This document shows, piece after piece, positions 1 through 64,000 of a stretch of DNA of 64,000 bases; position 1 is the first letter of the stretch; every line of letters starts with the position of its first letter. Made by a program: the position numbers and the translations under genes. Below the pieces are notes generated by a model that was not told the origin of the DNA, ran no database searches, and saw nothing but the letters and a program-made list of their open reading frames with translations. Source of the DNA: Halodesulfurarchaeum sp. HSR-GB (lineage in GTDB: Archaea; Halobacteriota; Halobacteria; Halobacteriales; Halobacteriaceae); NCBI RefSeq assembly GCF_031432215.1, contig NZ_JAVKGN010000001.1:496001-560000 (forward strand), in the 5' to 3' direction.

Positions 1-251
1 ACCTCACGCTGTATCGGCTCCAGGGCTGCCCGTTTTGTGAACGAGTCGTCCGGACCCTCGAGGACCTGGACGTCTCCTATCACTCCCGCTTCGTCGAGGC
101 AAAACACTCCGAGCGAAACGTCGTCCAGCGTCTCTCCGGCAACCGCGAGGTGCCGGTGATCGTGGATCACAACACCGGCGTGACGATGGGCGAGAGTCCC
201 CGGATCGTCAAATACCTCTACAAGACCTACCGGAACCGGGGTGGAGACTGA
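1..251 (+). CDS. Glutaredoxin / GST N-terminal-like protein (5' end outside window)
   Basis: The 82 residues visible form a thioredoxin-fold domain with a CPFC redox motif at the very start (LQGCPFCERVV) and a downstream cis-proline segment (EVPVIVD). This is the glutaredoxin or glutathione-S-transferase N-terminal type. Probably only a handful of N-terminal residues are missing, because in this family the CPFC lies about 10-13 residues from the start. It likely exchanges thiol electrons in the cytoplasm. Its TGA overlaps the ATG of the next gene (a redoxin), so the two are translationally coupled. The partner reductant (thioredoxin, gamma-glutamylcysteine or other) cannot be told. Confidence 0.8.
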   Translation, partial: LTLYRLQGCPFCERVVRTLEDLDVSYHSRFVEAKHSERNVVQRLSGNREVPVIVDHNTGVTMGESPRIVKYLYKTYRNRGGD

Positions 252-763
252 TGCGGCGAAAAGTCACCGAATTCGAACCGACAGATCACCTTGAGACCGG
301 CGAGAAAGCGCCCGATTTCACTCGGCCCCTCGTCAACGAGGAGTTCTGGGAGGACACCGCGCTCTCGGATGTCCTCGAGGACGGGCCGGTCCTCCTCATC
401 TTCCACCCGATGGACCGGGCGTTCCCGACGACCTACGTCTACAACGCGCTCAAAGATCGGTCGATCCTCTCGGGGCCGGCCCAGGTTGTCGGTATCACGA
501 TTTCCACGCCCTACGACCACGCCCGCACGATCGAGGACCGTGGGATCGAGGCCATCCGCGGCCTCTACTCGGACCCGAAAAACGAAGTGGCCGCGGAGTA
601 CGGCCTGGCACACGACCTGGACGGCATGGAAGGGATCGAGGAGCCCCGCCTCGCGCTCTATCTCATCGAACCCGACCGGACCGTCGCCTTCGACTGGGTC
701 GCGGAGGCCTGGCCGCAGTTCCCGGATTACGACGCGCTCGAAGACGCACTCGAAGCACTCTAG
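251..763 (+). CDS. Redoxin (AhpC/TSA-fold) protein without cysteine
   Basis: A 170-residue protein with the peroxiredoxin fold outline: an N-terminal APDF segment, a central beta strand (VLLIFHP) and a C-terminal PDYDALEDAL helix. At the site where peroxiredoxins carry the peroxidatic cysteine (PxxxTxxC), this one has FPTTYVYN, and there is no cysteine anywhere in the chain. It is therefore not a normal thiol peroxidase. It starts inside the stop of the CPFC protein upstream, which argues for a joint role, for example as a scaffold or a non-thiol partner. Assignment to the fold is firm; function is unknown. Confidence 0.8.
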   Translation: MRRKVTEFEPTDHLETGEKAPDFTRPLVNEEFWEDTALSDVLEDGPVLLIFHPMDRAFPTTYVYNALKDRSILSGPAQVVGITISTPYDHARTIEDRGIEAIRGLYSDPKNEVAAEYGLAHDLDGMEGIEEPRLALYLIEPDRTVAFDWVAEAWPQFPDYDALEDALEAL

Positions 764-1200
764 ACGACCGATTCGACGTATTCGATCGCCGCGGACGGCG
801 AATCGACGGCTTCGACGCCGGCCACGTCGTGGGTTTCGATCCCCGCCACCGGCCGGTCCAGATCCAGCGCGTGAGCGAGTTCCGAGAGCGTGCCGTAGCC
901 CCCATCAATGGCGATCACCGCGTCGCCGTTCCGGACGACCAGCACGTTCCTGGCGTTTCCCAGTCCGGTCGCGATCGGCACGTCGATGTGGGGGTTGGCC
1001 GCCGCACGGTCGTCCCCGGGAAGGATGCCGATGGTCCGGCCGCCCGTTTCGGCCATCCCCGCAGCGACCGCCTCCATCACGCCCGTGAGCCCGCCACAGA
1101 CAACGTCGTGGCCGCGCTCGCCGAGTCGCTCGCCGAGTTCTTCGGCCAGCTCGTCGGTTTCTGCGTCCACGGAACTGCCACCGATGACACTGACTCGCAT
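760..1200 (-). CDS. TIGR00725/LOG-like nucleotide-binding protein
   Basis: A 146-residue Rossmann-like protein of the TIGR00725 / lysine-decarboxylase-like (LOG) family. It shows an N-terminal SVIGGS loop, a CGGLTGVM segment near residues 35-42, and the family signature in the form DGGYGTLSE at about 99-107 (consensus PGGxGTxxE). LOG enzymes cleave nucleoside 5'-monophosphates to base plus ribose 5-phosphate; whether this smaller archaeal branch does so is not established. It is convergent with the redoxin gene and overlaps its stop by 4 bases. The start is ATG at 1198-1200. Confidence 0.8.
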   Translation of the reverse strand: MRVSVIGGSSVDAETDELAEELGERLGERGHDVVCGGLTGVMEAVAAGMAETGGRTIGILPGDDRAAANPHIDVPIATGLGNARNVLVVRNGDAVIAIDGGYGTLSELAHALDLDRPVAGIETHDVAGVEAVDSPSAAIEYVESVV

Positions 1201-1277
1201 ATCGTTGCCTCGGTGCCCAGCCCCGTAGTCGTTTGCCGATCCGGGATTTCTTTGCCCCCGCCACCGAGATGGGAACC

Positions 1278-1886
1278 ATGGCCGAACGGCTCGACGGACG
1301 GCAGGACGACGCCATAACGCGAGCGGCCGCGGCGCTCGATCGGGGCGAACTCGTCGTCTACCCCACCGAGACGGTCTACGGGCTGGGGGCCGACGCCCTC
1401 GACCCAGCGGCGATCGATCGGGTGTTCGACGCGAAGCACCGGGACCGAGACGAACCGGTCTCGCTCGCGGTTCCCAGCGCCGCGGCGGCCCGGGACTACG
1501 TCACCCCGAGCGAGCGGGAAGCCGAGTTCATGGCTGCGTTCCTGCCCGGCCCGGTGACGGTGGTCCTCGAACGGAAGCCGATCGTCCCGGACGTGCTCAC
1601 GGGCGGTCGGGCGAAGGTCGGCATCCGGGTGCCTGACCACGCGGTCGCCCAGGCGTTGCTGGCGGAATTCGCACCGATCACCGCCACCAGCGCCAACGTC
1701 AGCGGCCGACCCAGCGCGACCCGCCCCGAAGCCGTCGACCCCGAACTCGAAGCGGCCGTGGCCGTGATCCTCGAAGCCGGCCGGAGCGGTGGCGCCGGGA
1801 GCACAGTGGTCGACGTGGCAACCGACGAGTTGCTCAGGGAGGGCCCGGAGGCTGATGCCATCCGGGACTGGCTCGCGAGCCACTAG
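1278..1886 (+). CDS. L-threonylcarbamoyladenylate synthase (Sua5/YrdC domain)
   Basis: A 202-residue YrdC-domain protein. It should make threonylcarbamoyl-AMP from threonine, bicarbonate and ATP, the first step of t6A37 tRNA modification. Visible signatures are YPTETVYGLG (about 28-37), the KHRDRDEP substrate-binding loop and TSANVSG near the end. It lacks the extra C-terminal Sua5 domain, so it is the short YrdC form. The ATG at 1278 (MAERLDG) is preferred over upstream in-frame ATGs at 1233 and 1269, because family homology begins just after it. Another gene of the same pathway (KEOPS Cgi121) lies at 38.6 kb. Confidence 0.9.
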   Translation: MAERLDGRQDDAITRAAAALDRGELVVYPTETVYGLGADALDPAAIDRVFDAKHRDRDEPVSLAVPSAAAARDYVTPSEREAEFMAAFLPGPVTVVLERKPIVPDVLTGGRAKVGIRVPDHAVAQALLAEFAPITATSANVSGRPSATRPEAVDPELEAAVAVILEAGRSGGAGSTVVDVATDELLREGPEADAIRDWLASH

Positions 1887-2566
1887 CCGCCGGGCAGGAG
1901 CGAGGCGAGCGAACGGGTCTGTGTCCCACACTCACCAGCGAAGCGACAGGTCTCGCACTTGGCGTCGTCGCCGATCCGGGGTGGCGGGCCGTCCATCGAC
2001 CGGACGGCCCTGAGAGTGCGGCGATAGGTTGCCTTCCGACGGGTCGTGAGCGGCACCGAGCGAACGATTCCGTGCCGAGGGTACTCGACGTAGGCCGTCT
2101 CGACTTCTGTCGCGGCCGTCCAGGCGAGTGCCTTGGCCGCGCCGACGGCTTTGACCGTCTGTGGCTGCCAGACGCCCTCCGGCGGGGGTGAGCCGGCGGA
2201 AACGATCGTCGGCGCGAGCGGGTCGGCGAGCACTTTCGCGACGCGCCCGCGAACGTCCTTGCCCGTGAGAAGCACGTCCGTCCGGTCGGGGTCGACCAGG
2301 TCGGCCCAGCGAGGATGGGACGCTCGCAGCGCTCGAAGTCGCTCGTAAAACGTCCCCCTGGAGACGGCGAGGTCGGCCGCCGGCCTCAAGTCCGGATCGG
2401 CGAGCAGTGTTTCGTACTGGCGGCTCAATTCGAGTGCCGCCGCGTGTTCGGGCGGCGGCGAGCGGTCGTTCTGCCTGGCGTAATAGAGTTTCCGCGGGCA
2501 GAACGCCGCGAGGGCCAGATCGGAGAGAGCGAGGCGTTCGGACACGAACCCGGGTGGGCCGGTCAT
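1883..2566 (-). CDS. Cas4-like (DUF83/RecB-type) Fe-S protein, apparently nuclease-dead
   Basis: A 227-residue protein with the Cas4 layout. An N-terminal FCPRKLYY motif supplies Cys23, and a C-terminal CxxCx5C supplies Cys204, 207 and 213; together these are the four ligands that hold a 4Fe-4S cluster in Cas4/AddB-type nucleases. Between them, the region that normally reads GRxD...VExK appears here as GRVAKVL...TIVSAG, so the metal-binding Asp, Glu and Lys seem lost. No cas genes or repeats are in the window. It is convergent with the sua5-like gene and overlaps it by 4 bases. A DNA-binding or structural role is inference. Confidence 0.7.
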   Translation of the reverse strand: MTGPPGFVSERLALSDLALAAFCPRKLYYARQNDRSPPPEHAAALELSRQYETLLADPDLRPAADLAVSRGTFYERLRALRASHPRWADLVDPDRTDVLLTGKDVRGRVAKVLADPLAPTIVSAGSPPPEGVWQPQTVKAVGAAKALAWTAATEVETAYVEYPRHGIVRSVPLTTRRKATYRRTLRAVRSMDGPPPRIGDDAKCETCRFAGECGTQTRSLASLLPGG

Positions 2567-2577
2567 CGCCCCTAAAC

Positions 2578-3072
2578 TTACATGTCGACGTCGACTTCCT
2601 GGTCCGCCAGGGACTCGTCCAGCCCGGTCTCCTCCAGACTCGACGTGAGCCGGTCCGCGATGTCCCGGTCTTCGAGGATCGACTCGAAGGCCTGTCGGTA
2701 GCGATCGGCGACCCGGCGGCGTTCGGCCCTGACTGCCTGGCTTCGCTCGTCGGGATCGGTCGATCGCTGGAGATGCAGATCGTAGCGAGCAGTCGTTACC
2801 GCCGCCTCGGAGAGATCCTCGTGTTCGGCGGCGATCTCGGCGTCCGAACGGCCCGCGTAGTAGCCCTCGACGATCGTCGCCAGCTGCGCTGTGGCGCAAC
2901 CCGTCTCGAATTCGAGTGCCTCGCGCATGTCCTCGATCGCCTCGATCAACGCCGCCCGGACGTCCTGCTCGGATCCGAGAGTCCCTCGCGTGTCCTGCTG
3001 GCGCTCGGTGACGGTCTCGGTGCCGGTCACCGACTCGAAGAGGTCACGAAGTTCCGACGTCCGGTCACCCAT
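2578..3072 (-). CDS. cmi4: Conditioned medium-induced protein 4 homologue
   Basis: A 164-residue acidic, helix-rich protein beginning MGDRTSELRDLFE, which I recognise as the haloarchaeal family annotated conditioned medium-induced protein 4. The name comes from induction at high cell density in a haloarchaeon; the biochemical role is unknown. A segment near the middle (GRSDAEIAAEHEDLSEAAVTTAR in part) resembles a helix-turn-helix of the sigma-like or LuxR-like kind, which suggests nucleic-acid binding. I chose the ATG at 3070-3072; a longer frame upstream is GC-rich and not protein-like. It lies 11 bases downstream of the Cas4-like gene's start, on the same strand, so the two are probably cotranscribed. 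Confidence 0.75.
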   Translation of the reverse strand: MGDRTSELRDLFESVTGTETVTERQQDTRGTLGSEQDVRAALIEAIEDMREALEFETGCATAQLATIVEGYYAGRSDAEIAAEHEDLSEAAVTTARYDLHLQRSTDPDERSQAVRAERRRVADRYRQAFESILEDRDIADRLTSSLEETGLDESLADQEVDVDM

Positions 3073-3245
3073 ACCAAAATTTGGTCCGGCGAGCCGCATA
3101 GGTCTGTCGTCGCCTGGCGCGCGCTCGCGGCCGCGGGTCGCTTCCAGCGAGTCGAGCCGCATCCAACATGGCGTGCGCACCCCGAAATTGGGCTCGAATC
3201 GGGCGTGAAATCCGTGTGCATGTCCCACACTTCCCGCAAATTTTT

Positions 3246-3259
3246 CCCCCAGAAGGGGG
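3246..3259. promoter_or_regulatory. G/C hairpin upstream of the FeS oxidoreductase gene
   Basis: A perfect CCCCC-AGAA-GGGGG inverted repeat follows a run of T residues (AAATTTTT). It sits about 35 bases upstream of the TATA box of the FeS oxidoreductase gene. It could bind a regulator or end transcription; the sequence alone does not decide. Confidence 0.35.
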
Positions 3260-3292
3260 CGAGTTTCGCAGGTATTCGGGGGTCTTGGAAAG

Positions 3293-3299
3293 TTTTATG
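3293..3299 (+). promoter_or_regulatory. TATA box of the FeS oxidoreductase gene
   Basis: TTTTATG lies 25-31 bases before the ATG at 3324, the spacing expected for a leaderless haloarchaeal transcript. This supports that start over an upstream in-frame ATG at 3168. Confidence 0.6.
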
Positions 3300-3323
3300 C
3301 GCGGCGTCGGGAGAGCATCCCGT

Positions 3324-5432
3324 ATGGTGCTACTCGCACAGGCAAGTGATATCACGCGTGAAGCGTTCTGGCAGATCAGCCACGCGGGGGAACTGGTCTT
3401 CTACTACCTCACGATCGTGGCCGTTCTGCTGTTCGCCTACGGCTTTTACCGCCGTGTCGAGCGCTATCGGCAAGGGGCCGAAGACCCCTTCGAGCGACTC
3501 GATGACCTCGTCGGCCGGACCGTGGAGGCGACCAGGATCGTCGGGAGTAACGTAAAACAGTTCGACAGGGACTTCTTCGCGGGGTTGATGCACTCCTTCA
3601 TCTTCTGGGGGTTCCTCGCGCTTTTGATGACGACGACGATCGTCGCCTTCGAGATGGACATCTGGGTGAAACTGCTCCAGCAGGATCGCTTTTTCGTCGG
3701 CGACTTCTACCAGTCGGTCTCGATGATGGCCGACATCATGGGTTTCGTCTTCGTGGTCGGGATGGCCATGGCCCTGTCTCAGCGCTACGTGACCCGAAAG
3801 GACCGGCTCTGGGGTGAACACACCCGGCTGGAGGACGACCTCTTCGTCTGGGCGCTGTTCCTGCTCGGCGTCGGCGGGTTCCTCCAGGAGTCGATTCGCA
3901 TCGTCGGTGCCGGAATGCCCGAGTTCGAGACCGTGAGCGTCGTCGGCTACGCGCTCGCCTCGGTCTTCACGGGCCTCGGCATGGACCCCGAGATGGCCGC
4001 GACCCTCTACCGCCCGCTCTGGTGGTCCCACGCCCTGCTCGCGCTGGGCTTTGTCGCCACGGTGCCCTACGCGAAGCCGGTGCACATGCTCACGAGCTAC
4101 GCGAACGTGGTGACCCGCGATCCGAAGGCCGGCGTTCGCCTGCCGGGCGTTCCGGAGGACGCCAGTCCCGAGGAGATCGGCACCACCGATATCGAGGACT
4201 TCTCCTGGAAGCAACTGCTCGATCACGACGCCTGTACGAAGTGTGGCCGGTGTACCTCGGTGTGTCCGGCCAACCAGTCCGGTCGGCCGCTCGACCCGCG
4301 AAACGTCATCCTCGACCTGCGGAAGTACGGCCGGGAACTCGAAGCCGGCGAGACCGAGGAGATCCCGATCATCTCCGGCGAGGAGGACTCGGTCATCGAC
4401 CCGGAAACCATGGAGTCCTGTATGACCTGCATGGCCTGTGTCGATGCCTGTCCGGTCGAGATCGAGCACGTCACGCAGTTCACGGAGATGAACCGTCGGC
4501 TCACCGAGTCCGGCGCGATGGACGAGAACGTCCAGGAGGCCATGATGGCCCTCTTCCAGCAGGGCAACTCCTTCGGCGAGCCCGAGGCCCAGCGGGCGGA
4601 GTGGACCGAGGAACTCGAATTCGACATCCCCGATGCCCGCGAGACCGAGGTCGAGTACCTCTGGTACGTGGGTGATTACCCGAGCTTCGACGACCGGAAC
4701 CAGAAGGTCGCTCGCTCCCTGGCCCGGATCTTCGAGGCCGCGGACGTCTCCTATGGCATCCTCTACGAGGACGAGAAAAACGCCGGGAACGACATCCGCC
4801 GCGTGGGCGAGGAAGGGCTCTTCGAGATGCTCGCGATGGAGAACATCGAGACCTTCGAGGCCGTGGACTACGACCAGATGGTCACCACGGACCCCCACGC
4901 CTACAACACCTTCAAGAACGAGTACGAGCAGTTCGGCTGGGAGCGCGGTGACGACGTGGTTCACTACACCCAGGTCGTCGAGGACCTCGTCGAGTCCGGC
5001 GCGCTGCCCCTGGAGGGCACGGAACTGGACACCCGCGCGACCTTCCACGACCCGTGTCACCTCGGCCGGTACAACGACGAGTTCGAGGCCCCGCGTGCAG
5101 TGCTCGACTCCACGGGGGCCGACCTCGACGAGATGCCCCGGAACAAGTCCGACTCCTACTGCTGTGGTGGCGGTGGCGGCGGCCTCTGGCTCGACCCCGA
5201 CGAGGACGAGAAGCCGGCCGAAGAGCGGATCCGGGAGGCCCTCGAGGACACTTCGGGCGGCGAGGACGTCGACCAGTTCGTCGTCTCCTGTCCGATGTGT
5301 ATGACCATGTACGAGGACGGCGCCAAGTCCGGCGGCTATCAGGACGACATCGAGGTCGTCGACCTCGCGGAGATGGTCTGGGACGCCCTCGAGGCGAACG
5401 GCGCTGCCGATTCGGTCGCGGCCGCGGACTGA
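3324..5432 (+). CDS. Membrane FeS oxidoreductase, HdrD-like (ETF:quinone-type)
   Basis: A 702-residue membrane protein. The N-terminal part (to about residue 265) has five or six hydrophobic helices of the NarI-like type. It is followed by two 4Fe-4S motifs, [12 protein letters not shown] near 303 and [12 protein letters not shown] near 365. Then come two CCG-type domains. The second is intact (DPCHLGRY near 575, CCGGGG near 611, SCPMC near 654). The first has lost its cysteines (NAGND and [10 protein letters not shown] where relatives have CTGD and CPHCFNT). Proteins of this build pass electrons from electron-transfer flavoprotein to quinone; that role is inferred from the family. No ETF genes are adjacent. 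Confidence 0.85.
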
Positions 5433-5445
5433 CAGTCGGAGTCTC

Positions 5446-5450
5446 TTTTT
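5446..5450 (+). terminator. T-tract between FeS oxidoreductase and hemB
   Basis: A five-T run 14 bases after the stop codon could end the upstream transcript. It is also 23-27 bases before the hemB ATG, so the same A/T-rich patch may serve as the hemB TATA element. The two readings cannot be separated by eye. Confidence 0.35.
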
Positions 5451-5472
5451 GCGTGGGGCGGTCAGTACGGGT

Positions 5473-6453
5473 ATGGAACAGACCCGACGCCCCAGACGCC
5501 TGCGCCAGGACGGCATTCGCGAGCTGGTCCGGGAGACGACAGTCTCCCCGTCGGACCTGATCGCGCCCGTGTTCGTGGACGCGACGATCGACGAGCGGGT
5601 CGAGATCCCCTCGATGCCCGGCCACGAGCGGGTCCCGCTGGACCAGATCACGGAGCGAGTCGAGGAAGTGCTCGCGACCGGCATCGAAGCGGTGATCCTC
5701 TTCGGCGTGCCCCAGGAGAAAGACGCCGAGGGCTCGGGGGCCTGGGCCGAGGACGGTGTCATCCAGGAGGCGACCCGCCGCGTGAGCGAGGCGACAGAAG
5801 CCTATCTCATCACGGACGTCTGTCTCTGTGAGTACACCGACCACGGTCACTGTGGCGTGCTGGAACCCGGCGCGCCCGAGGACGTGACGCTCACGGTCGA
5901 CAACGACCCGACCCTCGAACACATCGCGCGGACCGCAGTCTCCCACGCCGAGGCAGGGGCGGACATGGTCGCCCCGAGCGGAATGATGGACGGGATGGTC
6001 GGGGCCCTGCGAGAAGCCCTCGACGAGGCGGGCTTCGAGCACACCCCGATCATGAGTTACGCGGCGAAGTACGAGTCCGCGTTCTACGGGCCCTTCCGGG
6101 ACGCCGCCGACGGCGCACCGAGTTTCGGCGATCGCCGCCACTACCAGATGGACCCGGGAAACGCCGAGGAGGCCATGCGTGAGGTCGCCCTCGACGTCGA
6201 GCAGGGTGCCGACGTGCTGATGGTCAAACCCGCCTTGCCCTACCTCGACGTCGTCCGGGCGGTCGACCAGTCCTTCGAATATCCGGTCGCGGCCTACAAC
6301 GTCAGCGGCGAGTACGCCATGCTCCACGCGGCCGCGGAGAAGGGGTGGCTCGACCTCGAAGCGACGGCCCTCGAATCCCTCCAGTCGATCAAGCGGGCCG
6401 GCGCGGATCTGATCCTCACCTACTTCGCCGAGGACGTCGCCAGGCGACTGTAG
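5473..6453 (+). CDS. hemB: Delta-aminolevulinic acid dehydratase (porphobilinogen synthase)
   Basis: A 326-residue enzyme joining two 5-aminolevulinate molecules into porphobilinogen. The zinc site cysteines are present in [14 protein letters not shown] (Cys117, 119 and 127). The two active-site lysines are in SYAAKYES (Lys199) and LMVKPALPY (Lys252, Schiff base). The start MEQTRR at 5473 gives the usual family length; an in-frame GTG/ATG eight codons upstream is less likely. It opens the tetrapyrrole group hemB-hemL-hemC-hemD, all on the plus strand. The zinc-type site shows it is not the magnesium-only form. Confidence 0.96.
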
Positions 6454-6548
6454 CCCGCGAACAGCCGAGACGATTCCAGCGCCGAGCGAGTGCACTCAGC
6501 AGGGCGCGAACAGGGACCAAGAACAGTTGAAGAGAGTGAGCCGGTGGG

Positions 6549-6773
6549 CTACTGGATGCCCCAAGAGAACGACCCATTGTCAGGCCGATCCCCAGCAAGC
6601 GTCCGGGCCTTCTCGACCGCGTCGATGGCGTCGATGACCGCTTCGGCGAGTTGCGCCTCGCGTTCGAGGTCGGACTGCTCCAGGACTGCTTCGAGCTCCC
6701 GGTAGGACCGATCGAGTCGCTCCCTCGGTTTCGAGTCCGATGCTCCCCGAAACTCATCCATTCTCGTGGCCAT
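6549..6773 (-). CDS. Small hypothetical acidic helical protein
   Basis: A 74-residue frame rich in Glu, Asp, Arg and Ala (LDRSYRELEAVLEQSDLERE), predicted to be a helical or coiled-coil protein. Its composition matches haloarchaeal proteins, and it fills an otherwise empty gap between hemB and hemL on the opposite strand. I do not recognise the family. The ATG is at 6771-6773. No strong TATA box is seen upstream. It could be a genuine small gene or a chance frame; the amphipathic pattern favours the former. Confidence 0.45.
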   Translation of the reverse strand: MATRMDEFRGASDSKPRERLDRSYRELEAVLEQSDLEREAQLAEAVIDAIDAVEKARTLAGDRPDNGSFSWGIQ

Positions 6774-6890
6774 ACCAGCAATTGGAGGCCCCTTTCAGGT
6801 AGTAATGGTCTGCCTAAAGGTGTGTCACCAGGTCACAATAGACGGCCTCCATCTTGCACTTCGCTGTGAATGCGATATACAGACATTGAC

Positions 6891-6919
6891 CTCCTCCCGC
6901 GCCTGAAGACGCGGGAATC
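6891..6919. mobile_element. IS200/IS605-type terminal hairpin remnant
   Basis: The stretch CTCCTCCCGCGCCTGAAGAC followed by GCGGGAATC forms a 7-bp stem (TCCCGCG/CGCGGGA) with an eight-base loop. It closely resembles the hairpin that ends TnpB-bearing IS200/IS605 (IS1341-type) elements in haloarchaea. No tnpA or tnpB frame is nearby, so this would be a solitary end left by a lost element or a MITE. It lies 65 bases before the hemL ATG. Confidence 0.5.
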
Positions 6920-6983
6920 AGTCTCGACGGCACGACAGTCGACCAACACCACCTTCATTGCCCCCGGTGGCAAAGCCCGTAGC

Positions 6984-8318
6984 ATGAATCTGGAGTCCTC
7001 ACGAGACCTGTACGACCGTGCGCTCTCGGTCCTCCCTGGCGGGGTGAACTCCCCCGTTCGGGCGAGCTATCCCTATCCCGCGTTCATCCAGCGCGGCGAC
7101 GGCGCCCACGTCATCGACGCCGACGGCAACCGCTACATCGACTACGTGGCCGGCTACGGCCCGGTTCTCCTGGGCCACTCGCTCCCGGATCGGGTGATCG
7201 CGGCGATCCAGTCCCAGGTCAGCGACGGGCCGATGTACGGCGCACCCACGGAGGTCGAGGTCGAACTCGCGGAGTTCATCACACGCCACGTGCCCAGCAT
7301 CGAGATGGTCCGGTTCGTGAACTCGGGCACCGAGGCCACGACAGGGGCCGTGCGACTCGCCCGCGGCTACACGGACCGGGACAAGGTCGTAATCATGCAG
7401 GGCGGCTATCACGGGGCCCAGGAGAGCACGCTGATCGAGGGCGACCAGCACGAGGCCGCCCCCTCCAGCCCCGGCGTCCCCGCCGAATTCGCCGCCAACA
7501 CGATTCCCGTCCCGTTCAACGACGAGGCGGCGGTCGAGGCGGTCTTCGCGGACCACGGCTCGGAGATCGCCGCCGTGCTCACCGAGCCGCTCCTGGGCAA
7601 CCAGGGCATCGTCATGCCCCAGCCGGGGTATCACGAGACCCTTCGCGAACTCACCCGAGAGCACGGCGCACTCCTGATCTTCGATGAGGTCATGACCGGG
7701 TTCCGGGTCGGCGGCCTGGGTTGTGCCCAGAGTCACTTCGGGATCGAACCCGACCTGACGACGCTGGCGAAGGTCATCGGCGGCGGGTTCCCGATCGGGG
7801 CGATCGGCGGCCGAACCGAGATCATGGAGTCGCTGACCCCCGCCGGGGACGTCTTCGAGGCCGGGACCTTCTCCGGGCACCCGGTCACCATGACCGCGGG
7901 ACTGGAGACGCTGCGCTATGCCGCCGAGGAGAACGTCTACGAGCACCTGGCCGACCTGGGAGAACAGCTCCGATCGGGGCTGGTGGACATCGTGGCCGAT
8001 CAGGCCCCCGCCTACACGGTGACGGGCATCGACAGCATGTTCAAGGTCATCTTCACCCGGGACGGGCCGGCCCAGACTGGGGCCTGTTCGGCCGGGTGTC
8101 GCCAGGATCCGGACTGCCCGCACAGTCAGGCCTGTCCGAAAAACGCAAGCGACGTGAAAGCCGCGGCGACCGACCGCTGGGAGCGGGTCTTCTACCACCA
8201 GATGCGCGAGCAGGGAGTCCTGCTCACCCCCAACCAGTTCGAATCCGAGTTCCTCACCGCCGCTCACACCGCCGAGGACATCGAAGAGACGTTGGAAGCC
8301 TACAAGGCCGTCCTCTAG
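6984..8318 (+). CDS. hemL: Glutamate-1-semialdehyde 2,1-aminomutase
   Basis: A 444-residue PLP enzyme that turns glutamate-1-semialdehyde into 5-aminolevulinate, the substrate of HemB. Signatures are PGGVNSPVR near the start, FDEVMTGFR (about 233-241) and the PLP lysine in [12 protein letters not shown] (Lys263). Residues 368-384 form an extra cysteine-rich loop (Cys368, 372, 378 and 384; CxxxCx5Cx5C) not found in the bacterial enzymes I know; it looks like a metal site. The start MNLESS is preferred over an ATG 38 codons upstream, whose extension runs into the IS-like hairpin. The next gene, hemC, follows after 57 bases. Confidence 0.95.
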
Positions 8319-8375
8319 GCACCCCAGCGGCCACGAGACGAATGGTTTTCCCTCGCTGGGCCCCGAGCAGCGGAC

Positions 8376-9446
8376 ATGAGTACACAGGGCCCGCTCGAAC
8401 TCGCGACGCGGGGCTCGGATCTGGCGCTTCGACAGGCCAGTCAGGTCCAGTCCTGGCTCGCGGACCACCGGATCGAAACGGATCTTCACGAGGTCGAGAC
8501 CCGGGGCGATCGCATCGAGGACGCGTTGATCCAGGACCTGGGGAAGACTGGCGCCTTTGTCCGAGAACTCGACCGCCTGATCGTCGACGAGACCGTCGAC
8601 GGGGCCGTCCACTCCATGAAGGACGTGCCGACCGACGAGCCCGAGGAGATCACCATCGCGGCCGTGCCCGGTCGCGGGCCAATCGGCGACGTGCTGGTCA
8701 CTCCCGAGGGGGACACACTCGATGGACTGCCCACGGGCGCGACCGTCGGGACATCGAGTCTCCGGCGCGGAGCCCAGTTGCAGGCCCGCCGGCCCGATCT
8801 GGAAATCGAGCCGCTTCGGGGGAACGTCGACACCCGACTGGAGAAAGTCCTCGCACCCACGCTGCAGGCCGAACACGAGGCGCGGCTGGCGGCCGAGGAA
8901 GACGAGGACGTGAGCGCGCCGGACGAACTGTCGGTCGAGGAGTGGTTCGACTCCCTGGCCGAGATCGAGCGGGCCGCCCTGGGTCGGGAGGTCGAGGTCG
9001 AGTACGACGGGATCGTGCTCGCGAAAGCGGGGCTCTCCCGGAGTGGCCTCCTCGAGGCGGTCCCGACACACGACCTTCCCGTGGAGTCCCACGTCCCCGC
9101 CGCCGGGCAGGGTGCGCTGGCAGTCGCTGCCAAGGACGGCTCGGCCGCCGCCGAGGCCATCCACGAGGCGCTGGACCACGCGCCGGCCCGCATCGCCACG
9201 ACGGTCGAGCGGATCGTCATGCAGGAACTCGGCGCCGGCTGTGTCGCCCCGCTGGGCATCCACGCAACCCTCCAGGGCGACGTGGTCAGGACCGCGGTGC
9301 AGGTGCTCAGCCGTGACGGGAGCGAGACGATCGCCGAGACCCGGGCGCTGGAAGTGAACCGATACGCGGCGGCAGCCCGCGAGTTCGCCGCCGATCTGGC
9401 CGACCGCGGGGCCGACACCCTGATTCAGGAGGCGAAACGCGAATGA
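8376..9446 (+). CDS. hemC: Porphobilinogen deaminase (hydroxymethylbilane synthase)
   Basis: A 356-residue enzyme polymerising four porphobilinogens into hydroxymethylbilane. It shows ATRGSDLALRQ at the N-terminus, the HSMKDVP loop (about 79-85), TSSLRR (126-131) and the dipyrromethane-cofactor cysteine in ELGAGCVAP (Cys289). Compared with bacterial HemC (about 310 residues) it carries an acidic insertion of roughly 45 residues between RLEKVL and YDGIVLAKAG (about 161-206). This is probably a haloarchaeal surface loop. It overlaps hemD by four bases (ATGA), so the two are translationally coupled. Confidence 0.95.
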   Translation: MSTQGPLELATRGSDLALRQASQVQSWLADHRIETDLHEVETRGDRIEDALIQDLGKTGAFVRELDRLIVDETVDGAVHSMKDVPTDEPEEITIAAVPGRGPIGDVLVTPEGDTLDGLPTGATVGTSSLRRGAQLQARRPDLEIEPLRGNVDTRLEKVLAPTLQAEHEARLAAEEDEDVSAPDELSVEEWFDSLAEIERAALGREVEVEYDGIVLAKAGLSRSGLLEAVPTHDLPVESHVPAAGQGALAVAAKDGSAAAEAIHEALDHAPARIATTVERIVMQELGAGCVAPLGIHATLQGDVVRTAVQVLSRDGSETIAETRALEVNRYAAAAREFAADLADRGADTLIQEAKRE

Positions 9447-10168
9447 GCGAGCGACCTCGCGTGGCGGTCTTCCGCCCGGACGACGAGCGAATGGCCCAGG
9501 CGATCGAGATGCTCGAATCCCTTGCCGTAAAGCCGGTCCCGGACCCGATGCTCGAAATCCGACCGACTGGGGCCACCCCACGCACGGACGCGGCCGTCAC
9601 GATCCTCACGAGCAAGACGGGCGTCGAACTCGCCGAAGGATGGGCACCCGGCGACACACGGCTGGTCGCGATCGGACCCTCGACCGCCGAGGCCGCCGAA
9701 AACGCGGGGTTCGAGGTCGATCTGATCCCCGACGCCTACACCTCCGCCGGGCTCGTTGGGGCCCTCGCGGACTCGGTCGCCGGCGAACGCGTCGAGGTGG
9801 CCCGGAGCGACCACGGCAGTACCGTCCTCACCGACGGGCTGAACGAGGCCGGCGCCTACGTGCACGAGACCGTCCTCTACGAACTGACCACGCCCGCCGA
9901 CGCGGGCGAGTCCGTCGAACTGGCCGCCGCTGGCGAGCTGGATGCCGCGCTTTTCACCTCCTCGTTGACCCTCGAGCACTTCCTCGCCATCGCGTCCGAG
10001 CGAGGGATCGAGGCCGAGGTCCGGGCGGGACTCGCCCAGGCGACGGTGGGCGCGATCGGCTCGCCAACCGCCGAGACGGCCGCGTCAATGGATCTTTCCG
10101 TGGACGTGGTCCCGGCGGACGCCGACTTCGAGGCCCTGGCCCGGGCGGTCGTCGCCGAACTCGACTGA
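9443..10168 (+). CDS. hemD: Uroporphyrinogen-III synthase
   Basis: A 241-residue two-lobed protein that closes and inverts ring D of hydroxymethylbilane to give uroporphyrinogen III. HemD is poorly conserved in sequence; the call rests on the pattern (VAVFRPDDER start, FTSSLTLEHFL and VGAIGSPTAE, which are the family's typical substrate-cleft segments) and on its coupling to hemC. It ends the hem cluster. Uroporphyrinogen III then feeds siroheme, heme or cobalamin pathways encoded elsewhere. Confidence 0.92.
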   Translation: MSERPRVAVFRPDDERMAQAIEMLESLAVKPVPDPMLEIRPTGATPRTDAAVTILTSKTGVELAEGWAPGDTRLVAIGPSTAEAAENAGFEVDLIPDAYTSAGLVGALADSVAGERVEVARSDHGSTVLTDGLNEAGAYVHETVLYELTTPADAGESVELAAAGELDAALFTSSLTLEHFLAIASERGIEAEVRAGLAQATVGAIGSPTAETAASMDLSVDVVPADADFEALARAVVAELD

Positions 10169-10173
10169 TCACG

Positions 10174-10179
10174 TTTATC
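10174..10179 (+). promoter_or_regulatory. TATA box of the DHH/RecJ-like gene
   Basis: TTTATC sits 23-28 bases before the ATG at 10202. It marks a leaderless start there or at the adjacent ATG at 10205, and excludes the ATG at 10184 as too close. Confidence 0.5.
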
Positions 10180-10201
10180 CCGGATGCCGACCCACTTTCG
10201 G

Positions 10202-11617
10202 ATGATGGATCCGCCGGTCCCAGCACTCCACGACCGGGCCGTGGCCGCCGCCGATCGGCTGCTCGCGGCCGAGTCAGTCCGGGTGGTCTCTCACGACGAC
10301 GCCGACGGCCTGACGAGCGCGGCAATCGCTGTGACAGCCCTCGAACGGGCCGGGCTCGCGGTCGAGGTGGATATCAAACACGGGCTCGACGAGGCGGCGA
10401 TCGACGATCTGGCCGCGACTGGTGGGACCGTCCTGTTCACCGATCTGGGGAGCGGCGGACTCGATCGACTCGCCGATACGGGGTCGTTCACGCCTATCGT
10501 CGCCGACCACCACGAACCGGCAGACGGGTCGATCGAACACCACCTCAATCCCCACTGTGTCGGGCTCGACGGGGGGCGGGAACTCGCCGGAGCCGGGACA
10601 GCCTATCTCCTCGCCCGGACCGTCCTGGATCGGGCTGGCGTCGACGAGCCCGACCCACGCGAACTCGCGGCACTGGCCGTCGTGGGGGCCGTGGGCGACC
10701 GGCAGACCGTCGACGGGGAACTCGTGGGGGCAAACGCCGCGATTGCTGCCGAGGGGGAGGCTGCCGGCGTCATCGAGAGCGGGACCGACCTCGCGATCTA
10801 CGGCACGCAGACCCGGCCGCTGCCCAAACTGCTGGAGTACACCACGGACGTTCGAATCCCCGGAATCACCGGGAATCGACGGGGCGCGATTGGATTTCTG
10901 GAGGACCTGGACGTGGAGTTACGAACCGAGGCGGGCTGGCCGACCTGGGCGGATCTCGGGGCCGAAAAACGGACCCAGGTCGCGAGTGCGCTGCTCACTC
11001 GGGCCGTCGAGCGCGGGGTGCCCCCGGAGCGAATCGATGCGCTGGTGGGGACCAGTTACATCCTCTCCCGGGAGGAGCCAGGGACACAACTTCGGGACGC
11101 GAGCGAGTTCGCCACGCTCCTGAACGCGACGGCCCGCTACGAGGAAAGCGAGGTCGGGCTCGCCGTTTGCCGGGGGGATCGGGATGGCGCACTCGATCGA
11201 GCCGAAACGCTTCTCCGGAACCACCGGCGGAACATCTCCGCGGGGATCGAGTCCCTCGCCGAGACGGGCACGACCGAGACGGACCACCTCCAGTGGGTCC
11301 ACGCCGGCGAGCAGATCCGGGCGACGATCGTCGGCATCGTGGCCGGGATGGCCCTGGGCGAGGGCGACATCGACCGACACACACCCATCGTCGCGTTCGC
11401 GAACAAGCCCGACGAGGGCATCAAGGTCTCCGCCAGGGCGAACGGCCGGCTCGGCGATCGGGGGCTAAATCTCGGGACGGCCCTGCGCGAGGCCGCCGCA
11501 ACCGTCGGCGGCGAGGGTGGCGGGCACGCGATGGCTGCCGGCGCGACGATCCCCGAGGGAACAGAAGAACCGTTCGTCAGCGCCCTCGACGAGCGGATCG
11601 GCGCACAACTGAATTAG
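10202..11617 (+). CDS. DHH-family RecJ-like single-strand exonuclease/phosphoesterase
   Basis: A 471-residue protein of the archaeal RecJ-like DHH/DHHA1 family. The N-terminal DHH domain has the metal-binding segments SHDDADG, FTDLGSG and ADHHEP. The C-terminal DHHA1 part ends with the glycine-rich GGEGGGHAMAAGA nucleic-acid-binding motif. Members include the GINS-associated nuclease and related single-strand exonucleases acting in replication and repair; which of these this is cannot be said. It shares four bases with the stop of the convergent regulator gene. Confidence 0.85.
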   Translation: MMDPPVPALHDRAVAAADRLLAAESVRVVSHDDADGLTSAAIAVTALERAGLAVEVDIKHGLDEAAIDDLAATGGTVLFTDLGSGGLDRLADTGSFTPIVADHHEPADGSIEHHLNPHCVGLDGGRELAGAGTAYLLARTVLDRAGVDEPDPRELAALAVVGAVGDRQTVDGELVGANAAIAAEGEAAGVIESGTDLAIYGTQTRPLPKLLEYTTDVRIPGITGNRRGAIGFLEDLDVELRTEAGWPTWADLGAEKRTQVASALLTRAVERGVPPERIDALVGTSYILSREEPGTQLRDASEFATLLNATARYEESEVGLAVCRGDRDGALDRAETLLRNHRRNISAGIESLAETGTTETDHLQWVHAGEQIRATIVGIVAGMALGEGDIDRHTPIVAFANKPDEGIKVSARANGRLGDRGLNLGTALREAAATVGGEGGGHAMAAGATIPEGTEEPFVSALDERIGAQLN

Positions 11618-12240
11618 GCCAGAATCGAGTTCAGGAGCTTGGACTGAGCCGCGGCGAGGTGTTCGGTGAAGGTGGAGGTGGTGATGCCCAGTTCGTCGGC
11701 CACCTCTCCCGCGTTGGCGCCTTTTGGGTGATCGAAGTACCCCAGCCGATGGGCTGTCTCCAGAACCTCCCGCTGGCGATCCGTGAGTTCGCCCCGGTCG
11801 ACGAGCACGAGATCGCCCTCGCCGGCCTCCTGTGCCCGGACGATGCGGACGATTCGCACGTCGGGGAACGTGTTGCGAACGCCGATGACCACCTCTCGAA
11901 GTTCGTCCATGTCCGCGACGTAGACGGCAAAGTGAAGCGCCCCGTCGACGGTTCGCACGTCCCGAACTGGCACGTCGAAATCCTGGACGATGCCACAGGG
12001 ACAGCACTCGGCCTGCTCGCGCTGGAAGCGATAGACCGAGCGGTCGCCATAGGAGAACACCTGTGTCGCCTCCTCGATGTCGGGGTCGCCCTCGACGGCG
12101 AACTCCTCGGTGATCCGCCCCGATTCGGGGGCGACCGACCACGAGATGGACTTCGCGTCGCCAGCGTCCCCGAGATACTGTGTGATACGACAGGCATCTG
12201 GGCTCTCGAAGGCCAGCTCGGCCCGAATGCCAGTCGGCAT
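11614..12240 (-). CDS. NarO/DmsR-like (bacterio-opsin activator) regulator, one cysteine short
   Basis: A 208-residue HTH-10 (bacterio-opsin activator type) transcription factor. The C-terminal helix-turn-helix covers about residues 150-205 (LTDRQREVLETAH...GEVADELGITTSTFTEHLAAA). The N-terminal sensor half holds Cys17, 79, 80 and 82. The redox regulator NarO of Haloferax has a CxnCxCx7C motif; here C80-x-C82 is present but the last position is Val90. It is a paralogue of the divergent gene at 12562 and shares its C-terminus almost residue for residue. It probably controls genes for anaerobic respiration or a stress response; targets are unknown. Confidence 0.82.
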   Translation of the reverse strand: MPTGIRAELAFESPDACRITQYLGDAGDAKSISWSVAPESGRITEEFAVEGDPDIEEATQVFSYGDRSVYRFQREQAECCPCGIVQDFDVPVRDVRTVDGALHFAVYVADMDELREVVIGVRNTFPDVRIVRIVRAQEAGEGDLVLVDRGELTDRQREVLETAHRLGYFDHPKGANAGEVADELGITTSTFTEHLAAAQSKLLNSILA

Positions 12241-12265
12241 GACCGTACAGAACGGAGTAGGCAGG

Positions 12266-12270
12266 TAAAC
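12266..12270 (-). promoter_or_regulatory. TATA-like box of the minus-strand NarO-like gene
   Basis: On the minus strand, TTTAC lies 26-30 bases before the ATG at 12240, a fitting distance for a leaderless start. Confidence 0.4.
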
Positions 12271-12440
12271 CGTTCCGGCCCCAGCAAGCCTGGCCCCGTT
12301 CTCGCCCGAGAATTCCCCTATATGAGGGGGCAGTCAAAATACGCACGGCCTCGTATTTCATACCCCACATCGGCCGAAAACACCCTCTTCCCAGGTTTTT
12401 CACCGTTTTCAAAGGATGGGAAGCGCAACGTGTTTTAGGG

Positions 12441-12454
12441 TTACGGGCCCGTAA
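12441..12454. promoter_or_regulatory. 14-bp perfect palindrome, candidate operator between divergent regulators
   Basis: TTACGGGCCCGTAA is a perfect palindrome just downstream of a TATA-like GTGTTTTAG. It sits ten bases before the ATG of a short leader frame at 12464. Its place over the expected transcription start suggests autoregulation by one or both flanking regulators. This is inference. Confidence 0.45.
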
Positions 12455-12463
12455 GTACCTCAC

Positions 12464-12565
12464 ATGTACGCGAAGGGCGATCGACAGGGCACGACCGTCA
12501 CGCGACGGTCGCGAACGAACGCGTGGGGCGGGCACCGCCGCCGAAACGGTGCGGGGCCGTCATGA
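12464..12565 (+). CDS. Candidate 33-residue leader peptide before the NarO-like gene
   Basis: An ATG at 12464 opens a 33-codon Arg-rich frame (MYAKGDRQGTTVTRRSRT...). It ends in an ATGA overlap with the regulator's own ATG at 12562. A TATA-like GTGTTTTAGG sits about 26-34 bases before it, so the leaderless transcript would begin at this frame. Coupling by ATGA suggests translation of the peptide controls the regulator. It is too short to judge by composition, and could instead be an untranslated leader. Confidence 0.35.
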   Translation: MYAKGDRQGTTVTRRSRTNAWGGHRRRNGAGPS

Positions 12566-13251
12566 GCGCCCTCGCGGAGCAGCCAAGCGAGTCCGGCGAG
12601 TCGGGCGGCATCCGAGCGGAGATCCAGCTCGCCGATCTGCGGAGCTGTCCAGTCGCACAGGTTTCAAAGCAGGGCGTGGAGTGTTTCAACGTCTCCAAAC
12701 GAGTCGACCCGGAGACCGGGCGAGTGACCGAGGAGTTCGCGACGGACGCCGATCTGGACGGGGAATCGGGCCTGGATCCCGTCTTCTCGTATGGAAACCA
12801 ATCGGTCTACCGCTTCCAGCGGACCTTCGGTCACGACTGTGCCTGCGAACTCGTCGAGGAGTATGACTGCCCGATCGTCGACGTTCAGGCCCAGGACGGC
12901 GATCTGACGATGGTGTTTCACGCGCCATCGATGGACGAGCTCCGGGGAGCCGTGACGGCCTTGCGGGAGTCGTTCCCCGACGTGGACGTCAAACGACTGG
13001 TCAGCTCCCGCGACGAGGACGGCAGTGAGGACCTGGTCTTCGTTGACCGCGGCGTGCTCACCGACCGCCAGCGGGAAGTCCTCGAAACGGCCCACGAGCT
13101 CGGTTACTTCCAGCATCCCAAGGGCGCCAACGCGGGTGAAGTCGCCGACGAACTGGACATCACCACCTCCACCTTCACCGAACACCTCGCCGCAGCCCAG
13201 TCCAAGCTCCTCGACGCGATCCTCGAAGAACCCGAGCCAGTCGGGACCTGA
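12562..13251 (+). CDS. NarO-like redox transcription regulator (bacterio-opsin activator HTH)
   Basis: A 229-residue HTH-10 regulator. The N-terminal half carries Cys29, 41, 93, 95 and 103. The last three fit CxCx7C exactly (DCACELVEEYDC), matching the CxnCxCx7C motif known from NarO, the regulator of denitrification genes in Haloferax, where it is thought to sense redox or oxygen. The C-terminal helix-turn-helix (about 165-218) is nearly identical to that of the divergent paralogue. The start MSALAEQ is chosen because the preceding sequence is a separate short frame joined by ATGA. Targets may include nitrate, DMSO or similar reductases elsewhere. Confidence 0.82.
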   Translation: MSALAEQPSESGESGGIRAEIQLADLRSCPVAQVSKQGVECFNVSKRVDPETGRVTEEFATDADLDGESGLDPVFSYGNQSVYRFQRTFGHDCACELVEEYDCPIVDVQAQDGDLTMVFHAPSMDELRGAVTALRESFPDVDVKRLVSSRDEDGSEDLVFVDRGVLTDRQREVLETAHELGYFQHPKGANAGEVADELDITTSTFTEHLAAAQSKLLDAILEEPEPVGT

Positions 13252-13277
13252 CCACCCGTCGATCGCCACAGTTCACG

Positions 13278-13282
13278 TTTTT
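13278..13282 (+). terminator. T-tract after the NarO-like gene
   Basis: A five-T run follows 27 bases after the stop codon, as is common for archaeal termination. No hairpin precedes it. Confidence 0.35.
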
Positions 13283-13870
13283 CGACTTCGAGAGTTTCTG
13301 TTCGATTTTACCGAAGCAGGCCTGAAACCGCCAGTAAGGACCATTCTCGGCGTTTTGGGCCTATTCTGTCGGCCAAAATGGGTCAGATCAGTTTCGATTT
13401 TTTATATAGCAGTATTTGGTTTATAGACGGGTTTTGGGTCGCCAGATCACACAAACCCAATGGGCACTACCACGGACCAATCTAGCAAGCATCCGCCTCA
13501 GTCTAGCCACCCAGCGTGCAAGCTGTCGTGAGACGCGGTCGAGATCTGACCACCCCAATTACCCAACCAACCCCACAGCAACCACCAGGGCCAAAAATCT
13601 GCCTGATAAACCACATCCCGATATACGAAATCAGCGACCGGACGACCACGAGCCAGGGACCCGACTCGAAGCCACAGCAGCACCTGTCCGAAGCGAACTG
13701 GGGGAAATTTCGCCAACTGGATCGGTTGGGGAAATTCCACCAACTACCAGAGTTCTGTCTTCAATAATGCAACAGAACCCCTCAATAAACTGTATTTCGC
13801 TATATTAAATTCAGTACCACGGGACGCCCAATAGCAACATTTTCCATAACGTGAAACCGAATCGAAACTG
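13283..13870. other. A/T-rich intergenic region without a convincing gene
   Basis: About 590 bases of clearly lower GC than the surroundings. It holds TATA-like runs on the plus strand (TTTTTTATATAG near 13400 and GTTTATAG near 13419) but no frame downstream with haloarchaeal protein character. The longest frames read as Thr/Pro/Gln-rich or Trp-rich sequence and were rejected. A short direct repeat lies at 13701-13745. The region could hold a small RNA, divergent control sites for the IclR gene, or a decayed gene. Confidence 0.5.
13701..13745. repeat. Two 18-bp direct repeats, 27-base period
   Basis: GGGGAAATTTCGCCAACT at 13701-13718 and GGGGAAATTCCACCAACT at 13728-13745 differ at two positions. 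They lie about 130 bases upstream of the IclR gene on one side of the DNA helix, as tandem operator sites often do. Confidence 0.5.
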
Positions 13871-14653
13871 ATGAACGAGCATCGGGGACGGACCCACGAG
13901 ACCACGGACACCTCACTTCGCGTGCTCGATGCCGTCGCGGACCTCGAAGGGGCCACGGTGAGCGAGATCGCCGACGAACTGGACATGGCAGTCAGTACGG
14001 CCCACAAACACCTCCAGACCCTCTTGGGAAACGGCCTGATCGTCAAGCACGACGACGAGTACCAGCTCGGGCTCAAACTCTACCACCTCGGGTCGAAAGC
14101 CAAACGCCGGGAGCCACAGTTCATGCTCGCCCGCGAGAAGACCTACGAGCTCGCGGAGCGGACCCGCGAGGTCGTGAACTTCTCGGTCCTGGAGAACGGC
14201 CGCGCGATCACCCTCTTCGACAGTCTCGATACCGGGACCCTCGAAGGATTCCAGCGCGGACAGTACTTCTACCTCCACAGCACGGCCGCGGGCAAGGCGA
14301 TGCTCGCCGAGATGGACGAGTCCCAGATCGATACGATCGTCGACCAGTGGGGACTCCCGAAGTTCACGGAGTACACGATCACGGACCGCGAGACACTCTG
14401 TGAGGAGCTCGAACAGGTCCGCAAGCGCGGGTACGCGGTCAACAAACAGGAGTCCTGGGAGAACCTCAAGGCAGTCGCGGTCCCCGTCACGGCCTCGGAT
14501 GGGGAAGTCCTGGGCGCGATGGACGTCTCCGGTTCGCCCCACCGGATCTCCTACGAGCGCTCGATCGCTCGAACCCTCGCCAAGAGCGTCGACGAACTCG
14601 AACGAGCCCTGGAGTCCCATACTGTTCTCGAGTCCCACTGGAACGACCGGTAA
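13871..14653 (+). CDS. IclR-family transcriptional regulator
   Basis: A 260-residue IclR protein. The N-terminal winged helix (about 15-75; ATVSEIADELDMAVSTAHKHLQTL) binds DNA. The C-terminal IclR effector domain (about 85-255) shows the family's STAAGKAMLA segment and AVAVPVTASDGEVLGAMDVSG. It is followed after 129 bases by a BCCT transporter on the same strand, so it probably controls uptake or use of a quaternary amine such as betaine, choline or carnitine. The effector is not known. An imperfect TATA (CCATAACG) lies about 25 bases upstream. Confidence 0.92.
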   Translation: MNEHRGRTHETTDTSLRVLDAVADLEGATVSEIADELDMAVSTAHKHLQTLLGNGLIVKHDDEYQLGLKLYHLGSKAKRREPQFMLAREKTYELAERTREVVNFSVLENGRAITLFDSLDTGTLEGFQRGQYFYLHSTAAGKAMLAEMDESQIDTIVDQWGLPKFTEYTITDRETLCEELEQVRKRGYAVNKQESWENLKAVAVPVTASDGEVLGAMDVSGSPHRISYERSIARTLAKSVDELERALESHTVLESHWNDR

Positions 14654-14713
14654 CGAAAGCGGCGAATCGTGGGACTTTTCCTCGCGTATTCGAGAGTTCG
14701 TTCTGTCGGCTTG

Positions 14714-14769
14714 ACACTGGTGAGTGTGGGGAGAGCTCCCAATGTTTCAAAAAACAACCAGATTGTTGT
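14714..14769. promoter_or_regulatory. Inverted repeats before the BCCT gene, candidate IclR operator
   Basis: Two small inverted repeats precede the transporter ATG: ACACT-GGTG-AGTGT (14714-14727) and ACAAC-CAGATT-GTTGT (14754-14769). IclR proteins bind palindromes of about this size, and the second overlaps the likely transcription start region. Confidence 0.35.
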
Positions 14770-14782
14770 CATAACTCAAACC

Positions 14783-16516
14783 ATGGACAGTGACGATCAG
14801 GGCGAACGGGACGCAGAATGGTGGTCGAAACGACAGGAGGAGCTCCTGTATGCGGATTCGGACAGGGAGCCAGGCGAGGGGAACCTCACGGGGTTCGGGA
14901 TCGACGCCCACCCGGTCGTGTTCCCGATCTCGCTGGCGATGATCGCGCTCTTTCTGGTGGGCACGATTCTCTTGGGCGATACGGCCGCGACGGCCTACGA
15001 GACGATCAATTCGGTGATCAACGCGAACCTGGGGTGGCTGTACATCTTCTCGGCCAACGTCTTTTTGCTGACGTTGGTGTACTTCGCGGCGAGTCGCTAC
15101 GGCGACATCCGCATCGGGGGCCTCGGAGCACGGCCTGACTACACGACCTTCGAGTGGATGGCGATGCTCTTCAGCGCCGGGATGGGTATCGGCCTGATGT
15201 TCTGGAGCGTCGCCGAACCGATGAACCACCTCGCGACCGGTGGCGGGACGATGTTCCCGTTCACGCCGAACACTGCCGAGGCCGGGCGTGCAGCCCTCGG
15301 AATCACCTTCTTCCACTGGGGCATTCACCCGTGGGGAATCTTCGGGCTGGTGGCGCTGGGGCTTTCCTTCTTCGCCTTCAACCGCGGGCTTCCGCTCACT
15401 TTCCGCTCGATGTTCTACCCGCTCTTTGGCGATCGCGTCTTCGACTGGCCGGGCCACATCGTCGACCTGGTGACCGTCTTCGCCACGATCTTCGGGCTGG
15501 CGACCTCGCTCGGACTCGGAGCCTCACAGATCAACGTGGGGCTCTCGGTCGTCCTCGAACGGCTGGTCGGAACCGGGGTCCCGTTCGGGGCCGGGACCCA
15601 ACTGCTCATCATCGCGGCGATCACCGCGATCACGGGCATCTCGGTGGGCCTGGGCATCGACAAGGGCCTGAAGCGGCTGAGCACGATCAACGTCTACCTG
15701 ATGGTCCTGCTCATGCTCTTTGTCCTCGCGGTTGGCCCGACGCGCTATCTGCTGGAGGGTATCATCCGCGAAGTGGGCTTTTACATCCAGAATCTGCCCC
15801 ACATGTCCCTGTTCACGGAGACCTTCATGGGGCCGCTAACCGACCAGGCCGGCAAGGAGGCCGGCTGGCAGGATAGCTGGACGATCTTCTACTGGGGCTG
15901 GTGGATCGCGTGGTCGCCCTTCGTCGGGCTGTTCATCGCCCGCATCTCCCGGGGTCGGTCGATCCGACAGATGATCCTCGGGGTCTTGCTGCTGCCGACC
16001 GGCTTCTCGATGGCGTTCCTGGGCTCGTTCGGCGGGCTGGCAGTCTTCACCGAACTCGAACTCGGCGGGACGATCCAGCAGACGGTCGTCGAGCAGGGGT
16101 CGGCCTACGCCATGTTCGAGTTGCTGGGGGCCTATCCGCTCTCGACGATCACCTCAGCCGCCGCGGTGGGCCTCGTGGTCACCTTCTTCGTGACTTCCGC
16201 CGACTCGGGCTCGCAGGTCATCGCGCTGGTGACTGCCGGCGGGAAGCTCAACGTGTCCCAGCGCCAGCGTATGCTCTGGGCGATCGTCGTGGGCATCGTC
16301 GCCGCGGCCCTGCTGGTCGGTGGCGGCCTCAACGCCCTCCAGACGGCGGCGATCACCACGGGGCTGCCCTTTGCCGGCGTCATCCTCATCCTGATCTACA
16401 CGCTCTACCAGGGACTTCAGGAGGAGTACGAGACGCTCCAGGAGATCGAAACCCCGCCCGGCGCGGCCGGTGGGTCCAGTCCCAGTTCACCGGTGCCACA
16501 GACTGACGACGACTGA
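14783..16516 (+). CDS. BCCT-family betaine/carnitine/choline transporter
   Basis: A 577-residue membrane transporter with about 12 hydrophobic helices. It carries the BCCT signatures: AGMGIGLMFWSVAEP in helix 3, FFHWGIHPWGIF, and the conserved tryptophan-rich segment FYWGWWIAWSPFVGLFIARISRG. These transporters import quaternary ammonium solutes using sodium or proton gradients; in a halophile this serves osmoprotection. The start MDSDDQG gives the normal cytoplasmic N-tail; upstream in-frame ATG at 14669 would extend into the promoter. The adjacent IclR regulator is the likely controller. Confidence 0.93.
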   Translation: MDSDDQGERDAEWWSKRQEELLYADSDREPGEGNLTGFGIDAHPVVFPISLAMIALFLVGTILLGDTAATAYETINSVINANLGWLYIFSANVFLLTLVYFAASRYGDIRIGGLGARPDYTTFEWMAMLFSAGMGIGLMFWSVAEPMNHLATGGGTMFPFTPNTAEAGRAALGITFFHWGIHPWGIFGLVALGLSFFAFNRGLPLTFRSMFYPLFGDRVFDWPGHIVDLVTVFATIFGLATSLGLGASQINVGLSVVLERLVGTGVPFGAGTQLLIIAAITAITGISVGLGIDKGLKRLSTINVYLMVLLMLFVLAVGPTRYLLEGIIREVGFYIQNLPHMSLFTETFMGPLTDQAGKEAGWQDSWTIFYWGWWIAWSPFVGLFIARISRGRSIRQMILGVLLLPTGFSMAFLGSFGGLAVFTELELGGTIQQTVVEQGSAYAMFELLGAYPLSTITSAAAVGLVVTFFVTSADSGSQVIALVTAGGKLNVSQRQRMLWAIVVGIVAAALLVGGGLNALQTAAITTGLPFAGVILILIYTLYQGLQEEYETLQEIETPPGAAGGSSPSSPVPQTDDD

Positions 16517-16593
16517 ACACCCAACTTTTACTGCGCTCGGTCCCTCCGCGACCTCGCTTGCAAAAGCTGGACCAAAACGTCCGCTTTCGGCAC

Positions 16594-19500
16594 TCACATA
16601 AAGTCCGCAATACCTGACTGTTTGTTCTTGTCGTTCTCGAAGATCGACTCGATCGAGCGTTCGAGGATGTGGAGGCGCTGTTTGGTGTACTCCCGCGAGC
16701 CGTACTCCTCGGCGACCTCGATGGCCGTATCGAGGTACTTGGTCACCGACCCCTCGTGAACGGTGAGGGTCACGTCGCCGCCACACTTCCGGCACTCGCC
16801 AGTCAGGGGCGCCCGCCGGTACTTCGCGCCACAGGAGAGACACCGAACCTCCTGGCGGGTGAACGCCCGCAGGTTTCCGATTAGATCCGGCAGGAAGTGA
16901 TACTCGATCACCCGCTCGGCGACGTCGGTCTCGTCGACGGCCCGAAGCTTCCGGGCGAGTTCGAGCTGAGCCTCCATCTTGTCCATCATCGACTCCAGGG
17001 TCTTGTACGCCGAGAGATCCGGCCCGAGCGCGATGTCAGAGGTGTCGTGTGTGAACCCGAAGTCCGAGTAGGCCCGGTCGGTCCCCAGGTGGGCCTCCGC
17101 GATTTCGATGTCGACCTCGCCGGGGTCGGCCATCTCCCGGGTCGCCTCGTAGAACTCTCTGGGGTACTGGTCCACCGTGTCGACGTTGTGGGCCTCGTCG
17201 TCGATCTCCGCCGGGTCGATCCGCGAGGACATCACGAGCGGGGCGTCCATCCGCCCGCCACGCTGGTCGGGAAGGTACTGCTTCGAGAAGTTGAGCAGGC
17301 CGTCCATCAGGAGCATCACACAATCTTCGTCACCGTCACACTGCTTCTGGGAGGTGTCGTTGACGATGACCGAATGCGTCTCCGGAACCGTGAGGCTGTA
17401 CGTATGTTCGACCTTCGATTCAGCATACGTGACCTGCGCGACTTCGTCGATCAGATAATCTCCCTCCCCGCCGTCAAATACACGTCGTCCCCGTGATTCG
17501 ATCGAATCAGTCTGAGAGATCAATCTATCGTGCTTACGTGGAAGGTGAAAGCCAACCTCCTCCCCAAACCGAACGGCGTCCGTGGACGAGATGGTGAGAA
17601 CGTAGCTCCGCTCGGAAGTGGATTCGTTTCCTGGATCGTAGACATCTGGGAACTTTTCAGCCAGTTTCACAGGATCTACGGACTTAACTCGGGCCGTAAT
17701 GCCAAGCCGTGTGAGCAGGCCAAGCAAGTCCTCTTTCAGTTCCTTGCTAACTGTCGTCGCCGATACGACCAGGCGGTCTTTCTCCACGGTTCCGTCGCCA
17801 CTGAAGTACCCACTGAGAAACGCTGCAACCACGTCTTTCGTCGCATCAAAGATACAGTCAGGAGCTCGCTTCTCCGCTGCATCGAGCCCAGCAGCTAGCA
17901 CGTCTTCGAAGAAAACTCGCATCAATCGCCCGGAGACAGTAACTTTGTACTCGTTCTCGCGATAGGGTTCGACCCCAAATGCGTTTTCAAACGTATCGAC
18001 GAAAAAATCACGAGCAGTTGATTCCACCCCGGAAATAGTCGTCTGATGTATCGTTCCCTTCGGCGTCTCCTGTTTTCGAGCGAAGCCCTCGGCAGTATAA
18101 TAGCCAATCAGCGTGGCAAGATCGGTGTCGAGAGTGATCGTCCGATCGATTTCGGTCCGGTCACGTTTCATCCCCAAAGTCACATCACCCGGAACCCGAT
18201 CGATAACTGCTCCGGGCGAGTCAAGCAATTCCAGCAACAGCGAAGCTGGAATGCTCTCCCGGTAAATGTAGTTACTTAACGCCTTCTTCGTCAAGCCGAG
18301 GTGTTTCGCTGTGCTCTGGAGTGGATAAAACTCACCGTCCCAATCCTTGGCGAGCACTGACTCAAAGAGATCATAGAGGAACTCCTTATCGAACCCTTTC
18401 ACCATCAGCGCGCTCGGATCGATTTCGGGAGTCGAGAGGAACTCCGCTAGGAGATCGAACTGTTTCGGTTCGGACGACGGCTCAAAAACGTCGAGATTGG
18501 CGGGAGTAACCAGCGAATCGTCCTCGCTCACCTCACTCGCCATTTTGGCACTGATTCCGGAGCCATCAAACACGTGAACGTCGTGGTCAGGAGTGACAGT
18601 AACCTCCCGGCCGCTTCGCGTCTCGATGGTGACCATGTGATCAGTCGCCTGATGCTTCGAAACCGCCTCCACCGGCTTGCGAACGATCTCGCCGTCCTGA
18701 CTCAACGAGGGAACGAACACCGTCTCGTCGATATCCTGCACCAGAGTTCCGAAATCGTCCTCGTCTGCGGTTTCGGGATCAAGCCGGGGCTCAACGAGAT
18801 CCGAAATACGGTCGTAGTGCCAGACACCATTTTCGTCCTCGAACCAGATCTTCGTCTCGGGGTGGAAGCAATTCCGGCGCTTTGAGGCGTGAAAGTACGG
18901 ATGCGCGTAGCCAACCGCCGCCGAGGTGAACCCGGCGACCCGCCCGACGACCGCCGCGGAGGTGTGTGGGGCCATTCCGAAGACGAGTTCGCCGATCAAA
19001 TCCTCGCGATCCTCGAGTTCGTAGAAGGGGTCTAACTCGTAATAGTCCGTGAGGAGTTCGTCGACGAAATCCGCGGTCTTGAGCATGTGTTCGGCGGCCC
19101 CATCCGAGAGGATCACGTCCTGAACCCGCAGTTCGACCAGTTGATCGGCGTGCTCCAGCGGGTCGCCGTTAATATCCGTCTCGTAGCCCAACTCCCGGAA
19201 GTCCGCGACGGTCACGTCCAGTTCTGCAGGCCGAACCGCGGTCACCGGGAGGTCGGTCATGTCGTACCGGACCGTCCCGTCCTTGAACGCCGTCACGCCG
19301 TGTTTGGCCCGGAGCACGCCCTTCTCCATCGGCTCGGGGACCTTGGTCTTGGACATCAGCCCCTTGACGCCCTTCACGATGTCGAGGGAGGTCTCGCGCT
19401 CCTCGACGGCCGCCAGGGCATCGTTGAACTCCCTGCCCACGTCCACGGTCTGGATGTCGACGTTCGAGAGCGAGCGCTCACAGCGCGGACACTCCACGCG

Positions 19501-21600
19501 ACCGGCCTCGTCCGGTTCGACACGAATGGAACACTCGGGGCACTCGTAGTACGGCTTCGTCCGCTCGCCACACGCCGGACAGCGGGGTTTGTACGTGTGC
19601 TCGCCACAGGCGACACAGACCCGCTCGCCGAGTTCCACCTCGACGGTTCCCTGGGTTCCGTCGATGGAGTCCCCCGCAGCGGCCGCTTTGCCCACGTCCC
19701 GCTGATTCCCCCCGGCCTCCCCGATCGGGAAGAGGGTGTGGACCGCGGGGCTCAGGTCACGGGACTCGGATTTCTCCGGGCGGCCCATCCGGTTCCCGAT
19801 CCGGGTCGGGGCCCGCTCGCGGACCTCGAAGGGAGCGATCTCCTCGATCGCCTTCATGGCGTTCTCCCAGTCGAGAGCGGCCTCGGAAAGGTCCGCCAGG
19901 GCCCACTGTCGTTCGAGGTCGGTGCTGACCCCCACCGTCTCCGCGAGCGGTTGCCAGTCCTCGATCTGGAGGGTGTCCGCGTCCTGGTGATGCCCGATCA
20001 GGAGCACCTCCAATATCTCCCGAACCGGCTCCGTGCGGGGGACAGAGAGGGCCTCCCCCTCGATCGTCGCCTCGGACAGGGCCGCGGCGAGCGTGTCGAG
20101 GTCCTCGACGCTGATGTCGTGATAGAGGTAGGTGTAGGCGGGATGGAGCGGCGCGTCGTGATCGCGGGCCCAGTTGAGCGCCTGGGCCGGCTCCGGATCG
20201 GCGAGATCGACATAGGGCGAGTCCCGCAGCGCCTGCACGTCAGCCCCCGCTGCAGCCAGGTCCTGCACCCACCACTCGGTGGTGTAGGACGCGGGCGCGA
20301 GGGGTTTGTTGTTCTCGACGAACTCCCCGTAGTTCACCAGGTACTCGCCGACGTCGAGGATCGCCTCCACGCCGTTTCGCACTTCGAGGGCCTCCGCGGG
20401 GTCGTCGATGCGGCGGACGTCCCCGTTGGCGAGTTTGACCGTCGGTCCCTCGATGGAGTCGACCGGGATCACGCCGGCGGCCTTGCCCGGGCGCTCGGTC
20501 TTGATCTGGGTGCCCGTCGCGAGGAAGTCATCGACGAGGTGCATCGTCGCCGGATGAACCCCGGCCGTGGCGAAGCCGTGATTGCGGGCTCGACCGTACC
20601 GGAGTCGAAAGCCGCCAGGCTCGCTCGGGTGCGAGAAGACCGGTCGGCCCGCGATGAGATCCCGGAGGTATTTGGTCTTGGGCGGGGCCCGTGGCGGGCC
20701 CGCCTGCTCGTCCGATTCGGCCTCGACGTCGCCATCGGCCTCCTCCTCGGCGTCGTCTTCACCCACGTCCCCATCGATCAGCGCCTGCAACCAGGGCCAC
20801 TCAACATCGTCGAGTTCGTCCGTGTACCGCTTGATCTTCGGGGCCTTGAGCGCGATCCCCTCCGCGAGAACCAGACACATCCCCCCGCGGGGGCTGTTGG
20901 TGTCGACCCGTTCGAGGTCCCGATAGCCCGAGACCTCGCCGTCGCCGGTTGCCTCCCCGTCGAGCATGATCGGCACGTTCCGGGCGATGTGAGTTGCCTC
21001 CTCGTCGGAGGGCGTGTACTGCAGGCCGGTCTCCTTATCGTAGAGGGCGATCTCCTCGGCGTACCGCTCGATCTCTTCCTCGCGGGGTTGGAAGGCCTCG
21101 ATGCCCAGAAGCGAGCGCGCGTAGTCCGCGACCAGCACCGACAGCGCCTGGGCTGTGCCGCCGGCCGAGCGAATCGGGCCGGCGTAGGCGACCGAGACGA
21201 ACTCGGTCCCGTCGTCGTTCGTCCGCAGTTCGACCCGGTCGATCCCCTCGATCGGCGCGGCGACGACCCCCTCGGTGAGCAGGGCGACAGCGGTGCGAAC
21301 CGCGCCCTCGACTTTGCCCTGGCGGGTGTCGTAGTCGCCAACCGTCCCCTCGACGAAGTCCTCGACGAGCATGAGCGCGGCTCGCTCTCTGGAGTAGTCG
21401 CCTTCGAGTTCGCGCACGCGCTCGGCGACCCCGTCGATGCCCAGAATGTTCTCCACGCGGTCGGCCATGTCGGTGGCCACGGGGATCTCGACCTCGGGCG
21501 TGGGGTCCTCGCCACGCTCGCGGGCGGTCTCCGCGATGTCGATGGCCCGGTCCAGCCGGGTTTCCAGTTCGTCGAAGTACTGGGCGTCGACCTCGCGCAT
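16594..21600 (-). CDS. polC: DNA polymerase D large subunit DP2, with intein
   Basis: A 1668-residue precursor: N-extein 1-910, intein 911-1420, C-extein 1421-1668. After splicing the polymerase is 1158 residues, the usual DP2 length. DP2 is the catalytic subunit of the euryarchaeal replicative polymerase PolD. Two zinc-ribbon-like regions are visible (CVACGEH...CPACGE...CPECS...CPRC and CLSCGAKYRR...CRKCGG). The intein interrupts the conserved KRRNCDGDEDC motif, whose acidic residues belong to the active site. The stop of the upstream PPC gene abuts the ATG here, so both are in one operon. The DP1 gene is not in the window. Confidence 0.96.
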   Translation of the reverse strand: MREVDAQYFDELETRLDRAIDIAETARERGEDPTPEVEIPVATDMADRVENILGIDGVAERVRELEGDYSRERAALMLVEDFVEGTVGDYDTRQGKVEGAVRTAVALLTEGVVAAPIEGIDRVELRTNDDGTEFVSVAYAGPIRSAGGTAQALSVLVADYARSLLGIEAFQPREEEIERYAEEIALYDKETGLQYTPSDEEATHIARNVPIMLDGEATGDGEVSGYRDLERVDTNSPRGGMCLVLAEGIALKAPKIKRYTDELDDVEWPWLQALIDGDVGEDDAEEEADGDVEAESDEQAGPPRAPPKTKYLRDLIAGRPVFSHPSEPGGFRLRYGRARNHGFATAGVHPATMHLVDDFLATGTQIKTERPGKAAGVIPVDSIEGPTVKLANGDVRRIDDPAEALEVRNGVEAILDVGEYLVNYGEFVENNKPLAPASYTTEWWVQDLAAAGADVQALRDSPYVDLADPEPAQALNWARDHDAPLHPAYTYLYHDISVEDLDTLAAALSEATIEGEALSVPRTEPVREILEVLLIGHHQDADTLQIEDWQPLAETVGVSTDLERQWALADLSEAALDWENAMKAIEEIAPFEVRERAPTRIGNRMGRPEKSESRDLSPAVHTLFPIGEAGGNQRDVGKAAAAGDSIDGTQGTVEVELGERVCVACGEHTYKPRCPACGERTKPYYECPECSIRVEPDEAGRVECPRCERSLSNVDIQTVDVGREFNDALAAVEERETSLDIVKGVKGLMSKTKVPEPMEKGVLRAKHGVTAFKDGTVRYDMTDLPVTAVRPAELDVTVADFRELGYETDINGDPLEHADQLVELRVQDVILSDGAAEHMLKTADFVDELLTDYYELDPFYELEDREDLIGELVFGMAPHTSAAVVGRVAGFTSAAVGYAHPYFHASKRRNCFHPETKIWFEDENGVWHYDRISDLVEPRLDPETADEDDFGTLVQDIDETVFVPSLSQDGEIVRKPVEAVSKHQATDHMVTIETRSGREVTVTPDHDVHVFDGSGISAKMASEVSEDDSLVTPANLDVFEPSSEPKQFDLLAEFLSTPEIDPSALMVKGFDKEFLYDLFESVLAKDWDGEFYPLQSTAKHLGLTKKALSNYIYRESIPASLLLELLDSPGAVIDRVPGDVTLGMKRDRTEIDRTITLDTDLATLIGYYTAEGFARKQETPKGTIHQTTISGVESTARDFFVDTFENAFGVEPYRENEYKVTVSGRLMRVFFEDVLAAGLDAAEKRAPDCIFDATKDVVAAFLSGYFSGDGTVEKDRLVVSATTVSKELKEDLLGLLTRLGITARVKSVDPVKLAEKFPDVYDPGNESTSERSYVLTISSTDAVRFGEEVGFHLPRKHDRLISQTDSIESRGRRVFDGGEGDYLIDEVAQVTYAESKVEHTYSLTVPETHSVIVNDTSQKQCDGDEDCVMLLMDGLLNFSKQYLPDQRGGRMDAPLVMSSRIDPAEIDDEAHNVDTVDQYPREFYEATREMADPGEVDIEIAEAHLGTDRAYSDFGFTHDTSDIALGPDLSAYKTLESMMDKMEAQLELARKLRAVDETDVAERVIEYHFLPDLIGNLRAFTRQEVRCLSCGAKYRRAPLTGECRKCGGDVTLTVHEGSVTKYLDTAIEVAEEYGSREYTKQRLHILERSIESIFENDKNKQSGIADFM
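17341..18870 (-). other. Intein of DP2 with LAGLIDADG homing endonuclease
   Basis: A 510-residue in-frame insertion. It starts at Cys (CFHPETKIWF) and ends in VNDTSQKQ immediately before the extein Cys of CDGDED. The splicing block with TPDH is present. Two LAGLIDADG-type motifs are intact (LIGYYTAEGF and FLSGYFSGDG), so the endonuclease may be active. The C-terminal intein residue is Gln rather than the usual Asn, as in other PolII (DP2) inteins. Base composition falls and A/T-rich codons rise within it relative to the exteins, a sign of separate ancestry. Confidence 0.93.
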
Positions 21601-22014
21601 CTACAGATCGAGCCGGTCGAGCCCGGTGGCGTCGTCACGGTCCCTGTCGAGTGATTCCTCGAATCCCCAAAGGAGGGCCTCGCCGCCGTAGACTGTCGCC
21701 GATTCGATCCGGCCGGCGACGGCCTGGCCCGAGGGGCGCGAGAAGACCCCCTGAACGGCGAGTTCGGGGCCGGCGGTCACCGTCCCGGTGAACACGGGCA
21801 TTTCGAGCGGTTCGTCGAAGGCAAGGGCGTCGGCGGCGAAGGCGTCCTGATCGTAGACAGCCAGTTCGAGCTCGCGGACGGCCCCGGAGCCGAGAATCCA
21901 GGCCGATTCCAGGTCGGCCTGAGCGACGGCGGCTTCGAGTTCCGCGAGTAGAGACTCGTCGTACGCAAGATCGACGAGCAGGGTCCGGTCGGGGGACACC
22001 TCCTGAAAGCGCAT
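21601..22014 (-). CDS. PPC (DUF296) domain DNA-binding protein
   Basis: A 137-residue single-domain protein of the PPC/DUF296 family, a small trimeric fold found in plant AT-hook proteins and in stand-alone prokaryotic forms. The strand pattern AWILGSGAVRELELAVYD...GTVT...AVAGRI fits. The start MRFQEV (ATG at 22012-22014) gives the exact family length. The gene ends directly at the polC start, so expression with polC is likely. Function in archaea is unknown; DNA or nucleotide binding is inferred. Confidence 0.82.
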   Translation of the reverse strand: MRFQEVSPDRTLLVDLAYDESLLAELEAAVAQADLESAWILGSGAVRELELAVYDQDAFAADALAFDEPLEMPVFTGTVTAGPELAVQGVFSRPSGQAVAGRIESATVYGGEALLWGFEESLDRDRDDATGLDRLDL

Positions 22015-22072
22015 ACCGACCGGGACGGGACCCGCGGGCAAAAAGCTGGCCTCTCCTGAATCGACCCGGGTG

Positions 22073-22243
22073 TCAGCGCCACGCCTCGAGGTCGCGTGTC
22101 TCGTCCATCGACGCCGATACCCAGGCGCCGTCCTGGGAAATATCGGCGATGACGAGCCGCGACTCGGAACCGGCCTCATCGACTGCAGCCATGACCTCTC
22201 CGGCAGTACCCGTGGCGGCCATGGACGTGGCATCAGACACCAT
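22073..22243 (-). CDS. Small haloarchaeal conserved protein (DUF7556-like)
   Basis: A 56-residue acidic protein (MVSDATSMAATG...RLVIADISQDGAWVSASMDE). It resembles a small haloarchaeal family I recall as DUF7556, characterised by a VIADxSxDxAW core. A clear TATA box at 22269-22277 stands 26-34 bases before the ATG, which supports a real leaderless gene. It is upstream of and codirectional with the PPC and polC genes. Role unknown. Confidence 0.65.
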   Translation of the reverse strand: MVSDATSMAATGTAGEVMAAVDEAGSESRLVIADISQDGAWVSASMDETRDLEAWR

Positions 22244-22268
22244 GACGTTTGGTACAACGTCTCATCGA

Positions 22269-22277
22269 TTATTTAAA
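22269..22277 (-). promoter_or_regulatory. TATA box of the small-protein/PPC/polC operon
   Basis: On the minus strand TTTAAATAA lies 26-34 bases before the ATG at 22243. It is the best TATA match nearby, so it probably drives the small gene and perhaps the PPC-polC genes behind it. Confidence 0.65.
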
Positions 22278-22364
22278 CACGTCGAATCGGAAAGATCCGG
22301 GTCTCAAACCGAACGAGAGATCGGACACGGCAGTCGCGAGTCGATCTGAAAACGGTTCGACCGA

Positions 22365-22715
22365 TCAGAAAACGATGAGCCCGATACCTGTCGCCCCAAT
22401 CATCATTCCGGCACCGAACGCGGCCACCCGCGCCATCGCTCGCCGCGAGCTGGTCTCCGTCCAGCCGGTTCCCAGGTCCATCCGTGCCTGGAGCCCCTCG
22501 ATTGTCCGACCAAGCATGATCGAACTCGCCCAGGACAGGAGCCCGAAACCGAACCAGATCCCCCCGAACGCGAAGGTACTGTCGATCCAGATGGGGACCG
22601 AACGGCCCACGAGACCGAGAACCGTCAGGAAGACCACGGCGAGGACGACCCCGACCAGACCGGCCGGCGCCACGAGTCGAACCCGTTGCTGAATCGCCCA
22701 AGTAGCGGTTCGCAC
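22365..22715 (-). CDS. Small membrane protein, end of dpp operon
   Basis: A 116-residue protein with three hydrophobic helices (about 15-37, 45-68 and 95-115) and an amphipathic stretch between the last two. It starts with GTG at 22713-22715, two bases after the dppC stop, so it is the last gene of the transporter operon. I recognise it only as a haloarchaeal membrane protein of unknown function. It may assist the transporter or simply be a passenger. Confidence 0.7.
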   Translation of the reverse strand: MRTATWAIQQRVRLVAPAGLVGVVLAVVFLTVLGLVGRSVPIWIDSTFAFGGIWFGFGLLSWASSIMLGRTIEGLQARMDLGTGWTETSSRRAMARVAAFGAGMMIGATGIGLIVF

Positions 22716-22717
22716 GG

Positions 22718-23641
22718 TCAGTCCACGGCCTCACGCATCCGGGGGTCGAGGGCGTCACGCATGCCGTCACCGAGCAGGTTGAACCCGAGGACGGTCAATG
22801 CGAGGAACAGTCCCGGGAAGAAAGACCACCACCAGACCCCGGTCAGGAGGCCCAGACTGACGCCGTTCGAGAGCATCAATCCCCAGGACGGCGTTCCCGC
22901 CGAGGCGCCGAAACCCAGGAACGAGAGCGCCGCGAGGTCGATGATCGCGAGCCCGAAGTTGAGGGTGCTCTGGACGGTAATGGGCGCGAGCGTGTTTGGC
23001 AAGATGTGTCGAACGAGGATTCGGGGATCGGTCGCCCCGAGGGCCTCGGTGGCATCGATGTACTCGTCTTCGAGGACTGTGAGTGCAGCCCCCCGCACGA
23101 CGCGGGCAAACCGTGGCGTGTAGACGAGGGTCAGTGCCATCACGGCCCGCCAGAGGCCCAGTTCGTCGGGGAAGATCGAGACGAGAGCCAGGGCGAGGAG
23201 CAAGGAGGGGAACGCGAGCAGCACGTCCATCGACCGCATGATGACGTTGTCAGTCACGTCGCCGTAGTAGGCTGCAATGATGCCCATCCCCACCCCGAGT
23301 ATCGTCGATGCACCGACGGTTATCGAACCGTAGAGCATCGCGTACCAGGCCCCATAGGCGACCCGGGGCAGCAGATCTCGGGCCTGCCCGTCAGTTCCGA
23401 AGGGGTACTCCAGACTCGGGGCCGCCCGATTCGGGTTCGTCCCGAGTTGACTCTGTGAGATGACCTCGAGGTCCAGTGCGAACCGGGAATAGATCGCGAT
23501 GGCAAGCATCGCGAGGATAATCAGAATGCCGGCGAGCGCCAGCCGATTCGACAGGAGCTGGGAGAGGAACGGCGAGGCGCGAAGCCGCTCGAAGAGGCTC
23601 CGGGTCGAACTGCCGCCCTCCTGGACTGTTTGTGTACTCAT
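22718..23641 (-). CDS. dppC: Peptide ABC transporter permease (DppC type)
   Basis: A 307-residue inner-membrane permease with a long cytoplasmic N-tail, a first helix at about 33-52, and five more helices. It carries the EAA loop that contacts the ATPase (EALGATDPRILVRHILPN). The C-terminal NLLGDGMRDALDPRM ending is typical of DppC. It overlaps the dppB stop by four bases. With DppB it forms the channel for di- or oligopeptides or related solutes. Confidence 0.93.
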   Translation of the reverse strand: MSTQTVQEGGSSTRSLFERLRASPFLSQLLSNRLALAGILIILAMLAIAIYSRFALDLEVISQSQLGTNPNRAAPSLEYPFGTDGQARDLLPRVAYGAWYAMLYGSITVGASTILGVGMGIIAAYYGDVTDNVIMRSMDVLLAFPSLLLALALVSIFPDELGLWRAVMALTLVYTPRFARVVRGAALTVLEDEYIDATEALGATDPRILVRHILPNTLAPITVQSTLNFGLAIIDLAALSFLGFGASAGTPSWGLMLSNGVSLGLLTGVWWWSFFPGLFLALTVLGFNLLGDGMRDALDPRMREAVD

Positions 23642-24657
23642 TGGTTGATCCGTGGGTCAAGGTACGAGTAAGTGATGTCGACGCCGAGGTTCACGAGCGT
23701 GAAGAGGAACGCGAAGGTCAGCACCGTCCCCTGGACGATGGGGTAATCGCCGACCTTGATCGCCTCGACGAGCAGGACGCCGATACCGCCGATCGCAAAG
23801 ACCGTCTCGGTCAGGACCGCCCCACCGAGGAGGGTTCCGAACTGGATGCCGATGACCGTGATAACCGGGATGAGCGCGTTTCGGAAGCCGTGTTTGAGGA
23901 CCGTGATCTTGGCCCCCTGGCCCTTCGCCCGGGCCGTTCGAATGTAGTCCTGTCTGATGACCTCAAGCATCGAGGACCGCATCATCCGGGAGATCAGCGC
24001 CATCGAGTAGATGCCGATCGTGAGCGAGGGCAACAACATATGCCTGACCGCAGAGACGAACATATCCCACTCGCCAGCGAGGAGCGTGTCCACGGTCACA
24101 AGGCCAGTGACGTGTATCGCCTGGAAGTTGTAAAGCGAGGAGATCCGACCACTCGTCGGCAACACGCCGAAAAACTGGGCGAAGACGAAGATCAGGATCG
24201 GCCCACTCCAGAAGATCGGGATGCTGATCCCGGCCAGGGCCCCGACCCGGGAGAGGTGATCGGTGATCGTGTCTTGCTTGATCGCGCTAACGAGGCCGAA
24301 CGGAATGCCAAAGAGAATGCCGAAAAACTGGCCATAGAGCGCCAGTTCGATGGTCACCGGGAGCTTCTCGATGAGGACCTCCCGGACCGGCGTATTCCGG
24401 TAGATGATGTAGGAATCGCCGAAGTTGAGCTGGGCGGCGTTCCAGAGGAAGTCGGCGTACTGAACCCATATCGGATCGTTCAGGCCGAGGCCTTCTCGGA
24501 TCTGTTCGACGAACTCCTCGCTCGCTCGTTGCCCGGCGATCGTCAGTGCCGGATCACCCGGAGACAGATGCAAAATTGAGAACACGACTGTCGCCACCCC
24601 GATCAGCACGGGGACGAGCAGCAGGAGGCGTTTGATGACGAAACGCTTCGGAAACAT
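23638..24657 (-). CDS. dppB: Peptide ABC transporter permease (DppB type)
   Basis: A 339-residue permease with six helices. The first is at residues 8-28, followed by the DppB-typical LSPGDPALTIAGQ segment and a large extracytoplasmic loop. The EAA motif RTARAKGQGAKITVLKHGFRN in part marks the ATPase contact. It lies 14 bases after the dppA stop and overlaps dppC by four bases. The substrate range cannot be told from the permease. Confidence 0.93.
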   Translation of the reverse strand: MFPKRFVIKRLLLLVPVLIGVATVVFSILHLSPGDPALTIAGQRASEEFVEQIREGLGLNDPIWVQYADFLWNAAQLNFGDSYIIYRNTPVREVLIEKLPVTIELALYGQFFGILFGIPFGLVSAIKQDTITDHLSRVGALAGISIPIFWSGPILIFVFAQFFGVLPTSGRISSLYNFQAIHVTGLVTVDTLLAGEWDMFVSAVRHMLLPSLTIGIYSMALISRMMRSSMLEVIRQDYIRTARAKGQGAKITVLKHGFRNALIPVITVIGIQFGTLLGGAVLTETVFAIGGIGVLLVEAIKVGDYPIVQGTVLTFAFLFTLVNLGVDITYSYLDPRINQ

Positions 24658-24671
24658 CGGCTCGTCGAAGC

Positions 24672-26342
24672 CTATTCGACGGAGACGTAATTAAGATACG
24701 GACCGCTGATGGTTGCGACGGTGTAGTTCTGCACGCGATTGGCGACACCGCGAAGCTCCTCGGCGTAGTCCAGGTAGACCCACGGCGCCTCGTCGTGGGC
24801 GATCTGCATCGCCTCGTTGTAGAGCTCCTCACGCTCGGCGTCGTCGAGGGATCGCTGGCCCTCCTCGACCAGGTCCATGTACTCGCGGTTTGCCCATCCC
24901 GCGCGGTTGCTCGTGTTGAAGCCCTCGGTGTCGAAGCTAACCCAGTCCTGGCCCTCCGTGAGCTGGTCCGCCTCGACCTGTGGGTGCAACAGCGCGTACG
25001 CGAAGTTGTCCGGGTCCGCGTTGTCGGTCATCCAGCCGAGGAAACACGCGTCGTGTCGACCTTCGGCGGTGTATTCGAGGAACGGCCCGAAGGACTGCTG
25101 GTTGATCTCCACGTCGATGCCGACCTCGCCGAGGTTCGACGAGACGGTCTCGGCGGTCTGCAGCGGCGACGGGTTGTACGCCCGCGGGTTCTGGAAGGTG
25201 GCCAGTTCGAAGGAGAACCCATCGCCGTAGCCGGCCTCATCGAGGAGTTGCTGGGCCTCGTCGGGATCGTACGGGTAGGGATCGAGATCCTCGTTGTACC
25301 CCAGGAGGTTCGGTGGCAGCGGCTGGCTTGCCTGGACCGCCACACCGGCGTAGATCTCTTCGACGATGGACTCCGTGTCGATGGCGTAGCTGATTGCCTG
25401 ACGGACCCGGCGGTCCTGGAATTGCTCGATCGAGGAGAGGTTGAACGCCATGTAGCCGATGTTGATCCCCTCCTTGCGCTCGAGTGACGCGTTGTCGAAG
25501 CCCTCGACCTGCTGGGCGGACTGGGCACCGAGGCCGTCGATGATGTCCAGTTCGCCGGAGCCGAGTGACTGGGCTCGCGTCGAGTTCTCACCGACGGTGA
25601 CGAAGACGAGTTCGTCGACGTGGGGGCCTTCACCCCAGTAGTCCTCGTTGGCCGACAGCCGGATCTGCTCGTTGCCGTCGTCGAGGGTCTCAAGCTCGAA
25701 GGGACCAGTTCCGTTCGCATTTGACTGCAGGTCCGTTCCGTACTCTTCGATGGATGCCTCCGAGTGGACCGCAGAGGGGAACATGGCCAGGTTCCGGAAG
25801 AACGGGGCGTATTGCTGGGACAACTCGATCGTCATCTCGTAATCCCCGTCCACCTGAATGTCTTCGATCCAGTTCCCGAGCGTGAAGTTGCCGTACGCGG
25901 ACACGTAATCGTCTCCAGCGTAGTACTCGTAATCCGAATCGGTGAAGCGGCGATAGGTCGCCACGAAGTCCTGGGCGGTGAACTCCTCGCCGTCGTGGAA
26001 GGTCACACCCTCTCGGAGCGTCAGCGAGACGGTCTGGCCGTCCATCGAGTAGTCCGTCGCCAACCCCTCGCGCAGCGTCGCCTCACCCGGGACGAAGTCG
26101 ATCAGCTTGTCATAGAGGTTCTCGGTGACCTTCGCGACCTCGCCACTGGTACTGTTCTGGAAGTCAAGCGTCGTCGAGTGGCTGCCACGGCCGTATCGCA
26201 ACAGCGTGGAATCCTCGGAATCCCCGTTGTCTTGGTCGTCAGTCCCATTACCACTACATCCCGCGAGTGCAGCAGTAACGGCAGCACCGCCGGCTGCGGT
26301 GAGAAATCCCCGACGCGAAACCGTGCTGTCACTGGATGACAT
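24672..26342 (-). CDS. dppA: Peptide ABC transporter substrate-binding lipoprotein
   Basis: A 556-residue SBP_bac_5 solute-binding protein. The N-terminus has a Tat signal (SRRGFLTAAGGAA) and a lipobox ending LAGC, with Cys28 as the lipid anchor, followed by an acidic linker. The family's GNFTLG, NGTGPFELE and RVRQAISYAID segments are visible. It binds peptides, nickel or similar ligands outside the cell; peptide is the default guess. It has its own TATA box, so the binding protein may be made in excess over the permease. Confidence 0.93.
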   Translation of the reverse strand: MSSSDSTVSRRGFLTAAGGAAVTAALAGCSGNGTDDQDNGDSEDSTLLRYGRGSHSTTLDFQNSTSGEVAKVTENLYDKLIDFVPGEATLREGLATDYSMDGQTVSLTLREGVTFHDGEEFTAQDFVATYRRFTDSDYEYYAGDDYVSAYGNFTLGNWIEDIQVDGDYEMTIELSQQYAPFFRNLAMFPSAVHSEASIEEYGTDLQSNANGTGPFELETLDDGNEQIRLSANEDYWGEGPHVDELVFVTVGENSTRAQSLGSGELDIIDGLGAQSAQQVEGFDNASLERKEGINIGYMAFNLSSIEQFQDRRVRQAISYAIDTESIVEEIYAGVAVQASQPLPPNLLGYNEDLDPYPYDPDEAQQLLDEAGYGDGFSFELATFQNPRAYNPSPLQTAETVSSNLGEVGIDVEINQQSFGPFLEYTAEGRHDACFLGWMTDNADPDNFAYALLHPQVEADQLTEGQDWVSFDTEGFNTSNRAGWANREYMDLVEEGQRSLDDAEREELYNEAMQIAHDEAPWVYLDYAEELRGVANRVQNYTVATISGPYLNYVSVE

Positions 26343-26364
26343 GAAATTACCTCAGATGTGTAAC

Positions 26365-26373
26365 TATCATAAA
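26365..26373 (-). promoter_or_regulatory. TATA box of dppA
   Basis: Minus-strand TTTATGATA lies 23-31 bases before the dppA ATG at 26342, within the short gap after the fused ATPase gene. Confidence 0.55.
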
Positions 26374-26396
26374 TGTTTGCATCAATTCAGATCTCG

Positions 26397-29051
26397 TCAA
26401 TCCAGCAGATGACACGCCGCGGGATGGTCTCCATCCGACAAGACTGGGTCCGCAACCTCACAGACACTCTCGAAGGTATCGGAGAGGAGCGATTCCGCCT
26501 CCTCCCAGTCGCCCGAGGCGACCTGTTCTACTGCCGACTCGAGTACGCTACCGGCCTCACCGGCCGGAACCGTGTCGAAGTGGTCCTCGCGCAACTGCTC
26601 GGCAATTGCACGGGGCGTCTCGGAGTCGGCCTCGTGGGTCGCCGTCTCCAGGTCGATTGTCCGGTCCTCCACGCGCTGTTTGAAGAACATGATCTCCCGA
26701 TACACCTCCTGATCCACGTCGAGGTCGTCCGGCGGAATGATTTGCGGGCAGCGCGTACGGAAGTGACAGCCCGACGGCGGGTCGATGGGGGATGGAACGT
26801 CACCCCGCAGGATGTCGCGGTCTTCGGTTCCCACCGTCGGATCCGGAACCGGAATCGCCGAGAGCAGAGCCTGTGTGTACGGGTGTCGGGGATCTTCGAA
26901 TAGCGCTTCGGTGTCCGCGAGTTCGACGATCTCGCCGAGATACATCACCGCGACGCGGTCGGAGATGTGTCGCACAACCGAGAGGTCGTGGGCGATGAAC
27001 AGGTACGTGAGGTCAAAGCGGTTCTGCAGGTCCTCGAGCAGATTGAGGATCTGGGCCTGGACCGAGACGTCCAGTGCCGAGACCGGTTCGTCGGCCACGA
27101 TGAAGTCCGGATCCACCGCCAGCGCACGGGCGATTCCGACCCGTTGGCGCTGGCCACCCGACATTTCGTGTGGATACCGGTTGTACTGGCCAGTTTCGAG
27201 CCCGACGGCTTCGATGAGCTGGTTGACCCGACGGCGGCGTCGGAGCCGGTCGCTGTCGCCAGCGGAGACGACAACCGAGATCAGTTCGATCCGGCCCGAT
27301 TCCGAGCGTGAAACCGTGGTTTCGACGCCAACGTGTTCGTCCACCTCGACGGTGACGTCGTCGTCCGCGACCGCCACGGAAACGTGTACCGTCGAGATGT
27401 CCTCAGCCGCCCCGACCACGGCATCCACCTCGTCACCAACCTCGACTTCCACACGGTCCCGTTCGATTCCCGAAACCGTGAGGTCGGCCGTCGTGCTGAC
27501 GGACGGATCGCTCTCCGGGAGGTCGTGTATCTTGAGCGGTTCCATGATCGTCTGCCCGACTGTCAGTCGGGGGTCGAGCGAGGAGAGGGGGTCCTGGAAG
27601 ATCATCTGCATGTCCTTCCTGGCCTCCCGCAACCCGGACCGATCCAGGTCGGTGAGGTCAGTGCCGGCAAAGAGAACCCGTCCGTCGGTCGGCTCGACGA
27701 GATGGAGGAGGGCCCGGCCAGCCGTCGATTTCCCACAGCCGGACTCCCCGACGAGGCCGAGTGTCTCACCTGGGTAGATCGAGAAGTCGACCCCGTCGAC
27801 GGCCTTGACACTCTTTCCGGTGCCACCGAGGAAGCGATCGAGAACGCCGTCGTCTTCCTCGTAGTACTTCTTGAGGTCGGAGACCTCGAGTAACGGTTCT
27901 GCCCCGCGCTCCCCGGTGTCCTGTGGGAGGACGCTGTCCGTCCCGTATTTCGACTTATCGAAATCCTCGAGGAGACACTTCGACCGGTGGTCCACCGCGG
28001 TCCCACCGTGTTGCCGGAATTCGATCTCGCCGTCCGTACAGCCATCGGTCACCCAGGGACAGCGGGGGGCGAAGTGACAGCCCTCGGGCATGTCGATGAG
28101 GTCGGGGACGTTGCCGGCGATGGGCGTGAGACGCTCCTTGTCCTCGGTCGGGATGGATTCGAGCAGCGTGTAGGTGTAGGGATGGGATGGGTTCGCAAAG
28201 ACCTCCTCGGCGGGCCCTTCCTCGACGATCTCACCGGCGTACATCACGGCGACCCGATCACAGGTCTCGGCCACCACGCCGAGGTCGTGAGTGATCATGA
28301 GAACGGACATCCCCAGTTCGGCCTGTAACTCGTCGATGAGGTCCAGAATCTGGGCCTGAATCGTCACGTCAAGGGCCGTGGTCGGCTCGTCGGCGATGAG
28401 CAAGTCCGGCTGGCTCGCCAGCGCGATCGCGATGAGAACCCGCTGACGCATTCCACCGGAGAACTCGTGAGGGTACTCCTCGAAGCGGGCCCCTGGCTCC
28501 GGAATGCCGACCTCTTCGAGGATCTCGATCGTGCGTTCGCGGATCTCCGGGTCGATATCCCGACTGATTTGGGGCAGGATCTCGCGAATGGCGTTCAGCC
28601 ACGTGTCCTTTCGCCGGCCGCCGAACTGGTGGAGGGACAGGCTCTCCGCGACCTGCTCGCCGACCGTATGGGCCGGGTTGAGGGACGTCATCGGGTCCTG
28701 AAAGATCATACTGATCGCCTGCCCCCGCACGAGACGAAGCGCCGCCTCCGGGGCAGCGGTCAGGTCGACGGTGTTGCCGTCGACGAAAGTTGGGTTAGAA
28801 AACGTCTCACGGAGTTCAGCAGCAATCTCGGCATCCGTGAATTCGATGGTCCCCCCGGCAATCTCACCGGGATCGTCGACGAGACCCATCGTCGACAGCG
28901 CCGTGACACTCTTGCCAGAGCCGGACTCCCCGACCAGGCCGACAGTCTCCCCGGGCTCGATCTCGAGATCGATCCCGTCGACTGCCTTGACCTGACCGCG
29001 GTCGGTAGCGAATTGGGTGCGGAGATCCTCCATAGAGAGCAGCGGCGGCAT
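26397..29051 (-). CDS. Fused peptide ABC transporter ATPase (DppD-DppF)
   Basis: An 884-residue protein holding two complete ATPase units. The first (DppD-like, about 1-350) has Walker A GESGSGKS and signature SGGMRQRV. The second (DppF-like, about 385-760) has GESGCGKS and SGGQRQRV. Each ends with the oligopeptide/dipeptide C-terminal CxFxxRCP element. In the second unit about 95 residues (roughly 510-605) are inserted in the helical region between MEPLKIHD and the [10 protein letters not shown] helix; the insert is Val/Asp/Glu-rich. ATG at 29051 is preferred over a GTG two codons upstream, and a TATA fits it. Confidence 0.92.
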
Positions 29052-29077
29052 ACCCACCGTTTGTCCCCGCGTCGGCG

Positions 29078-29084
29078 ATATATC
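29078..29084 (-). promoter_or_regulatory. TATA box of the fused dpp ATPase gene
   Basis: The minus-strand sequence AAAAGATATATC places a TATATC-type box about 27-33 bases before the ATG at 29051. This is probably the main promoter of the dpp operon. Confidence 0.55.
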
Positions 29085-29147
29085 TTTTCACTGCTGAAGG
29101 TTCGTCGGGAGACAATGTTTACCCGTCAGGGACCACCCAATGCGGGT

Positions 29148-29642
29148 ATGGATGACGTGAGTCACCCGTTGGACGGCGACCAGAGTCGGTGGCAGGAAGT
29201 CGTCGAGGAGAGCCAATCGCTGGCCGCGGACTACGAAACACAGGGGTGGGACGTCTTCGCCCCCGTCCCAGGAGATGTCGTTCCGGTACCGGCACCGGGT
29301 GGCTCGGAGACGACAAAAGTGGGCCTTGACGTACTCGTCTCCGGTGACGAGTTCGAGAAACTGGAATCGATGGTCGAGACCGGGACCTTCGACGAGTTCG
29401 AGGCGTTCAACGCGCAGGACGGGGGGCTGGTCTACGCCACGGTCGTCTTTCGGTCCTCGGCCGAGGAGACCGCTGTCTGCCTCCCGCTTTACTATCGCAC
29501 CGCCGAGGCCGACCGGATGCTCGAACGGGTGCGGGGGGGCGAGCAACTCCACGTCTACCTCCACCCGCTTTCCGGCGAGCAACACGTCCAGTTCGGCGTC
29601 GAGGACCCCCGGCCGCTGTTCCCCCCGGAGGACCTCGAATGA
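29148..29642 (+). CDS. Conserved haloarchaeal protein of unknown function
   Basis: A 164-residue soluble acidic protein (MDDVSHPLDGDQSRW...). The mix of predicted strands and helices (GLDVLVSGDEFEKLESMV and VYATVVFRSS) looks like one compact alpha/beta domain. I recognise it as widespread in Halobacteria but cannot name a function. Three in-frame starts exist; the ATG at 29148 gives the best haloarchaeal N-terminus, while 29115 adds eleven residues. It is divergent from the dpp operon and 62 bases before a CBS gene. Confidence 0.7.
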   Translation: MDDVSHPLDGDQSRWQEVVEESQSLAADYETQGWDVFAPVPGDVVPVPAPGGSETTKVGLDVLVSGDEFEKLESMVETGTFDEFEAFNAQDGGLVYATVVFRSSAEETAVCLPLYYRTAEADRMLERVRGGEQLHVYLHPLSGEQHVQFGVEDPRPLFPPEDLE

Positions 29643-29704
29643 ATTCGAGAACTCGACATGGAGTGTCGTAGCCTACATATGCGAGGATGCTGTAAACCGC
29701 TCAC

Positions 29705-30553
29705 ATGAAAGTCGCCGACGCGATGACACCCCGGGAGGACGTGGTCACTGTCTCGCTTCCCGGAACCAGGGACGACGTCCTGGAGTACCTCCAGGAGCGG
29801 GCCTTCTCCTCGGTCCCGGTAGTCAAAGAAACGGACGACGGCGAACAGTACCGCGGGCTCGTCTCCCGCGAGGCCCTGATCGCCAGACCGGACGAGGACC
29901 AGCTCGCCATCCTGATGGAGGACGTCCCGACGACCGAGAGCGAAGCGGACATCCACGACGTGGCGCAGGTCATGGCCGAAACTGGCGAGCGGCGCATCCC
30001 CGTCGTCAACGGGGGCTCGTTGACCGGGATGATCACCGTCACGGACATCATCCGGGCCATCGCTGACGGCGACGTCGACGGCGACCTCGAAGTCGGCGAC
30101 CTCGCGAGTTACGACGTGAACACGGTCTTCGTGGGCACGCCGCTGGTCGTCGCCGAGCGGGAGATCGCTTTTGCCAACGTGCCGTATGCCATCGCGCTCG
30201 ACGAGACGGGCGAGATGGCGGGCATCATCACCGAGGTCGACCTCATCGATGTGGCCGAGGTCGTCGAGGGCGAAGACGCCACCGGCGATTCGATCGCCAA
30301 CCAGGACGACGACTGGATGTGGGAGGGCATCAAGGCCGTCGGCAACCGCTACCTGCCGACCCGCGACGTCGAACTCCCGGACGCGCCGGTCAGCGAGTAC
30401 ATGAGCGATCAGCTGGTGAGCGTGACCGGGACCCGCAGCGCGCGGGAGGTGGCCGGCCTGCTCCTGGACAACGACATCGAGCAGGTCCCGCTGAAGCGGG
30501 GGGACGAACTCGTCGGGGTCGTTCGCGACGTGGATCTCATCGCCGGACTATGA
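29705..30553 (+). CDS. Four-CBS-domain protein
   Basis: A 282-residue protein made of four CBS units (about 5-60, 75-125, 140-195 and 225-280), each with the GxxxxxD ending (GMITVTDII, GIITEVDLI, GVVRDVDLI). CBS pairs bind adenine nucleotides and regulate partner enzymes or channels. Its stop overlaps the glycyl-tRNA synthetase ATG by four bases (ATGA), so translation is coupled. Whether it regulates that enzyme is unknown; I know of no firm precedent. Confidence 0.9.
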   Translation: MKVADAMTPREDVVTVSLPGTRDDVLEYLQERAFSSVPVVKETDDGEQYRGLVSREALIARPDEDQLAILMEDVPTTESEADIHDVAQVMAETGERRIPVVNGGSLTGMITVTDIIRAIADGDVDGDLEVGDLASYDVNTVFVGTPLVVAEREIAFANVPYAIALDETGEMAGIITEVDLIDVAEVVEGEDATGDSIANQDDDWMWEGIKAVGNRYLPTRDVELPDAPVSEYMSDQLVSVTGTRSAREVAGLLLDNDIEQVPLKRGDELVGVVRDVDLIAGL

Positions 30554-32289
30554 AGGCCCTGACCGAACTCGCAAAACGCCGGGGGTTTTTTTTCCAGACC
30601 GGGAAAGCCTACGGCGGCGTCGGCGGGTTCTACACCTACGGTCCGGAGGGGGCGACCCTCAAGTCGACCGTCGAATCGACCTGGCGTGACCGCTGGGTGA
30701 CACGGGAGGGCCACGACGAGATCGACGCCCCGACGATCCTCCCCGAGGCGGTCTTCGAGGCCTCGGGCCACCTCGACGGTTTCGATGACCTGCTGGTCGA
30801 GTGCCCGGAGTGTCAGAGCAGCCACCGGGCCGATCACCTGATCGAGGACCAGACCGACATCGCCGAGGCCGAGAGTTTCACGCCCAGGGAGATCGAATCG
30901 CTGCTCGCCGAACACGAGATCGAGTGCCCGAGCTGTGGGGCCCCGCTCGCCGGCGAACCGGTCGAGGAGTTCAACCTCATGTTCGAGACCGCGATCGGCC
31001 CCGGATCGACGAACAAGGGCTATCTCCGCCCGGAGACCGCCCAGGGGATTTTCGTCGACTTCCCGCGGCTCCGCGAGTACGCCCGTGGCGAGTTGCCCTT
31101 CGGCGTGGCACAGATCGGTCGGGCCTACCGCAACGAGATCAGCCCGCGAAACGCCATCGTGCGCACGAGAGAGTTCACCCAGGCCGAACTCGAACTGTTC
31201 TTCGACCCCGAGAGCGACGAGCCGCCGCTTTCCCGGGTCGCAGACGTCGAGGCCCCGCTTTATAGCGCCGCAGACCAGGACGGCGACGGCGAGGTGCGCT
31301 TCGAACCGATCGGTGAGGCCGTCGAGTCCGGCCCCATCGCCGACGACTGGGTCGGGTACTACGTGGGCGTGGCGACCGAGTGGTACGAGCGAATCGGCAT
31401 CGACCTGGATCGGCTCCGGTTCAGACAGCACCAGCCCGAGGAGCGGGCCCACTACGCCACGGACTGCTGGGACGCCGAGGCCGACGTGAGCGGGCCCGAC
31501 GAGGAACCGAACTGGATCGAACTGGCGGGCATCGCCAACCGGGGGACCTACGACCTCTCCCATCACGCGGCCCACACCGACGAGCGGTTCAGCGTCTTCC
31601 AGGAGTACGACGAACCACGCACGGTCGAGCGCGCCACCGTCGACCCCGATATGGCCGCCCTCGGGCCGGAGTACGGGTCCCAGGCCGCTGAAATTGCCAC
31701 TGCACTGGAGGAGCTGGCCGAGACCGACCAATCGGCCTTCGAAGGCGACAGCGTCAGCGTCGAACTCGAGGCGGAGACCGTCGACGTGCCCATCGAGCAG
31801 ACCGGCTTCCAGGTCGAGGAAGTCACCGAGCGGGGCCAGCACGAGACCCCGACCGTGATCGAGCCCTCGATGGGGATCGACCGGACCGTCTATGCCATCC
31901 TGGTCCACGCCTACGACGAGGACGAGATCGACGACGAGGAACGGACCGTCCTTCGCCTCCCGGCCGAGATGGCCCCCACCCTGGTCGGGGTCTTCCCGCT
32001 GATGGACAAGGACGGCCTCGGCGAGCGGGCCCGCGAACTGGAACGGGAGTTGCGTGCGGCCGGACTCGCCACGACCTACGACGACTCGGGGGCGATCGGT
32101 CGCCGCTACCGTCGCCAGGACGAGGTCGGCACCCCGTACACGGTGACCGTCGACTACGAGAGTTTAGAGACCGACACCGTCACGATCCGGGACCGGGACA
32201 CCACCGAGCAGGTTCGGGTTCCGATGGCCGAACTACCCGAGACCCTCGCCGCGCTCCGTGACGGCGAGCGCACCTTCGAACAGCTGTGA
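30550..32289 (+). CDS. glyS: Glycyl-tRNA synthetase (alpha2 type)
   Basis: A 579-residue class II synthetase of the archaeal/eukaryotic dimer type. Motif 2 is seen in RPETAQGIFVDF and YRNEISPRN, and motif 3 in EPSMGIDRTVYAIL. Two CxxC pairs near the N-terminus (CPECQ and CPSCG) probably bind zinc. The C-terminal anticodon-binding domain begins near residue 465 (LRLPAEMAPTLVGVFPL). The frame stays open upstream of the ATG into the CBS gene but homology starts at MKALTELAKRRGFFF. The next gene starts with GTG inside its stop. Confidence 0.96.
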   Translation: MKALTELAKRRGFFFQTGKAYGGVGGFYTYGPEGATLKSTVESTWRDRWVTREGHDEIDAPTILPEAVFEASGHLDGFDDLLVECPECQSSHRADHLIEDQTDIAEAESFTPREIESLLAEHEIECPSCGAPLAGEPVEEFNLMFETAIGPGSTNKGYLRPETAQGIFVDFPRLREYARGELPFGVAQIGRAYRNEISPRNAIVRTREFTQAELELFFDPESDEPPLSRVADVEAPLYSAADQDGDGEVRFEPIGEAVESGPIADDWVGYYVGVATEWYERIGIDLDRLRFRQHQPEERAHYATDCWDAEADVSGPDEEPNWIELAGIANRGTYDLSHHAAHTDERFSVFQEYDEPRTVERATVDPDMAALGPEYGSQAAEIATALEELAETDQSAFEGDSVSVELEAETVDVPIEQTGFQVEEVTERGQHETPTVIEPSMGIDRTVYAILVHAYDEDEIDDEERTVLRLPAEMAPTLVGVFPLMDKDGLGERARELERELRAAGLATTYDDSGAIGRRYRRQDEVGTPYTVTVDYESLETDTVTIRDRDTTEQVRVPMAELPETLAALRDGERTFEQL

Positions 32290-32843
32290 GCGAACCCGGC
32301 CGGCGGCTGGTGCACGCGAGTGGGAGTCTGGTCCCGATCGCCTACGTCTTCGAGGTGCTCACCTGGCGGCAGGTCCAGGGACTGCTCGTCCTCGCGCTGG
32401 CCGTCGTCACGGTCCTGGAGGGATTGCGTCTCTCCGGCCGACTCGACTGGTGGGTCTACGAGCGGTTCACCCGCGACTACGAGGCACACTGGCCTGCCGG
32501 CTACGCGCTGGCGCTCCTCGGTGCGACCGCGACCGTCCTGGTCTTTCGGCCCACGGTGGCGGTGCCGGCACTCCTCATGCTGACCATCGCCGATCCGATC
32601 AGCGGCGTGCTCTCGAGTGACGAACTCGCGGTGAAGCAGGGCTACGTGTTGCTGGTGACCTTCGGGGTCAGTCTCGGCATTGCCGGGCTGCTTCGGGTCC
32701 CCCTGCTCGCGGCAGTGCTGGGCGCGGGCGCAGCCACCGTCGCCGACGGCGTCAAGCCCACCATCGCGGGCTACGTCATCGACGACAACCTCACCATCCC
32801 CGTCGCCGCCGCGACCGCGATGGAACTCGGCCTGTTCTTCTAG
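32286..32843 (+). CDS. Dolichol kinase-like membrane protein
   Basis: A 185-residue protein with six or seven hydrophobic helices, of the cytidylyltransferase/dolichol kinase superfamily. The N-terminal RRLVHASGSLVP and the central ADPISG segment resemble archaeal dolichol kinase-like proteins, which are thought to phosphorylate isoprenoid alcohols for glycan carrier lipids. It starts with GTG overlapping the glyS stop by four bases, so it depends on glyS translation. Substrate is inferred from the family. Confidence 0.75.
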   Translation: MSEPGRRLVHASGSLVPIAYVFEVLTWRQVQGLLVLALAVVTVLEGLRLSGRLDWWVYERFTRDYEAHWPAGYALALLGATATVLVFRPTVAVPALLMLTIADPISGVLSSDELAVKQGYVLLVTFGVSLGIAGLLRVPLLAAVLGAGAATVADGVKPTIAGYVIDDNLTIPVAAATAMELGLFF

Positions 32844-32886
32844 ACACACGAACCCTTAACCGCTCGAACGCACAATCCACGATCGA

Positions 32887-35304
32887 ATGGCAGCAGGCGA
32901 GGGGACACTCGAATCGCCCCTGATCGAACCGGGCGCGATCGAGGCACGACCGTACCAGACAGATCTGGTCGAGAAGGCCCGGGACGCCCACACGCTCGTC
33001 TCCCTGCCCACCGGCCTCGGGAAGACCGCGGTGAGCCTGCGGGTGACCGCCCACCGACTCGCCGACCGGCCGGACGCGAAGGCCATGCTCCTGGCCCCGA
33101 CAAAGCCCCTCGTCGAGCAACACGCCGCGTTCTACCGGGAGGCGCTAACGATTCCCGACGAGCAGATCGTCGTCTTCACCGGCGAGACCGCCCCCGAGGA
33201 TCGAGGGGCGCTGTTCGCCGACGCTCGAATCATCGTCGGCACACCCCAGGTGATCGAGAACGACCTGCTGGGCAATCGGATCGATCTCGAACCCGTGGTC
33301 CATCTGACCTTCGACGAGTGTCATCGGGCGAGCGGGGACTACCCCTACGCCTACGTCGCCGAACGCTACCACGAAGCGGCCGCCGACCCGCTCGTGACCG
33401 GGATGAGCGCCTCGCCGGGCGACGACGAGGAAGCCATCGAACAGGTCATGGCCAATCTGGGCCTGGAGCGGGTCGCGGTGAAAACCGAATCCGACCCGGA
33501 CGTGGCCGAGTACACTCACGAGACCGACGTCGAGTGGGTGCGGGTCGAACTCCCGGAGGCGGTTATCGAGATCCGGGATCTGTTACAGGAGGTGCTCGCC
33601 GACCGGCTGGGAACCCTGCGAGAACTCGGTGTCACCGGCAAGACCGACCCGGAGATCTCACAGGGAGACCTCCACGAGATCCGCAAGAAGCTCCAGCGGC
33701 GGATCGACGACGGCGATTCGGCGGGCTACGAGGGCATGTCCGTCCACGCCGAGATCATGAAGGTAAAGCGGGCCGTCGAACTGGTCGAGACCCAGAGTGT
33801 CGACGCCCTGCGGCGGTACTTCGAGCGCCAGCGAAACGCCGCCCGCTCCTCGGGGGCCTCGAAGGCCAGCCAGCGGTTCGTCTCGGACCCACAGATCAAG
33901 CGAGCGATGTCGAAAGCCGAGTCCTTCGAGGACCTCCACCCGAAATTCCGCCGGGTGCGCATTTTGCTCGCGGAGACGCTGGGCGTGCGGGACGGCGACC
34001 GGGTCATCGTCTTCACCGAGTCCCGGGACACCGCCGAGGCGCTCACGGAGTTTCTCTCGGCTCACTTCTCGGTCCGGCGGTTCGTCGGCCAGGGCGACAA
34101 GGAGGGGTCCTCCGGGATGACCCAGACCGAACAGACGGAGGTGCTCGAGGCCTTCCGCGCGGGGGAGTTCGAGGTCCTGGTCTCGACCTCCGTCGCCGAG
34201 GAGGGGCTTGACGTCCCGGAGGTCGATCTGGTCTGTTTCTTCGAGCCGGTTCCCAACGCGATCCGTTCGATCCAGCGCAAGGGTCGAACTGGCCGACAGG
34301 CCCGGGGGCGAGTCGTGGTGTTACTGGCCGAGGACACCCGCGACGAGGCCTACTTCTGGATCTCGCGCCGCCGCGAGGACGAGATGGCCGCCGAACTCGA
34401 GGGATTGCGCGAGGCCGCCCCGGAACTCGAAGCCGAATTCAGTGACGAACAGGCCGGCCTGGAGACCTTCGCCGGGGAGGAGGGCCCGACCGACACGTCC
34501 GAGGAGCGAGAAGCCGACACGGGGGACGGACAGGCCGGCATCGCGGACTTCGGGGCGGCGGAGACGAATGGGACAGGAGCGACAGAAGCGCCGGCGGGAG
34601 AAGAGACAGTGGACGACTCTGGGGTCGTCGCCGAGGCGGGCGGCGAGGACCACGTCGAGATCGTGATCGACCAGCGGGAACTGGACGCCAGCATCGCCCG
34701 GGACCTCTCGAAGCGCGAAGGGGTACAGACCCGCCTGGAGACACTCGAGGTGGGTGATTACGTGCTCAGCGACCGCGTGGCCGTCGAGCGCAAGACCATC
34801 GAGGACTTCCTCTCGACCCTGCTCGACGGCGATCGGGGGCTGTTCGACCAGATCGGCGATCTGACCCGCCACTACGGCCGTCCGGTCCTGGTGATCGAGG
34901 GTGAGGGAGACCTCTACGGCGAGCGAAACGTCCACCCGAACGCGATCCGGGGGGCCCTCGCCAGCCTGGCCGTGGATTTCGGCGTCTCGGTGCTTTTTAC
35001 CCCGGACGAAACCGAGACGGCGGCGCTGCTAGAGACCATCGCCAGACGCGAGCAAGAAACGCGGGACCGCGAGGTGAGCGTCCATGGCACCTCCGCGGCG
35101 AAGACGCTCACGGAGCAACAGGAGTACGTCGTCGCGTCGATCGCGGACATCGGCCCGATCACCGCTCGCTCGCTATTGGAGGCGCTTGGCAGCGTCGAAG
35201 CGGTCCTCACGGCGGATGAAGAGACCCTTCAGTCAGTCGAGGGTGTGGGAGAAGTCACGGCAAGCCGGATCCGCGAGGTCGTCGGGAGCGAGTATGTGAG
35301 TTAG
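32887..35304 (+). CDS. hef: Hef-type helicase/nuclease for stalled forks
   Basis: An 805-residue protein with three parts. The N-terminal superfamily 2 helicase (about 15-510) has Walker A TGLGKT, DECH box, SASPG and the motif VI sequence QRKGRTGRQ. An acidic linker (about 520-595) follows. The C-terminal XPF/ERCC4 nuclease (about 600-740) has the catalytic VERKTIEDF. Tandem helix-hairpin-helix repeats end the chain. Hef is the archaeal FANCM/XPF-like enzyme that processes stalled or cross-linked forks. The start MAAGEG is the first ATG and a TTAACC element precedes it. Confidence 0.95.
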   Translation: MAAGEGTLESPLIEPGAIEARPYQTDLVEKARDAHTLVSLPTGLGKTAVSLRVTAHRLADRPDAKAMLLAPTKPLVEQHAAFYREALTIPDEQIVVFTGETAPEDRGALFADARIIVGTPQVIENDLLGNRIDLEPVVHLTFDECHRASGDYPYAYVAERYHEAAADPLVTGMSASPGDDEEAIEQVMANLGLERVAVKTESDPDVAEYTHETDVEWVRVELPEAVIEIRDLLQEVLADRLGTLRELGVTGKTDPEISQGDLHEIRKKLQRRIDDGDSAGYEGMSVHAEIMKVKRAVELVETQSVDALRRYFERQRNAARSSGASKASQRFVSDPQIKRAMSKAESFEDLHPKFRRVRILLAETLGVRDGDRVIVFTESRDTAEALTEFLSAHFSVRRFVGQGDKEGSSGMTQTEQTEVLEAFRAGEFEVLVSTSVAEEGLDVPEVDLVCFFEPVPNAIRSIQRKGRTGRQARGRVVVLLAEDTRDEAYFWISRRREDEMAAELEGLREAAPELEAEFSDEQAGLETFAGEEGPTDTSEEREADTGDGQAGIADFGAAETNGTGATEAPAGEETVDDSGVVAEAGGEDHVEIVIDQRELDASIARDLSKREGVQTRLETLEVGDYVLSDRVAVERKTIEDFLSTLLDGDRGLFDQIGDLTRHYGRPVLVIEGEGDLYGERNVHPNAIRGALASLAVDFGVSVLFTPDETETAALLETIARREQETRDREVSVHGTSAAKTLTEQQEYVVASIADIGPITARSLLEALGSVEAVLTADEETLQSVEGVGEVTASRIREVVGSEYVS

Positions 35305-35705
35305 GGGACGACCGTGAGCCGGACCCGCTCGCTTCGCAGTACCGTCTCCGCAGCACTGCCCAGCAGCGCCCGCTCGACCGGGCCGGGTGGCTCGGCGTGG
35401 CCCATCACCACGTGATCGGCCCCGCGCTCGGCGACCAGATCCAGCACGTCCTCGCCCAGTCGGTCCGCCGGCCGGAAGTCGAGATCGAGATCGGTCGAGA
35501 GGGAGAGCGAGGCCTCGACGTCGGTCGCGTCGAGGATGCGACGGGCCCGGTCGAGGACCGCCTCGGCCGCCGGCGTTCGGTCGGTCGTGATGTGCACCAC
35601 GTCCAGGGTCGCATCGAAGGCCGCCGCGAGGTCCACGGCATACGAGAGGGCCCGATAGCTCACGTCCGAGCCGTCGATGGGCACGAGCACCCGGTCGGTC
35701 GTCAT
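35301..35705 (-). CDS. Universal stress protein (UspA family), single domain
   Basis: A 134-residue Usp domain. It starts VLVPIDGSDVSYRAL and ends with the ATP-binding loop GHAEPPGPVERALLGSAAETV, a GxxG(9)GS(T)-type arrangement with changes. Cytoplasmic; responds to stress in many species. Its stop shares four bases with the hef stop (convergent) and its ATG overlaps the stop of the zinc protein gene upstream, so those two form an operon. Confidence 0.9.
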   Translation of the reverse strand: MTTDRVLVPIDGSDVSYRALSYAVDLAAAFDATLDVVHITTDRTPAAEAVLDRARRILDATDVEASLSLSTDLDLDFRPADRLGEDVLDLVAERGADHVVMGHAEPPGPVERALLGSAAETVLRSERVRLTVVP

Positions 35706-36286
35706 CGGCCGGCGAGTGCCGCGAGAGCCTCGGCAGCCTCGCGAGCGGCCTCGAGGAAGGCTTTTGCCTGCTGTGGGTCCTCGCTCGTCCGGGCCCGCTC
35801 GGCGAGGACGGCGATCGTCTGGGAGAGGGACTCCTGGGCCCCAGCGTCGCCGGCGGCGACCGGCGTTCCACCGGGTGCGGTCGCAGTCCGGGCTGCTGTC
35901 GTTCCGGGCCCCTGGCTGGGTTCAGTTCCGGGGTCGGTCTGGCCGGCCCCAGCATCGACCTGGCTGGCCCCGGGGTCCACCTGGCCCCCGGCCGCCGGGT
36001 CAGCGCCGCCCGTCGACGCGCCAACACCCGGTTCGGCGGATGAATCCTCGCTCTCGGGCTGGCTCTCTGCGGCCGGCTGACCCTCGGCCTGACAGGTGGG
36101 GCAGAACTCCTGGCCCTGATAGCGGAAGATCGGCGAGCCACAGGTGTCACAGTGTTTGTTCGTCATCGTCGCGCCCTGGAGCAGTAGCTCGCTCATCCGC
36201 TCGGTGGCTTCCCGATCCCCCTGGTCGGCCTCGTATTTCTCCCGGAGCCGTTCCCGTTCGGCCTCCTTGTCGAAGTTTTCGCTCAT
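35702..36286 (-). CDS. Sjogren's syndrome/scleroderma autoantigen 1-like zinc protein
   Basis: A 194-residue protein. The N-terminal helix (SENFDKEAERERLREKYEAD) and a zinc ribbon at about 46-69 (CDTCGSPIFR...CPTC), preceded by MSELLLQGATM, are diagnostic of the autoantigen p27 family found across archaea. After the ribbon comes a long low-complexity linker rich in Pro, Gly, Ala, Asp and Gln (about 72-150) and a C-terminal helix (AKAFLEAAREAAEALAAL). Function is unknown. It overlaps the UspA gene by four bases and faces away from hel308. Confidence 0.85.
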   Translation of the reverse strand: MSENFDKEAERERLREKYEADQGDREATERMSELLLQGATMTNKHCDTCGSPIFRYQGQEFCPTCQAEGQPAAESQPESEDSSAEPGVGASTGGADPAAGGQVDPGASQVDAGAGQTDPGTEPSQGPGTTAARTATAPGGTPVAAGDAGAQESLSQTIAVLAERARTSEDPQQAKAFLEAAREAAEALAALAGR

Positions 36287-36340
36287 TGGTCGGCACGTCG
36301 GGCCGCGACGGTTAAAATGGCGCGGGTGAGAGCCCGACAT

Positions 36341-36348
36341 CTTATAAC
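36341..36348 (+). promoter_or_regulatory. TATA box of hel308
   Basis: CTTATAAC lies 25-32 bases before the hel308 ATG at 36373, the ideal leaderless distance. Confidence 0.65.
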
Positions 36349-36372
36349 CGGGGCCGGACCTAGGCCTGCTCA

Positions 36373-38631
36373 ATGCAGGTCGAGGACCTCTCGGGGCTCC
36401 CCGACGGGGTGACAGCACACTTCGCGTCCGCGGGCATCGAGGAGCTCTATCCCCCCCAGGCCGCCGCCGTCGAGGCCGGCGTGCTCTCCGGGGAGAGTGT
36501 CGTCGCCAGCGTGCCGACGGCGAGTGGCAAGACCCTCATCGCCCAGCTCGGGATGCTCTCGGCCATCCACGAGACCGGCGGGATGGCCCTGTACATCGTG
36601 CCGCTTCGGGCCCTCGCCAGCGAGAAGGCCGCCGAGTTCGAGGCCTTCGAGCAGTTCGGACTCGACGTGGCGGTCTCGACGGGCAACTACGAGGAGGACG
36701 GCGACTGGCTGGGGAACGCCGACGTGGTCGTCGCGACCTCCGAGAAGGTCGACTCGCTCATCCGGAACGGCGCGGATTGGATCGACGACCTGGCGTGTGT
36801 CGTCGCCGACGAGGTCCACCTGGTTGATGACCGGGGCCGGGGACCGACCCTGGAGGTGACCCTCGCGAAGCTCCGCTCCCGAGTTCCCTCCCTCCAGGTC
36901 GTCGCGCTCTCCGCGACTATCGGCAACGCCGACGAGATCGCCGACTGGCTCGATGCCGAACTGGTCGACTCGGACTGGCGGCCGATCGAACTCCGGACCG
37001 GGGTCCACTACGGTGACGCGCTGCACCTCGACGACGGCACGACAACGGAGCTCCCCACCGGCTCGCACGACCAGACCGAGGCGCTGGTCGCGGACACCAT
37101 CGCGGAGGACGGCTCGGCGCTGGTCTTCGTCAACTCCCGACGGAACGCCGAAGCCGCGGCCCGGCGGCTGGGCGCGGTGACCGAATCGGCACTCTCCGCC
37201 GCGGACCGGGACGCCCTCCAGGAGGTCGCCGACGAGATCCGGGCCGTCAGCGACACGGAGACCAGCGAGGACCTGGCGGCGGCCGTCGAGAAGGGAGCGG
37301 CCTTTCACCACGCCGGCCTCGCTCGCGGCCATCGCACCCTCGTCGAGGACGCCTTCCGGGAGCGGTTGATCCGGGCCGTCAGCGCCACCCCCACACTCGC
37401 GGCCGGCGTGAACACGCCGAGTCGGCGGGTCGTGGTCCGGGACTGGCGGCGCTACGACGGGTCGACGGGTGGGATGGCCCCGCTCTCGACCCTGGAGGTC
37501 CATCAGATGTTCGGGCGCGCGGGCCGGCCCGGCCGTGATCCTCACGGCGAGGCCGTCCTGCTCGCGAAGTCCCACGACGAACTGGAGGAGCTGTTCGACC
37601 GCTATGTCTATGCCGACCCCGAGCCGGTTCGCTCGAAGCTGGCCGCCGAGCCGGCGCTGCGCTCACACGTGCTCTCGACGGTCGCCACCGGCTTCGTCCG
37701 CAGTCACGAGGGGCTGCTCGAATTCCTCGGCGAGACGCTGTACGCCTCCCAGACCGACGATCCATCCCGGCTGGAGGCGGTCACCGAGGACGTTCTGGAG
37801 TATCTCGATCGAAACGACTTCCTGGTCCGAGAGAACGGCGACTTGCGGGCCACGCCGGCCGGGCATCTGGTCTCTCAGCTCTACCTCGATCCGATGTCCG
37901 CGGCGATCATCATCGACGGGCTCCGTGCGGGTGAGGGCTCGCCCACCCCGCTGGGGCTCTATCACCTGGTGAGTCGCACGCCGGACATGTACGAGCTGTA
38001 CCTGAAGTCCGGCGACGAGTCGACCTACACGGAGATCGCTTACGAGCGGGAGCGAGAACTGCTCGGGCAGACCCCATCCGAGTTCGCCGAGGGCGAGTTC
38101 GAGGACTGGCTCTCGGCCCTGAAGACCGCCAAACTCCTGGAGGACTGGGCCGAGGAGCTCGACGAGGACCGGATCGCCGAGCGCTACGGCGTCGGCCCCG
38201 GGGACATCCGTGGGAAGGTCGAGACCGCCGAGTGGTTGCTCCAGGCCGCAGAGCGACTCGCCGGGGAACTCGAAATACGTTCGGCGAGCGCGATTCGCGA
38301 GGCCCGAATCCGGGTCGAACACGGGATCCAGGCGGACCTGCTCGACCTGGTGGGGATTCGACACGTCGGCCGAAAGCGGGCCAGACGCCTCCGTGAGGCT
38401 GGGTTCGAAACCCGCGAAGATCTGCGACAGGCCGAACCGGGACGGGTGCTCGCAGCGCTTTCCGGGCGGCGCAAGACCACGGAGAAAGTCCTCGCGAGCG
38501 CGGGGCACCCCAACCCGGACCTCGACGGGGTCGAGGCGGACGAGGACACACCGTCGAGCCAGCACACGACCACCCGGGACCCCCCGGAGAACTCGCAGCG
38601 CACGCAGGCCAATCTGGGTGAGTTCGAGTGA
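36373..38631 (+). CDS. hel308: Hel308-type ATP-dependent DNA helicase
   Basis: A 752-residue superfamily 2 helicase. Visible motifs are Q-motif region YPPQAAAVE, Walker [17 protein letters not shown] (II), [10 protein letters not shown] (III) and [13 protein letters not shown] (VI). The C-terminal ratchet domain and helix-hairpin-helix ([15 protein letters not shown]) follow. The extreme C-terminus is a Thr/Ser/Gln-rich tail ending QANLGEFE, a likely PCNA- or RPA-contact tail. Hel308 unwinds lagging strands at blocked forks. It overlaps the Cgi121 gene by four bases. Confidence 0.95.
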
Positions 38632-39119
38632 AGACGGTGACGGGCCGGGTGAGGATCGACGGAGAGGACGACCTCCAGTCGCTCCTCGATTCGCTCCGGC
38701 GTGTCGGGACGGACCACGACGTGCTGGTCCAGGCCTTCGACGCCCGCTACATCGCCGGGCCGACCCACCTCGAATCGGCGCTCGCCCACGCGAAGCGCTC
38801 GATGGAACGGGGGGAGAACGTCGCCGACGATCTCGCGGTCGAGGTCCTGTGCTATGCGGCCGGCCGCCGACAGATCGACCGGGCGATGGAACTCGGCCTG
38901 GGCACCGGCGAACAGTCGGTGATCGTGCTAATCGACGGCGAGCGAGAGACTGCAGCAGCTGCGGCGGTCGCCGAACTCGTTTCGGCGGGATCGGTAGAGC
39001 CCTCGGCGGAGCATCTCAGCGACTTCTTCGGGATTACCCGGGCGGAGCGGGAGGCCACCACCGGAACCCTCACCGACCTGGTGCTCGAACGGGTGGCGCT
39101 GCTCGACGTCGAGAAGTAA
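38628..39119 (+). CDS. cgi121: KEOPS complex subunit Cgi121
   Basis: A 163-residue Cgi121 protein ([25 protein letters not shown]... with the [14 protein letters not shown] helix). In the KEOPS complex Cgi121 binds the tRNA CCA end and helps Kae1 add threonylcarbamoyl to A37. It begins with GTG inside the hel308 stop, so the two are coupled; this hel308-cgi121 pairing is, as I recall, usual in haloarchaea. The threonylcarbamoyl-AMP donor comes from the YrdC enzyme at 1.3 kb. Confidence 0.9.
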
Positions 39120-39133
39120 GGCGGCGGATCGGG

Positions 39134-39159
39134 TTCTCCAGTTGAAACGAAGGGGTTCG
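39134..39159 (+). other. Origin recognition box-like element (ORB), copy 1
   Basis: CTCCAGTTGAAACGAAGGGG at 39136-39155, flanked by TT before and TTCG after, matches the archaeal ORB core (TCCAnnnGAAACnAAGGGGT) that Orc1/Cdc6 proteins bind. A half site, TTCCACACGAAACG, lies at 39259-39272 on the same strand. Copy 2 at 43095-43120 is the same in 24 of 26 positions and inverted. The 211-base gap around it holds no gene. Confidence 0.5.
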
Positions 39160-39330
39160 AACGCGTCGCCGTCAGTCGATTACGTGAAACCGATTCACAT
39201 GGGCATGCTGTGCCCGAAGAAACGGTCGGACGGGAAAATCGAGGGAACACGACGGGCGTTCCACACGAAACGCCGCCCGCGTGCGTCAGTCAATCGCACG
39301 ACTGGTGTCTGACACCACGTCGGAACCGAC

Positions 39331-39972
39331 TTACAGCGCGTTCTTGACCTGTTCGAGGAACTGCTGGGGCGGCTGTGCGCCCGTGAACTCGCCGGCCTCG
39401 TCGTTGATGTTGACCTGCGGGACACCGCGGACACCGAAGTCCTGGGAGAGCTCCATGAACTCCTGGGCCTCGATCATCTCGGAGGTGAAGTTGGAGTTCT
39501 CGATCGCGAACTTGTGGGCGGTCTCGACGGCCTGCGGGCAGTGCGGGCAGGTCAGGGTGACAAAGACCTTGAGGTTCACCGGCTCGTCGATCTCGGCCAG
39601 TTCCGCCTTGATATTCTCATCGAGGCCGCTCTCGCCGGTGGAGACCGCGACGATGTCACGGACGTAGGCACCGAACTCCTGGCCCGAGGGGATGCCATAA
39701 TAGCGCACGCCCTTGATCTCGCCGTCGGTGATGACGGTGACCGGGGCCTGGTCGTACTTGTTTGCATCCCACTCCTCGGCGGCCTCGCTGTCCATGTCGT
39801 GGACCTCGACCGTGTACTTCTCGCTGAGGGATTCGAGTTCCTCGTTGAGTTCCACAGTCTCCTCGCAGTACTCACAGTTCCCGTCCGTGAAGACGTGAGC
39901 CGTGACTTCGTTCGTCATCTGCTCGAAGACTTCCCGGACGTCGTCGCGGTTCTCGTCGGAGAGTATTGCCAT
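39331..39972 (-). CDS. Protein disulfide oxidoreductase (tandem thioredoxin folds)
   Basis: A 213-residue PDO-type protein with two thioredoxin-fold halves. The first has CEYC near residue 33 and the second CPHC near residue 143; cis-proline segments QAPVTV and GVPQVN follow each. Archaeal PDOs make or isomerise disulfides or pass electrons in the cytoplasm. It has a good TATA box and is a single gene. It is convergent to Cgi121 across the ORB-like element. Confidence 0.92.
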   Translation of the reverse strand: MAILSDENRDDVREVFEQMTNEVTAHVFTDGNCEYCEETVELNEELESLSEKYTVEVHDMDSEAAEEWDANKYDQAPVTVITDGEIKGVRYYGIPSGQEFGAYVRDIVAVSTGESGLDENIKAELAEIDEPVNLKVFVTLTCPHCPQAVETAHKFAIENSNFTSEMIEAQEFMELSQDFGVRGVPQVNINDEAGEFTGAQPPQQFLEQVKNAL

Positions 39973-39997
39973 CTTAACTCAACACTACCGCCCCAGC

Positions 39998-40006
39998 TAT
40001 TAATAT
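39998..40006 (-). promoter_or_regulatory. TATA box of the disulfide oxidoreductase gene
   Basis: Minus-strand ATATTAATA stands 26-34 bases before the ATG at 39972. The remaining gap to hmgA (to 40172) holds an imperfect inverted repeat (ACCGACTCC/GGAATCGGT near 40050-40077) and no gene. Confidence 0.55.
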
Positions 40007-40172
40007 GTGTTGGGCTCGGTTCGTTCGAGCGGTCGCGCCGATCCCCTCCAAACCGACTCCTACGGGAAGGAATCGGTACAATTCCCGATCTTGCGAACAA
40101 GTTACGTGGGAGTATTTACCACGATTTGGTGGGGCGGTATTGCACACCTAGAGTAAAACTGCCGCGTGTCGG

Positions 40173-41447
40173 TTACTCCGCCAGCTCTTCGAGGATCGCC
40201 TCGGCCTGGGCCTGGCCGATGTCCCCCTCCTCGACCATTCGGCTCGCGACCGCGTCGATCTGATCGCCCTCCGCGCCGGCCTGAATCGCGAGGTTCTGGG
40301 CGTGCAGGGACATGTGGCCCTGCTGAATGCCCTCGCTCACGAGCGCCCGAAGCGCCGCGAGGTTCTGGGCGAGGCCGACCGACGCGAGCACGCCGGCCAT
40401 CTCCTCGGCGGAGTCCACGTCGAGGATCTCCATTGCGGCCTGGGCCACCGGCTGGAGCCCGGTCGCGCCGCCGACGGTCCCGACCTGGATCGGGAGTTCG
40501 ATGCTGCAGGCGAGATTGCCGTCGTCGTCGACCTCGTAACTCGTCAGGGAGTCATAGCCGTCCCGGGCCGCATACGTGTGTGCCCCGGCTTCAATTGCCC
40601 GCCAGTCGTTGAACGTCGCGGTCGTCACCGCGTCGATGCCGTTCATGATGCCCTTGTTGTGGGTCGCCGCCCGGTAGGGATCGCCCATCGCGAAGGCCCA
40701 GGCGTCGACGATGCGATCACGGACCTCCTCGCCCGTGAACTCGCTATCCTCGGCTGCCAGTTCTTCGGGCGGGATGGTACAGGTCGCCCGCGCCAGCCGG
40801 CGATCGGCCAGGTTCGAGAGGATGCGCATCTCCACGTCGCCCCCGGTCAGGGCCTCGATCTCGGGGGCCAGGGCCTCGGCCATCGTGTTCACCGCGTTGC
40901 CGCCCATGGCGTCCTGGACGTTCACGATCAGATGGGTCACGACCATCTGGCCGTTCGGCGTGTCGATCACCCGGACCTCGATGTCCTCACAGCCCCCGCC
41001 GAACTTCACCAGCGTGGGATCCTGCTCGTCGGCCAACTCCTGCAGCCGCTCTTTTTCCTTCAGGATCCGCATCCGTGCGGCCTGGGGATCGGCGACGTCG
41101 ACGGCCTGGATCTGAGCGATCATGCGCGGGGCGTCGACCTCCGTCTCGAAGCCACCCTGGGTTCGGGCCATGCGGGCCGCATACGAGGCCGCGGCGACCA
41201 CGCTGGTCTCCTCGATGGCCATCGGGATCAGTCGGTCCTCGCCGTCGACCCGAAAGTTCGTCGCGACCGAGAGGGGGTACTCCAGGGTCCCGATGACGTT
41301 CTCGCTGACCGTATCCGCCCGGTCGTCATCCAGTCCCGTGCCGCCGATCGCTTCGGTCGCCTCCGCGGAGAGGTCCGCCAGGTCCGCGATCGTCTCTCGT
41401 CGCTCTTCGACCGGCAACTTGTAAAATCCGGAAATGCGCGAGTCCAT
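40173..41447 (-). CDS. hmgA: HMG-CoA reductase (class I)
   Basis: A 424-residue class I enzyme that reduces HMG-CoA to mevalonate with NADPH, the committed step to archaeal isoprenoid lipids. Catalytic segments are all visible: ENVIGTLEYPLSVA (Glu), THNKGIMNG (Lys), VQDAMGGNAVNTM (Asp) and HMSLHAQNLA (His). No membrane anchor precedes the catalytic domain. The start MDSRISGFYKL is fixed by a TATA element 21-30 bases upstream; the longer frame is not protein-like. This gene is the target of statins used as selection in haloarchaea. Confidence 0.96.
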   Translation of the reverse strand: MDSRISGFYKLPVEERRETIADLADLSAEATEAIGGTGLDDDRADTVSENVIGTLEYPLSVATNFRVDGEDRLIPMAIEETSVVAAASYAARMARTQGGFETEVDAPRMIAQIQAVDVADPQAARMRILKEKERLQELADEQDPTLVKFGGGCEDIEVRVIDTPNGQMVVTHLIVNVQDAMGGNAVNTMAEALAPEIEALTGGDVEMRILSNLADRRLARATCTIPPEELAAEDSEFTGEEVRDRIVDAWAFAMGDPYRAATHNKGIMNGIDAVTTATFNDWRAIEAGAHTYAARDGYDSLTSYEVDDDGNLACSIELPIQVGTVGGATGLQPVAQAAMEILDVDSAEEMAGVLASVGLAQNLAALRALVSEGIQQGHMSLHAQNLAIQAGAEGDQIDAVASRMVEEGDIGQAQAEAILEELAE

Positions 41448-41467
41448 GGCGTGGGAAAGACCCTGAC

Positions 41468-41477
41468 AAATAAAAAA
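41468..41477 (-). promoter_or_regulatory. TATA element of hmgA
   Basis: Minus-strand TTTTTTATTT lies 21-30 bases before the hmgA ATG. The T-run also follows the stop of the upstream codirectional gene (41491), so it may end that transcript as well. Confidence 0.5.
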
Positions 41478-41490
41478 CCTCCCCGCACGG

Positions 41491-43050
41491 TCAGGCGGTC
41501 GTGGTCCGCTCGCCGGTCTCGACGACATAGCGCTGGCCGACCATGGGATCCAAAAGCGAGTCGACGGGGGCGTCGTCGTCACGGAGCACCGGCACGTCTC
41601 CGGTTCGGACCGACTCGACCTGTCTGTCGAGGGCGTCGTCCAGTTCGTAGCCGATCGGTCGGGTCGCGGCCCGCTCGTGGAGTTCGGCCGTCGAGAGCGA
41701 GGTGGACTGTTTGGTCGCCACGATCTCGACGTTCTGGACGACCCCCGGCTGGGCGGTCCGGAAGGCCGTCACCGTCGGGAAGACCGTTTCCATCGTTCGA
41801 TACTCCGCCCGGAAGAAGGCCGACCCGGACCCGCTGGGGGCCGAGATGATGTTCGCGAGGAGCACGCCGTCCGCGGAGAGCCGCTGGGTGGCGAGGTCGA
41901 AGAACTCCGTCGTCGTCAGGTGGAAGGGCACCGAGTCACGCTTGTAGGCGTCCAGGACGATGAGGTCGTACTCCGTGTCGGTCTCCCGGAGATACTGCCG
42001 CCCGTCCATGGTGTGAACCGAGAGGTCCGGCCCGGTCTCCAGGTCGAAGTAGTCCCGGGCAGCCTGGACGACCCCGGGGTCGATCTCGACGACGTCCACG
42101 TTCACGTCGTACTTTTGGGCGAAGATCTTCGGTCCGGTGAAGCCGCCACCGCCGATGAACAGCACGTTCTCGACACTCTCAACCGAATCGGTATAGAGGA
42201 AGGGCAGATGGAAATACCGGGTGTAGGTGAAGACGTGCCGGTCGGGATCGTCGAGGTCCATCGCGCTGTGTGAGACCCCATCGAGGTACAGCGTGCGGAC
42301 CCCGTCCTGGTCGGCCACGCGAAGTTGCTGGTGGGCAGTCTGGGTCTCGTAGACCGTCTCCCCGGCCATGGCGACCCCGAACGGGGGTGCGAGGACGGCC
42401 CCGAGGAGCAGCGCCGTGACGAGCAGCACGCGAATCACCTCCCGGGACGAGGGACTCGGGAAAGCAAGGGCGGCGGCCGTGACGAGGGTCATCCCGCCGA
42501 AGATCAGGCCGATGACCTCGATGGAAAAGGCCGGGATAAGGAGAAACGTCGTCCCAAAGGCCCCGACGATGCTCCCGATGGTGCCAAGCGCGTAGACCCG
42601 TCCCGAGGCCGCCCCGGTGCTCTCGGTTCGGGACAGTTCGGCGGCGTAGGGGCTGATGAAACCCAGGAGGTAGGTCGGCGGGCCGAAGAGCAGCGTGACC
42701 GGCACGAGCGAGCCGAAACGGGCCGGGATCGGGAGCGTGGCGGTCTGACGGATCAGGAAGTCCCCGGCGAAGATCAGGAAGGCGACGTACACCGTCGACC
42801 AGAGCAACAGCGTCCGGAGCGAGGCGACACTCGCCTCGGTCTGTGCGCGGCGACCACCCCGGGCGTAGCCAAGACTCAGCGCGGTGAGGAACACCCCGAT
42901 GATGCTCCCCCAGGTGTAGATCGAACTGCCGAACTCCGGGGCGATCATTCGCCCCGCGAGGATCTCGAGGCCCATGCTCGCGACCCCGGAGACCAGCACC
43001 GCGAGCGTCGGCTCGTCGAGCCAGAACGCACGCACGCGGGATGTATCCAT
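41491..43050 (-). CDS. Membrane spermidine synthase-like protein
   Basis: A 519-residue fusion. The N-terminal half (about 1-245) has seven or so hydrophobic helices with the PEFGSSIYTWGSIIGVFL segment typical of membrane-bound spermidine-synthase-like proteins. The C-terminal half (about 290-470) is a Rossmann aminopropyl/methyltransferase fold with VLFIGGGGF and VVEIDPGV, followed by LIVLDAYK. Such fusions are common in prokaryotes, but their substrate is unknown; aminopropyl transfer is a guess from the fold. ATG at 43048-43050 is chosen; upstream in-frame sequence has no helix signature and runs into the ORB-like site. Confidence 0.85.
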   Translation of the reverse strand: MDTSRVRAFWLDEPTLAVLVSGVASMGLEILAGRMIAPEFGSSIYTWGSIIGVFLTALSLGYARGGRRAQTEASVASLRTLLLWSTVYVAFLIFAGDFLIRQTATLPIPARFGSLVPVTLLFGPPTYLLGFISPYAAELSRTESTGAASGRVYALGTIGSIVGAFGTTFLLIPAFSIEVIGLIFGGMTLVTAAALAFPSPSSREVIRVLLVTALLLGAVLAPPFGVAMAGETVYETQTAHQQLRVADQDGVRTLYLDGVSHSAMDLDDPDRHVFTYTRYFHLPFLYTDSVESVENVLFIGGGGFTGPKIFAQKYDVNVDVVEIDPGVVQAARDYFDLETGPDLSVHTMDGRQYLRETDTEYDLIVLDAYKRDSVPFHLTTTEFFDLATQRLSADGVLLANIISAPSGSGSAFFRAEYRTMETVFPTVTAFRTAQPGVVQNVEIVATKQSTSLSTAELHERAATRPIGYELDDALDRQVESVRTGDVPVLRDDDAPVDSLLDPMVGQRYVVETGERTTTA

Positions 43051-43381
43051 AGGGGCCGTTGGGCGAGGACGGCCAAAACGGTTGGCACTCGGGACGAACC
43101 CCTTCGTTTCGTCTGGAGAATGAGACACAAACCCACGAACTGCGCCGGGATCGTGGGGAAACTGTGTGGAACAGAAGAGGCTTTCGAAACGAAGGTCCTT
43201 CGAACCCCGCTACCCCGCGACGACGCCGGTTCAGTGTGCACTACACGGCTGAAACGGGCTGGTGGCAGAGTTGGTGGCTCCAGCCGTCCGCGTTCGTGTG
43301 TGGGACTCTCACCCAGATCGCCGACGAGATAGGGCGTCTTATGTATCGGCAGTCACTACCTCGAAAGTGGGTACTACCATC
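43051..43381. other. Gene-free 331-base region with ORB-like and dyad elements
   Basis: No convincing frame. It contains ORB-like copy 2 (43095-43120, minus), a partial core GAAACGAAGG at 43186-43195 (plus) flanked by TTCGAA-type dyads, and a TTATGTA promoter-like box near 43339-43345 for the ferredoxin gene. Confidence 0.5.
43095..43120 (-). other. Origin recognition box-like element (ORB), copy 2
   Basis: Read on the minus strand, CTCCAGACGAAACGAAGGGG (43099-43118) with TT before and TTCG after. It is identical to copy 1 except for two bases in the variable spacer. The G-runs of the two copies point toward each other across 3.9 kb. Confidence 0.5.
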
Positions 43382-43585
43382 ATGGCGGAAGTTGAAGTCG
43401 ACCAAGACCTTTGTATCGCGGACCAGGTTTGTGCATCGATGCATCCCGACCTCTTCGAGATGGGCGACGACGGGTTCGCTCACGTCGTCGACGGGATGGA
43501 AGAACTCGAAGACGCCGGCGACATCGACCGCGCGAAGGAGGCCGCCGAGGCCTGCCCCGTCGACGCGATCACCGTTTCGGAGTAA
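43382..43585 (+). CDS. Small ferredoxin with CxxDxxC motif
   Basis: A 67-residue ferredoxin. Cys11, Cys17 and Cys58 are present, and Asp14 stands where a fourth ligand would be (CIADQVC). CxxDxxC single-cluster ferredoxins hold a 3Fe-4S cluster or a 4Fe-4S cluster ligated by Asp. It transfers single electrons in the cytoplasm; the partner is unknown. A T-run 28 bases after the stop ends the transcript before the convergent folA gene. Confidence 0.88.
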   Translation: MAEVEVDQDLCIADQVCASMHPDLFEMGDDGFAHVVDGMEELEDAGDIDRAKEAAEACPVDAITVSE

Positions 43586-43612
43586 CGGTTCACTCGCGGC
43601 CGGTTTCTCGGA

Positions 43613-43618
43613 TTTTTT
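43613..43618 (+). terminator. T6 tract between ferredoxin and folA
   Basis: Six T residues 28 bases after the ferredoxin stop and 8 bases before the end of the convergent folA gene. It fits archaeal U-tract termination on the plus strand. Confidence 0.45.
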
Positions 43619-43625
43619 CGGTCCC

Positions 43626-44111
43626 TTAGCGCGAGCGCTCGTAGGTGGAAAAGACGAGATCGCCCCGTTCTTCCTGCTCGATGAGCTCCCACCGATCCCG
43701 GTCCCACTCCGGGAAGTGGGTATCCCCGGGCGGCGTTTCGGGGATCTCGGTGATGTAGAGCCGATCGGCCCGCGGGAGGAACTGCTCGTAGATCGAGCCG
43801 CCGCCGGCGACGAAGGCGATCTCCGCGTCGGTCGCCGCGGCGATCTCGATGGCCTCTGGGATGCTGTTGGCCTGCACGGCCCCGTCCAGCACGTCGATCC
43901 CGTTCGTGGAGAGGACCACGTTCAACCGGTCGGGAAGTGGCTCGCCGAGGCGGTCGACGATCGCCTCGTAAGTGCGTCGGCCCATGATCACCGGGTGGCT
44001 GACGGTGCACTCCTTGAAGTGTTTCAGGTCCGCGGGGTAGTGCCAGGGAATCGACTTGCTGTCGCCGATCACGCCGTTCTCCGCGACCGCGGCGATGAGC
44101 GCGATCTTCAT
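43626..44111 (-). CDS. folA: Dihydrofolate reductase
   Basis: A 161-residue DHFR. The start MKIALIAAVAENGVIG, the substrate loop IPWHYPADLKHF and IMGRRTYEA, and the cofactor segment VAGGGSIYEQFL are all present. It reduces the dihydrofolate made by thymidylate synthase. Its ATG overlaps the thyA stop by four bases, so the pair is translationally coupled. Confidence 0.96.
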   Translation of the reverse strand: MKIALIAAVAENGVIGDSKSIPWHYPADLKHFKECTVSHPVIMGRRTYEAIVDRLGEPLPDRLNVVLSTNGIDVLDGAVQANSIPEAIEIAAATDAEIAFVAGGGSIYEQFLPRADRLYITEIPETPPGDTHFPEWDRDRWELIEQEERGDLVFSTYERSR

Positions 44112-45103
44112 TCGGCCACCGCGAAGTCGATCGCGGGTGCGGGATCGTAGCCCGACAGGGTGATATCCGCGGGCGAGAGCGAATCCAGGGACCGATCCGC
44201 GATCTCGATCTCGGGACGATCCCGGGGCGCTCTGGTCAGTTGTGTCAAAAGCCCCGGCACGTGATCATAGCCCTCGGGGTCCGGCGGGGCCGTTGTCTCG
44301 ATCCACTCCCGGATGGCGGCGTACTCGGCTTTCTCCTCGACGGCTGTGACCCGTTCTCGCAGCTCCGCGGCGTGGTCCTCGTACCACGATCCGCGGTCGC
44401 CTTTGCCCAGGTAGATGTGGGCGTCGACGATGCTGTGGCCGAACTCCCCCACGGGAAGCCCGACCTGGTTCGCGACGGCGTGGGTGAGCAACGCGTACGA
44501 GGCGATGTTGAACGGGATCCCCAGCGCGATGTCCCCCGAACGCTGCTGGAGGTGCGTGTTGAGCCGACCGTCCTGGACGTTGAAGACGAAGGTGTAGTGA
44601 CACGGCGGGAGCGTCGAGTCCGCGGCGTTGGCCGGGTGCCAGGCGTTGACCACCAGCCGCCGGCTCTCGGGGTTGTGCTGCAGGCCATCGAGCACGTAGG
44701 CGATCTGATCGAAGGTCCCCTCCTCGTTCAGATACTGGCTGTCCGGGTCGGGCCAGGACTCCCCGGGCAGGCGGTCAGCTTCCGCTGGCACCGGGTAGCG
44801 ACGCCAGAAACGCCCGTAAGCCGTGTCGAGATGCCCCTCCTCGTCGGCCCAGGCGTCCCAGATCCCGGTCTCCTCCCGGAGGGTGCGGATGTGCTCCTCC
44901 CCGGAGAGATACCAGATCAACTCCTGGACCAGCGAGTTCCATCGCGCCCGCGAGAGGTCCTTGGTCGTCAAGAGCGGGAACCCGGCCTGCAGGTCCACCG
45001 TGTAGTGCTGGGAGAAGTCGGCCAGGGTGTCGACGCCGGTCCGGTTCTCCTCGTAGGTTCCGGTCCGGAGCACCGATTCCACGAGATCGAGGTACTGCTG
45101 CAT
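44108..45103 (-). CDS. thyA: Thymidylate synthase (ThyA)
   Basis: A 331-residue ThyA that methylates dUMP with methylenetetrahydrofolate. The catalytic cysteine sits in LPPCHYTF, followed by QRSGDIALGIPFNIASYALL, and the N-terminal arginine is in EENRTGVDT. The chain is some 65 residues longer than the Escherichia coli enzyme; the extra length is in a central loop and the acidic C-terminal third. Coupled to folA, which recycles its folate product. The presence of ThyA with DHFR means the flavin-dependent ThyX is not needed. Confidence 0.96.
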   Translation of the reverse strand: MQQYLDLVESVLRTGTYEENRTGVDTLADFSQHYTVDLQAGFPLLTTKDLSRARWNSLVQELIWYLSGEEHIRTLREETGIWDAWADEEGHLDTAYGRFWRRYPVPAEADRLPGESWPDPDSQYLNEEGTFDQIAYVLDGLQHNPESRRLVVNAWHPANAADSTLPPCHYTFVFNVQDGRLNTHLQQRSGDIALGIPFNIASYALLTHAVANQVGLPVGEFGHSIVDAHIYLGKGDRGSWYEDHAAELRERVTAVEEKAEYAAIREWIETTAPPDPEGYDHVPGLLTQLTRAPRDRPEIEIADRSLDSLSPADITLSGYDPAPAIDFAVAE

Positions 45104-45142
45104 CTGCTCGAAACCCCGGTCCGAGGCGGCATAAATCGTTGC

Positions 45143-46228
45143 CTACCAGCCGCGAAGGTACTGGGGCGGCACGTCGGGTTCGACCTCGTACAGCGACTCT
45201 GCGGCCCGAAGCCCGAAGTACGGGTCGTTGAGGAACTTGCGCCCGACGATGGCCACGTCGGCCCGGTCGTTTCGGATCAGCGCCTCGCCCTGTTCGGGTG
45301 TCGTGATGGCCCCGACGGCCCCCACGGCGGGCAGATCAGTCTCCGCGCGGACCTGTTCGGCGAGTGCGACCTGGTAGTTCGGCCCCGCATAATCGATCTG
45401 CTGGTCCGGGTGGATGCCGCCACTCGAGACGTCGAGGAAGTCCAGCCCCCGATCGGCGAGGATCGAGCCGAGTTCGACCGTGTCCTCGATCGTCCAGGAC
45501 GGCTCGGGCAGCCAGTCGGTCCCCGAGACCCGCATGAAGACCGGGACCTCCTCGCCGACCGCCTCCCGAACTGTGTCGTATACCTCGCGGGCAAAGCGGG
45601 TCCGGCCCTCGAAGTCCCCGCCGTAGGCGTCGGTGCGCTGGTTCGTGACCGGCGAGAGGAACTCGTGGATCAGATAGCCGTGGGCCGCGTGAATCTCGAC
45701 GGCCTGGAACCCGGCCTCGATCGCCCGCTCGGCCGCCGCGCCGAAGGACTCGACGATCGCCTCGATGTCGTTCGGATCGAGCCGTTCGGTCGGTGGGGCC
45801 TCGCCCACGTATGGGTAGGCCTGGCCGCTCGGCCCGACGACGGTCCAGCCGCCCTCTTCCGGCTGCAGCGGTTCGGAGCCCTCCCAGGGCCTGGTCGTCG
45901 AGGCCTTGCGCCCCGCGTGAGCGAGTTGGATGGCCGGGACCGCACCCTGCTCGGCGACGAACTCCGCGATCGGCGCCAGCGCCTGAGCCTGCTCGTCGTT
46001 CCAGAGCCCCAGGTCGTGGGACGTGATACGGCCTCGCGGCTCGACGGCTGTGGCTTCCTGGATGACGATTCCGGCCCCGCCGACCGCCCGGGAGCCGTAG
46101 TGAACCCGGTGCCACTCGGTCGCGACCCCCTCTGTCCCAGCGGAGTACTGACACATCGGCGAGAGTGCCAGGCGATTTCGCGCCCGCACCGATCGCAACG
46201 AGAGTTCGGAGAACAGTCCGGTTGACAT
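45143..46228 (-). CDS. NADH:flavin oxidoreductase, YqjM-like old yellow enzyme
   Basis: A 361-residue FMN barrel of the old yellow enzyme family, YqjM branch. Key segments are SPMCQYSA (with the Cys that tunes FMN), QLAHAGRK (active-site His), EIHAAHGYLIHEFLSP, TDAYGGDFEGR and VGAVGAI near the phosphate site. These enzymes reduce activated C=C bonds with NAD(P)H; the physiological substrate is unknown. It is followed on the same strand by thyA after 39 bases, which may be chance or an operon. Confidence 0.92.
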   Translation of the reverse strand: MSTGLFSELSLRSVRARNRLALSPMCQYSAGTEGVATEWHRVHYGSRAVGGAGIVIQEATAVEPRGRITSHDLGLWNDEQAQALAPIAEFVAEQGAVPAIQLAHAGRKASTTRPWEGSEPLQPEEGGWTVVGPSGQAYPYVGEAPPTERLDPNDIEAIVESFGAAAERAIEAGFQAVEIHAAHGYLIHEFLSPVTNQRTDAYGGDFEGRTRFAREVYDTVREAVGEEVPVFMRVSGTDWLPEPSWTIEDTVELGSILADRGLDFLDVSSGGIHPDQQIDYAGPNYQVALAEQVRAETDLPAVGAVGAITTPEQGEALIRNDRADVAIVGRKFLNDPYFGLRAAESLYEVEPDVPPQYLRGW

Positions 46229-46271
46229 AGCCGAACCTGGGACCGAGACGGGGATAATCGTTCTGGCCGGC

Positions 46272-47423
46272 CTACTCGCTCAGATCGAAGTGCTCGGCGG
46301 CGATGTCCATGTCCTTGTCCCCGCGCCCGGAGAGGTTGATCAGGATCGTGTCGTGTTCGGACGCTAGATCCTCGGCCAGCGCGATGGCGTGACTCGATTC
46401 GAGGGCCGGGATGATCCCTTCCGCTTCCGAGAGGGTCCGGAACGCCTCGAGGGCCTCGTCGTCGGTGACCGCCCGGTATTCCGCTCGCCCGATCGCCCGG
46501 AACATGGCGTGCTCGGGCCCGACACCCGGGTAGTCCAGGCCCGCCGAAACCGAGTGCACCTCGGTGTCTTCCGGGAGCACCCGGGTGGCCATCCCGTGCA
46601 GCGTGCCGTCCTCACCGGCAGCGAGCGGGGCGGCATGGCGTTTCGAGTCGCCGCCCTCACCGCCGCCCTCGGCACCGTAGAAGGCCACGTCGTCCTCCCG
46701 GAAGGCGTGAAAGAGCCCGATCGCGTTCGAGCCGCCCCCGACACACGCGACCGCGGCGTCCGGGAGTTCACCCACCCGGTCCTGGAACTGCTCGCGGGCT
46801 TCCTGCCCGATGACCGACTGGAAGTCCCGGACCATGCGCGGGAACGGGTCGGGGCCGACCGCACTCCCCACCAGGTAGTGGGTGTCCTCGACGTTCGCCG
46901 CAAAATCCTCGAGGGCGGCGTCCACGGCCTCAGCGAGCCCCGCGTCGCCGGTCGTGACCTCGTTTACCTCCGCGCCGAGCAGCCGCATGCGGAAGACGTT
47001 CATCCGCTGGCGGGTCACGTCCTTCTCGCCCATGTAGATCTCCGTGGGGAGGTCCAGTGCGGCCCCGACCATGGCGGTCGCGACGCCGTGCTGGCCGGCC
47101 CCGGTCTCGGCAATAAGACGAGTCTTGCCCGCCCGGTCGGCGAGCAGCCCCTGCCCGAGGGCGTTGTTGATCTTGTGGGCGCCGCCGTGCAGGAGATCCT
47201 CGCGCTTGAGGTAGATCTCCGCGCCGAACTGCTCGCTGAGTGTCTCGGCGTGATACAGCGGCGTGGGCCGCCCGGCGAAGGACTCCCGCAGGTCGGCGAG
47301 GGCCGCCTGAAAGTCGGGGTCGTCCTTGTACTCGTCGTAGGTGTCTGCGAGTCGTTCCAGCGGCTCTCTGAGCGGTTCGGGCACGTGCCGACCGCCGTAC
47401 TCCGCGAAGTCGCCTGCGGTCAT
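46272..47423 (-). CDS. trpB: Tryptophan synthase beta chain
   Basis: A 383-residue PLP enzyme joining indole and serine into tryptophan. The PLP lysine is in [12 protein letters not shown], the catalytic Glu in AETGAGQHG, and the phosphate loop is [10 protein letters not shown]. These are TrpB1-type features (short loops, GxHKINN). No trpA or trpC is next to it, unlike the usual trpCBA order. Tryptophanase is also encoded at 59.9 kb. A TATA box fixes the start [11 protein letters not shown]. Confidence 0.94.
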
Positions 47424-47446
47424 ACCCGATGGATGGGGGCCGAGCG

Positions 47447-47453
47447 ATAAATA
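47447..47453 (-). promoter_or_regulatory. TATA box of trpB
   Basis: Minus-strand TATTTAT lies 24-30 bases before the trpB ATG at 47423. Confidence 0.6.
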
Positions 47454-47520
47454 CGTGTGCACTACTGCACAGGGCCGTCCACTGCGGGCGGGATCTGGCA
47501 GCCACCGATCCCCGCCAATC

Positions 47521-47527
47521 CTTATCC
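47521..47527 (+). promoter_or_regulatory. TATA box of the UspA/PiT operon
   Basis: CTTATCC lies 24-30 bases before the ATG at 47551, fitting a leaderless start. Confidence 0.5.
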
Positions 47528-47550
47528 GCCGGTGGCGTGTAGTAGTTCAC

Positions 47551-48438
47551 ATGGTCGGTCGAGGGAGCGATGGCGACGTGATGGTGGCCGTCGAAGATCC
47601 AGCGCAGGTTGCACAGCTCGTCCGCACGGCCCGTGACATCGCCCAGGGACATGGCGGCACGGTGAGACTCGTCACCGTCGTGGTCAAACCCTACGAATCG
47701 CCGTTTGGCATGTTCTCGGACGAGACGATCGTCAAGGAGTTCGCGGCCGACAGCCACGAATTGCTCGACCGTGCGCCGGACCCCGAGGGGGTCGAGGTCG
47801 TCCGGGACCTGGTCGTGGCTCGCTCGGTCGAGAAGGGACTGGTCTCGGCCGTGAAACGAACGGACCCGGCGGCCCTGGTCATCGGCTGGGACAGCGACCC
47901 ACGGCGGAGCGACGCCCTCCTGGGGACGACCGTGGACCACGTGCTCGAACGCGCCCCGACTGACGTCTACGTCGAGCGGATCGGTCGGGAAGCGGGGACC
48001 GTCGAGTCGGTGTTGCTCCCCGTCGCGGGCGGGCCCCACACCCCGACCGCGCGAACGGCGGCCGTGGCGATCGCCTTGGCGAACGACGCCGCGATCACCG
48101 TTCTCACGGTCGCGACCGAGAACACACCCGAACGGGAGGCTCGCACCGTCGTCGATCAGGAGGCCGCTACCATCGAGGCGGCGCACCCGGACCTCACGGT
48201 CGAGACACAGATCGAGCGGGGAACAGTCGAGGAGGTGATCGTCGCGGAATCCGGGCCACACGACGTGCTCGTCCTCGGGGCGACCCGAAAAGGCCCGCTT
48301 CGAGGTCGACTGGTCGGCTCGGTCCCGCGGCGGATCGTCGACGGGACCGAACAGACAGTCATCATCGCCCGGTCGGCGAGTGTCGCTGGCGGACTGTTCA
48401 GTCGAGTGGCCGCGGCGCTCACGGGAGGGGAACGGTGA
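47551..48438 (+). CDS. Two-domain universal stress protein linked to a transporter
   Basis: A 295-residue protein with two Usp-like halves (about 8-140 and 152-280). The second half keeps the nucleotide loop GATRKGPLRGRLVGSVPRRIV; the first is more diverged (GWDSDPRRSDALLGTTVDHVL). It ends in a GTGA overlap with a PiT-like transporter gene, so it is likely a regulator or sensor for that transporter, possibly via ATP binding. Compare the APC permease at 53.1 kb, where Usp domains are fused to the transporter. Confidence 0.85.
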   Translation: MVGRGSDGDVMVAVEDPAQVAQLVRTARDIAQGHGGTVRLVTVVVKPYESPFGMFSDETIVKEFAADSHELLDRAPDPEGVEVVRDLVVARSVEKGLVSAVKRTDPAALVIGWDSDPRRSDALLGTTVDHVLERAPTDVYVERIGREAGTVESVLLPVAGGPHTPTARTAAVAIALANDAAITVLTVATENTPEREARTVVDQEAATIEAAHPDLTVETQIERGTVEEVIVAESGPHDVLVLGATRKGPLRGRLVGSVPRRIVDGTEQTVIIARSASVAGGLFSRVAAALTGGER

Positions 48439-49625
48439 CGGCCTGGGGGCTCGTCGTTCTCGCGACCGCCATCGCCATCTTCACTGCCTGGACCCTCGGC
48501 GCGAACAGCAACTCCCCGCCCTTCGCGCCGGCGATCGGGGCCCGGGCCATCTCGACGATGCAGGCGGCGTTTCTCATCGGCCTGCTGGCAGGCGCGGGGG
48601 CGCTCCTCCAGGGCGGGAGCATCTCGGAAACCATCGGGACCGGGCTGTTCCAGGGGGTAGCCTTCACGCCGCTTGCGGCGACCGCCGGGTTGCTCACCGC
48701 CGGGGGGTTCATGGCCGTGGGGATCTTCGCCGGCTACCCAGTGCCGGCGGCCTTTGCCACGACGGGCGCGATGGTCGGCGTGGGCCTCTCGCTTGGCGGG
48801 ACCCCGAACATGGAGACGCTTCGCGGAATCGGGCTGTTCTGGGTACTCGTCCCGCCGGTCTCCGGTGGGCTGGCCTTCGGGACGGCGTCGCTACTTCGGC
48901 GTGATGACATCTCGGATACGCTCAGCATTCCGTTGCTCGCCGCGATCGTCGCAGGCGTGCTCGCGAACATCGAACTCGGCGTCATCCCGGGGCCGCCAAG
49001 GGTCGCCCAGAACTCACTCGCCCGGTTCGTCGCCGGAACCATCACTACCCCAGTCGTGGGCGGCCTCGACACGGGAATCGTCCTGGTGACGCTGCTGTTC
49101 GCGATCGGCGGCTTCGTCTTTATCAGACGGCGCACCCAGCAGTCAGTCGATCGCGGCGTCAAGACCTTCCTGGTGGGACTCGGGAGCGTCGTCGCCTTCT
49201 CCAGTGGCGGGAGCCAGGTCGGACTCGCCACGGGGCCCCTGGAATACCTCTACGGCGTCGAGTTGGGCCTGCCCGGGATCGTCCTGCTGGCGATCGGCGG
49301 AGCCGGCATTCTGGCGGGAGCCTGGATGGGGGCCCCGCGGCTCCTCCAGGCGACCTCGCGGGAGTACGCCCAGCTCGGAGCGCGGCGGTCGATCGCGGCC
49401 CTCGTGCCCGGGTTTCTGATCGCTCAGGCGGCGATCGCGCTGGGCATCCCGATCTCCTTCAACAACATCATCATTTCCGGCGTGATCGGTGGTGGTCTGG
49501 CCGCCGGGTCGGCCGGGGTCTCCCGACGGAAAATCCTCGTCACCCTCGGCTTCTGGGTGATTACGCTCGTCACCTCCGTCGCGGTCGGGTACGGCGTCAA
49601 CACCGGGCTCGAGCTGGTGTTCTGA
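48435..49625 (+). CDS. PiT-family anion (phosphate-like) transporter, paralogue 1
   Basis: A 396-residue membrane protein with about ten helices. It carries the PiT signature twice, in variant form: GANSNSPPFAPAIGARAIS near the N-terminus and FSSGGSQVGLATGPLEYL in the second half. PiT proteins carry phosphate or sulphate with cations. The first signature has Ser-Pro where phosphate carriers have an Asn-Asp pair, so the substrate may differ. It is coupled to the Usp gene and convergent with a second PiT gene 24 bases away. Confidence 0.88.
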   Translation: MTAWGLVVLATAIAIFTAWTLGANSNSPPFAPAIGARAISTMQAAFLIGLLAGAGALLQGGSISETIGTGLFQGVAFTPLAATAGLLTAGGFMAVGIFAGYPVPAAFATTGAMVGVGLSLGGTPNMETLRGIGLFWVLVPPVSGGLAFGTASLLRRDDISDTLSIPLLAAIVAGVLANIELGVIPGPPRVAQNSLARFVAGTITTPVVGGLDTGIVLVTLLFAIGGFVFIRRRTQQSVDRGVKTFLVGLGSVVAFSSGGSQVGLATGPLEYLYGVELGLPGIVLLAIGGAGILAGAWMGAPRLLQATSREYAQLGARRSIAALVPGFLIAQAAIALGIPISFNNIIISGVIGGGLAAGSAGVSRRKILVTLGFWVITLVTSVAVGYGVNTGLELVF

Positions 49626-49649
49626 TCGCCAGACCGGCGTGAACAGGAG

Positions 49650-50825
49650 TCACCAGACCAGCGTGAACAGAAGCGTGAACGTCACGTACGCGCCCACGGT
49701 GGAGAGCAGCGGAACCACGTTTTGCATGACGATCACCCGGCCGGTCGTGGAGGGATCGAACAGGTCTGCAGCCGACGGGATGTCCGCGGGGTCCTCCTCG
49801 CCGATCGGCGGGAGTTCCTCACCCGGCTCTTCGGCCGCGAGCGCGCCCACGGAGACCCCCTCGGTCCCCTCGCCGTGAACCACCTCCGGGATCGTCGCGG
49901 GGCGGGTCGCCCGCCCCCAGCCCAGGCCGACGATGGACATCGTCGCGATGATCACGAAGGAGGCCGGGATGCCGATCGCCGAGAGTCCGATCACGATGGC
50001 CGAGGAGACGATCGCCACGATGATCGCCGCCGTAAGCGGGAGGTCGGTGATGTCGTTCCCGAGCGTGTCGAGGGTCCGTCGGGCGATCGTAAACGCCCCG
50101 ACCGCGACTGCGACCCCGCCCAGAATGATCATCATGTTCATGTCCACGCCGGCCCCCACGAGGGGCGCGATGGCGTTCGCGATGTTCGAGGTGCCCGAGG
50201 AGAAGGCCATCAGGCTCCCAATTACGATCACCACGATCGCGCCGGTCAACTCCCGGCGGGTCGTGTTCGGGCCGGTTTTGGGCCGGGGGATGGCTCCGGA
50301 GCGATCCAGTTCCCAGAGTGCGCCGGGCGTGTTGTCGATCGCCACCCAGCGATTGATCCGGGGATAGAGATAGCGGCCGATCATCCCGGAGACCCAGAAG
50401 CCGACGATCGGGGCCACGATCCACCAGACGGCGATCTCGCCCATGACCGCCCAGTCAAGTTCACCCGTGGCGACGCCCAACCCGGCGATCGCGCCGACGG
50501 CCGTCATCGAGGTCGAGGCCGGGACCCCGAAGTAGTTCCCGACGAACAGCGCGCCGCCGATGAAGAAGAGGACGACAATACTCGATTCCATCGTGAACAC
50601 GGTTGTGCTGGTGATGAGTTCCGAGCCCAGCGTGTCCACCACCCGACGGCCGATGGTCCACGCGCCGATAAAGAAGAAAATCGACATGAGTGCCGCGGCA
50701 CCGGTCTTCGAGATGGCGTCCGAGCCGACCGCCGGGCCGAAGGCCGGGCCAGTGGTGGCCCCGCCGATGTTGAACCCGACGAATAGCGAGACGCCGATGC
50801 CGATGAGAAGGAGGATTTCGATCAT
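49650..50825 (-). CDS. PiT-family inorganic phosphate transporter, paralogue 2
   Basis: A 391-residue PiT transporter with about ten helices. Duplicated signatures GFNIGGATTGPAFGPAVGS and FSSGTSNIANAIAPLVGAG mark the two inverted halves; the second has the Asn-Ala-Pro phosphate-carrier pattern. A hydrophilic acidic stretch (about 325-365, EELPPIGEEDPADIPS) precedes the last helix. It probably imports phosphate with sodium or protons. No pst or phoU-like gene is adjacent. Confidence 0.9.
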   Translation of the reverse strand: MIEILLLIGIGVSLFVGFNIGGATTGPAFGPAVGSDAISKTGAAALMSIFFFIGAWTIGRRVVDTLGSELITSTTVFTMESSIVVLFFIGGALFVGNYFGVPASTSMTAVGAIAGLGVATGELDWAVMGEIAVWWIVAPIVGFWVSGMIGRYLYPRINRWVAIDNTPGALWELDRSGAIPRPKTGPNTTRRELTGAIVVIVIGSLMAFSSGTSNIANAIAPLVGAGVDMNMMIILGGVAVAVGAFTIARRTLDTLGNDITDLPLTAAIIVAIVSSAIVIGLSAIGIPASFVIIATMSIVGLGWGRATRPATIPEVVHGEGTEGVSVGALAAEEPGEELPPIGEEDPADIPSAADLFDPSTTGRVIVMQNVVPLLSTVGAYVTFTLLFTLVW

Positions 50826-50963
50826 ACCGGAGCCTCGGTTCGGAGTTCCTTAAGCACCGTGACAGCCGCGAGGTGGAGCCGGAAGGGACGGGTATTCCTA
50901 TCTGGAGATGCTCTGGCCACGTATGCACATCTTCGACTGGCTTTCGGCACCGGAGGGACGACG

Positions 50964-51521
50964 ATGAACCCGAACCGCGTCGATTTCATCATCGACCTGA
51001 CCTACGGCCTGTTGATCTTCGTGGCCATCGCGCTCATCCTCGTGGTCGAGACGATCGTCGGGATCGCCTTCGGCCTGGGCGTCCTGGCCTCGTATGTCGT
51101 CCACATCGGCTGGAAGATGGCCCGCTTCGACCCGGACTGGATGACCAAGGACGTGGCCGAACAGGTCGAACAGTCCGTCACCAGGGAAGTCGAGGACACG
51201 ATCACCAAGGAGATGGACGAGGTGACAAAGCAGGTCGAAGAAAAGGTCAGCGAGGACGTCGGCGAAACCGTCGAACAGACCGTCGAGGAGACGGTCAGCG
51301 ACGAGATGGACGAGGTGACAAAGCAGGTCGAGGAGAAAGTCACCGAGGACGTCGGGGAGACCGTCGAGCAGACCGTCGAAAAGACGGTCGAAGAGACAGT
51401 CGGAGAGACCGTGGAAGAGACCGTCGAGGAGACCGTGGAAGAGACCGTCGAGGAGACTATCGGCGAGGAACTCGAGGGCAAGAAGAAATCCGAGGACGAG
51501 ACAGACGAGGACGAGGCGTAA
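50964..51521 (+). CDS. Repeat-rich coiled-coil membrane protein
   Basis: A 185-residue protein. One or two N-terminal helices (about 8-45) span the membrane. The rest is a charged coiled coil built of repeats: a 31-residue unit (EMDEVTKQVEEKV...) occurs twice in tandem, followed by short ETVEETVE units. The DNA repeats are exact enough to expand or shrink: 93-bp units at 51210-51302 and 51303-51395, then 12/24-bp units to about 51453. I do not recognise a family. It may tether to or space membrane proteins. It starts MNPNRVDF at 50964; upstream in-frame sequence looks unrelated. Confidence 0.7.
   Translation: MNPNRVDFIIDLTYGLLIFVAIALILVVETIVGIAFGLGVLASYVVHIGWKMARFDPDWMTKDVAEQVEQSVTREVEDTITKEMDEVTKQVEEKVSEDVGETVEQTVEETVSDEMDEVTKQVEEKVTEDVGETVEQTVEKTVEETVGETVEETVEETVEETVEETIGEELEGKKKSEDETDEDEA
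51210..51453 (+). repeat. In-frame tandem repeats (93-bp and 12/24-bp units)
   Basis: The 93-bp unit starting GAGATGGACGAGGTGACAAA occurs at 51210 and 51303. It is followed by alternating GAGACCGTGGAAGAGACCGT-type units of 12/24 bp. All lie within the coiled-coil gene, so they are length-variable protein repeats and not CRISPR. Confidence 0.85.
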
Positions 51522-51535
51522 TCGAGCGCGCCCGG

Positions 51536-51540
51536 TTTTT
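51536..51540 (+). terminator. T-tracts after the coiled-coil gene
   Basis: T5 at 51536-51540 and a second T5 at 51573-51577 follow the stop. The rest of the 250-base gap to the DsrE-like gene holds TTTTATCA near 51689 and no gene. Confidence 0.4.
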
Positions 51541-51771
51541 GGAGTTTCGGCGATCTGGCGGCTGTGAGACTGTTTTTAATTTGCCCACTGTCCGTACTAT
51601 TCTCCCCATCACTTTCTGAGTGGTAATTTCACCCACGAGAACAGATCCCGCCGTTCCGACTCCCAGAGACGAATAATCGGCCGGGCGCTTTTATCACCCG
51701 CCGTGCGAACTTGCAGACTGCATTCACGACAGCACCATATCGCCGGCTCGCTGTCACAGAGGACTCTACCC

Positions 51772-52320
51772 ATGGACGACGACACCACTATCGAGGAACT
51801 CCGCGAACAGATCACGTCGCTCGAAACACAGGTCGAAGAACTCCAGGCTGCGGAGGACGGCCCGACCGAGATGGTCATCATCGCGACCAAGGGGACCCTG
51901 GACATGGCCTACCCCGTCCTCATTCTCGGGCCGATGGCCGCCGCCTTCGGCTGGAACGTGACCGTCTTCGCCACGTTCTGGGGCCTGGACATGCTCCACG
52001 AGGAGAACTACCGGGACCTCAAGCTGTCTTCGGCCGGGAACCCGAACATGCCCCTGCCCAACCTCCTCGCCGTCATGCCCGGAATGGATCGGCTGACCAC
52101 CAAGATGATGCGGGACAAGATCGACGAGGTCGGCACCGACTCGGTTCCGGAACTGGTCGAGCGGGGTCTGGAGAACGGCGTGAACTTCCAGGCCTGCCAG
52201 ATGACCATGGACCTGATGGACTACGACGACGAGGAATTCATCGACGGCGTCGAGACCGGCGTGGGCGCGGCCCACGCACTTCGCCAGATGGCCGATTCGG
52301 ACGTGCAGCTTCTGGTCTAG
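51772..52320 (+). CDS. DsrE/DsrF-like (peroxiredoxin-family) protein
   Basis: A 182-residue protein. A short N-terminal coiled coil (EELREQITSLETQVEELQA) is followed by a DsrE/DsrF/DrsH-like domain. The domain begins MVIIATKGTLDMAYPVLILGPMAAAFG and has the family's conserved cysteine late in the chain (NFQACQMTMDLM). Such proteins often shuttle sulfane sulfur bound to that Cys, so a role in sulfur relay or redox is plausible. No sulfur oxidation genes are adjacent. The start MDDDTT has weak promoter support. Confidence 0.85.
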   Translation: MDDDTTIEELREQITSLETQVEELQAAEDGPTEMVIIATKGTLDMAYPVLILGPMAAAFGWNVTVFATFWGLDMLHEENYRDLKLSSAGNPNMPLPNLLAVMPGMDRLTTKMMRDKIDEVGTDSVPELVERGLENGVNFQACQMTMDLMDYDDEEFIDGVETGVGAAHALRQMADSDVQLLV

Positions 52321-52333
52321 GCGACTTTCCGGT

Positions 52334-52804
52334 TCATTCCTCCCGTGTCAGAAGTCCGGGATCTGCACAGATGTACTCGTCCCGGACGAGCTGTTCGTCG
52401 ACGACCTGCAGGCCGAGTTCGTCCAGTTCGCGGCTGATTCGGTCCAGGTCGTCGTGATCGAGGCCGAGGGCGTTGACGTAGACGTTTCGCTCGCCCGTCA
52501 TCACCTCCCGCACCGCGGTGACCCCCTCGATCTCTCGGGCCCGCTTTGCGAGGGCGTCACGCCTGGCAATCGGAGCTGTGCAGATGATCTTCGTGTAGAG
52601 TGGGTAGCCAGCCGCGTCGTAATCCACGTCGACGTAATACCCCCGGATGATCCCCTCCTCTTCGAGTTTGGCGAGCCGAGTCCTGACGGTGCTGGCGGAG
52701 ATGTCGAGCCGGTCGGCCACCTCGCTCGAGGAGGTGTGGCGGGCGGCCCCCTGTAAGGCGCCGATGATCCGGCGATCGATCGCATCGAGACTCCCATCCT
52801 TCAT
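52334..52804 (-). CDS. Lrp/AsnC-family transcription regulator
   Basis: A 156-residue Lrp-like regulator. The N-terminal winged helix (about 8-60, LDAIDRRIIGAL...STVRTRLAKLEEEGIIRGYYVDV) binds DNA. The C-terminal RAM/AsnC domain (about 65-140) usually binds amino acids and sets the oligomer state. It faces away from the APC permease gene across a 297-base gap, so it may control amino-acid transport. The start MKDGSLD is preferred to a GTG/ATG four codons upstream. Confidence 0.9.
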   Translation of the reverse strand: MKDGSLDAIDRRIIGALQGAARHTSSSEVADRLDISASTVRTRLAKLEEEGIIRGYYVDVDYDAAGYPLYTKIICTAPIARRDALAKRAREIEGVTAVREVMTGERNVYVNALGLDHDDLDRISRELDELGLQVVDEQLVRDEYICADPGLLTREE

Positions 52805-53101
52805 TGTGCAGGTCACCGGGCGGGGGCGGGTTAACTTGCTCGGCCCGAGTCCTTGGCCTGACCCAGTTGCGGGAACGGGCCACCTTCAACAGATCTGGAG
52901 AAAACAGCGGGTATATCGGACGAACCGTTTCTGATATCCACGTATTTATGGTGATCCGTTCGTAAATTCACTCGAACACACGCCGGCCCGGATCGGCACT
53001 TTCTCTCTCATGATCCACACCACCGTTCTTTCGACGAACCCCGGACATTCGAACCGTCCCGCAGGTTTCAGTTCGGACGAAATTGGGGGTGTGTCCCGGG
53101 A
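52805..53101. promoter_or_regulatory. Divergent control region between Lrp regulator and APC permease
   Basis: No gene seen. It is moderately A/T-rich near 52925-52970 (ATATCCACGTATTTATGGTG contains TTTATG-like boxes) and has TTCGAAC- and TTCGGAC-type short dyads nearer the permease. Candidate Lrp sites, not proven. Confidence 0.35.
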
Positions 53102-55312
53102 ATGAAGGAGCTCGAACGGGACCTCGGCCTCCCGGCCGTGCTGGCGATCAGCATCGGGGCGATGGTCGGGAGCGGGATCTTCATCCTCCCGGGTCTGGCC
53201 CTGAAAATGGCCGGGCCGGCAGTTATATTGGCCTACCTGCTCGCCGGATTGCTCGTCTTGCCCGCCGCGCTCAGCAAGTCCGAGATGGCGACTGCGATGC
53301 CCGAATCCGGGGGGACCTACCTGTACATCGAGCGCGGGATGGGGCCGCTGCTGGGGACGATCGCCGGCGTCGGGACCTGGTTCTCGCTCACGTTCAAGGG
53401 CGCGCTCGCGCTCATCGGCGGCGCACCGTATCTCGTCTTGCTCTTCGATCTCCCCGTCAAACCCGTCGCGCTGGTGGCCGGGTTCGTCCTGATCGTGATC
53501 AACATCGTCGGGGTAAAACAGACCGGCCGGCTCCAGGTCGCGATCGTCGTCGTCATGCTGGCCGCACTCACCTGGTTCGTGGCCGGCAGTGCGACGGCGA
53601 TCGATCCCGTGAGCTACGGCGGCTTCTTCGACAGCGGTCTGAACGGCTTGCTCGCCGCGACCGGTTTCGTCTTCGTCTCGTATGCCGGGGTGACCAAGGT
53701 CGCCAGCGTCGCCGAGGAGATCGAGAACCCGGACCGGAACATCCCGCTCGGGATTCTCGGCTCGCTCGCCTTCACGACCGCGTTGTACGTCGCGCTGGTC
53801 GTGGTCATGGTCGGGGTCGTCCCGGCCGCCGACCTGATGGGCTCGAACATCCCGATGGCCCTGGCGGCGGAGGCCACGCTCCCTGGCATCGGGATCTTCG
53901 CGGTGATTCTGGCGGCAGTCATCGCTCTAATTAGTACTGCGAACGCCGGGATCCTCTCCTCCTCGCGGTACCCGCTGGCGATGAGCCGGGACGCGTTGGC
54001 CCCGCCGGCGTTCACCAAGGTCAGCGACCGGTTTGGCACCCCGCTCAACGCGATCACGCTCACCGGGGCCATGCTGCTTTTCATGGTGGCCTTTGTCCCG
54101 ATCCAGGAGATCGCGAAGCTGGCCAGTGCCTTTCAGATCCTGGTCTTCGTCCTCGTCAACATCGCGCTGATCGCGTTCCGGGAGGCCGAGCCCGACGGCT
54201 ACGAACCCAGCTTCCGCACCCCGCTGTATCCGGTGCCCCAGCTGTTCGGGATCGCGGGTGGCATCGTGTTGATCCCGTTCATGGGCCTGATCCCCCTCGT
54301 GGGCGCGGTACTGATCGTCCTGGGCTCGATGGCCTGGTACTACACCTACGTGCGCACCCAGAGTGACATCGAACGTGAAGGCGCGGTCACAGACGCCGTC
54401 CGCCAGCAACTGGGCAAACAGACCCTCGAACACACAGAAGCCATGATGACGTCGCCGGGCAGTTACGATGTCCTGGTGGCCGTCACGGAGAGCACACCGG
54501 TCGAGCGCGAGACGACCCTGTTAGCCATCGCGGAGGCCATCGCGAGCGCACAGGACAGTTCGATCCGGGCGACGCGGTTCGACGAGGTCCCCGACCAGTT
54601 GCCGCTGGGCACCGCGAGTGACCGGCCGATATCCGGGGACAAGTCCTTCGAGGAGCGGATGGCCGAGTTCGCCTCTCAGACGGCGGTGCCCATGGAGTAT
54701 GGCACGGCCGCCTCTCACGACACGAAACACGCGATCGTCAATCACGCCGACCACCACGACCTCGACGCGATACTGATGGAGCGGCGGGGCGAGCAGCACC
54801 ACACCTCGGTGTTCGGGAGTGAGGTCGGATGGATCAAGCGCCACACCGAGCGGGACGTCATCGAGGTCGAGGATCGGGGCCTGGCTGACATCGACCGGAT
54901 CTCGCTGGTCACCGACTGTGGGCACGGCGACGCGACGAAACTCCTGATCGCGGAGGCCCTCGCGGCGACCTACGGCGCGGATCTCGAACTGCTGGCCGCA
55001 GTCGAGCCAACTGCGACCGAACCGAAACGGGCCACCACCGGCGAACACCTCGAGGAGATGGCCAGTCACGTTTCCGTGCCGGTCCAGACCCGCCTCATCG
55101 AGGCCGAAGATCGACCCGCCGGGTTGATCGAGGCCACCCGGGGGACCGGCCTGCTGGTCACCTGTGCAGGCCCGACAGGCCTCCGTGGGGCGTTGCTTGG
55201 GCGACCGGAAGACCGGCTGATCGTCGGAAGCGACGCGACGGCCGTCGCGATCACCACCGGCGGAGAGCGCCCCAATCTGGTGCGGCGATTCCTGGGGAAC
55301 CGGGTCTTCTGA
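53102..55312 (+). CDS. APC-family permease fused to two universal stress domains
   Basis: A 736-residue protein. The N-terminal APC amino acid-polyamine permease (about 1-425) has about 12 helices and the start GAMVGSGIFILPG. The C-terminal cytoplasmic tail has two Usp domains (about 445-580 and 590-715). The nucleotide loop of the second is TCAGPTGLRGALLGRPEDRL. Permease-Usp fusions are known in haloarchaea. They likely couple transport to ATP/AMP level or stress. The start MKELERDLGL is a plain ATG after a short leader. Confidence 0.92.
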   Translation: MKELERDLGLPAVLAISIGAMVGSGIFILPGLALKMAGPAVILAYLLAGLLVLPAALSKSEMATAMPESGGTYLYIERGMGPLLGTIAGVGTWFSLTFKGALALIGGAPYLVLLFDLPVKPVALVAGFVLIVINIVGVKQTGRLQVAIVVVMLAALTWFVAGSATAIDPVSYGGFFDSGLNGLLAATGFVFVSYAGVTKVASVAEEIENPDRNIPLGILGSLAFTTALYVALVVVMVGVVPAADLMGSNIPMALAAEATLPGIGIFAVILAAVIALISTANAGILSSSRYPLAMSRDALAPPAFTKVSDRFGTPLNAITLTGAMLLFMVAFVPIQEIAKLASAFQILVFVLVNIALIAFREAEPDGYEPSFRTPLYPVPQLFGIAGGIVLIPFMGLIPLVGAVLIVLGSMAWYYTYVRTQSDIEREGAVTDAVRQQLGKQTLEHTEAMMTSPGSYDVLVAVTESTPVERETTLLAIAEAIASAQDSSIRATRFDEVPDQLPLGTASDRPISGDKSFEERMAEFASQTAVPMEYGTAASHDTKHAIVNHADHHDLDAILMERRGEQHHTSVFGSEVGWIKRHTERDVIEVEDRGLADIDRISLVTDCGHGDATKLLIAEALAATYGADLELLAAVEPTATEPKRATTGEHLEEMASHVSVPVQTRLIEAEDRPAGLIEATRGTGLLVTCAGPTGLRGALLGRPEDRLIVGSDATAVAITTGGERPNLVRRFLGNRVF

Positions 55313-55332
55313 CGGGCCGGGCTTCGTAGCGC

Positions 55333-55337
55333 TTATT
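55333..55337 (+). promoter_or_regulatory. TATA element of the NhaC antiporter gene
   Basis: TTATT (in GCTTATTGG) is 26-30 bases before the ATG at 55363, 21 bases after the stop of the APC gene. Confidence 0.45.
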
Positions 55338-55362
55338 GGGCGGTGATCGGAAGCGAGTTCAC

Positions 55363-56946
55363 ATGTCAGACTTTGGCGCGCTCTCCCTCGTGCCCCCGCT
55401 GTTGGCGATCCTTTTGGCGATCGTCACACGGAAGGCCGTATTGTCACTCTTCCTCGGCGTCTGGGTCGGGGGAGTCATTTACTCCGGCGGGCTCGGCGTC
55501 GGCCAGACCTTCACCTGGATCGCGTCGGCACTCGGCGACAGCGTCTTTCACGCACAGGTCGTGATCTTCCTGTTGCTCCTGGGCTCGGCCGTCGCGATGA
55601 TCTGGCGCATCGGCGGCTCGCATGCCGTTCGGGACTGGACGATGAACCACCTCGACAGCCAGCGCAAGGCCGGCGTCGTGGCCTGGCTTTTGGGCATCGC
55701 GATGTTCTTCGACGATTACGCCAACACGGCCATCGTCGGGAGCAGCGTGAAAGACGTCTCGGACCGGCTCAAGATCTCCCGGGAGAAACTCTCCTACATC
55801 GTCGACTCGACGGCGGCCCCGGTCTCGACGCTGGGGATCTCCTCCTGGGTCGCCTATCAGCTCACGATGATCGAGGAGGGCTACGCGGCGACCGACCTCG
55901 CCGCAAGCGAGATCCCCGACGCCTTCGAGGTGTTCCTCCAGTCAATTCCCTTCAACATGTACGCCATCCTCGCCATCGTGATGGTCGGCATCGTGGTCCT
56001 CTCGGGGCGGGACTACGGCGAGATGCTGGGGGCCGAACATCGAGCCGCGACGACCGGACTCGTGAGTCGCGAGGGGGCCCGGCCGATGCAGGACGTCGCG
56101 GCCGAACTGGGCGAACCCGACGTGACCAACCCCCGGTTGCGGTCCTTTTTCCTCCCGATCGCGGTGCTCATCGTCGTCACCCTCGGGTCGGGACTGTACA
56201 CGGGCTACCAGCCGGGAGCCACCCTCCAGGAGATGTTCACCGGCGGAGACTATGCGATGGCCCTGATCTTCGGGTCCTTCGCGATGGTCGTCTCGACGTA
56301 CCTATTGGCCTGGTTCGACGGCCACCTGACGCTGGGCGAGAGTGTTGATGTCACCATCGACGGCTTCTCCCTCATGCTGACCGCGGTGACGATCCTTGTG
56401 TTGGCCTGGTCGATCGGCAACGTCGCGAACGACCTGGGCACCGGGAAGTACGTCGCCGGCATCGCCACCCAGACCCTCTCCCCGGCCGTGTTACCCGCCG
56501 TCGTGCTCTTCGTCACGGGCTTTGTCGCCTTCTCGATGGGGAGTGCGTGGGCCGCCATGAGCATCATGACGCCCATCGTGATCCCGGTGGCCTGGGAACT
56601 CGCCGGGACACACACCATGGTCGCCGTGGTCGTCGGGATGGTCTTCTCGGGGGCGATCTTCGGCGATCACACCTCGCCGATCTCGGACACGACCGTCCTC
56701 TCCGCGACCTTCACCGGGGCTGACCTGATCGATCACGTGCGCACGCAACTCTATTATGCGATCACCGTCGCCGTGGTTACCGCGTCTCTGATGGTCGTCT
56801 GGGGCGTGACCCGCATCTCGCCGGTGATCCTCCTGGTGGTCGGTGTGGTGGTCCTGACCGGCCTGGTCTATGCCCTCTCCGCTCTCGACGCGAGGCGTCG
56901 GTCCATCGATCCGGTCCAGACGCCAGTCGAGTCGGCCGAGGACTGA
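55363..56946 (+). CDS. NhaC-family Na+/H+ antiporter
   Basis: A 527-residue integral membrane protein with about 12 helices. The N-terminal FGALSLVPPLLAILLAIVTRK and the conserved FFDDYANTAIVGS and FSGAIFGDHTSPISDTTVLS segments are NhaC hallmarks. It exchanges sodium (or a related cation or organic anion) for protons. In a halophile it contributes to cytoplasmic salt and pH balance. It may be cotranscribed with the APC permease or use its own TATA. Confidence 0.93.
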   Translation: MSDFGALSLVPPLLAILLAIVTRKAVLSLFLGVWVGGVIYSGGLGVGQTFTWIASALGDSVFHAQVVIFLLLLGSAVAMIWRIGGSHAVRDWTMNHLDSQRKAGVVAWLLGIAMFFDDYANTAIVGSSVKDVSDRLKISREKLSYIVDSTAAPVSTLGISSWVAYQLTMIEEGYAATDLAASEIPDAFEVFLQSIPFNMYAILAIVMVGIVVLSGRDYGEMLGAEHRAATTGLVSREGARPMQDVAAELGEPDVTNPRLRSFFLPIAVLIVVTLGSGLYTGYQPGATLQEMFTGGDYAMALIFGSFAMVVSTYLLAWFDGHLTLGESVDVTIDGFSLMLTAVTILVLAWSIGNVANDLGTGKYVAGIATQTLSPAVLPAVVLFVTGFVAFSMGSAWAAMSIMTPIVIPVAWELAGTHTMVAVVVGMVFSGAIFGDHTSPISDTTVLSATFTGADLIDHVRTQLYYAITVAVVTASLMVVWGVTRISPVILLVVGVVVLTGLVYALSALDARRRSIDPVQTPVESAED

Positions 56947-57160
56947 AGTCCGTCCGGTTTCGCCACCGTTTACCGAAAACCGTACGACTGCACCAGGTCC
57001 GCTCCTCGCTTAATAGCCTCCTACCGCCGTCCCGGCCCGTTTTTCCCTCGATGAATTCGGCAAAACCAACGGTAACGATCCTCACACTTCATCTCCGCTG
57101 GTCGCCTATGAACAGGTGTCTCACCGACTGGAAGTTGGGATGGGTGGGGCGGAGACAATC

Positions 57161-58414
57161 ATGACAGATCCAGGGAAATACGAGGGGGACGGAATCGACC
57201 GCCGAACACTACTCAAGGGGACTGCGACACTCGCCGGTGCGGGACTCATCGGCGTTCCGATGCTGAGCGGGAGCGCCGCAGCGAAGCCGAATCGGACCCC
57301 GTGTCACCGGGATTTCACCTGCAGCGGGGACGGAACGTACGTCAAGTTCGAGTTCGTCATCGAGGAAGACGACGAGGGGAACGTCCTGGATTGCTACTTC
57401 GAGGAGGAGACGGACACCGGATTGCTCGAGATCACGGACTGGGAGCACAAACCCGGCGAGCCCTGTGAGCCCATCGCCGTGGAGTGGGACTCGGACACAC
57501 ACGTCGCAACGACGGTGCTGGCCTTCGGCGGCAGAGACTGTGAACTCGTCGAGGACCCGGGAACGTCCTATAACGCAGACGGGGATGGTGATGCTGGTCT
57601 GGACACGCCCAGCGGGCAGACGGCCGCGATCAGTAACCTCCAGTTCTGTGTCGAGGAGGCTCCGTTCCCGGCATGTCCGTTCTACGGGACCACCCGGTCG
57701 GACCCGACGGCGATCAACAGCATCCAATATGACGCCGGGCTCGGCGCGATCGTCGAGACGTCGATCGGCGACATCCCCGATGACTTCGCGGACAGTAACT
57801 ACCCGAACGGCGTGGCCTTCGACGACGCGAGCGACGTCTGGTACTTCGCCGAGAAGAACGGCGCCCTCAAGACGATGAACGAGGACGGCGCGCTCGGAAT
57901 CGAGGAGTACGGCGTCATCACGCCGGCCAACGAGTCGATCGCCGGGGCCGCGTTCCGGGACGACACCGCGGAGTACCTGTTCATCCCGAACGGGACAAAC
58001 CGGCTCATGGCCGCGTCCATCGCGGGCGGCAGCGTGACGACTCGGGATGTCGTCACCCTGAATTGGTCGGTCGGGCTTGGGGACCTCGCGATCAACCGGG
58101 CGGAAGACGTCCTGTATGTCAGCACGACCAGCTCGGACACTGTCGTCGGCGCGCTGTTCTTCAGCGTCGACCTGCAGGACCCGACCGTCCAGACACTGAT
58201 CGCCAGCGAGGCGGACGGCGACCGGACCGAAGTCGCGATCAAGTCCCAGATCGCCTTCGACGCGGACGAGACCCTCTGGGCGCACAACGCGGGCACCGGC
58301 GAGTGGAGAACGGTGACCGACCTCACCACGGGCGCACTGAGCGACGTGGTCGCGACGACGAGGGAGTACACCGACCTCGCCCGCTGTGGGTTCGCGGAGT
58401 ACAGCCAGGCCTGA
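57161..58414 (+). CDS. Tat-exported protein of unknown function
   Basis: A 417-residue secreted protein. The Tat signal contains [19 protein letters not shown] and ends near SAAAKP, with likely cleavage around residue 40. The mature N-terminal part (about 45-170) has six or so cysteines ([34 protein letters not shown]) that may form disulfides. The C-terminal part (about 185-410) has repeated strand patterns like a beta-propeller ([19 protein letters not shown] and [17 protein letters not shown]). I recognise no named family. GTG/ATG starts upstream lack support; MTDPGKY places the RR motif correctly. Confidence 0.75.
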
Positions 58415-58440
58415 TCGAGGCGGCCACTGGAAAAGGGTGA

Positions 58441-58513
58441 TAGTCCCACCAGGATTCGAACCTGGGTCGTTGCCCCCAGAAGGCAACAGGATTGGCCACT
58501 ACCCCATGGGACT
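58441..58513 (-). tRNA. tRNA-Gln (anticodon CTG)
   Basis: On the minus strand AGTCCCA pairs with TGGGACT as the acceptor stem. The anticodon stem TTGCC/GGCAA holds the loop TTCTGGG with CTG at positions 34-36. The T arm is CCAGG-TTCGAAT-CCTGG. The discriminator is A and CCA is not encoded. The first 13 bases are also found at 58560-58574, upstream in the transcript. Confidence 0.95.
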
Positions 58514-58574
58514 TCGTTTCACTCGCCCCATGTGCATCGCAAACCTGGCGGTTTGCGCAACCCCATGGGACTTC
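58501..58574. repeat. Duplicated 5' tRNA-Gln piece with hairpin between
   Basis: ACCCCATGGGACTTC occurs at 58501-58515 (overlapping the tRNA 5' end) and at 58560-58574. Between them, CGCAAACC-TGGC-GGTTTGCG forms a perfect 8-bp hairpin at 58538-58557. The spacing is 59 bases. It looks like a tandem duplication or the scar of an element inserted at the tRNA 5' end. Confidence 0.75.
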
Positions 58575-58597
58575 ACCCGACCCTATTCGACGGTCGC

Positions 58598-58605
58598 CCT
58601 TAACC
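58598..58605 (-). promoter_or_regulatory. TATA element of tRNA-Gln
   Basis: Minus-strand GGTTAAGG is about 25-30 bases before position 58574, where the partial tRNA copy begins. Transcription would therefore start at the partial copy, about 60 bases before the intact tRNA. Confidence 0.4.
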
Positions 58606-58673
58606 GTTCCGCGTTCGACTCACGAACCGCCGTTCCGCTACACTTTTGGGACTCATCACAGACTCTCGGGACG

Positions 58674-59246
58674 ATGTACATCGGTCGCTTCATCGTCGTC
58701 GGCCCGGAGATCGCCGCCTATCGAGTCTCCTCGCGATCGTTTCCCAACCGCAAAATCGTCGAGCGCGGGGACACACTGACCGTGCGGCCGACCGCCGAGG
58801 CCCCCGAATCGGACAACCCCTACATCTCCTATAACTGTGTGAAACCCGGCGGCGAGTCGATGGTCGTCGGCAACGGCTCACACGTCGATCCCATCGCGGA
58901 GAAACTCGACCTGGGCTATCCGCCCCGTGACGCCCTCGTATCCGGGCTGTTCGCCCTCGACTACGAGAAGGACGACTACGACACGCCCCGGATCGCCGGA
59001 ATAGTCGGCGACGAGGCCTACATCGGGATCGTCCGCCGGGATGCGTTGCTGGTGCGTGCGGTGACGGAGCCGACCCTGGTTGCGACCTACGAGAAGGACG
59101 CCCCCGAATCCTACGACTTCGAGGCGACCGACGCCACGACGGCTGCCGAGGCAGTCTACGAGGCTGACTTCGAGCACGCCGTCGCCGCGGCCGGCGTTTC
59201 GCGTTCTGGAGACGAGTTCGAACGGGCCGTCCACAACGGGAACTAA
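58674..59246 (+). CDS. purO: Archaeal IMP cyclohydrolase
   Basis: A 190-residue PurO. It closes the ring of FAICAR to form IMP, the last step of archaeal purine synthesis. The start [10 protein letters not shown], the RSFPNR segment, YNCVKP and [13 protein letters not shown] are characteristic. The ATG at 58674 gives the family length; the frame is open far upstream through the tRNA, which is not coding. It is followed closely by a phosphoesterase gene on the same strand. Confidence 0.93.
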
Positions 59247-59271
59247 CCCCGTTCGGCTGGTAGGGCCGTCC

Positions 59272-59931
59272 ATGAAGGTCGGGCTCATCTCGGACATCCA
59301 CGCGAACCGGGTGGCGCTCGAAGCCGTGCTGGAAGACATGCCCCCAGTCGATCGGATCGTCTGCGCCGGGGATCTGGTCGGGTACAATCCCTGGCCGGCA
59401 GCCGTAATCGAGACGATTCAGGAGCAGGAGATTCCCTGCGTGCAGGGGAATCACGACCGGATGGTCGCCTCGGGACGGAACTTCCCGGGAAACGAAATGG
59501 CCAGAGCAGGCGTCCGACTGGCCCGGAAGCAGCTCTCGGCCGACCAGATCGCCTTCCTCGACGGCTTGCCGCCTGAGCGGCACGTTTTCGACGGGCGGGT
59601 GAAGATCGTCCACGGCCACCCTGCGGATCCGGATCACTACACCTACCCCGAAGAGTTCGGGCCGGACCTGCTCGGCGAGGAGTCAGTGCTCGTCCTCGGC
59701 CACACCCACGTGCAGCACGTCGCGGAGACTTCCGAGGGCGTGATCGTCAACCCCGGCAGCGTGGGCCAGCCCCGGGATCGGGACCCCCGAGCGGCCTACG
59801 CGGTGCTGGATCTCGATTCTATCTCTGTCGAGCCCCGTCGGGTGTCCTACGACATCCCCCAGGTCGAGCAGGCCACAATCGAGGCCGGGTTGCCACGGTC
59901 GACGGCTACCCGCCTACGGGACGGCCGATAG
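59272..59931 (+). CDS. Metallophosphoesterase (YfcE/MJ0936-like)
   Basis: A 219-residue calcineurin-like phosphoesterase with all metal motifs: SDIHAN, GDLVGYNPWP, GNHDRMV, VHGHP and GHTHVQH. It resembles the small YfcE/MJ0936 group that hydrolyses phosphodiesters or nucleotide monoesters in vitro. The physiological substrate is unknown. It begins 25 bases after purO, so they may share a transcript. Confidence 0.92.
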   Translation: MKVGLISDIHANRVALEAVLEDMPPVDRIVCAGDLVGYNPWPAAVIETIQEQEIPCVQGNHDRMVASGRNFPGNEMARAGVRLARKQLSADQIAFLDGLPPERHVFDGRVKIVHGHPADPDHYTYPEEFGPDLLGEESVLVLGHTHVQHVAETSEGVIVNPGSVGQPRDRDPRAAYAVLDLDSISVEPRRVSYDIPQVEQATIEAGLPRSTATRLRDGR

Positions 59932-59932
59932 C

Positions 59933-61273
59933 TCAGACCGGTTTTAGTTCCGCGGAGAAGTGCCGGAGTTCCTCGTTTGGCGGTTCGGCGACGATCTCGT
60001 AGCCGGGGACCGAATCGGTCGCCTCCAGGACTGTCGCCGCCGTCTCGACGACGTGATCGATGTGTTCGCGGTGATAGGTCCGGCGGGGAAGCGCGAGGCG
60101 GACCAGTTCCGGCCGGTCGGTGCCGGGGAAGGCAAAGCTCCCGAGTTCCACGGCCCGCACGCCGCCCTGGCGGTACAGTTCGACCACCAGCGCCTGGCCC
60201 GGGAACTGGGATTTCGGCACTTCGGGCACCATCTTCTCGGCGTCGAGGTAGACGGCGTGGCCGCCGACTGGCTGGTAGATCGGGACCCCGGCCGCCGCGA
60301 GTTCCTCGCCGAGGGTCTGGGTCTGTCCCACCCGCTGGGCCACGTACTCGTCCTCGACGGCCTCCCGGAGTCCGACTGCGAGAGCCTCCAGATCTCGGCC
60401 GGCCATCCCCCCGTAGGTCACAAAGCCCTCGTAGAGGATCGCCCGCTGTTTGACCCGCTCGAACAGGTCGGGATCCCGAACGGCCACGAACCCGCCGATG
60501 TTGGTGATCCCGTCTTTCTTGGCGCTCATGACCACCGCATCGGCATACGAGAGCTGTTCGCGCGCGATCTCGGCAACGCTCGCATCCGCGAACTCCGGCT
60601 CACGCTGTTTGACGAAGTGTGCGTTCTCGGCGAACCGACAGGCATCGACGACCAGCGGCACGTCGAGTTCATCCGCCAGCGCACTCGCCTCGCGGGTGTT
60701 TTCGACACTGACGGGCTGGCCGGCCGCGGAGTTGTTGGTGATCGTCAGCACGATCGCCGGGATCGACTCCGTTCCGTGCTCCTCGGCGAGTGCCCGCACG
60801 CAGTCGAGATCGAGATTGCCCTTGAAGTCGCCGGGAGCGTCCGGGTCCATGGCATCCTCGACCGGGCAGTCCACCGGATTCGCCCCGGCGTTCGCGACGT
60901 GTGCACGCGTGGTGTCGAAATGGGTGTTGTTCGGGACCACGTCGCCGTCCTCGAACAGGGTCCCGTAGAGGACGTTCTCCGCGCCCCGGCCCTGGTGAGC
61001 AGGGACGACGTGCTCGAAACCCATGACCGATTCGACGGCCTCCTCGAAGGCCCTGAAACTCGAACTGCCCGCGTAGGACTCGTCGCCGCGAAAGAGGGCG
61101 GCCCACTGCTCGTCGCTCATGGTACCGGTTCCGCTGTCGGTCAACAGGTCGATGTACACGGTTTCGGCGTCAAGATTGAAGACGTTGTAGCCGGCCGCCT
61201 CGATGGCCGTCTCGCGTTCCTCGCGAGGCGGAAGCCGGGTACTGCTCACCATCTTCGAGAGATACGAGCGCAT
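59933..61273 (-). CDS. tnaA: Tryptophanase (beta-eliminating lyase)
   Basis: A 446-residue PLP enzyme of the tryptophanase/tyrosine phenol-lyase family. It has the PLP lysine in VMSAKKDGITNIGGF, the TNNSAAGQPVS segment, VDACRFAENA and the C-terminal EIVAEPPNEELRHF. It splits tryptophan to indole, pyruvate and ammonia (or tyrosine to phenol). Sequence favours tryptophanase, but the two cannot be separated surely by eye. Convergent with the phosphoesterase gene, one base apart. Indole could feed back to TrpB encoded at 46.3 kb. Confidence 0.9.
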   Translation of the reverse strand: MRSYLSKMVSSTRLPPREERETAIEAAGYNVFNLDAETVYIDLLTDSGTGTMSDEQWAALFRGDESYAGSSSFRAFEEAVESVMGFEHVVPAHQGRGAENVLYGTLFEDGDVVPNNTHFDTTRAHVANAGANPVDCPVEDAMDPDAPGDFKGNLDLDCVRALAEEHGTESIPAIVLTITNNSAAGQPVSVENTREASALADELDVPLVVDACRFAENAHFVKQREPEFADASVAEIAREQLSYADAVVMSAKKDGITNIGGFVAVRDPDLFERVKQRAILYEGFVTYGGMAGRDLEALAVGLREAVEDEYVAQRVGQTQTLGEELAAAGVPIYQPVGGHAVYLDAEKMVPEVPKSQFPGQALVVELYRQGGVRAVELGSFAFPGTDRPELVRLALPRRTYHREHIDHVVETAATVLEATDSVPGYEIVAEPPNEELRHFSAELKPV

Positions 61274-61397
61274 GGGCAGTGTCGGGGACGGCGGCCCCTA
61301 ACTCTTCGTGCGGATTCGTGTGCGTGAGTGCGATTTCGGCGTCGCCGTCGGGCGAATCTGATCAGCAGGGGCCGGATCTGTCGGTGTCCCACTATCG

Positions 61398-61404
61398 TTA
61401 TATT
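61398..61404 (+). promoter_or_regulatory. TATA box of lipA
   Basis: TTATATT lies 23-29 bases before the lipA ATG at 61427. It fixes that start rather than an upstream in-frame ATG at 61328. Confidence 0.65.
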
Positions 61405-61426
61405 GCGGGCTCGAAAAAGCCGGGCC

Positions 61427-62323
61427 ATGGCCCAGCGGAAACCAGCGTGGCTTCGGGCTGAGCTCTCCGGAGTCGATCGACAGCACCACGCCGTTCACGA
61501 GACCGTCGCGGATCGGGACCTGAACACCGTCTGTGAGGGAGCCTCCTGCCCCAATCGCGAGGAGTGCTGGTCACAGGAGCGCACCGCCTCGTTCATGATT
61601 CTCGGGGACACCTGCACGCGGGACTGTTCGTTCTGTGACGTGCCTACCGGGTCGCCGAGCCCGCCTGACCCGACAGAGCCCGATCGACTGGCCGGGGCGG
61701 TCGAGGATCTGGATCTCTCCTATGTGGTCCTCACCTCGGTCGACCGGGACGACCTGCCCGACGGCGGCGCCGAACACTTCGCTGACTGCATTCGGGCCGT
61801 CCGCGAGCGAAACCCCGAAACCACCATCGAGGTGCTCATTCCCGATTTCATGGGCTCGACCGACGCCCTGCGCACCATCGTCCGGGCCGGCCCCGACGTG
61901 ATCGGTCACAACCTGGAGACGGTTCGCCGGCTCCAGGGAGAGCTCAGGGATCCACGAGCGGCCTATTACCAGTCCCTCTCGGTGCTCGAGGGCGTAAAGA
62001 AACTCGATGAGACCATCTTCACGAAAAGCGCCCTCATGGTCGGGTTCGGGGAAACAGAAGCCGAGGTCACCGACGCGATGGACGATCTGCGAGGCGCGGC
62101 CGTCGATTTGCTCACCATCGGACAGTACCTGCGGCCCTCCGCCGACCACCCGGAAGTCCAGGAGTACGTTCCACCCGAGCAGTTCGAGGCCTACCGCGAG
62201 TACGGCGAGGCCCAGGGATTCGAATACGTCGCTGCGGCTCCGACCGTCCGGTCCTCCTATCGGGCCGGTGAACTCTGGGTCGAGAACGCCCTCGACGACG
62301 GGGTCGAACCCGATCGCCTCTAG
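61427..62323 (+). CDS. lipA: Lipoyl synthase
   Basis: A 298-residue radical-SAM enzyme inserting two sulfurs into octanoyl groups on lipoyl domains. The auxiliary cluster ligands are Cys36, 41 and 47 (CEGASCPNREEC). The radical-SAM cluster is in CTRDCSFC (Cys63, 67 and 70). The RSSY motif is near the C-terminus (residues 281-284). The adjacent convergent lplA shares four bases with its stop, giving the cell both de novo and salvage routes to lipoate. Confidence 0.95.
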   Translation: MAQRKPAWLRAELSGVDRQHHAVHETVADRDLNTVCEGASCPNREECWSQERTASFMILGDTCTRDCSFCDVPTGSPSPPDPTEPDRLAGAVEDLDLSYVVLTSVDRDDLPDGGAEHFADCIRAVRERNPETTIEVLIPDFMGSTDALRTIVRAGPDVIGHNLETVRRLQGELRDPRAAYYQSLSVLEGVKKLDETIFTKSALMVGFGETEAEVTDAMDDLRGAAVDLLTIGQYLRPSADHPEVQEYVPPEQFEAYREYGEAQGFEYVAAAPTVRSSYRAGELWVENALDDGVEPDRL

Positions 62324-63075
62324 CCGTCGCGGTTCCAGGCGTCGGTCCGGTACTTCTCCTCAGCCAGCCTCTCGGCCCGGTCCAGTTCCGCTGCGTGATA
62401 GTCGTCGACTCGATAGTTTCGGCCGGCGGTAAACGCCTCGATCATCGCCGATCGAAGGTCAGCCATCGAGGCGTCGCTCACCGAGCTAACGGTGGCGACC
62501 CGGTTTCGGGCGGCCTCGATAGCCTTGTCTGATAGTTTCGCCTCGTCGACGGACAGGGCCGTGAACATCTCATCGGGGTCGAGATCATAGAGGAGTGTTC
62601 CGTGCTGGAGCAACACGCCGTTTCGGCGGGTCTGAGCGTTCCCCGAGAGCTTCCGACCGTCGTACTCGATGTCGTTGATCGGCGCGAAGTCGGCATCGAT
62701 GCCCAGGCGGTCGAACCCGTCGAGGACCCGCTCGCAGATCTCCCGGTAGCTCGCCTCGATGTCCGCCGAATAGTTCTCTTCGGGGGCGATCACGGAGTAG
62801 GTGAGCTCCCCGGCCGGGTCGTGGTAGACCGCCCCGCCCCCAGTTCGACGACGGACGTAGTCGATGTCGGCCGACTCGCAGGCCTCGATATCCACCTCAC
62901 GTTCCAGGGACTGGAAGTAGCCGATGCTGACGGCAGCGGGTTCCCAGCGGTAGAACCTGATAACCGGATCCGCACCCTCGGCGACCCGCTCCTGGATCGC
63001 CTGATCGAGTGCCATGTTACTCGCCGCGTCGAACTGGCCCTCCGGAACGAGTCGCCAGGTCACGGGCCACCACAT
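62320..63075 (-). CDS. lplA: Lipoate-protein ligase A family protein
   Basis: A 251-residue biotin/lipoate transferase-fold protein. It shows the RRTGGGAVYH motif (76-85) that binds the lipoyl tail and the catalytic lysine in RKLSGNAQTR (Lys142). It activates lipoate (or octanoate) with ATP and attaches it to E2 or GcvH proteins. Archaeal LplA can need a separate C-terminal subunit (LplB); the last 60 residues here may serve that need. The start MWWPVTW is chosen because it precedes the conserved region by few residues. Confidence 0.92.
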   Translation of the reverse strand: MWWPVTWRLVPEGQFDAASNMALDQAIQERVAEGADPVIRFYRWEPAAVSIGYFQSLEREVDIEACESADIDYVRRRTGGGAVYHDPAGELTYSVIAPEENYSADIEASYREICERVLDGFDRLGIDADFAPINDIEYDGRKLSGNAQTRRNGVLLQHGTLLYDLDPDEMFTALSVDEAKLSDKAIEAARNRVATVSSVSDASMADLRSAMIEAFTAGRNYRVDDYHAAELDRAERLAEEKYRTDAWNRDG

Positions 63076-63168
63076 CCCCGGTCCGCCCTGCGCCTGCAAA
63101 CCATGGACGGGCTCGTGCTGGAAGCCGAAAAAGGATAGCGATCCTCGGGATATCGGGCTCGCACCGAA

Positions 63169-63636
63169 ATGTCGAACTTGCTGGCCGTCACAGTAAGATC
63201 GATGGCGGAGCGAGAAGACGGGCTCAAAGCCGCGATGGCTGGAGCGGTGCTGGGGATGGGAAAGGCCCTTCCGATCATTCTCAGCGTCGTTTTCCTGTTG
63301 GGACTGTTCCGGACGTTCGTCTCGCCGGCGCAGCTTCAGGCAGTCTTCATCGGGTCCGGTGGGCTCGATATTCTCCTCGGCACCGTTTCGGGGAGCCTCT
63401 CGACGGGGAACGCCGTGACGAGTTACGTCATCGGCGGGGAGCTACTGTCGGACGGTGTTCGACTCGAGGCCGTTACCGCCTTCCTCGTCGCCTGGGTCAC
63501 CGTCGGTCTGGTTCAACTCCCCGCAGAGGCGGCGTTGTTGGGTCGCCGCTTCGCACTGGTTCGGAACGCGACGAGCGCCCTGAGCGCGATTCTGGTGGCC
63601 ATCGTAACCGTTCGACTCGTGGGGGGTTTCGCGTGA
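63169..63636 (+). CDS. Permease half, UPF0718/DUF318-like
   Basis: A 155-residue membrane protein with four hydrophobic helices. It begins GLKAAMAGAVLGMGKALPIILSV and has the conserved GTVSGSLSTGNAVTSYVIGGELL loop typical of the DUF318/ArsP permease superfamily. It forms one half of a two-gene permease: the next frame overlaps it by four bases and has the other half. The substrate is unknown. The ATG at 63202 is an alternative start. Confidence 0.8.
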   Translation: MSNLLAVTVRSMAEREDGLKAAMAGAVLGMGKALPIILSVVFLLGLFRTFVSPAQLQAVFIGSGGLDILLGTVSGSLSTGNAVTSYVIGGELLSDGVRLEAVTAFLVAWVTVGLVQLPAEAALLGRRFALVRNATSALSAILVAIVTVRLVGGFA

Positions 63637-64000
63637 GCGATTCATCCGGGAGTCCCGGAACGGTTTCGGCCCGACCCAGTGGGATCTACGCCCTCATCGC
63701 CGTTAGCTTGCTCTATCTTTTCAGTTTCAGCTTCGACCCCGCCGGGACACGGGCGGCACTCGATCAGAGTCTGGCCATCCTCGGTCGGATCGCCCCGGTG
63801 CTGGTCGGGGTGACTGTCCTCGTCGGACTGAGCAAGTACGCTCTCGGACCGCAGGTCGTCGCTCGGTACGTCGGCGCCGAATCGGGCTGGCTGGGCTATC
63901 TACTCGCTGCCCTTGGCGGCTTGCTCAGCCACGGCCCGGTCTACGCCTGGTATGCGCTGCTTCGGGATTTCCAAGCGGAGGGCATGCGAAACGGGCTGAT
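63633..64000 (+). CDS. Permease second half, UPF0718/DUF318-like (3' end outside window)
   Basis: The first 122 residues are seen. It starts with GTG in the overlap GTGA with the previous gene. A short soluble N-tail is followed by helices (YALIAVSLLYLFSFSF and IAPVLVGVTVLVGLSKYALG) and the loop LSHGPVYAWYALLRDFQAEG. This matches the DUF318 type permease, complementing the preceding half. Both halves are expected to form one transporter. Confidence 0.75.
   Translation, partial: MSDSSGSPGTVSARPSGIYALIAVSLLYLFSFSFDPAGTRAALDQSLAILGRIAPVLVGVTVLVGLSKYALGPQVVARYVGAESGWLGYLLAALGGLLSHGPVYAWYALLRDFQAEGMRNGL

What the first reader, a model, noticed from the sequence alone, without database searches (positions are those of the whole stretch)
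58438..58606. tRNA-Gln(CTG) with its 5' end duplicated upstream around a hairpin
The first 13 bases of the tRNA plus flank recur 59 bases upstream (58560-58574), with a perfect 8-bp hairpin between. The only TATA-like box (58598-58605) is spaced for transcription to begin at the distal partial copy. The precursor would thus carry a false 5' acceptor strand that could pair with the 3' acceptor strand and compete with correct folding or RNase P cleavage. It may be the scar of an element that used the tRNA 5' end, or a leader-based control.
Basis: partly seen in the sequence, partly recalled or inferred. Interest (0 to 1): 0.52.

Follow-up and report, generated by a model that had tools for sequence, protein, structure and literature searches.

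The report
Hairpin cassettes stacked on tRNA ends
The odd duplicated start of this tRNA gene is one case of a widespread set of short hairpin-forming DNA units that pile up against the ends of tRNA genes in salt-loving archaea, each carrying a copy of its tRNA's end plus a matching complement, which looks like a tiny kind of mobile element not obviously described before.

Summary
The duplication is real. The 59-bp unit lies between the ancestral promoter and tRNA-Gln; a congeneric genome has an empty site. Units of this build precede tRNA-Gln in 55 of 292 sampled class genomes, and tRNA-Glu or tRNA-Gly in a few, with arms re-matched to each acceptor stem.

Mirror-image units follow tRNA genes: 18 of 45 tRNAs here carry a >=20/22 copy of their own 3' end within 900 bp downstream (other-isotype flanks 3 of 1882). 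The hairpin pattern occurs in 275 of 292 class genomes and 2 of 203 genomes of the phylum outside the order. Near-identical unit bodies sit behind tRNAs of different isotypes, with arms and copies fitted to the host tRNA. Two congeneric genomes differ by clean unit gain or loss.

Best reading: non-coding, site-specific mobile cassettes that dock at tRNA ends and work like integron attC cassettes, moved in trans by an unidentified recombinase. No enzyme or movement was shown. A role in the pre-tRNA remains the main rival.

The parts
58441..58513 (-). tRNA-Gln(CTG), host gene of the unit
   Evidence: ARAGORN; Rfam tRNA 53.5 bits
58514..58572 (-). 59-bp 5' unit (copy - hairpin - complement arm - tail)
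   Evidence: sequence; same build in 55 of 292 class genomes; absent from the aligned site of congeneric G002
58560..58572 (-). distal copy of tRNA positions 1-13; occupies about the ancestral place of the tRNA start relative to the promoter
   Evidence: exact match; empty-site alignment
58564..58571 (-). outer stem, 5' strand (GTCCCATG, part of the copy)
   Evidence: fold; covariation in 30 units
58525..58532 (-). outer stem, 3' strand (CATGGGGC): complement arm matched to the acceptor strand
   Evidence: fold; covariation
58550..58557 (-). inner stem, 5' strand
   Evidence: fold; 6 of 8 inner pairs have two-sided changes
58538..58545 (-). inner stem, 3' strand
   Evidence: fold
58514..58524 (-). 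tail between complement arm and tRNA; in relatives often GAGCGAACGAAGTGAGCG-like
   Evidence: comparison of units
58598..58605 (-). TATA-like GGTTAAGG, ancestral tRNA promoter (inferred from position and conservation)
   Evidence: conserved in G001 and in the empty site of G002

Best explanation
The feature is one unit of a class-wide family of tiny non-coding mobile cassettes that dock at tRNA gene ends. A 5' unit reads: copy of the 5' acceptor strand, inner hairpin, complement of that strand, tail, tRNA. A 3' unit is the mirror image: tRNA, spacer, complement of the 3' acceptor/T-arm, inner hairpin, copy of the last 22-25 nt. SHOWN: the anatomy, fit of arms to each host tRNA, the same unit body behind different tRNAs, clean presence/absence between congeners, decay of copies away from the tRNA. 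INFERRED: insertion is by site-specific recombination at the tRNA (at the T-arm for 3' units, at the start of the D-arm for 5' units), which keeps the tRNA whole and pushes the old end outward; the complement arm exists because the recombination site is a folded single strand whose stem rebuilds the target sequence, as in integron attC sites; the enzyme acts in trans and is unknown. In this window the unit ends up inside the (inferred) transcribed leader and is tolerated because its copy is sequestered.
For: Empty site with the same promoter in G002. 5' unit in 55 of 292 class genomes, 24 of 77 genera, control 0; all 15 haloarchaeal hits of a second pattern lie upstream of tRNA-Gln, the 12 bacterial hits do not. 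3' hairpin pattern in 275 of 292 class genomes, control 0; 40 of 43 genomes inside the order and 2 of 203 outside in the phylum sample. Own 3'-end copies >=20/22 in 18 of 45 (G000) and 20 of 42 tRNAs (G001) against 3 of 1882 and 2 of 1636 other-isotype flanks; upstream 1 of 45 and 0 of 42. 44 of 48 fetched loci with a hit have a same-strand tRNA less than 1 kb upstream. Unit gain/loss between G000 and G001, e.g. Glu(ctc) and Gly(tcc); extra proximal units at Glu(ttc), Val(gac). BLAST links between unit bodies at different isotypes: 84 pairs within one genome, 74 between the two, best 92.6% over 122 of 123 nt; spacer and core stay, arm and copy change to fit the tRNA. Mean copy identity falls with rank: 20.9, 20.6, 19.3 and 20.3, 19.9, 19.1 of 22. 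Structure covaries: 96.8% of cells paired, 51 two-sided changes against 11.9 shuffled.
Against: No recombinase identified: G000 has 4 Pfam tyrosine recombinases, and 16 genomes without a pattern hit have them too. No circular form, no excision, no transfer seen. The test whether the complement arm fits the upstream end (integration) or its own copy gave 20:4 (2 neither) at T-arm sites but only 33:16 with 29 ties over whole ends, and simple decay of distal copies gives the same bias in many cases. The focal unit is shared by two genera at apparently the same place, so it may be old and kept. 5' inner stems favour sense-strand G.T over A.C (10:1), which points to RNA; 3' inner stems do not (10:14). 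No match in plasmid or phage collections.
Confidence: 0.55

Rival explanations
1. The units are RNA elements: hairpins in the 5' leader or 3' trailer of the pre-tRNA that guide or delay RNase P / tRNase Z, possibly by binding L7Ae at a tandem G.A internal loop (motif recalled, not tested). Selection keeps the complement arm so that the copied tRNA end cannot disturb the tRNA fold.
For: The 5' unit lies downstream of the tRNA promoter. 5' stems show sense-strand wobbles, inner 10:1 and outer 9:3. Strong covariation. The complement arm protects the predicted tRNA fold. In Haloferax volcanii TSSs near the mature 5' end were found for 39 of 52 tRNA genes (PMC4983044, passage seen), so a 60-nt structured leader would be unusual.
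Against: Patchy presence: 55 of 292 for the 5' Gln unit; differing numbers of units between congeners; no sense-strand bias in 3' inner stems; the same body behind many isotypes. No RNA data here.
Confidence: 0.22
2. No dedicated mobility: arrays grow and shrink by slippage or homologous recombination between the direct repeats, and arms follow the tRNA by gene conversion in cruciforms.
For: Some neighbouring units are near-duplicates, e.g. Met units 1 and 2. Direct repeats of 22-25 nt are short but present.
Against: Does not explain first insertion into an empty site, different cores in one tandem array (L273; L068), or one body behind different isotypes.
Confidence: 0.13
3. Each unit is an independent scar of an ordinary integrated virus or plasmid that used the tRNA as attachment site and was later deleted down to its attachment sites.
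For: Partial tRNA copies at integrated elements are known in haloarchaea, e.g. 22 and 43 nt copies in Haloquadratum (PMC3119063, passages seen).
Against: Uniform small size, conserved inner hairpin classes and host-matched complement arms in many units are not expected from random deletion; no phage or plasmid match to the focal unit.
Confidence: 0.08

Closest known systems
Integron cassette arrays with attC sites (archaeal integrons: PMC9668308, passages seen)
   Same: arrays anchored at one fixed site; extra units found next to the anchor in two loci; site is an imperfect palindrome with paired boxes separated by unpaired bases; units away from any known integrase
   Different: anchor is a tRNA gene, not attI; outer boxes match the host tRNA; units are about 60-170 nt with no evident coding room; no integron integrase shown; the paper's main text has no occurrence of Halobact-, haloarchae- or tRNA
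tRNA-targeted integrative elements with tyrosine recombinases
   Same: copy of the tRNA end marks the distal border, tRNA stays whole, T-arm junction
   Different: no genes, tandem stacks, an inverted complement of the tRNA end inside each unit, also at 5' ends
PATEs and small mobile repeats of Haloquadratum walsbyi (PMC3119063, passages seen)
   Same: short non-coding mobile repeats with palindromes in a haloarchaeon
   Different: described there as causing no target duplications; no tRNA-matched arms mentioned in the passages read
E. coli tyrT repeat (rtT) (recalled; no paper found)
   Same: tandem repeats downstream of a tRNA, each with a copy of the tRNA 3' end
   Different: one locus, about 178-bp repeats, no tRNA-matched inverted arm that I recall

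Membership tests
Integron cassette array | integron integrase gene next to the array | not tested
   No integron-integrase model was searched; general tyrosine recombinases exist (4 in G000) but were not typed or placed relative to arrays
Integron cassette array | folded palindromic site with paired boxes and unpaired bases | tested here: met
   folds and covariation; arm = outer box, unmatched gap, T-arm box
Integron cassette array | attC consensus boxes shared across cassettes | tested here: not met
   outer arms follow the host tRNA instead
Integron cassette array | recombination of the folded strand by a recombinase | not testable with these tools
   needs an assay
tRNA-integrated mobile element | direct repeat of the tRNA end at both borders and an empty site in relatives | tested here: met
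tRNA-integrated mobile element | element encodes an integrase | tested here: not met
   most units in the two genomes examined are about 60-170 nt; an enzyme acting in trans is not excluded
Known RNA family (Rfam 15) | match at gathering score over the unit | tested here: not met
   in 10 loci only tRNA and one L4 leader family matched, none over a unit; on the focal region only weak matches besides tRNA
PATE / IS605-type element | no target duplication | tested here: not met
   units carry 13-25 nt copies of the target

The most novel reading that the evidence does not exclude
Haloarchaea carry a mobile cassette system anchored on tRNA genes: gene-less cassettes whose folded recombination site rebuilds the sequence of the particular tRNA end they attack, at both 5' and 3' ends, so that each tRNA gene acts as its own attI-like platform.
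Probability: 0.45. Interest if true: 0.9.

Novelty: categorically new. Interest (0 to 1): 0.8.

Why it matters
If right, nearly every haloarchaeal genome sampled holds arrays of the smallest site-specific mobile units known to me, with target choice written into a hairpin that mirrors the tRNA. That would give a new model for how folded DNA directs integration, explain a share of haloarchaeal intergenic repeats, and warn that tRNA predictors and leader/trailer annotation can be misled by tRNA-end copies. If the RNA rival is right, it would reveal structured pre-tRNA leaders and trailers in archaea.

Tried and rejected
Sigma-70 promoter and terminator scans found nothing (not suited to archaea). 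A short pattern scan of the window was uninformative. A sense/antisense whole-fold count of G.U pairs (5' units 70 against 1; 3' units 138 against 182) was replaced by stem-only counts because loop pairs confuse it. In one search the 3' outer-arm bias (67:7 at positions 0-9) was rejected as evidence, since 4 of those positions can only give G.T by transition. In one search the four 'own' votes come from one misread locus type (Arg(cct), false end copies); I still report them. In one search, nine of 166 tRNAs had upstream 5' copies, but two are a real neighbouring tRNA-Asp and two others (L110, L250 Gln) are not units. The ARAGORN set of 45 in G000 includes one doubtful Ser(cga) call in L062 that shares DNA with the Ala(ggc) array; one pair (100% over 62 nt) is that same DNA counted twice. 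Five units were left out of the covariation alignment (L144, L152, L042, L100, L250 of the 35 rows of A2), and a near-duplicate (L141 of the 36 references) was never entered, so A3 has 30 rows. Literature: ten searches (one search failed on syntax) found no description of these units; only open-licence PMC text was searchable.

Full report
OBSERVATION. The window holds one tRNA, Gln(CTG), at 58441-58513 minus. AGTCCCATGGGGT recurs exactly at 58560-58572. Between them lies the noted 8-bp hairpin, but also CATGGGGC (58525-58532), which pairs with GTCCCATG of the copy (58564-58571). The whole is one hairpin: outer stem, internal loop, inner stem, tail. In the 137-nt precursor the hairpin and the tRNA acceptor stem form side by side. 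Predicted pairing of the true acceptor is 0.873 and of the decoy 0.114; with the complement arm shuffled the means are 0.469 and 0.314. So the copy is mostly neutralised by its complement.

LOCUS HISTORY. G001 (same genus) has the unit with few changes; G012 and G006 (another genus of the family) have it before the same tRNA. G002 (same genus, incomplete genome) shares the upstream gene and the promoter-like GGAACGGTTAAGGGCG but has no unit. Counted off that alignment, TTAA is 31 nt before the tRNA in G002; here it is 27 nt before the distal copy and 86 nt before the tRNA. The unit therefore sits between the ancestral promoter and the tRNA. Whether G002 lost it or the others gained it is open.

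5' UNITS ELSEWHERE. A pattern of a repeated Gln 5' end 38-66 nt apart matches 55 of 292 class genomes, 24 of 77 genera, with no hit of the reversed control. A second pattern in named genomes gave 27 hits: 15 in haloarchaea (Haloferax, Haloarcula, Halogeometricum, Haladaptatus, Natrialba, Halopiger, Halomarina), all directly upstream of tRNA-Gln, and 12 in bacteria with no tRNA-Gln at the site. Some loci have two units in tandem, with different cores (L273, L275, L277, L257). Units of the same build stand before tRNA-Glu (L042) and tRNA-Gly(tcc) (L100, L250), with both arms matched to those acceptor stems. On 30 aligned units the proposed stems are 96.8% paired; cells with two-sided change number 51 against 11.9 in shuffles; sliding the partner drops pairing to 25-50%. 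Five of the 35 units first aligned were left out of this count because they aligned badly or differ in length.

3' UNITS. A search for the tail motif in the own genome led to tRNA genes in all eight loci fetched. All own tRNAs were then examined. Downstream stand units of this build: spacer; complement of acceptor end and T-arm; inner hairpin; copy of the last 22-25 nt starting at GGTTC. Copies of at least 20/22 lie behind 18 of 45 tRNAs in G000 and 20 of 42 in G001; other-isotype flanks give 3 of 1882 and 2 of 1636, and own upstream flanks 1 of 45 and 0 of 42. At a looser 18/22 the counts are 19 of 45 (27 copies) and 22 of 42 (40 copies). The pattern GGATTYGA-N25-55-GGTTCRAATCC occurs in 275 of 292 class genomes with no control hit. 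In a phylum sample 42 of 246 genomes match: 40 of 43 inside the order, 2 of 203 outside. Palindromic hits are counted on both strands there. Of 48 fetched loci, 44 have a tRNA on the same strand less than 1 kb upstream of a hit.

MOVEMENT. Congeners G000 and G001 differ in many arrays. At Glu(ctc), G000 has one 102-nt unit and G001 none, with 93% identical flanks beginning at the tRNA end; Gly(tcc) is similar; Glu(ttc) and Val(gac) have an extra unit next to the tRNA in G001. Among 76 unit bodies of both genomes, 84 within-genome and 74 between-genome BLAST pairs (E up to 1e-6) link different isotypes; at least one is the same DNA seen twice. Alignments of such pairs, e.g. Arg(ccg) with Lys(ttt) and Val(cac) with Leu(tag), show constant spacer and core, while complement arm and copy fit the host tRNA. 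Copies decay outward: mean identity 20.86, 20.56, 19.25 of 22 by rank in G000 and 20.25, 19.85, 19.08 in G001.

DOES THE ARM BELONG TO THE UPSTREAM END? If units arrive by recombination at the T-arm, each complement arm should fit the end just upstream, which came with it. At T-arm sites where ends differ, 20 arm bases fit the upstream end, 4 their own copy, 2 neither, in 135 units. Over whole ends the tally was 33 upstream, 16 own, 29 ties, 76 identical ends, of 154 units. Many upstream votes could reflect mere decay of outer copies. Two cases speak more directly: at Arg(tct) of G001 the tRNA's T-arm differs from G000 while all three downstream copies keep the G000-like acceptor form, and the first complement arm fits the new end; at Met of G001 the second arm fits the deviant first copy, not the second. 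Suggestive, not proof.

RNA OR DNA? 5' inner stems have 10 sense-strand G.T against 1 A.C in 25 distinct stems, outer stems 9 against 3, favouring folding of the sense strand. 3' inner stems show 10 against 14 in 57 distinct stems, no bias.

ENZYME. Tyrosine recombinases (PF00589) occur in all 18 genomes tested, 16 of them chosen because they had no pattern hit, so presence alone does not discriminate. No phage or plasmid record matches the focal unit. No Rfam family covers a unit.

VERDICT. The first finding is correct as seen but is a small corner of a larger pattern. I judge site-specific mobile cassettes with a folded, tRNA-mimicking site most likely (0.55), pre-tRNA hairpins with a processing role next (0.22). 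It resembles integron cassettes in mode but is not filed as an integron: the shared attC boxes are absent, the anchor is a tRNA and no integron integrase was looked for or shown.

Noticed in passing
L200 (G001), tRNA-Arg(tct): The T-arm of this tRNA differs from that of congeneric G000 while downstream copies keep the G000-like form, as if the gene's 3' end had been replaced.
   Followed up: partly
L062 (G000), near tRNA-Ala(ggc): ARAGORN reports a tRNA-Ser(cga) with an intron that overlaps the Ala array; probably a false call caused by tRNA-end copies.
   Followed up: no
G000:C2:41897-42056: A second replicon of 170 kb carries tRNA-Gln(ttg) and tRNA-Thr(tgt) genes in addition to chromosomal ones.
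   Followed up: no
L068 569-668 minus and L189 2403-2502 plus: Rfam's L4-Archaeoglobi ribosomal leader matches at 75 bits in these haloarchaea, near tRNA-Gly(gcc).
   Followed up: no
G455 and G380 (outside the order): The only two genomes of 203 outside the order with a 3' unit pattern hit (2 and 1 hits); in the fetched locus of G380 (L157) no same-strand tRNA lies just upstream of a hit by the test.
   Followed up: partly
L033, L034, L040, L257, L258 and others: tRNA-Gln genes of several haloarchaea are read by ARAGORN as carrying an intron; L033, L034, L257 and L258 also have the 5' unit.
   Followed up: no
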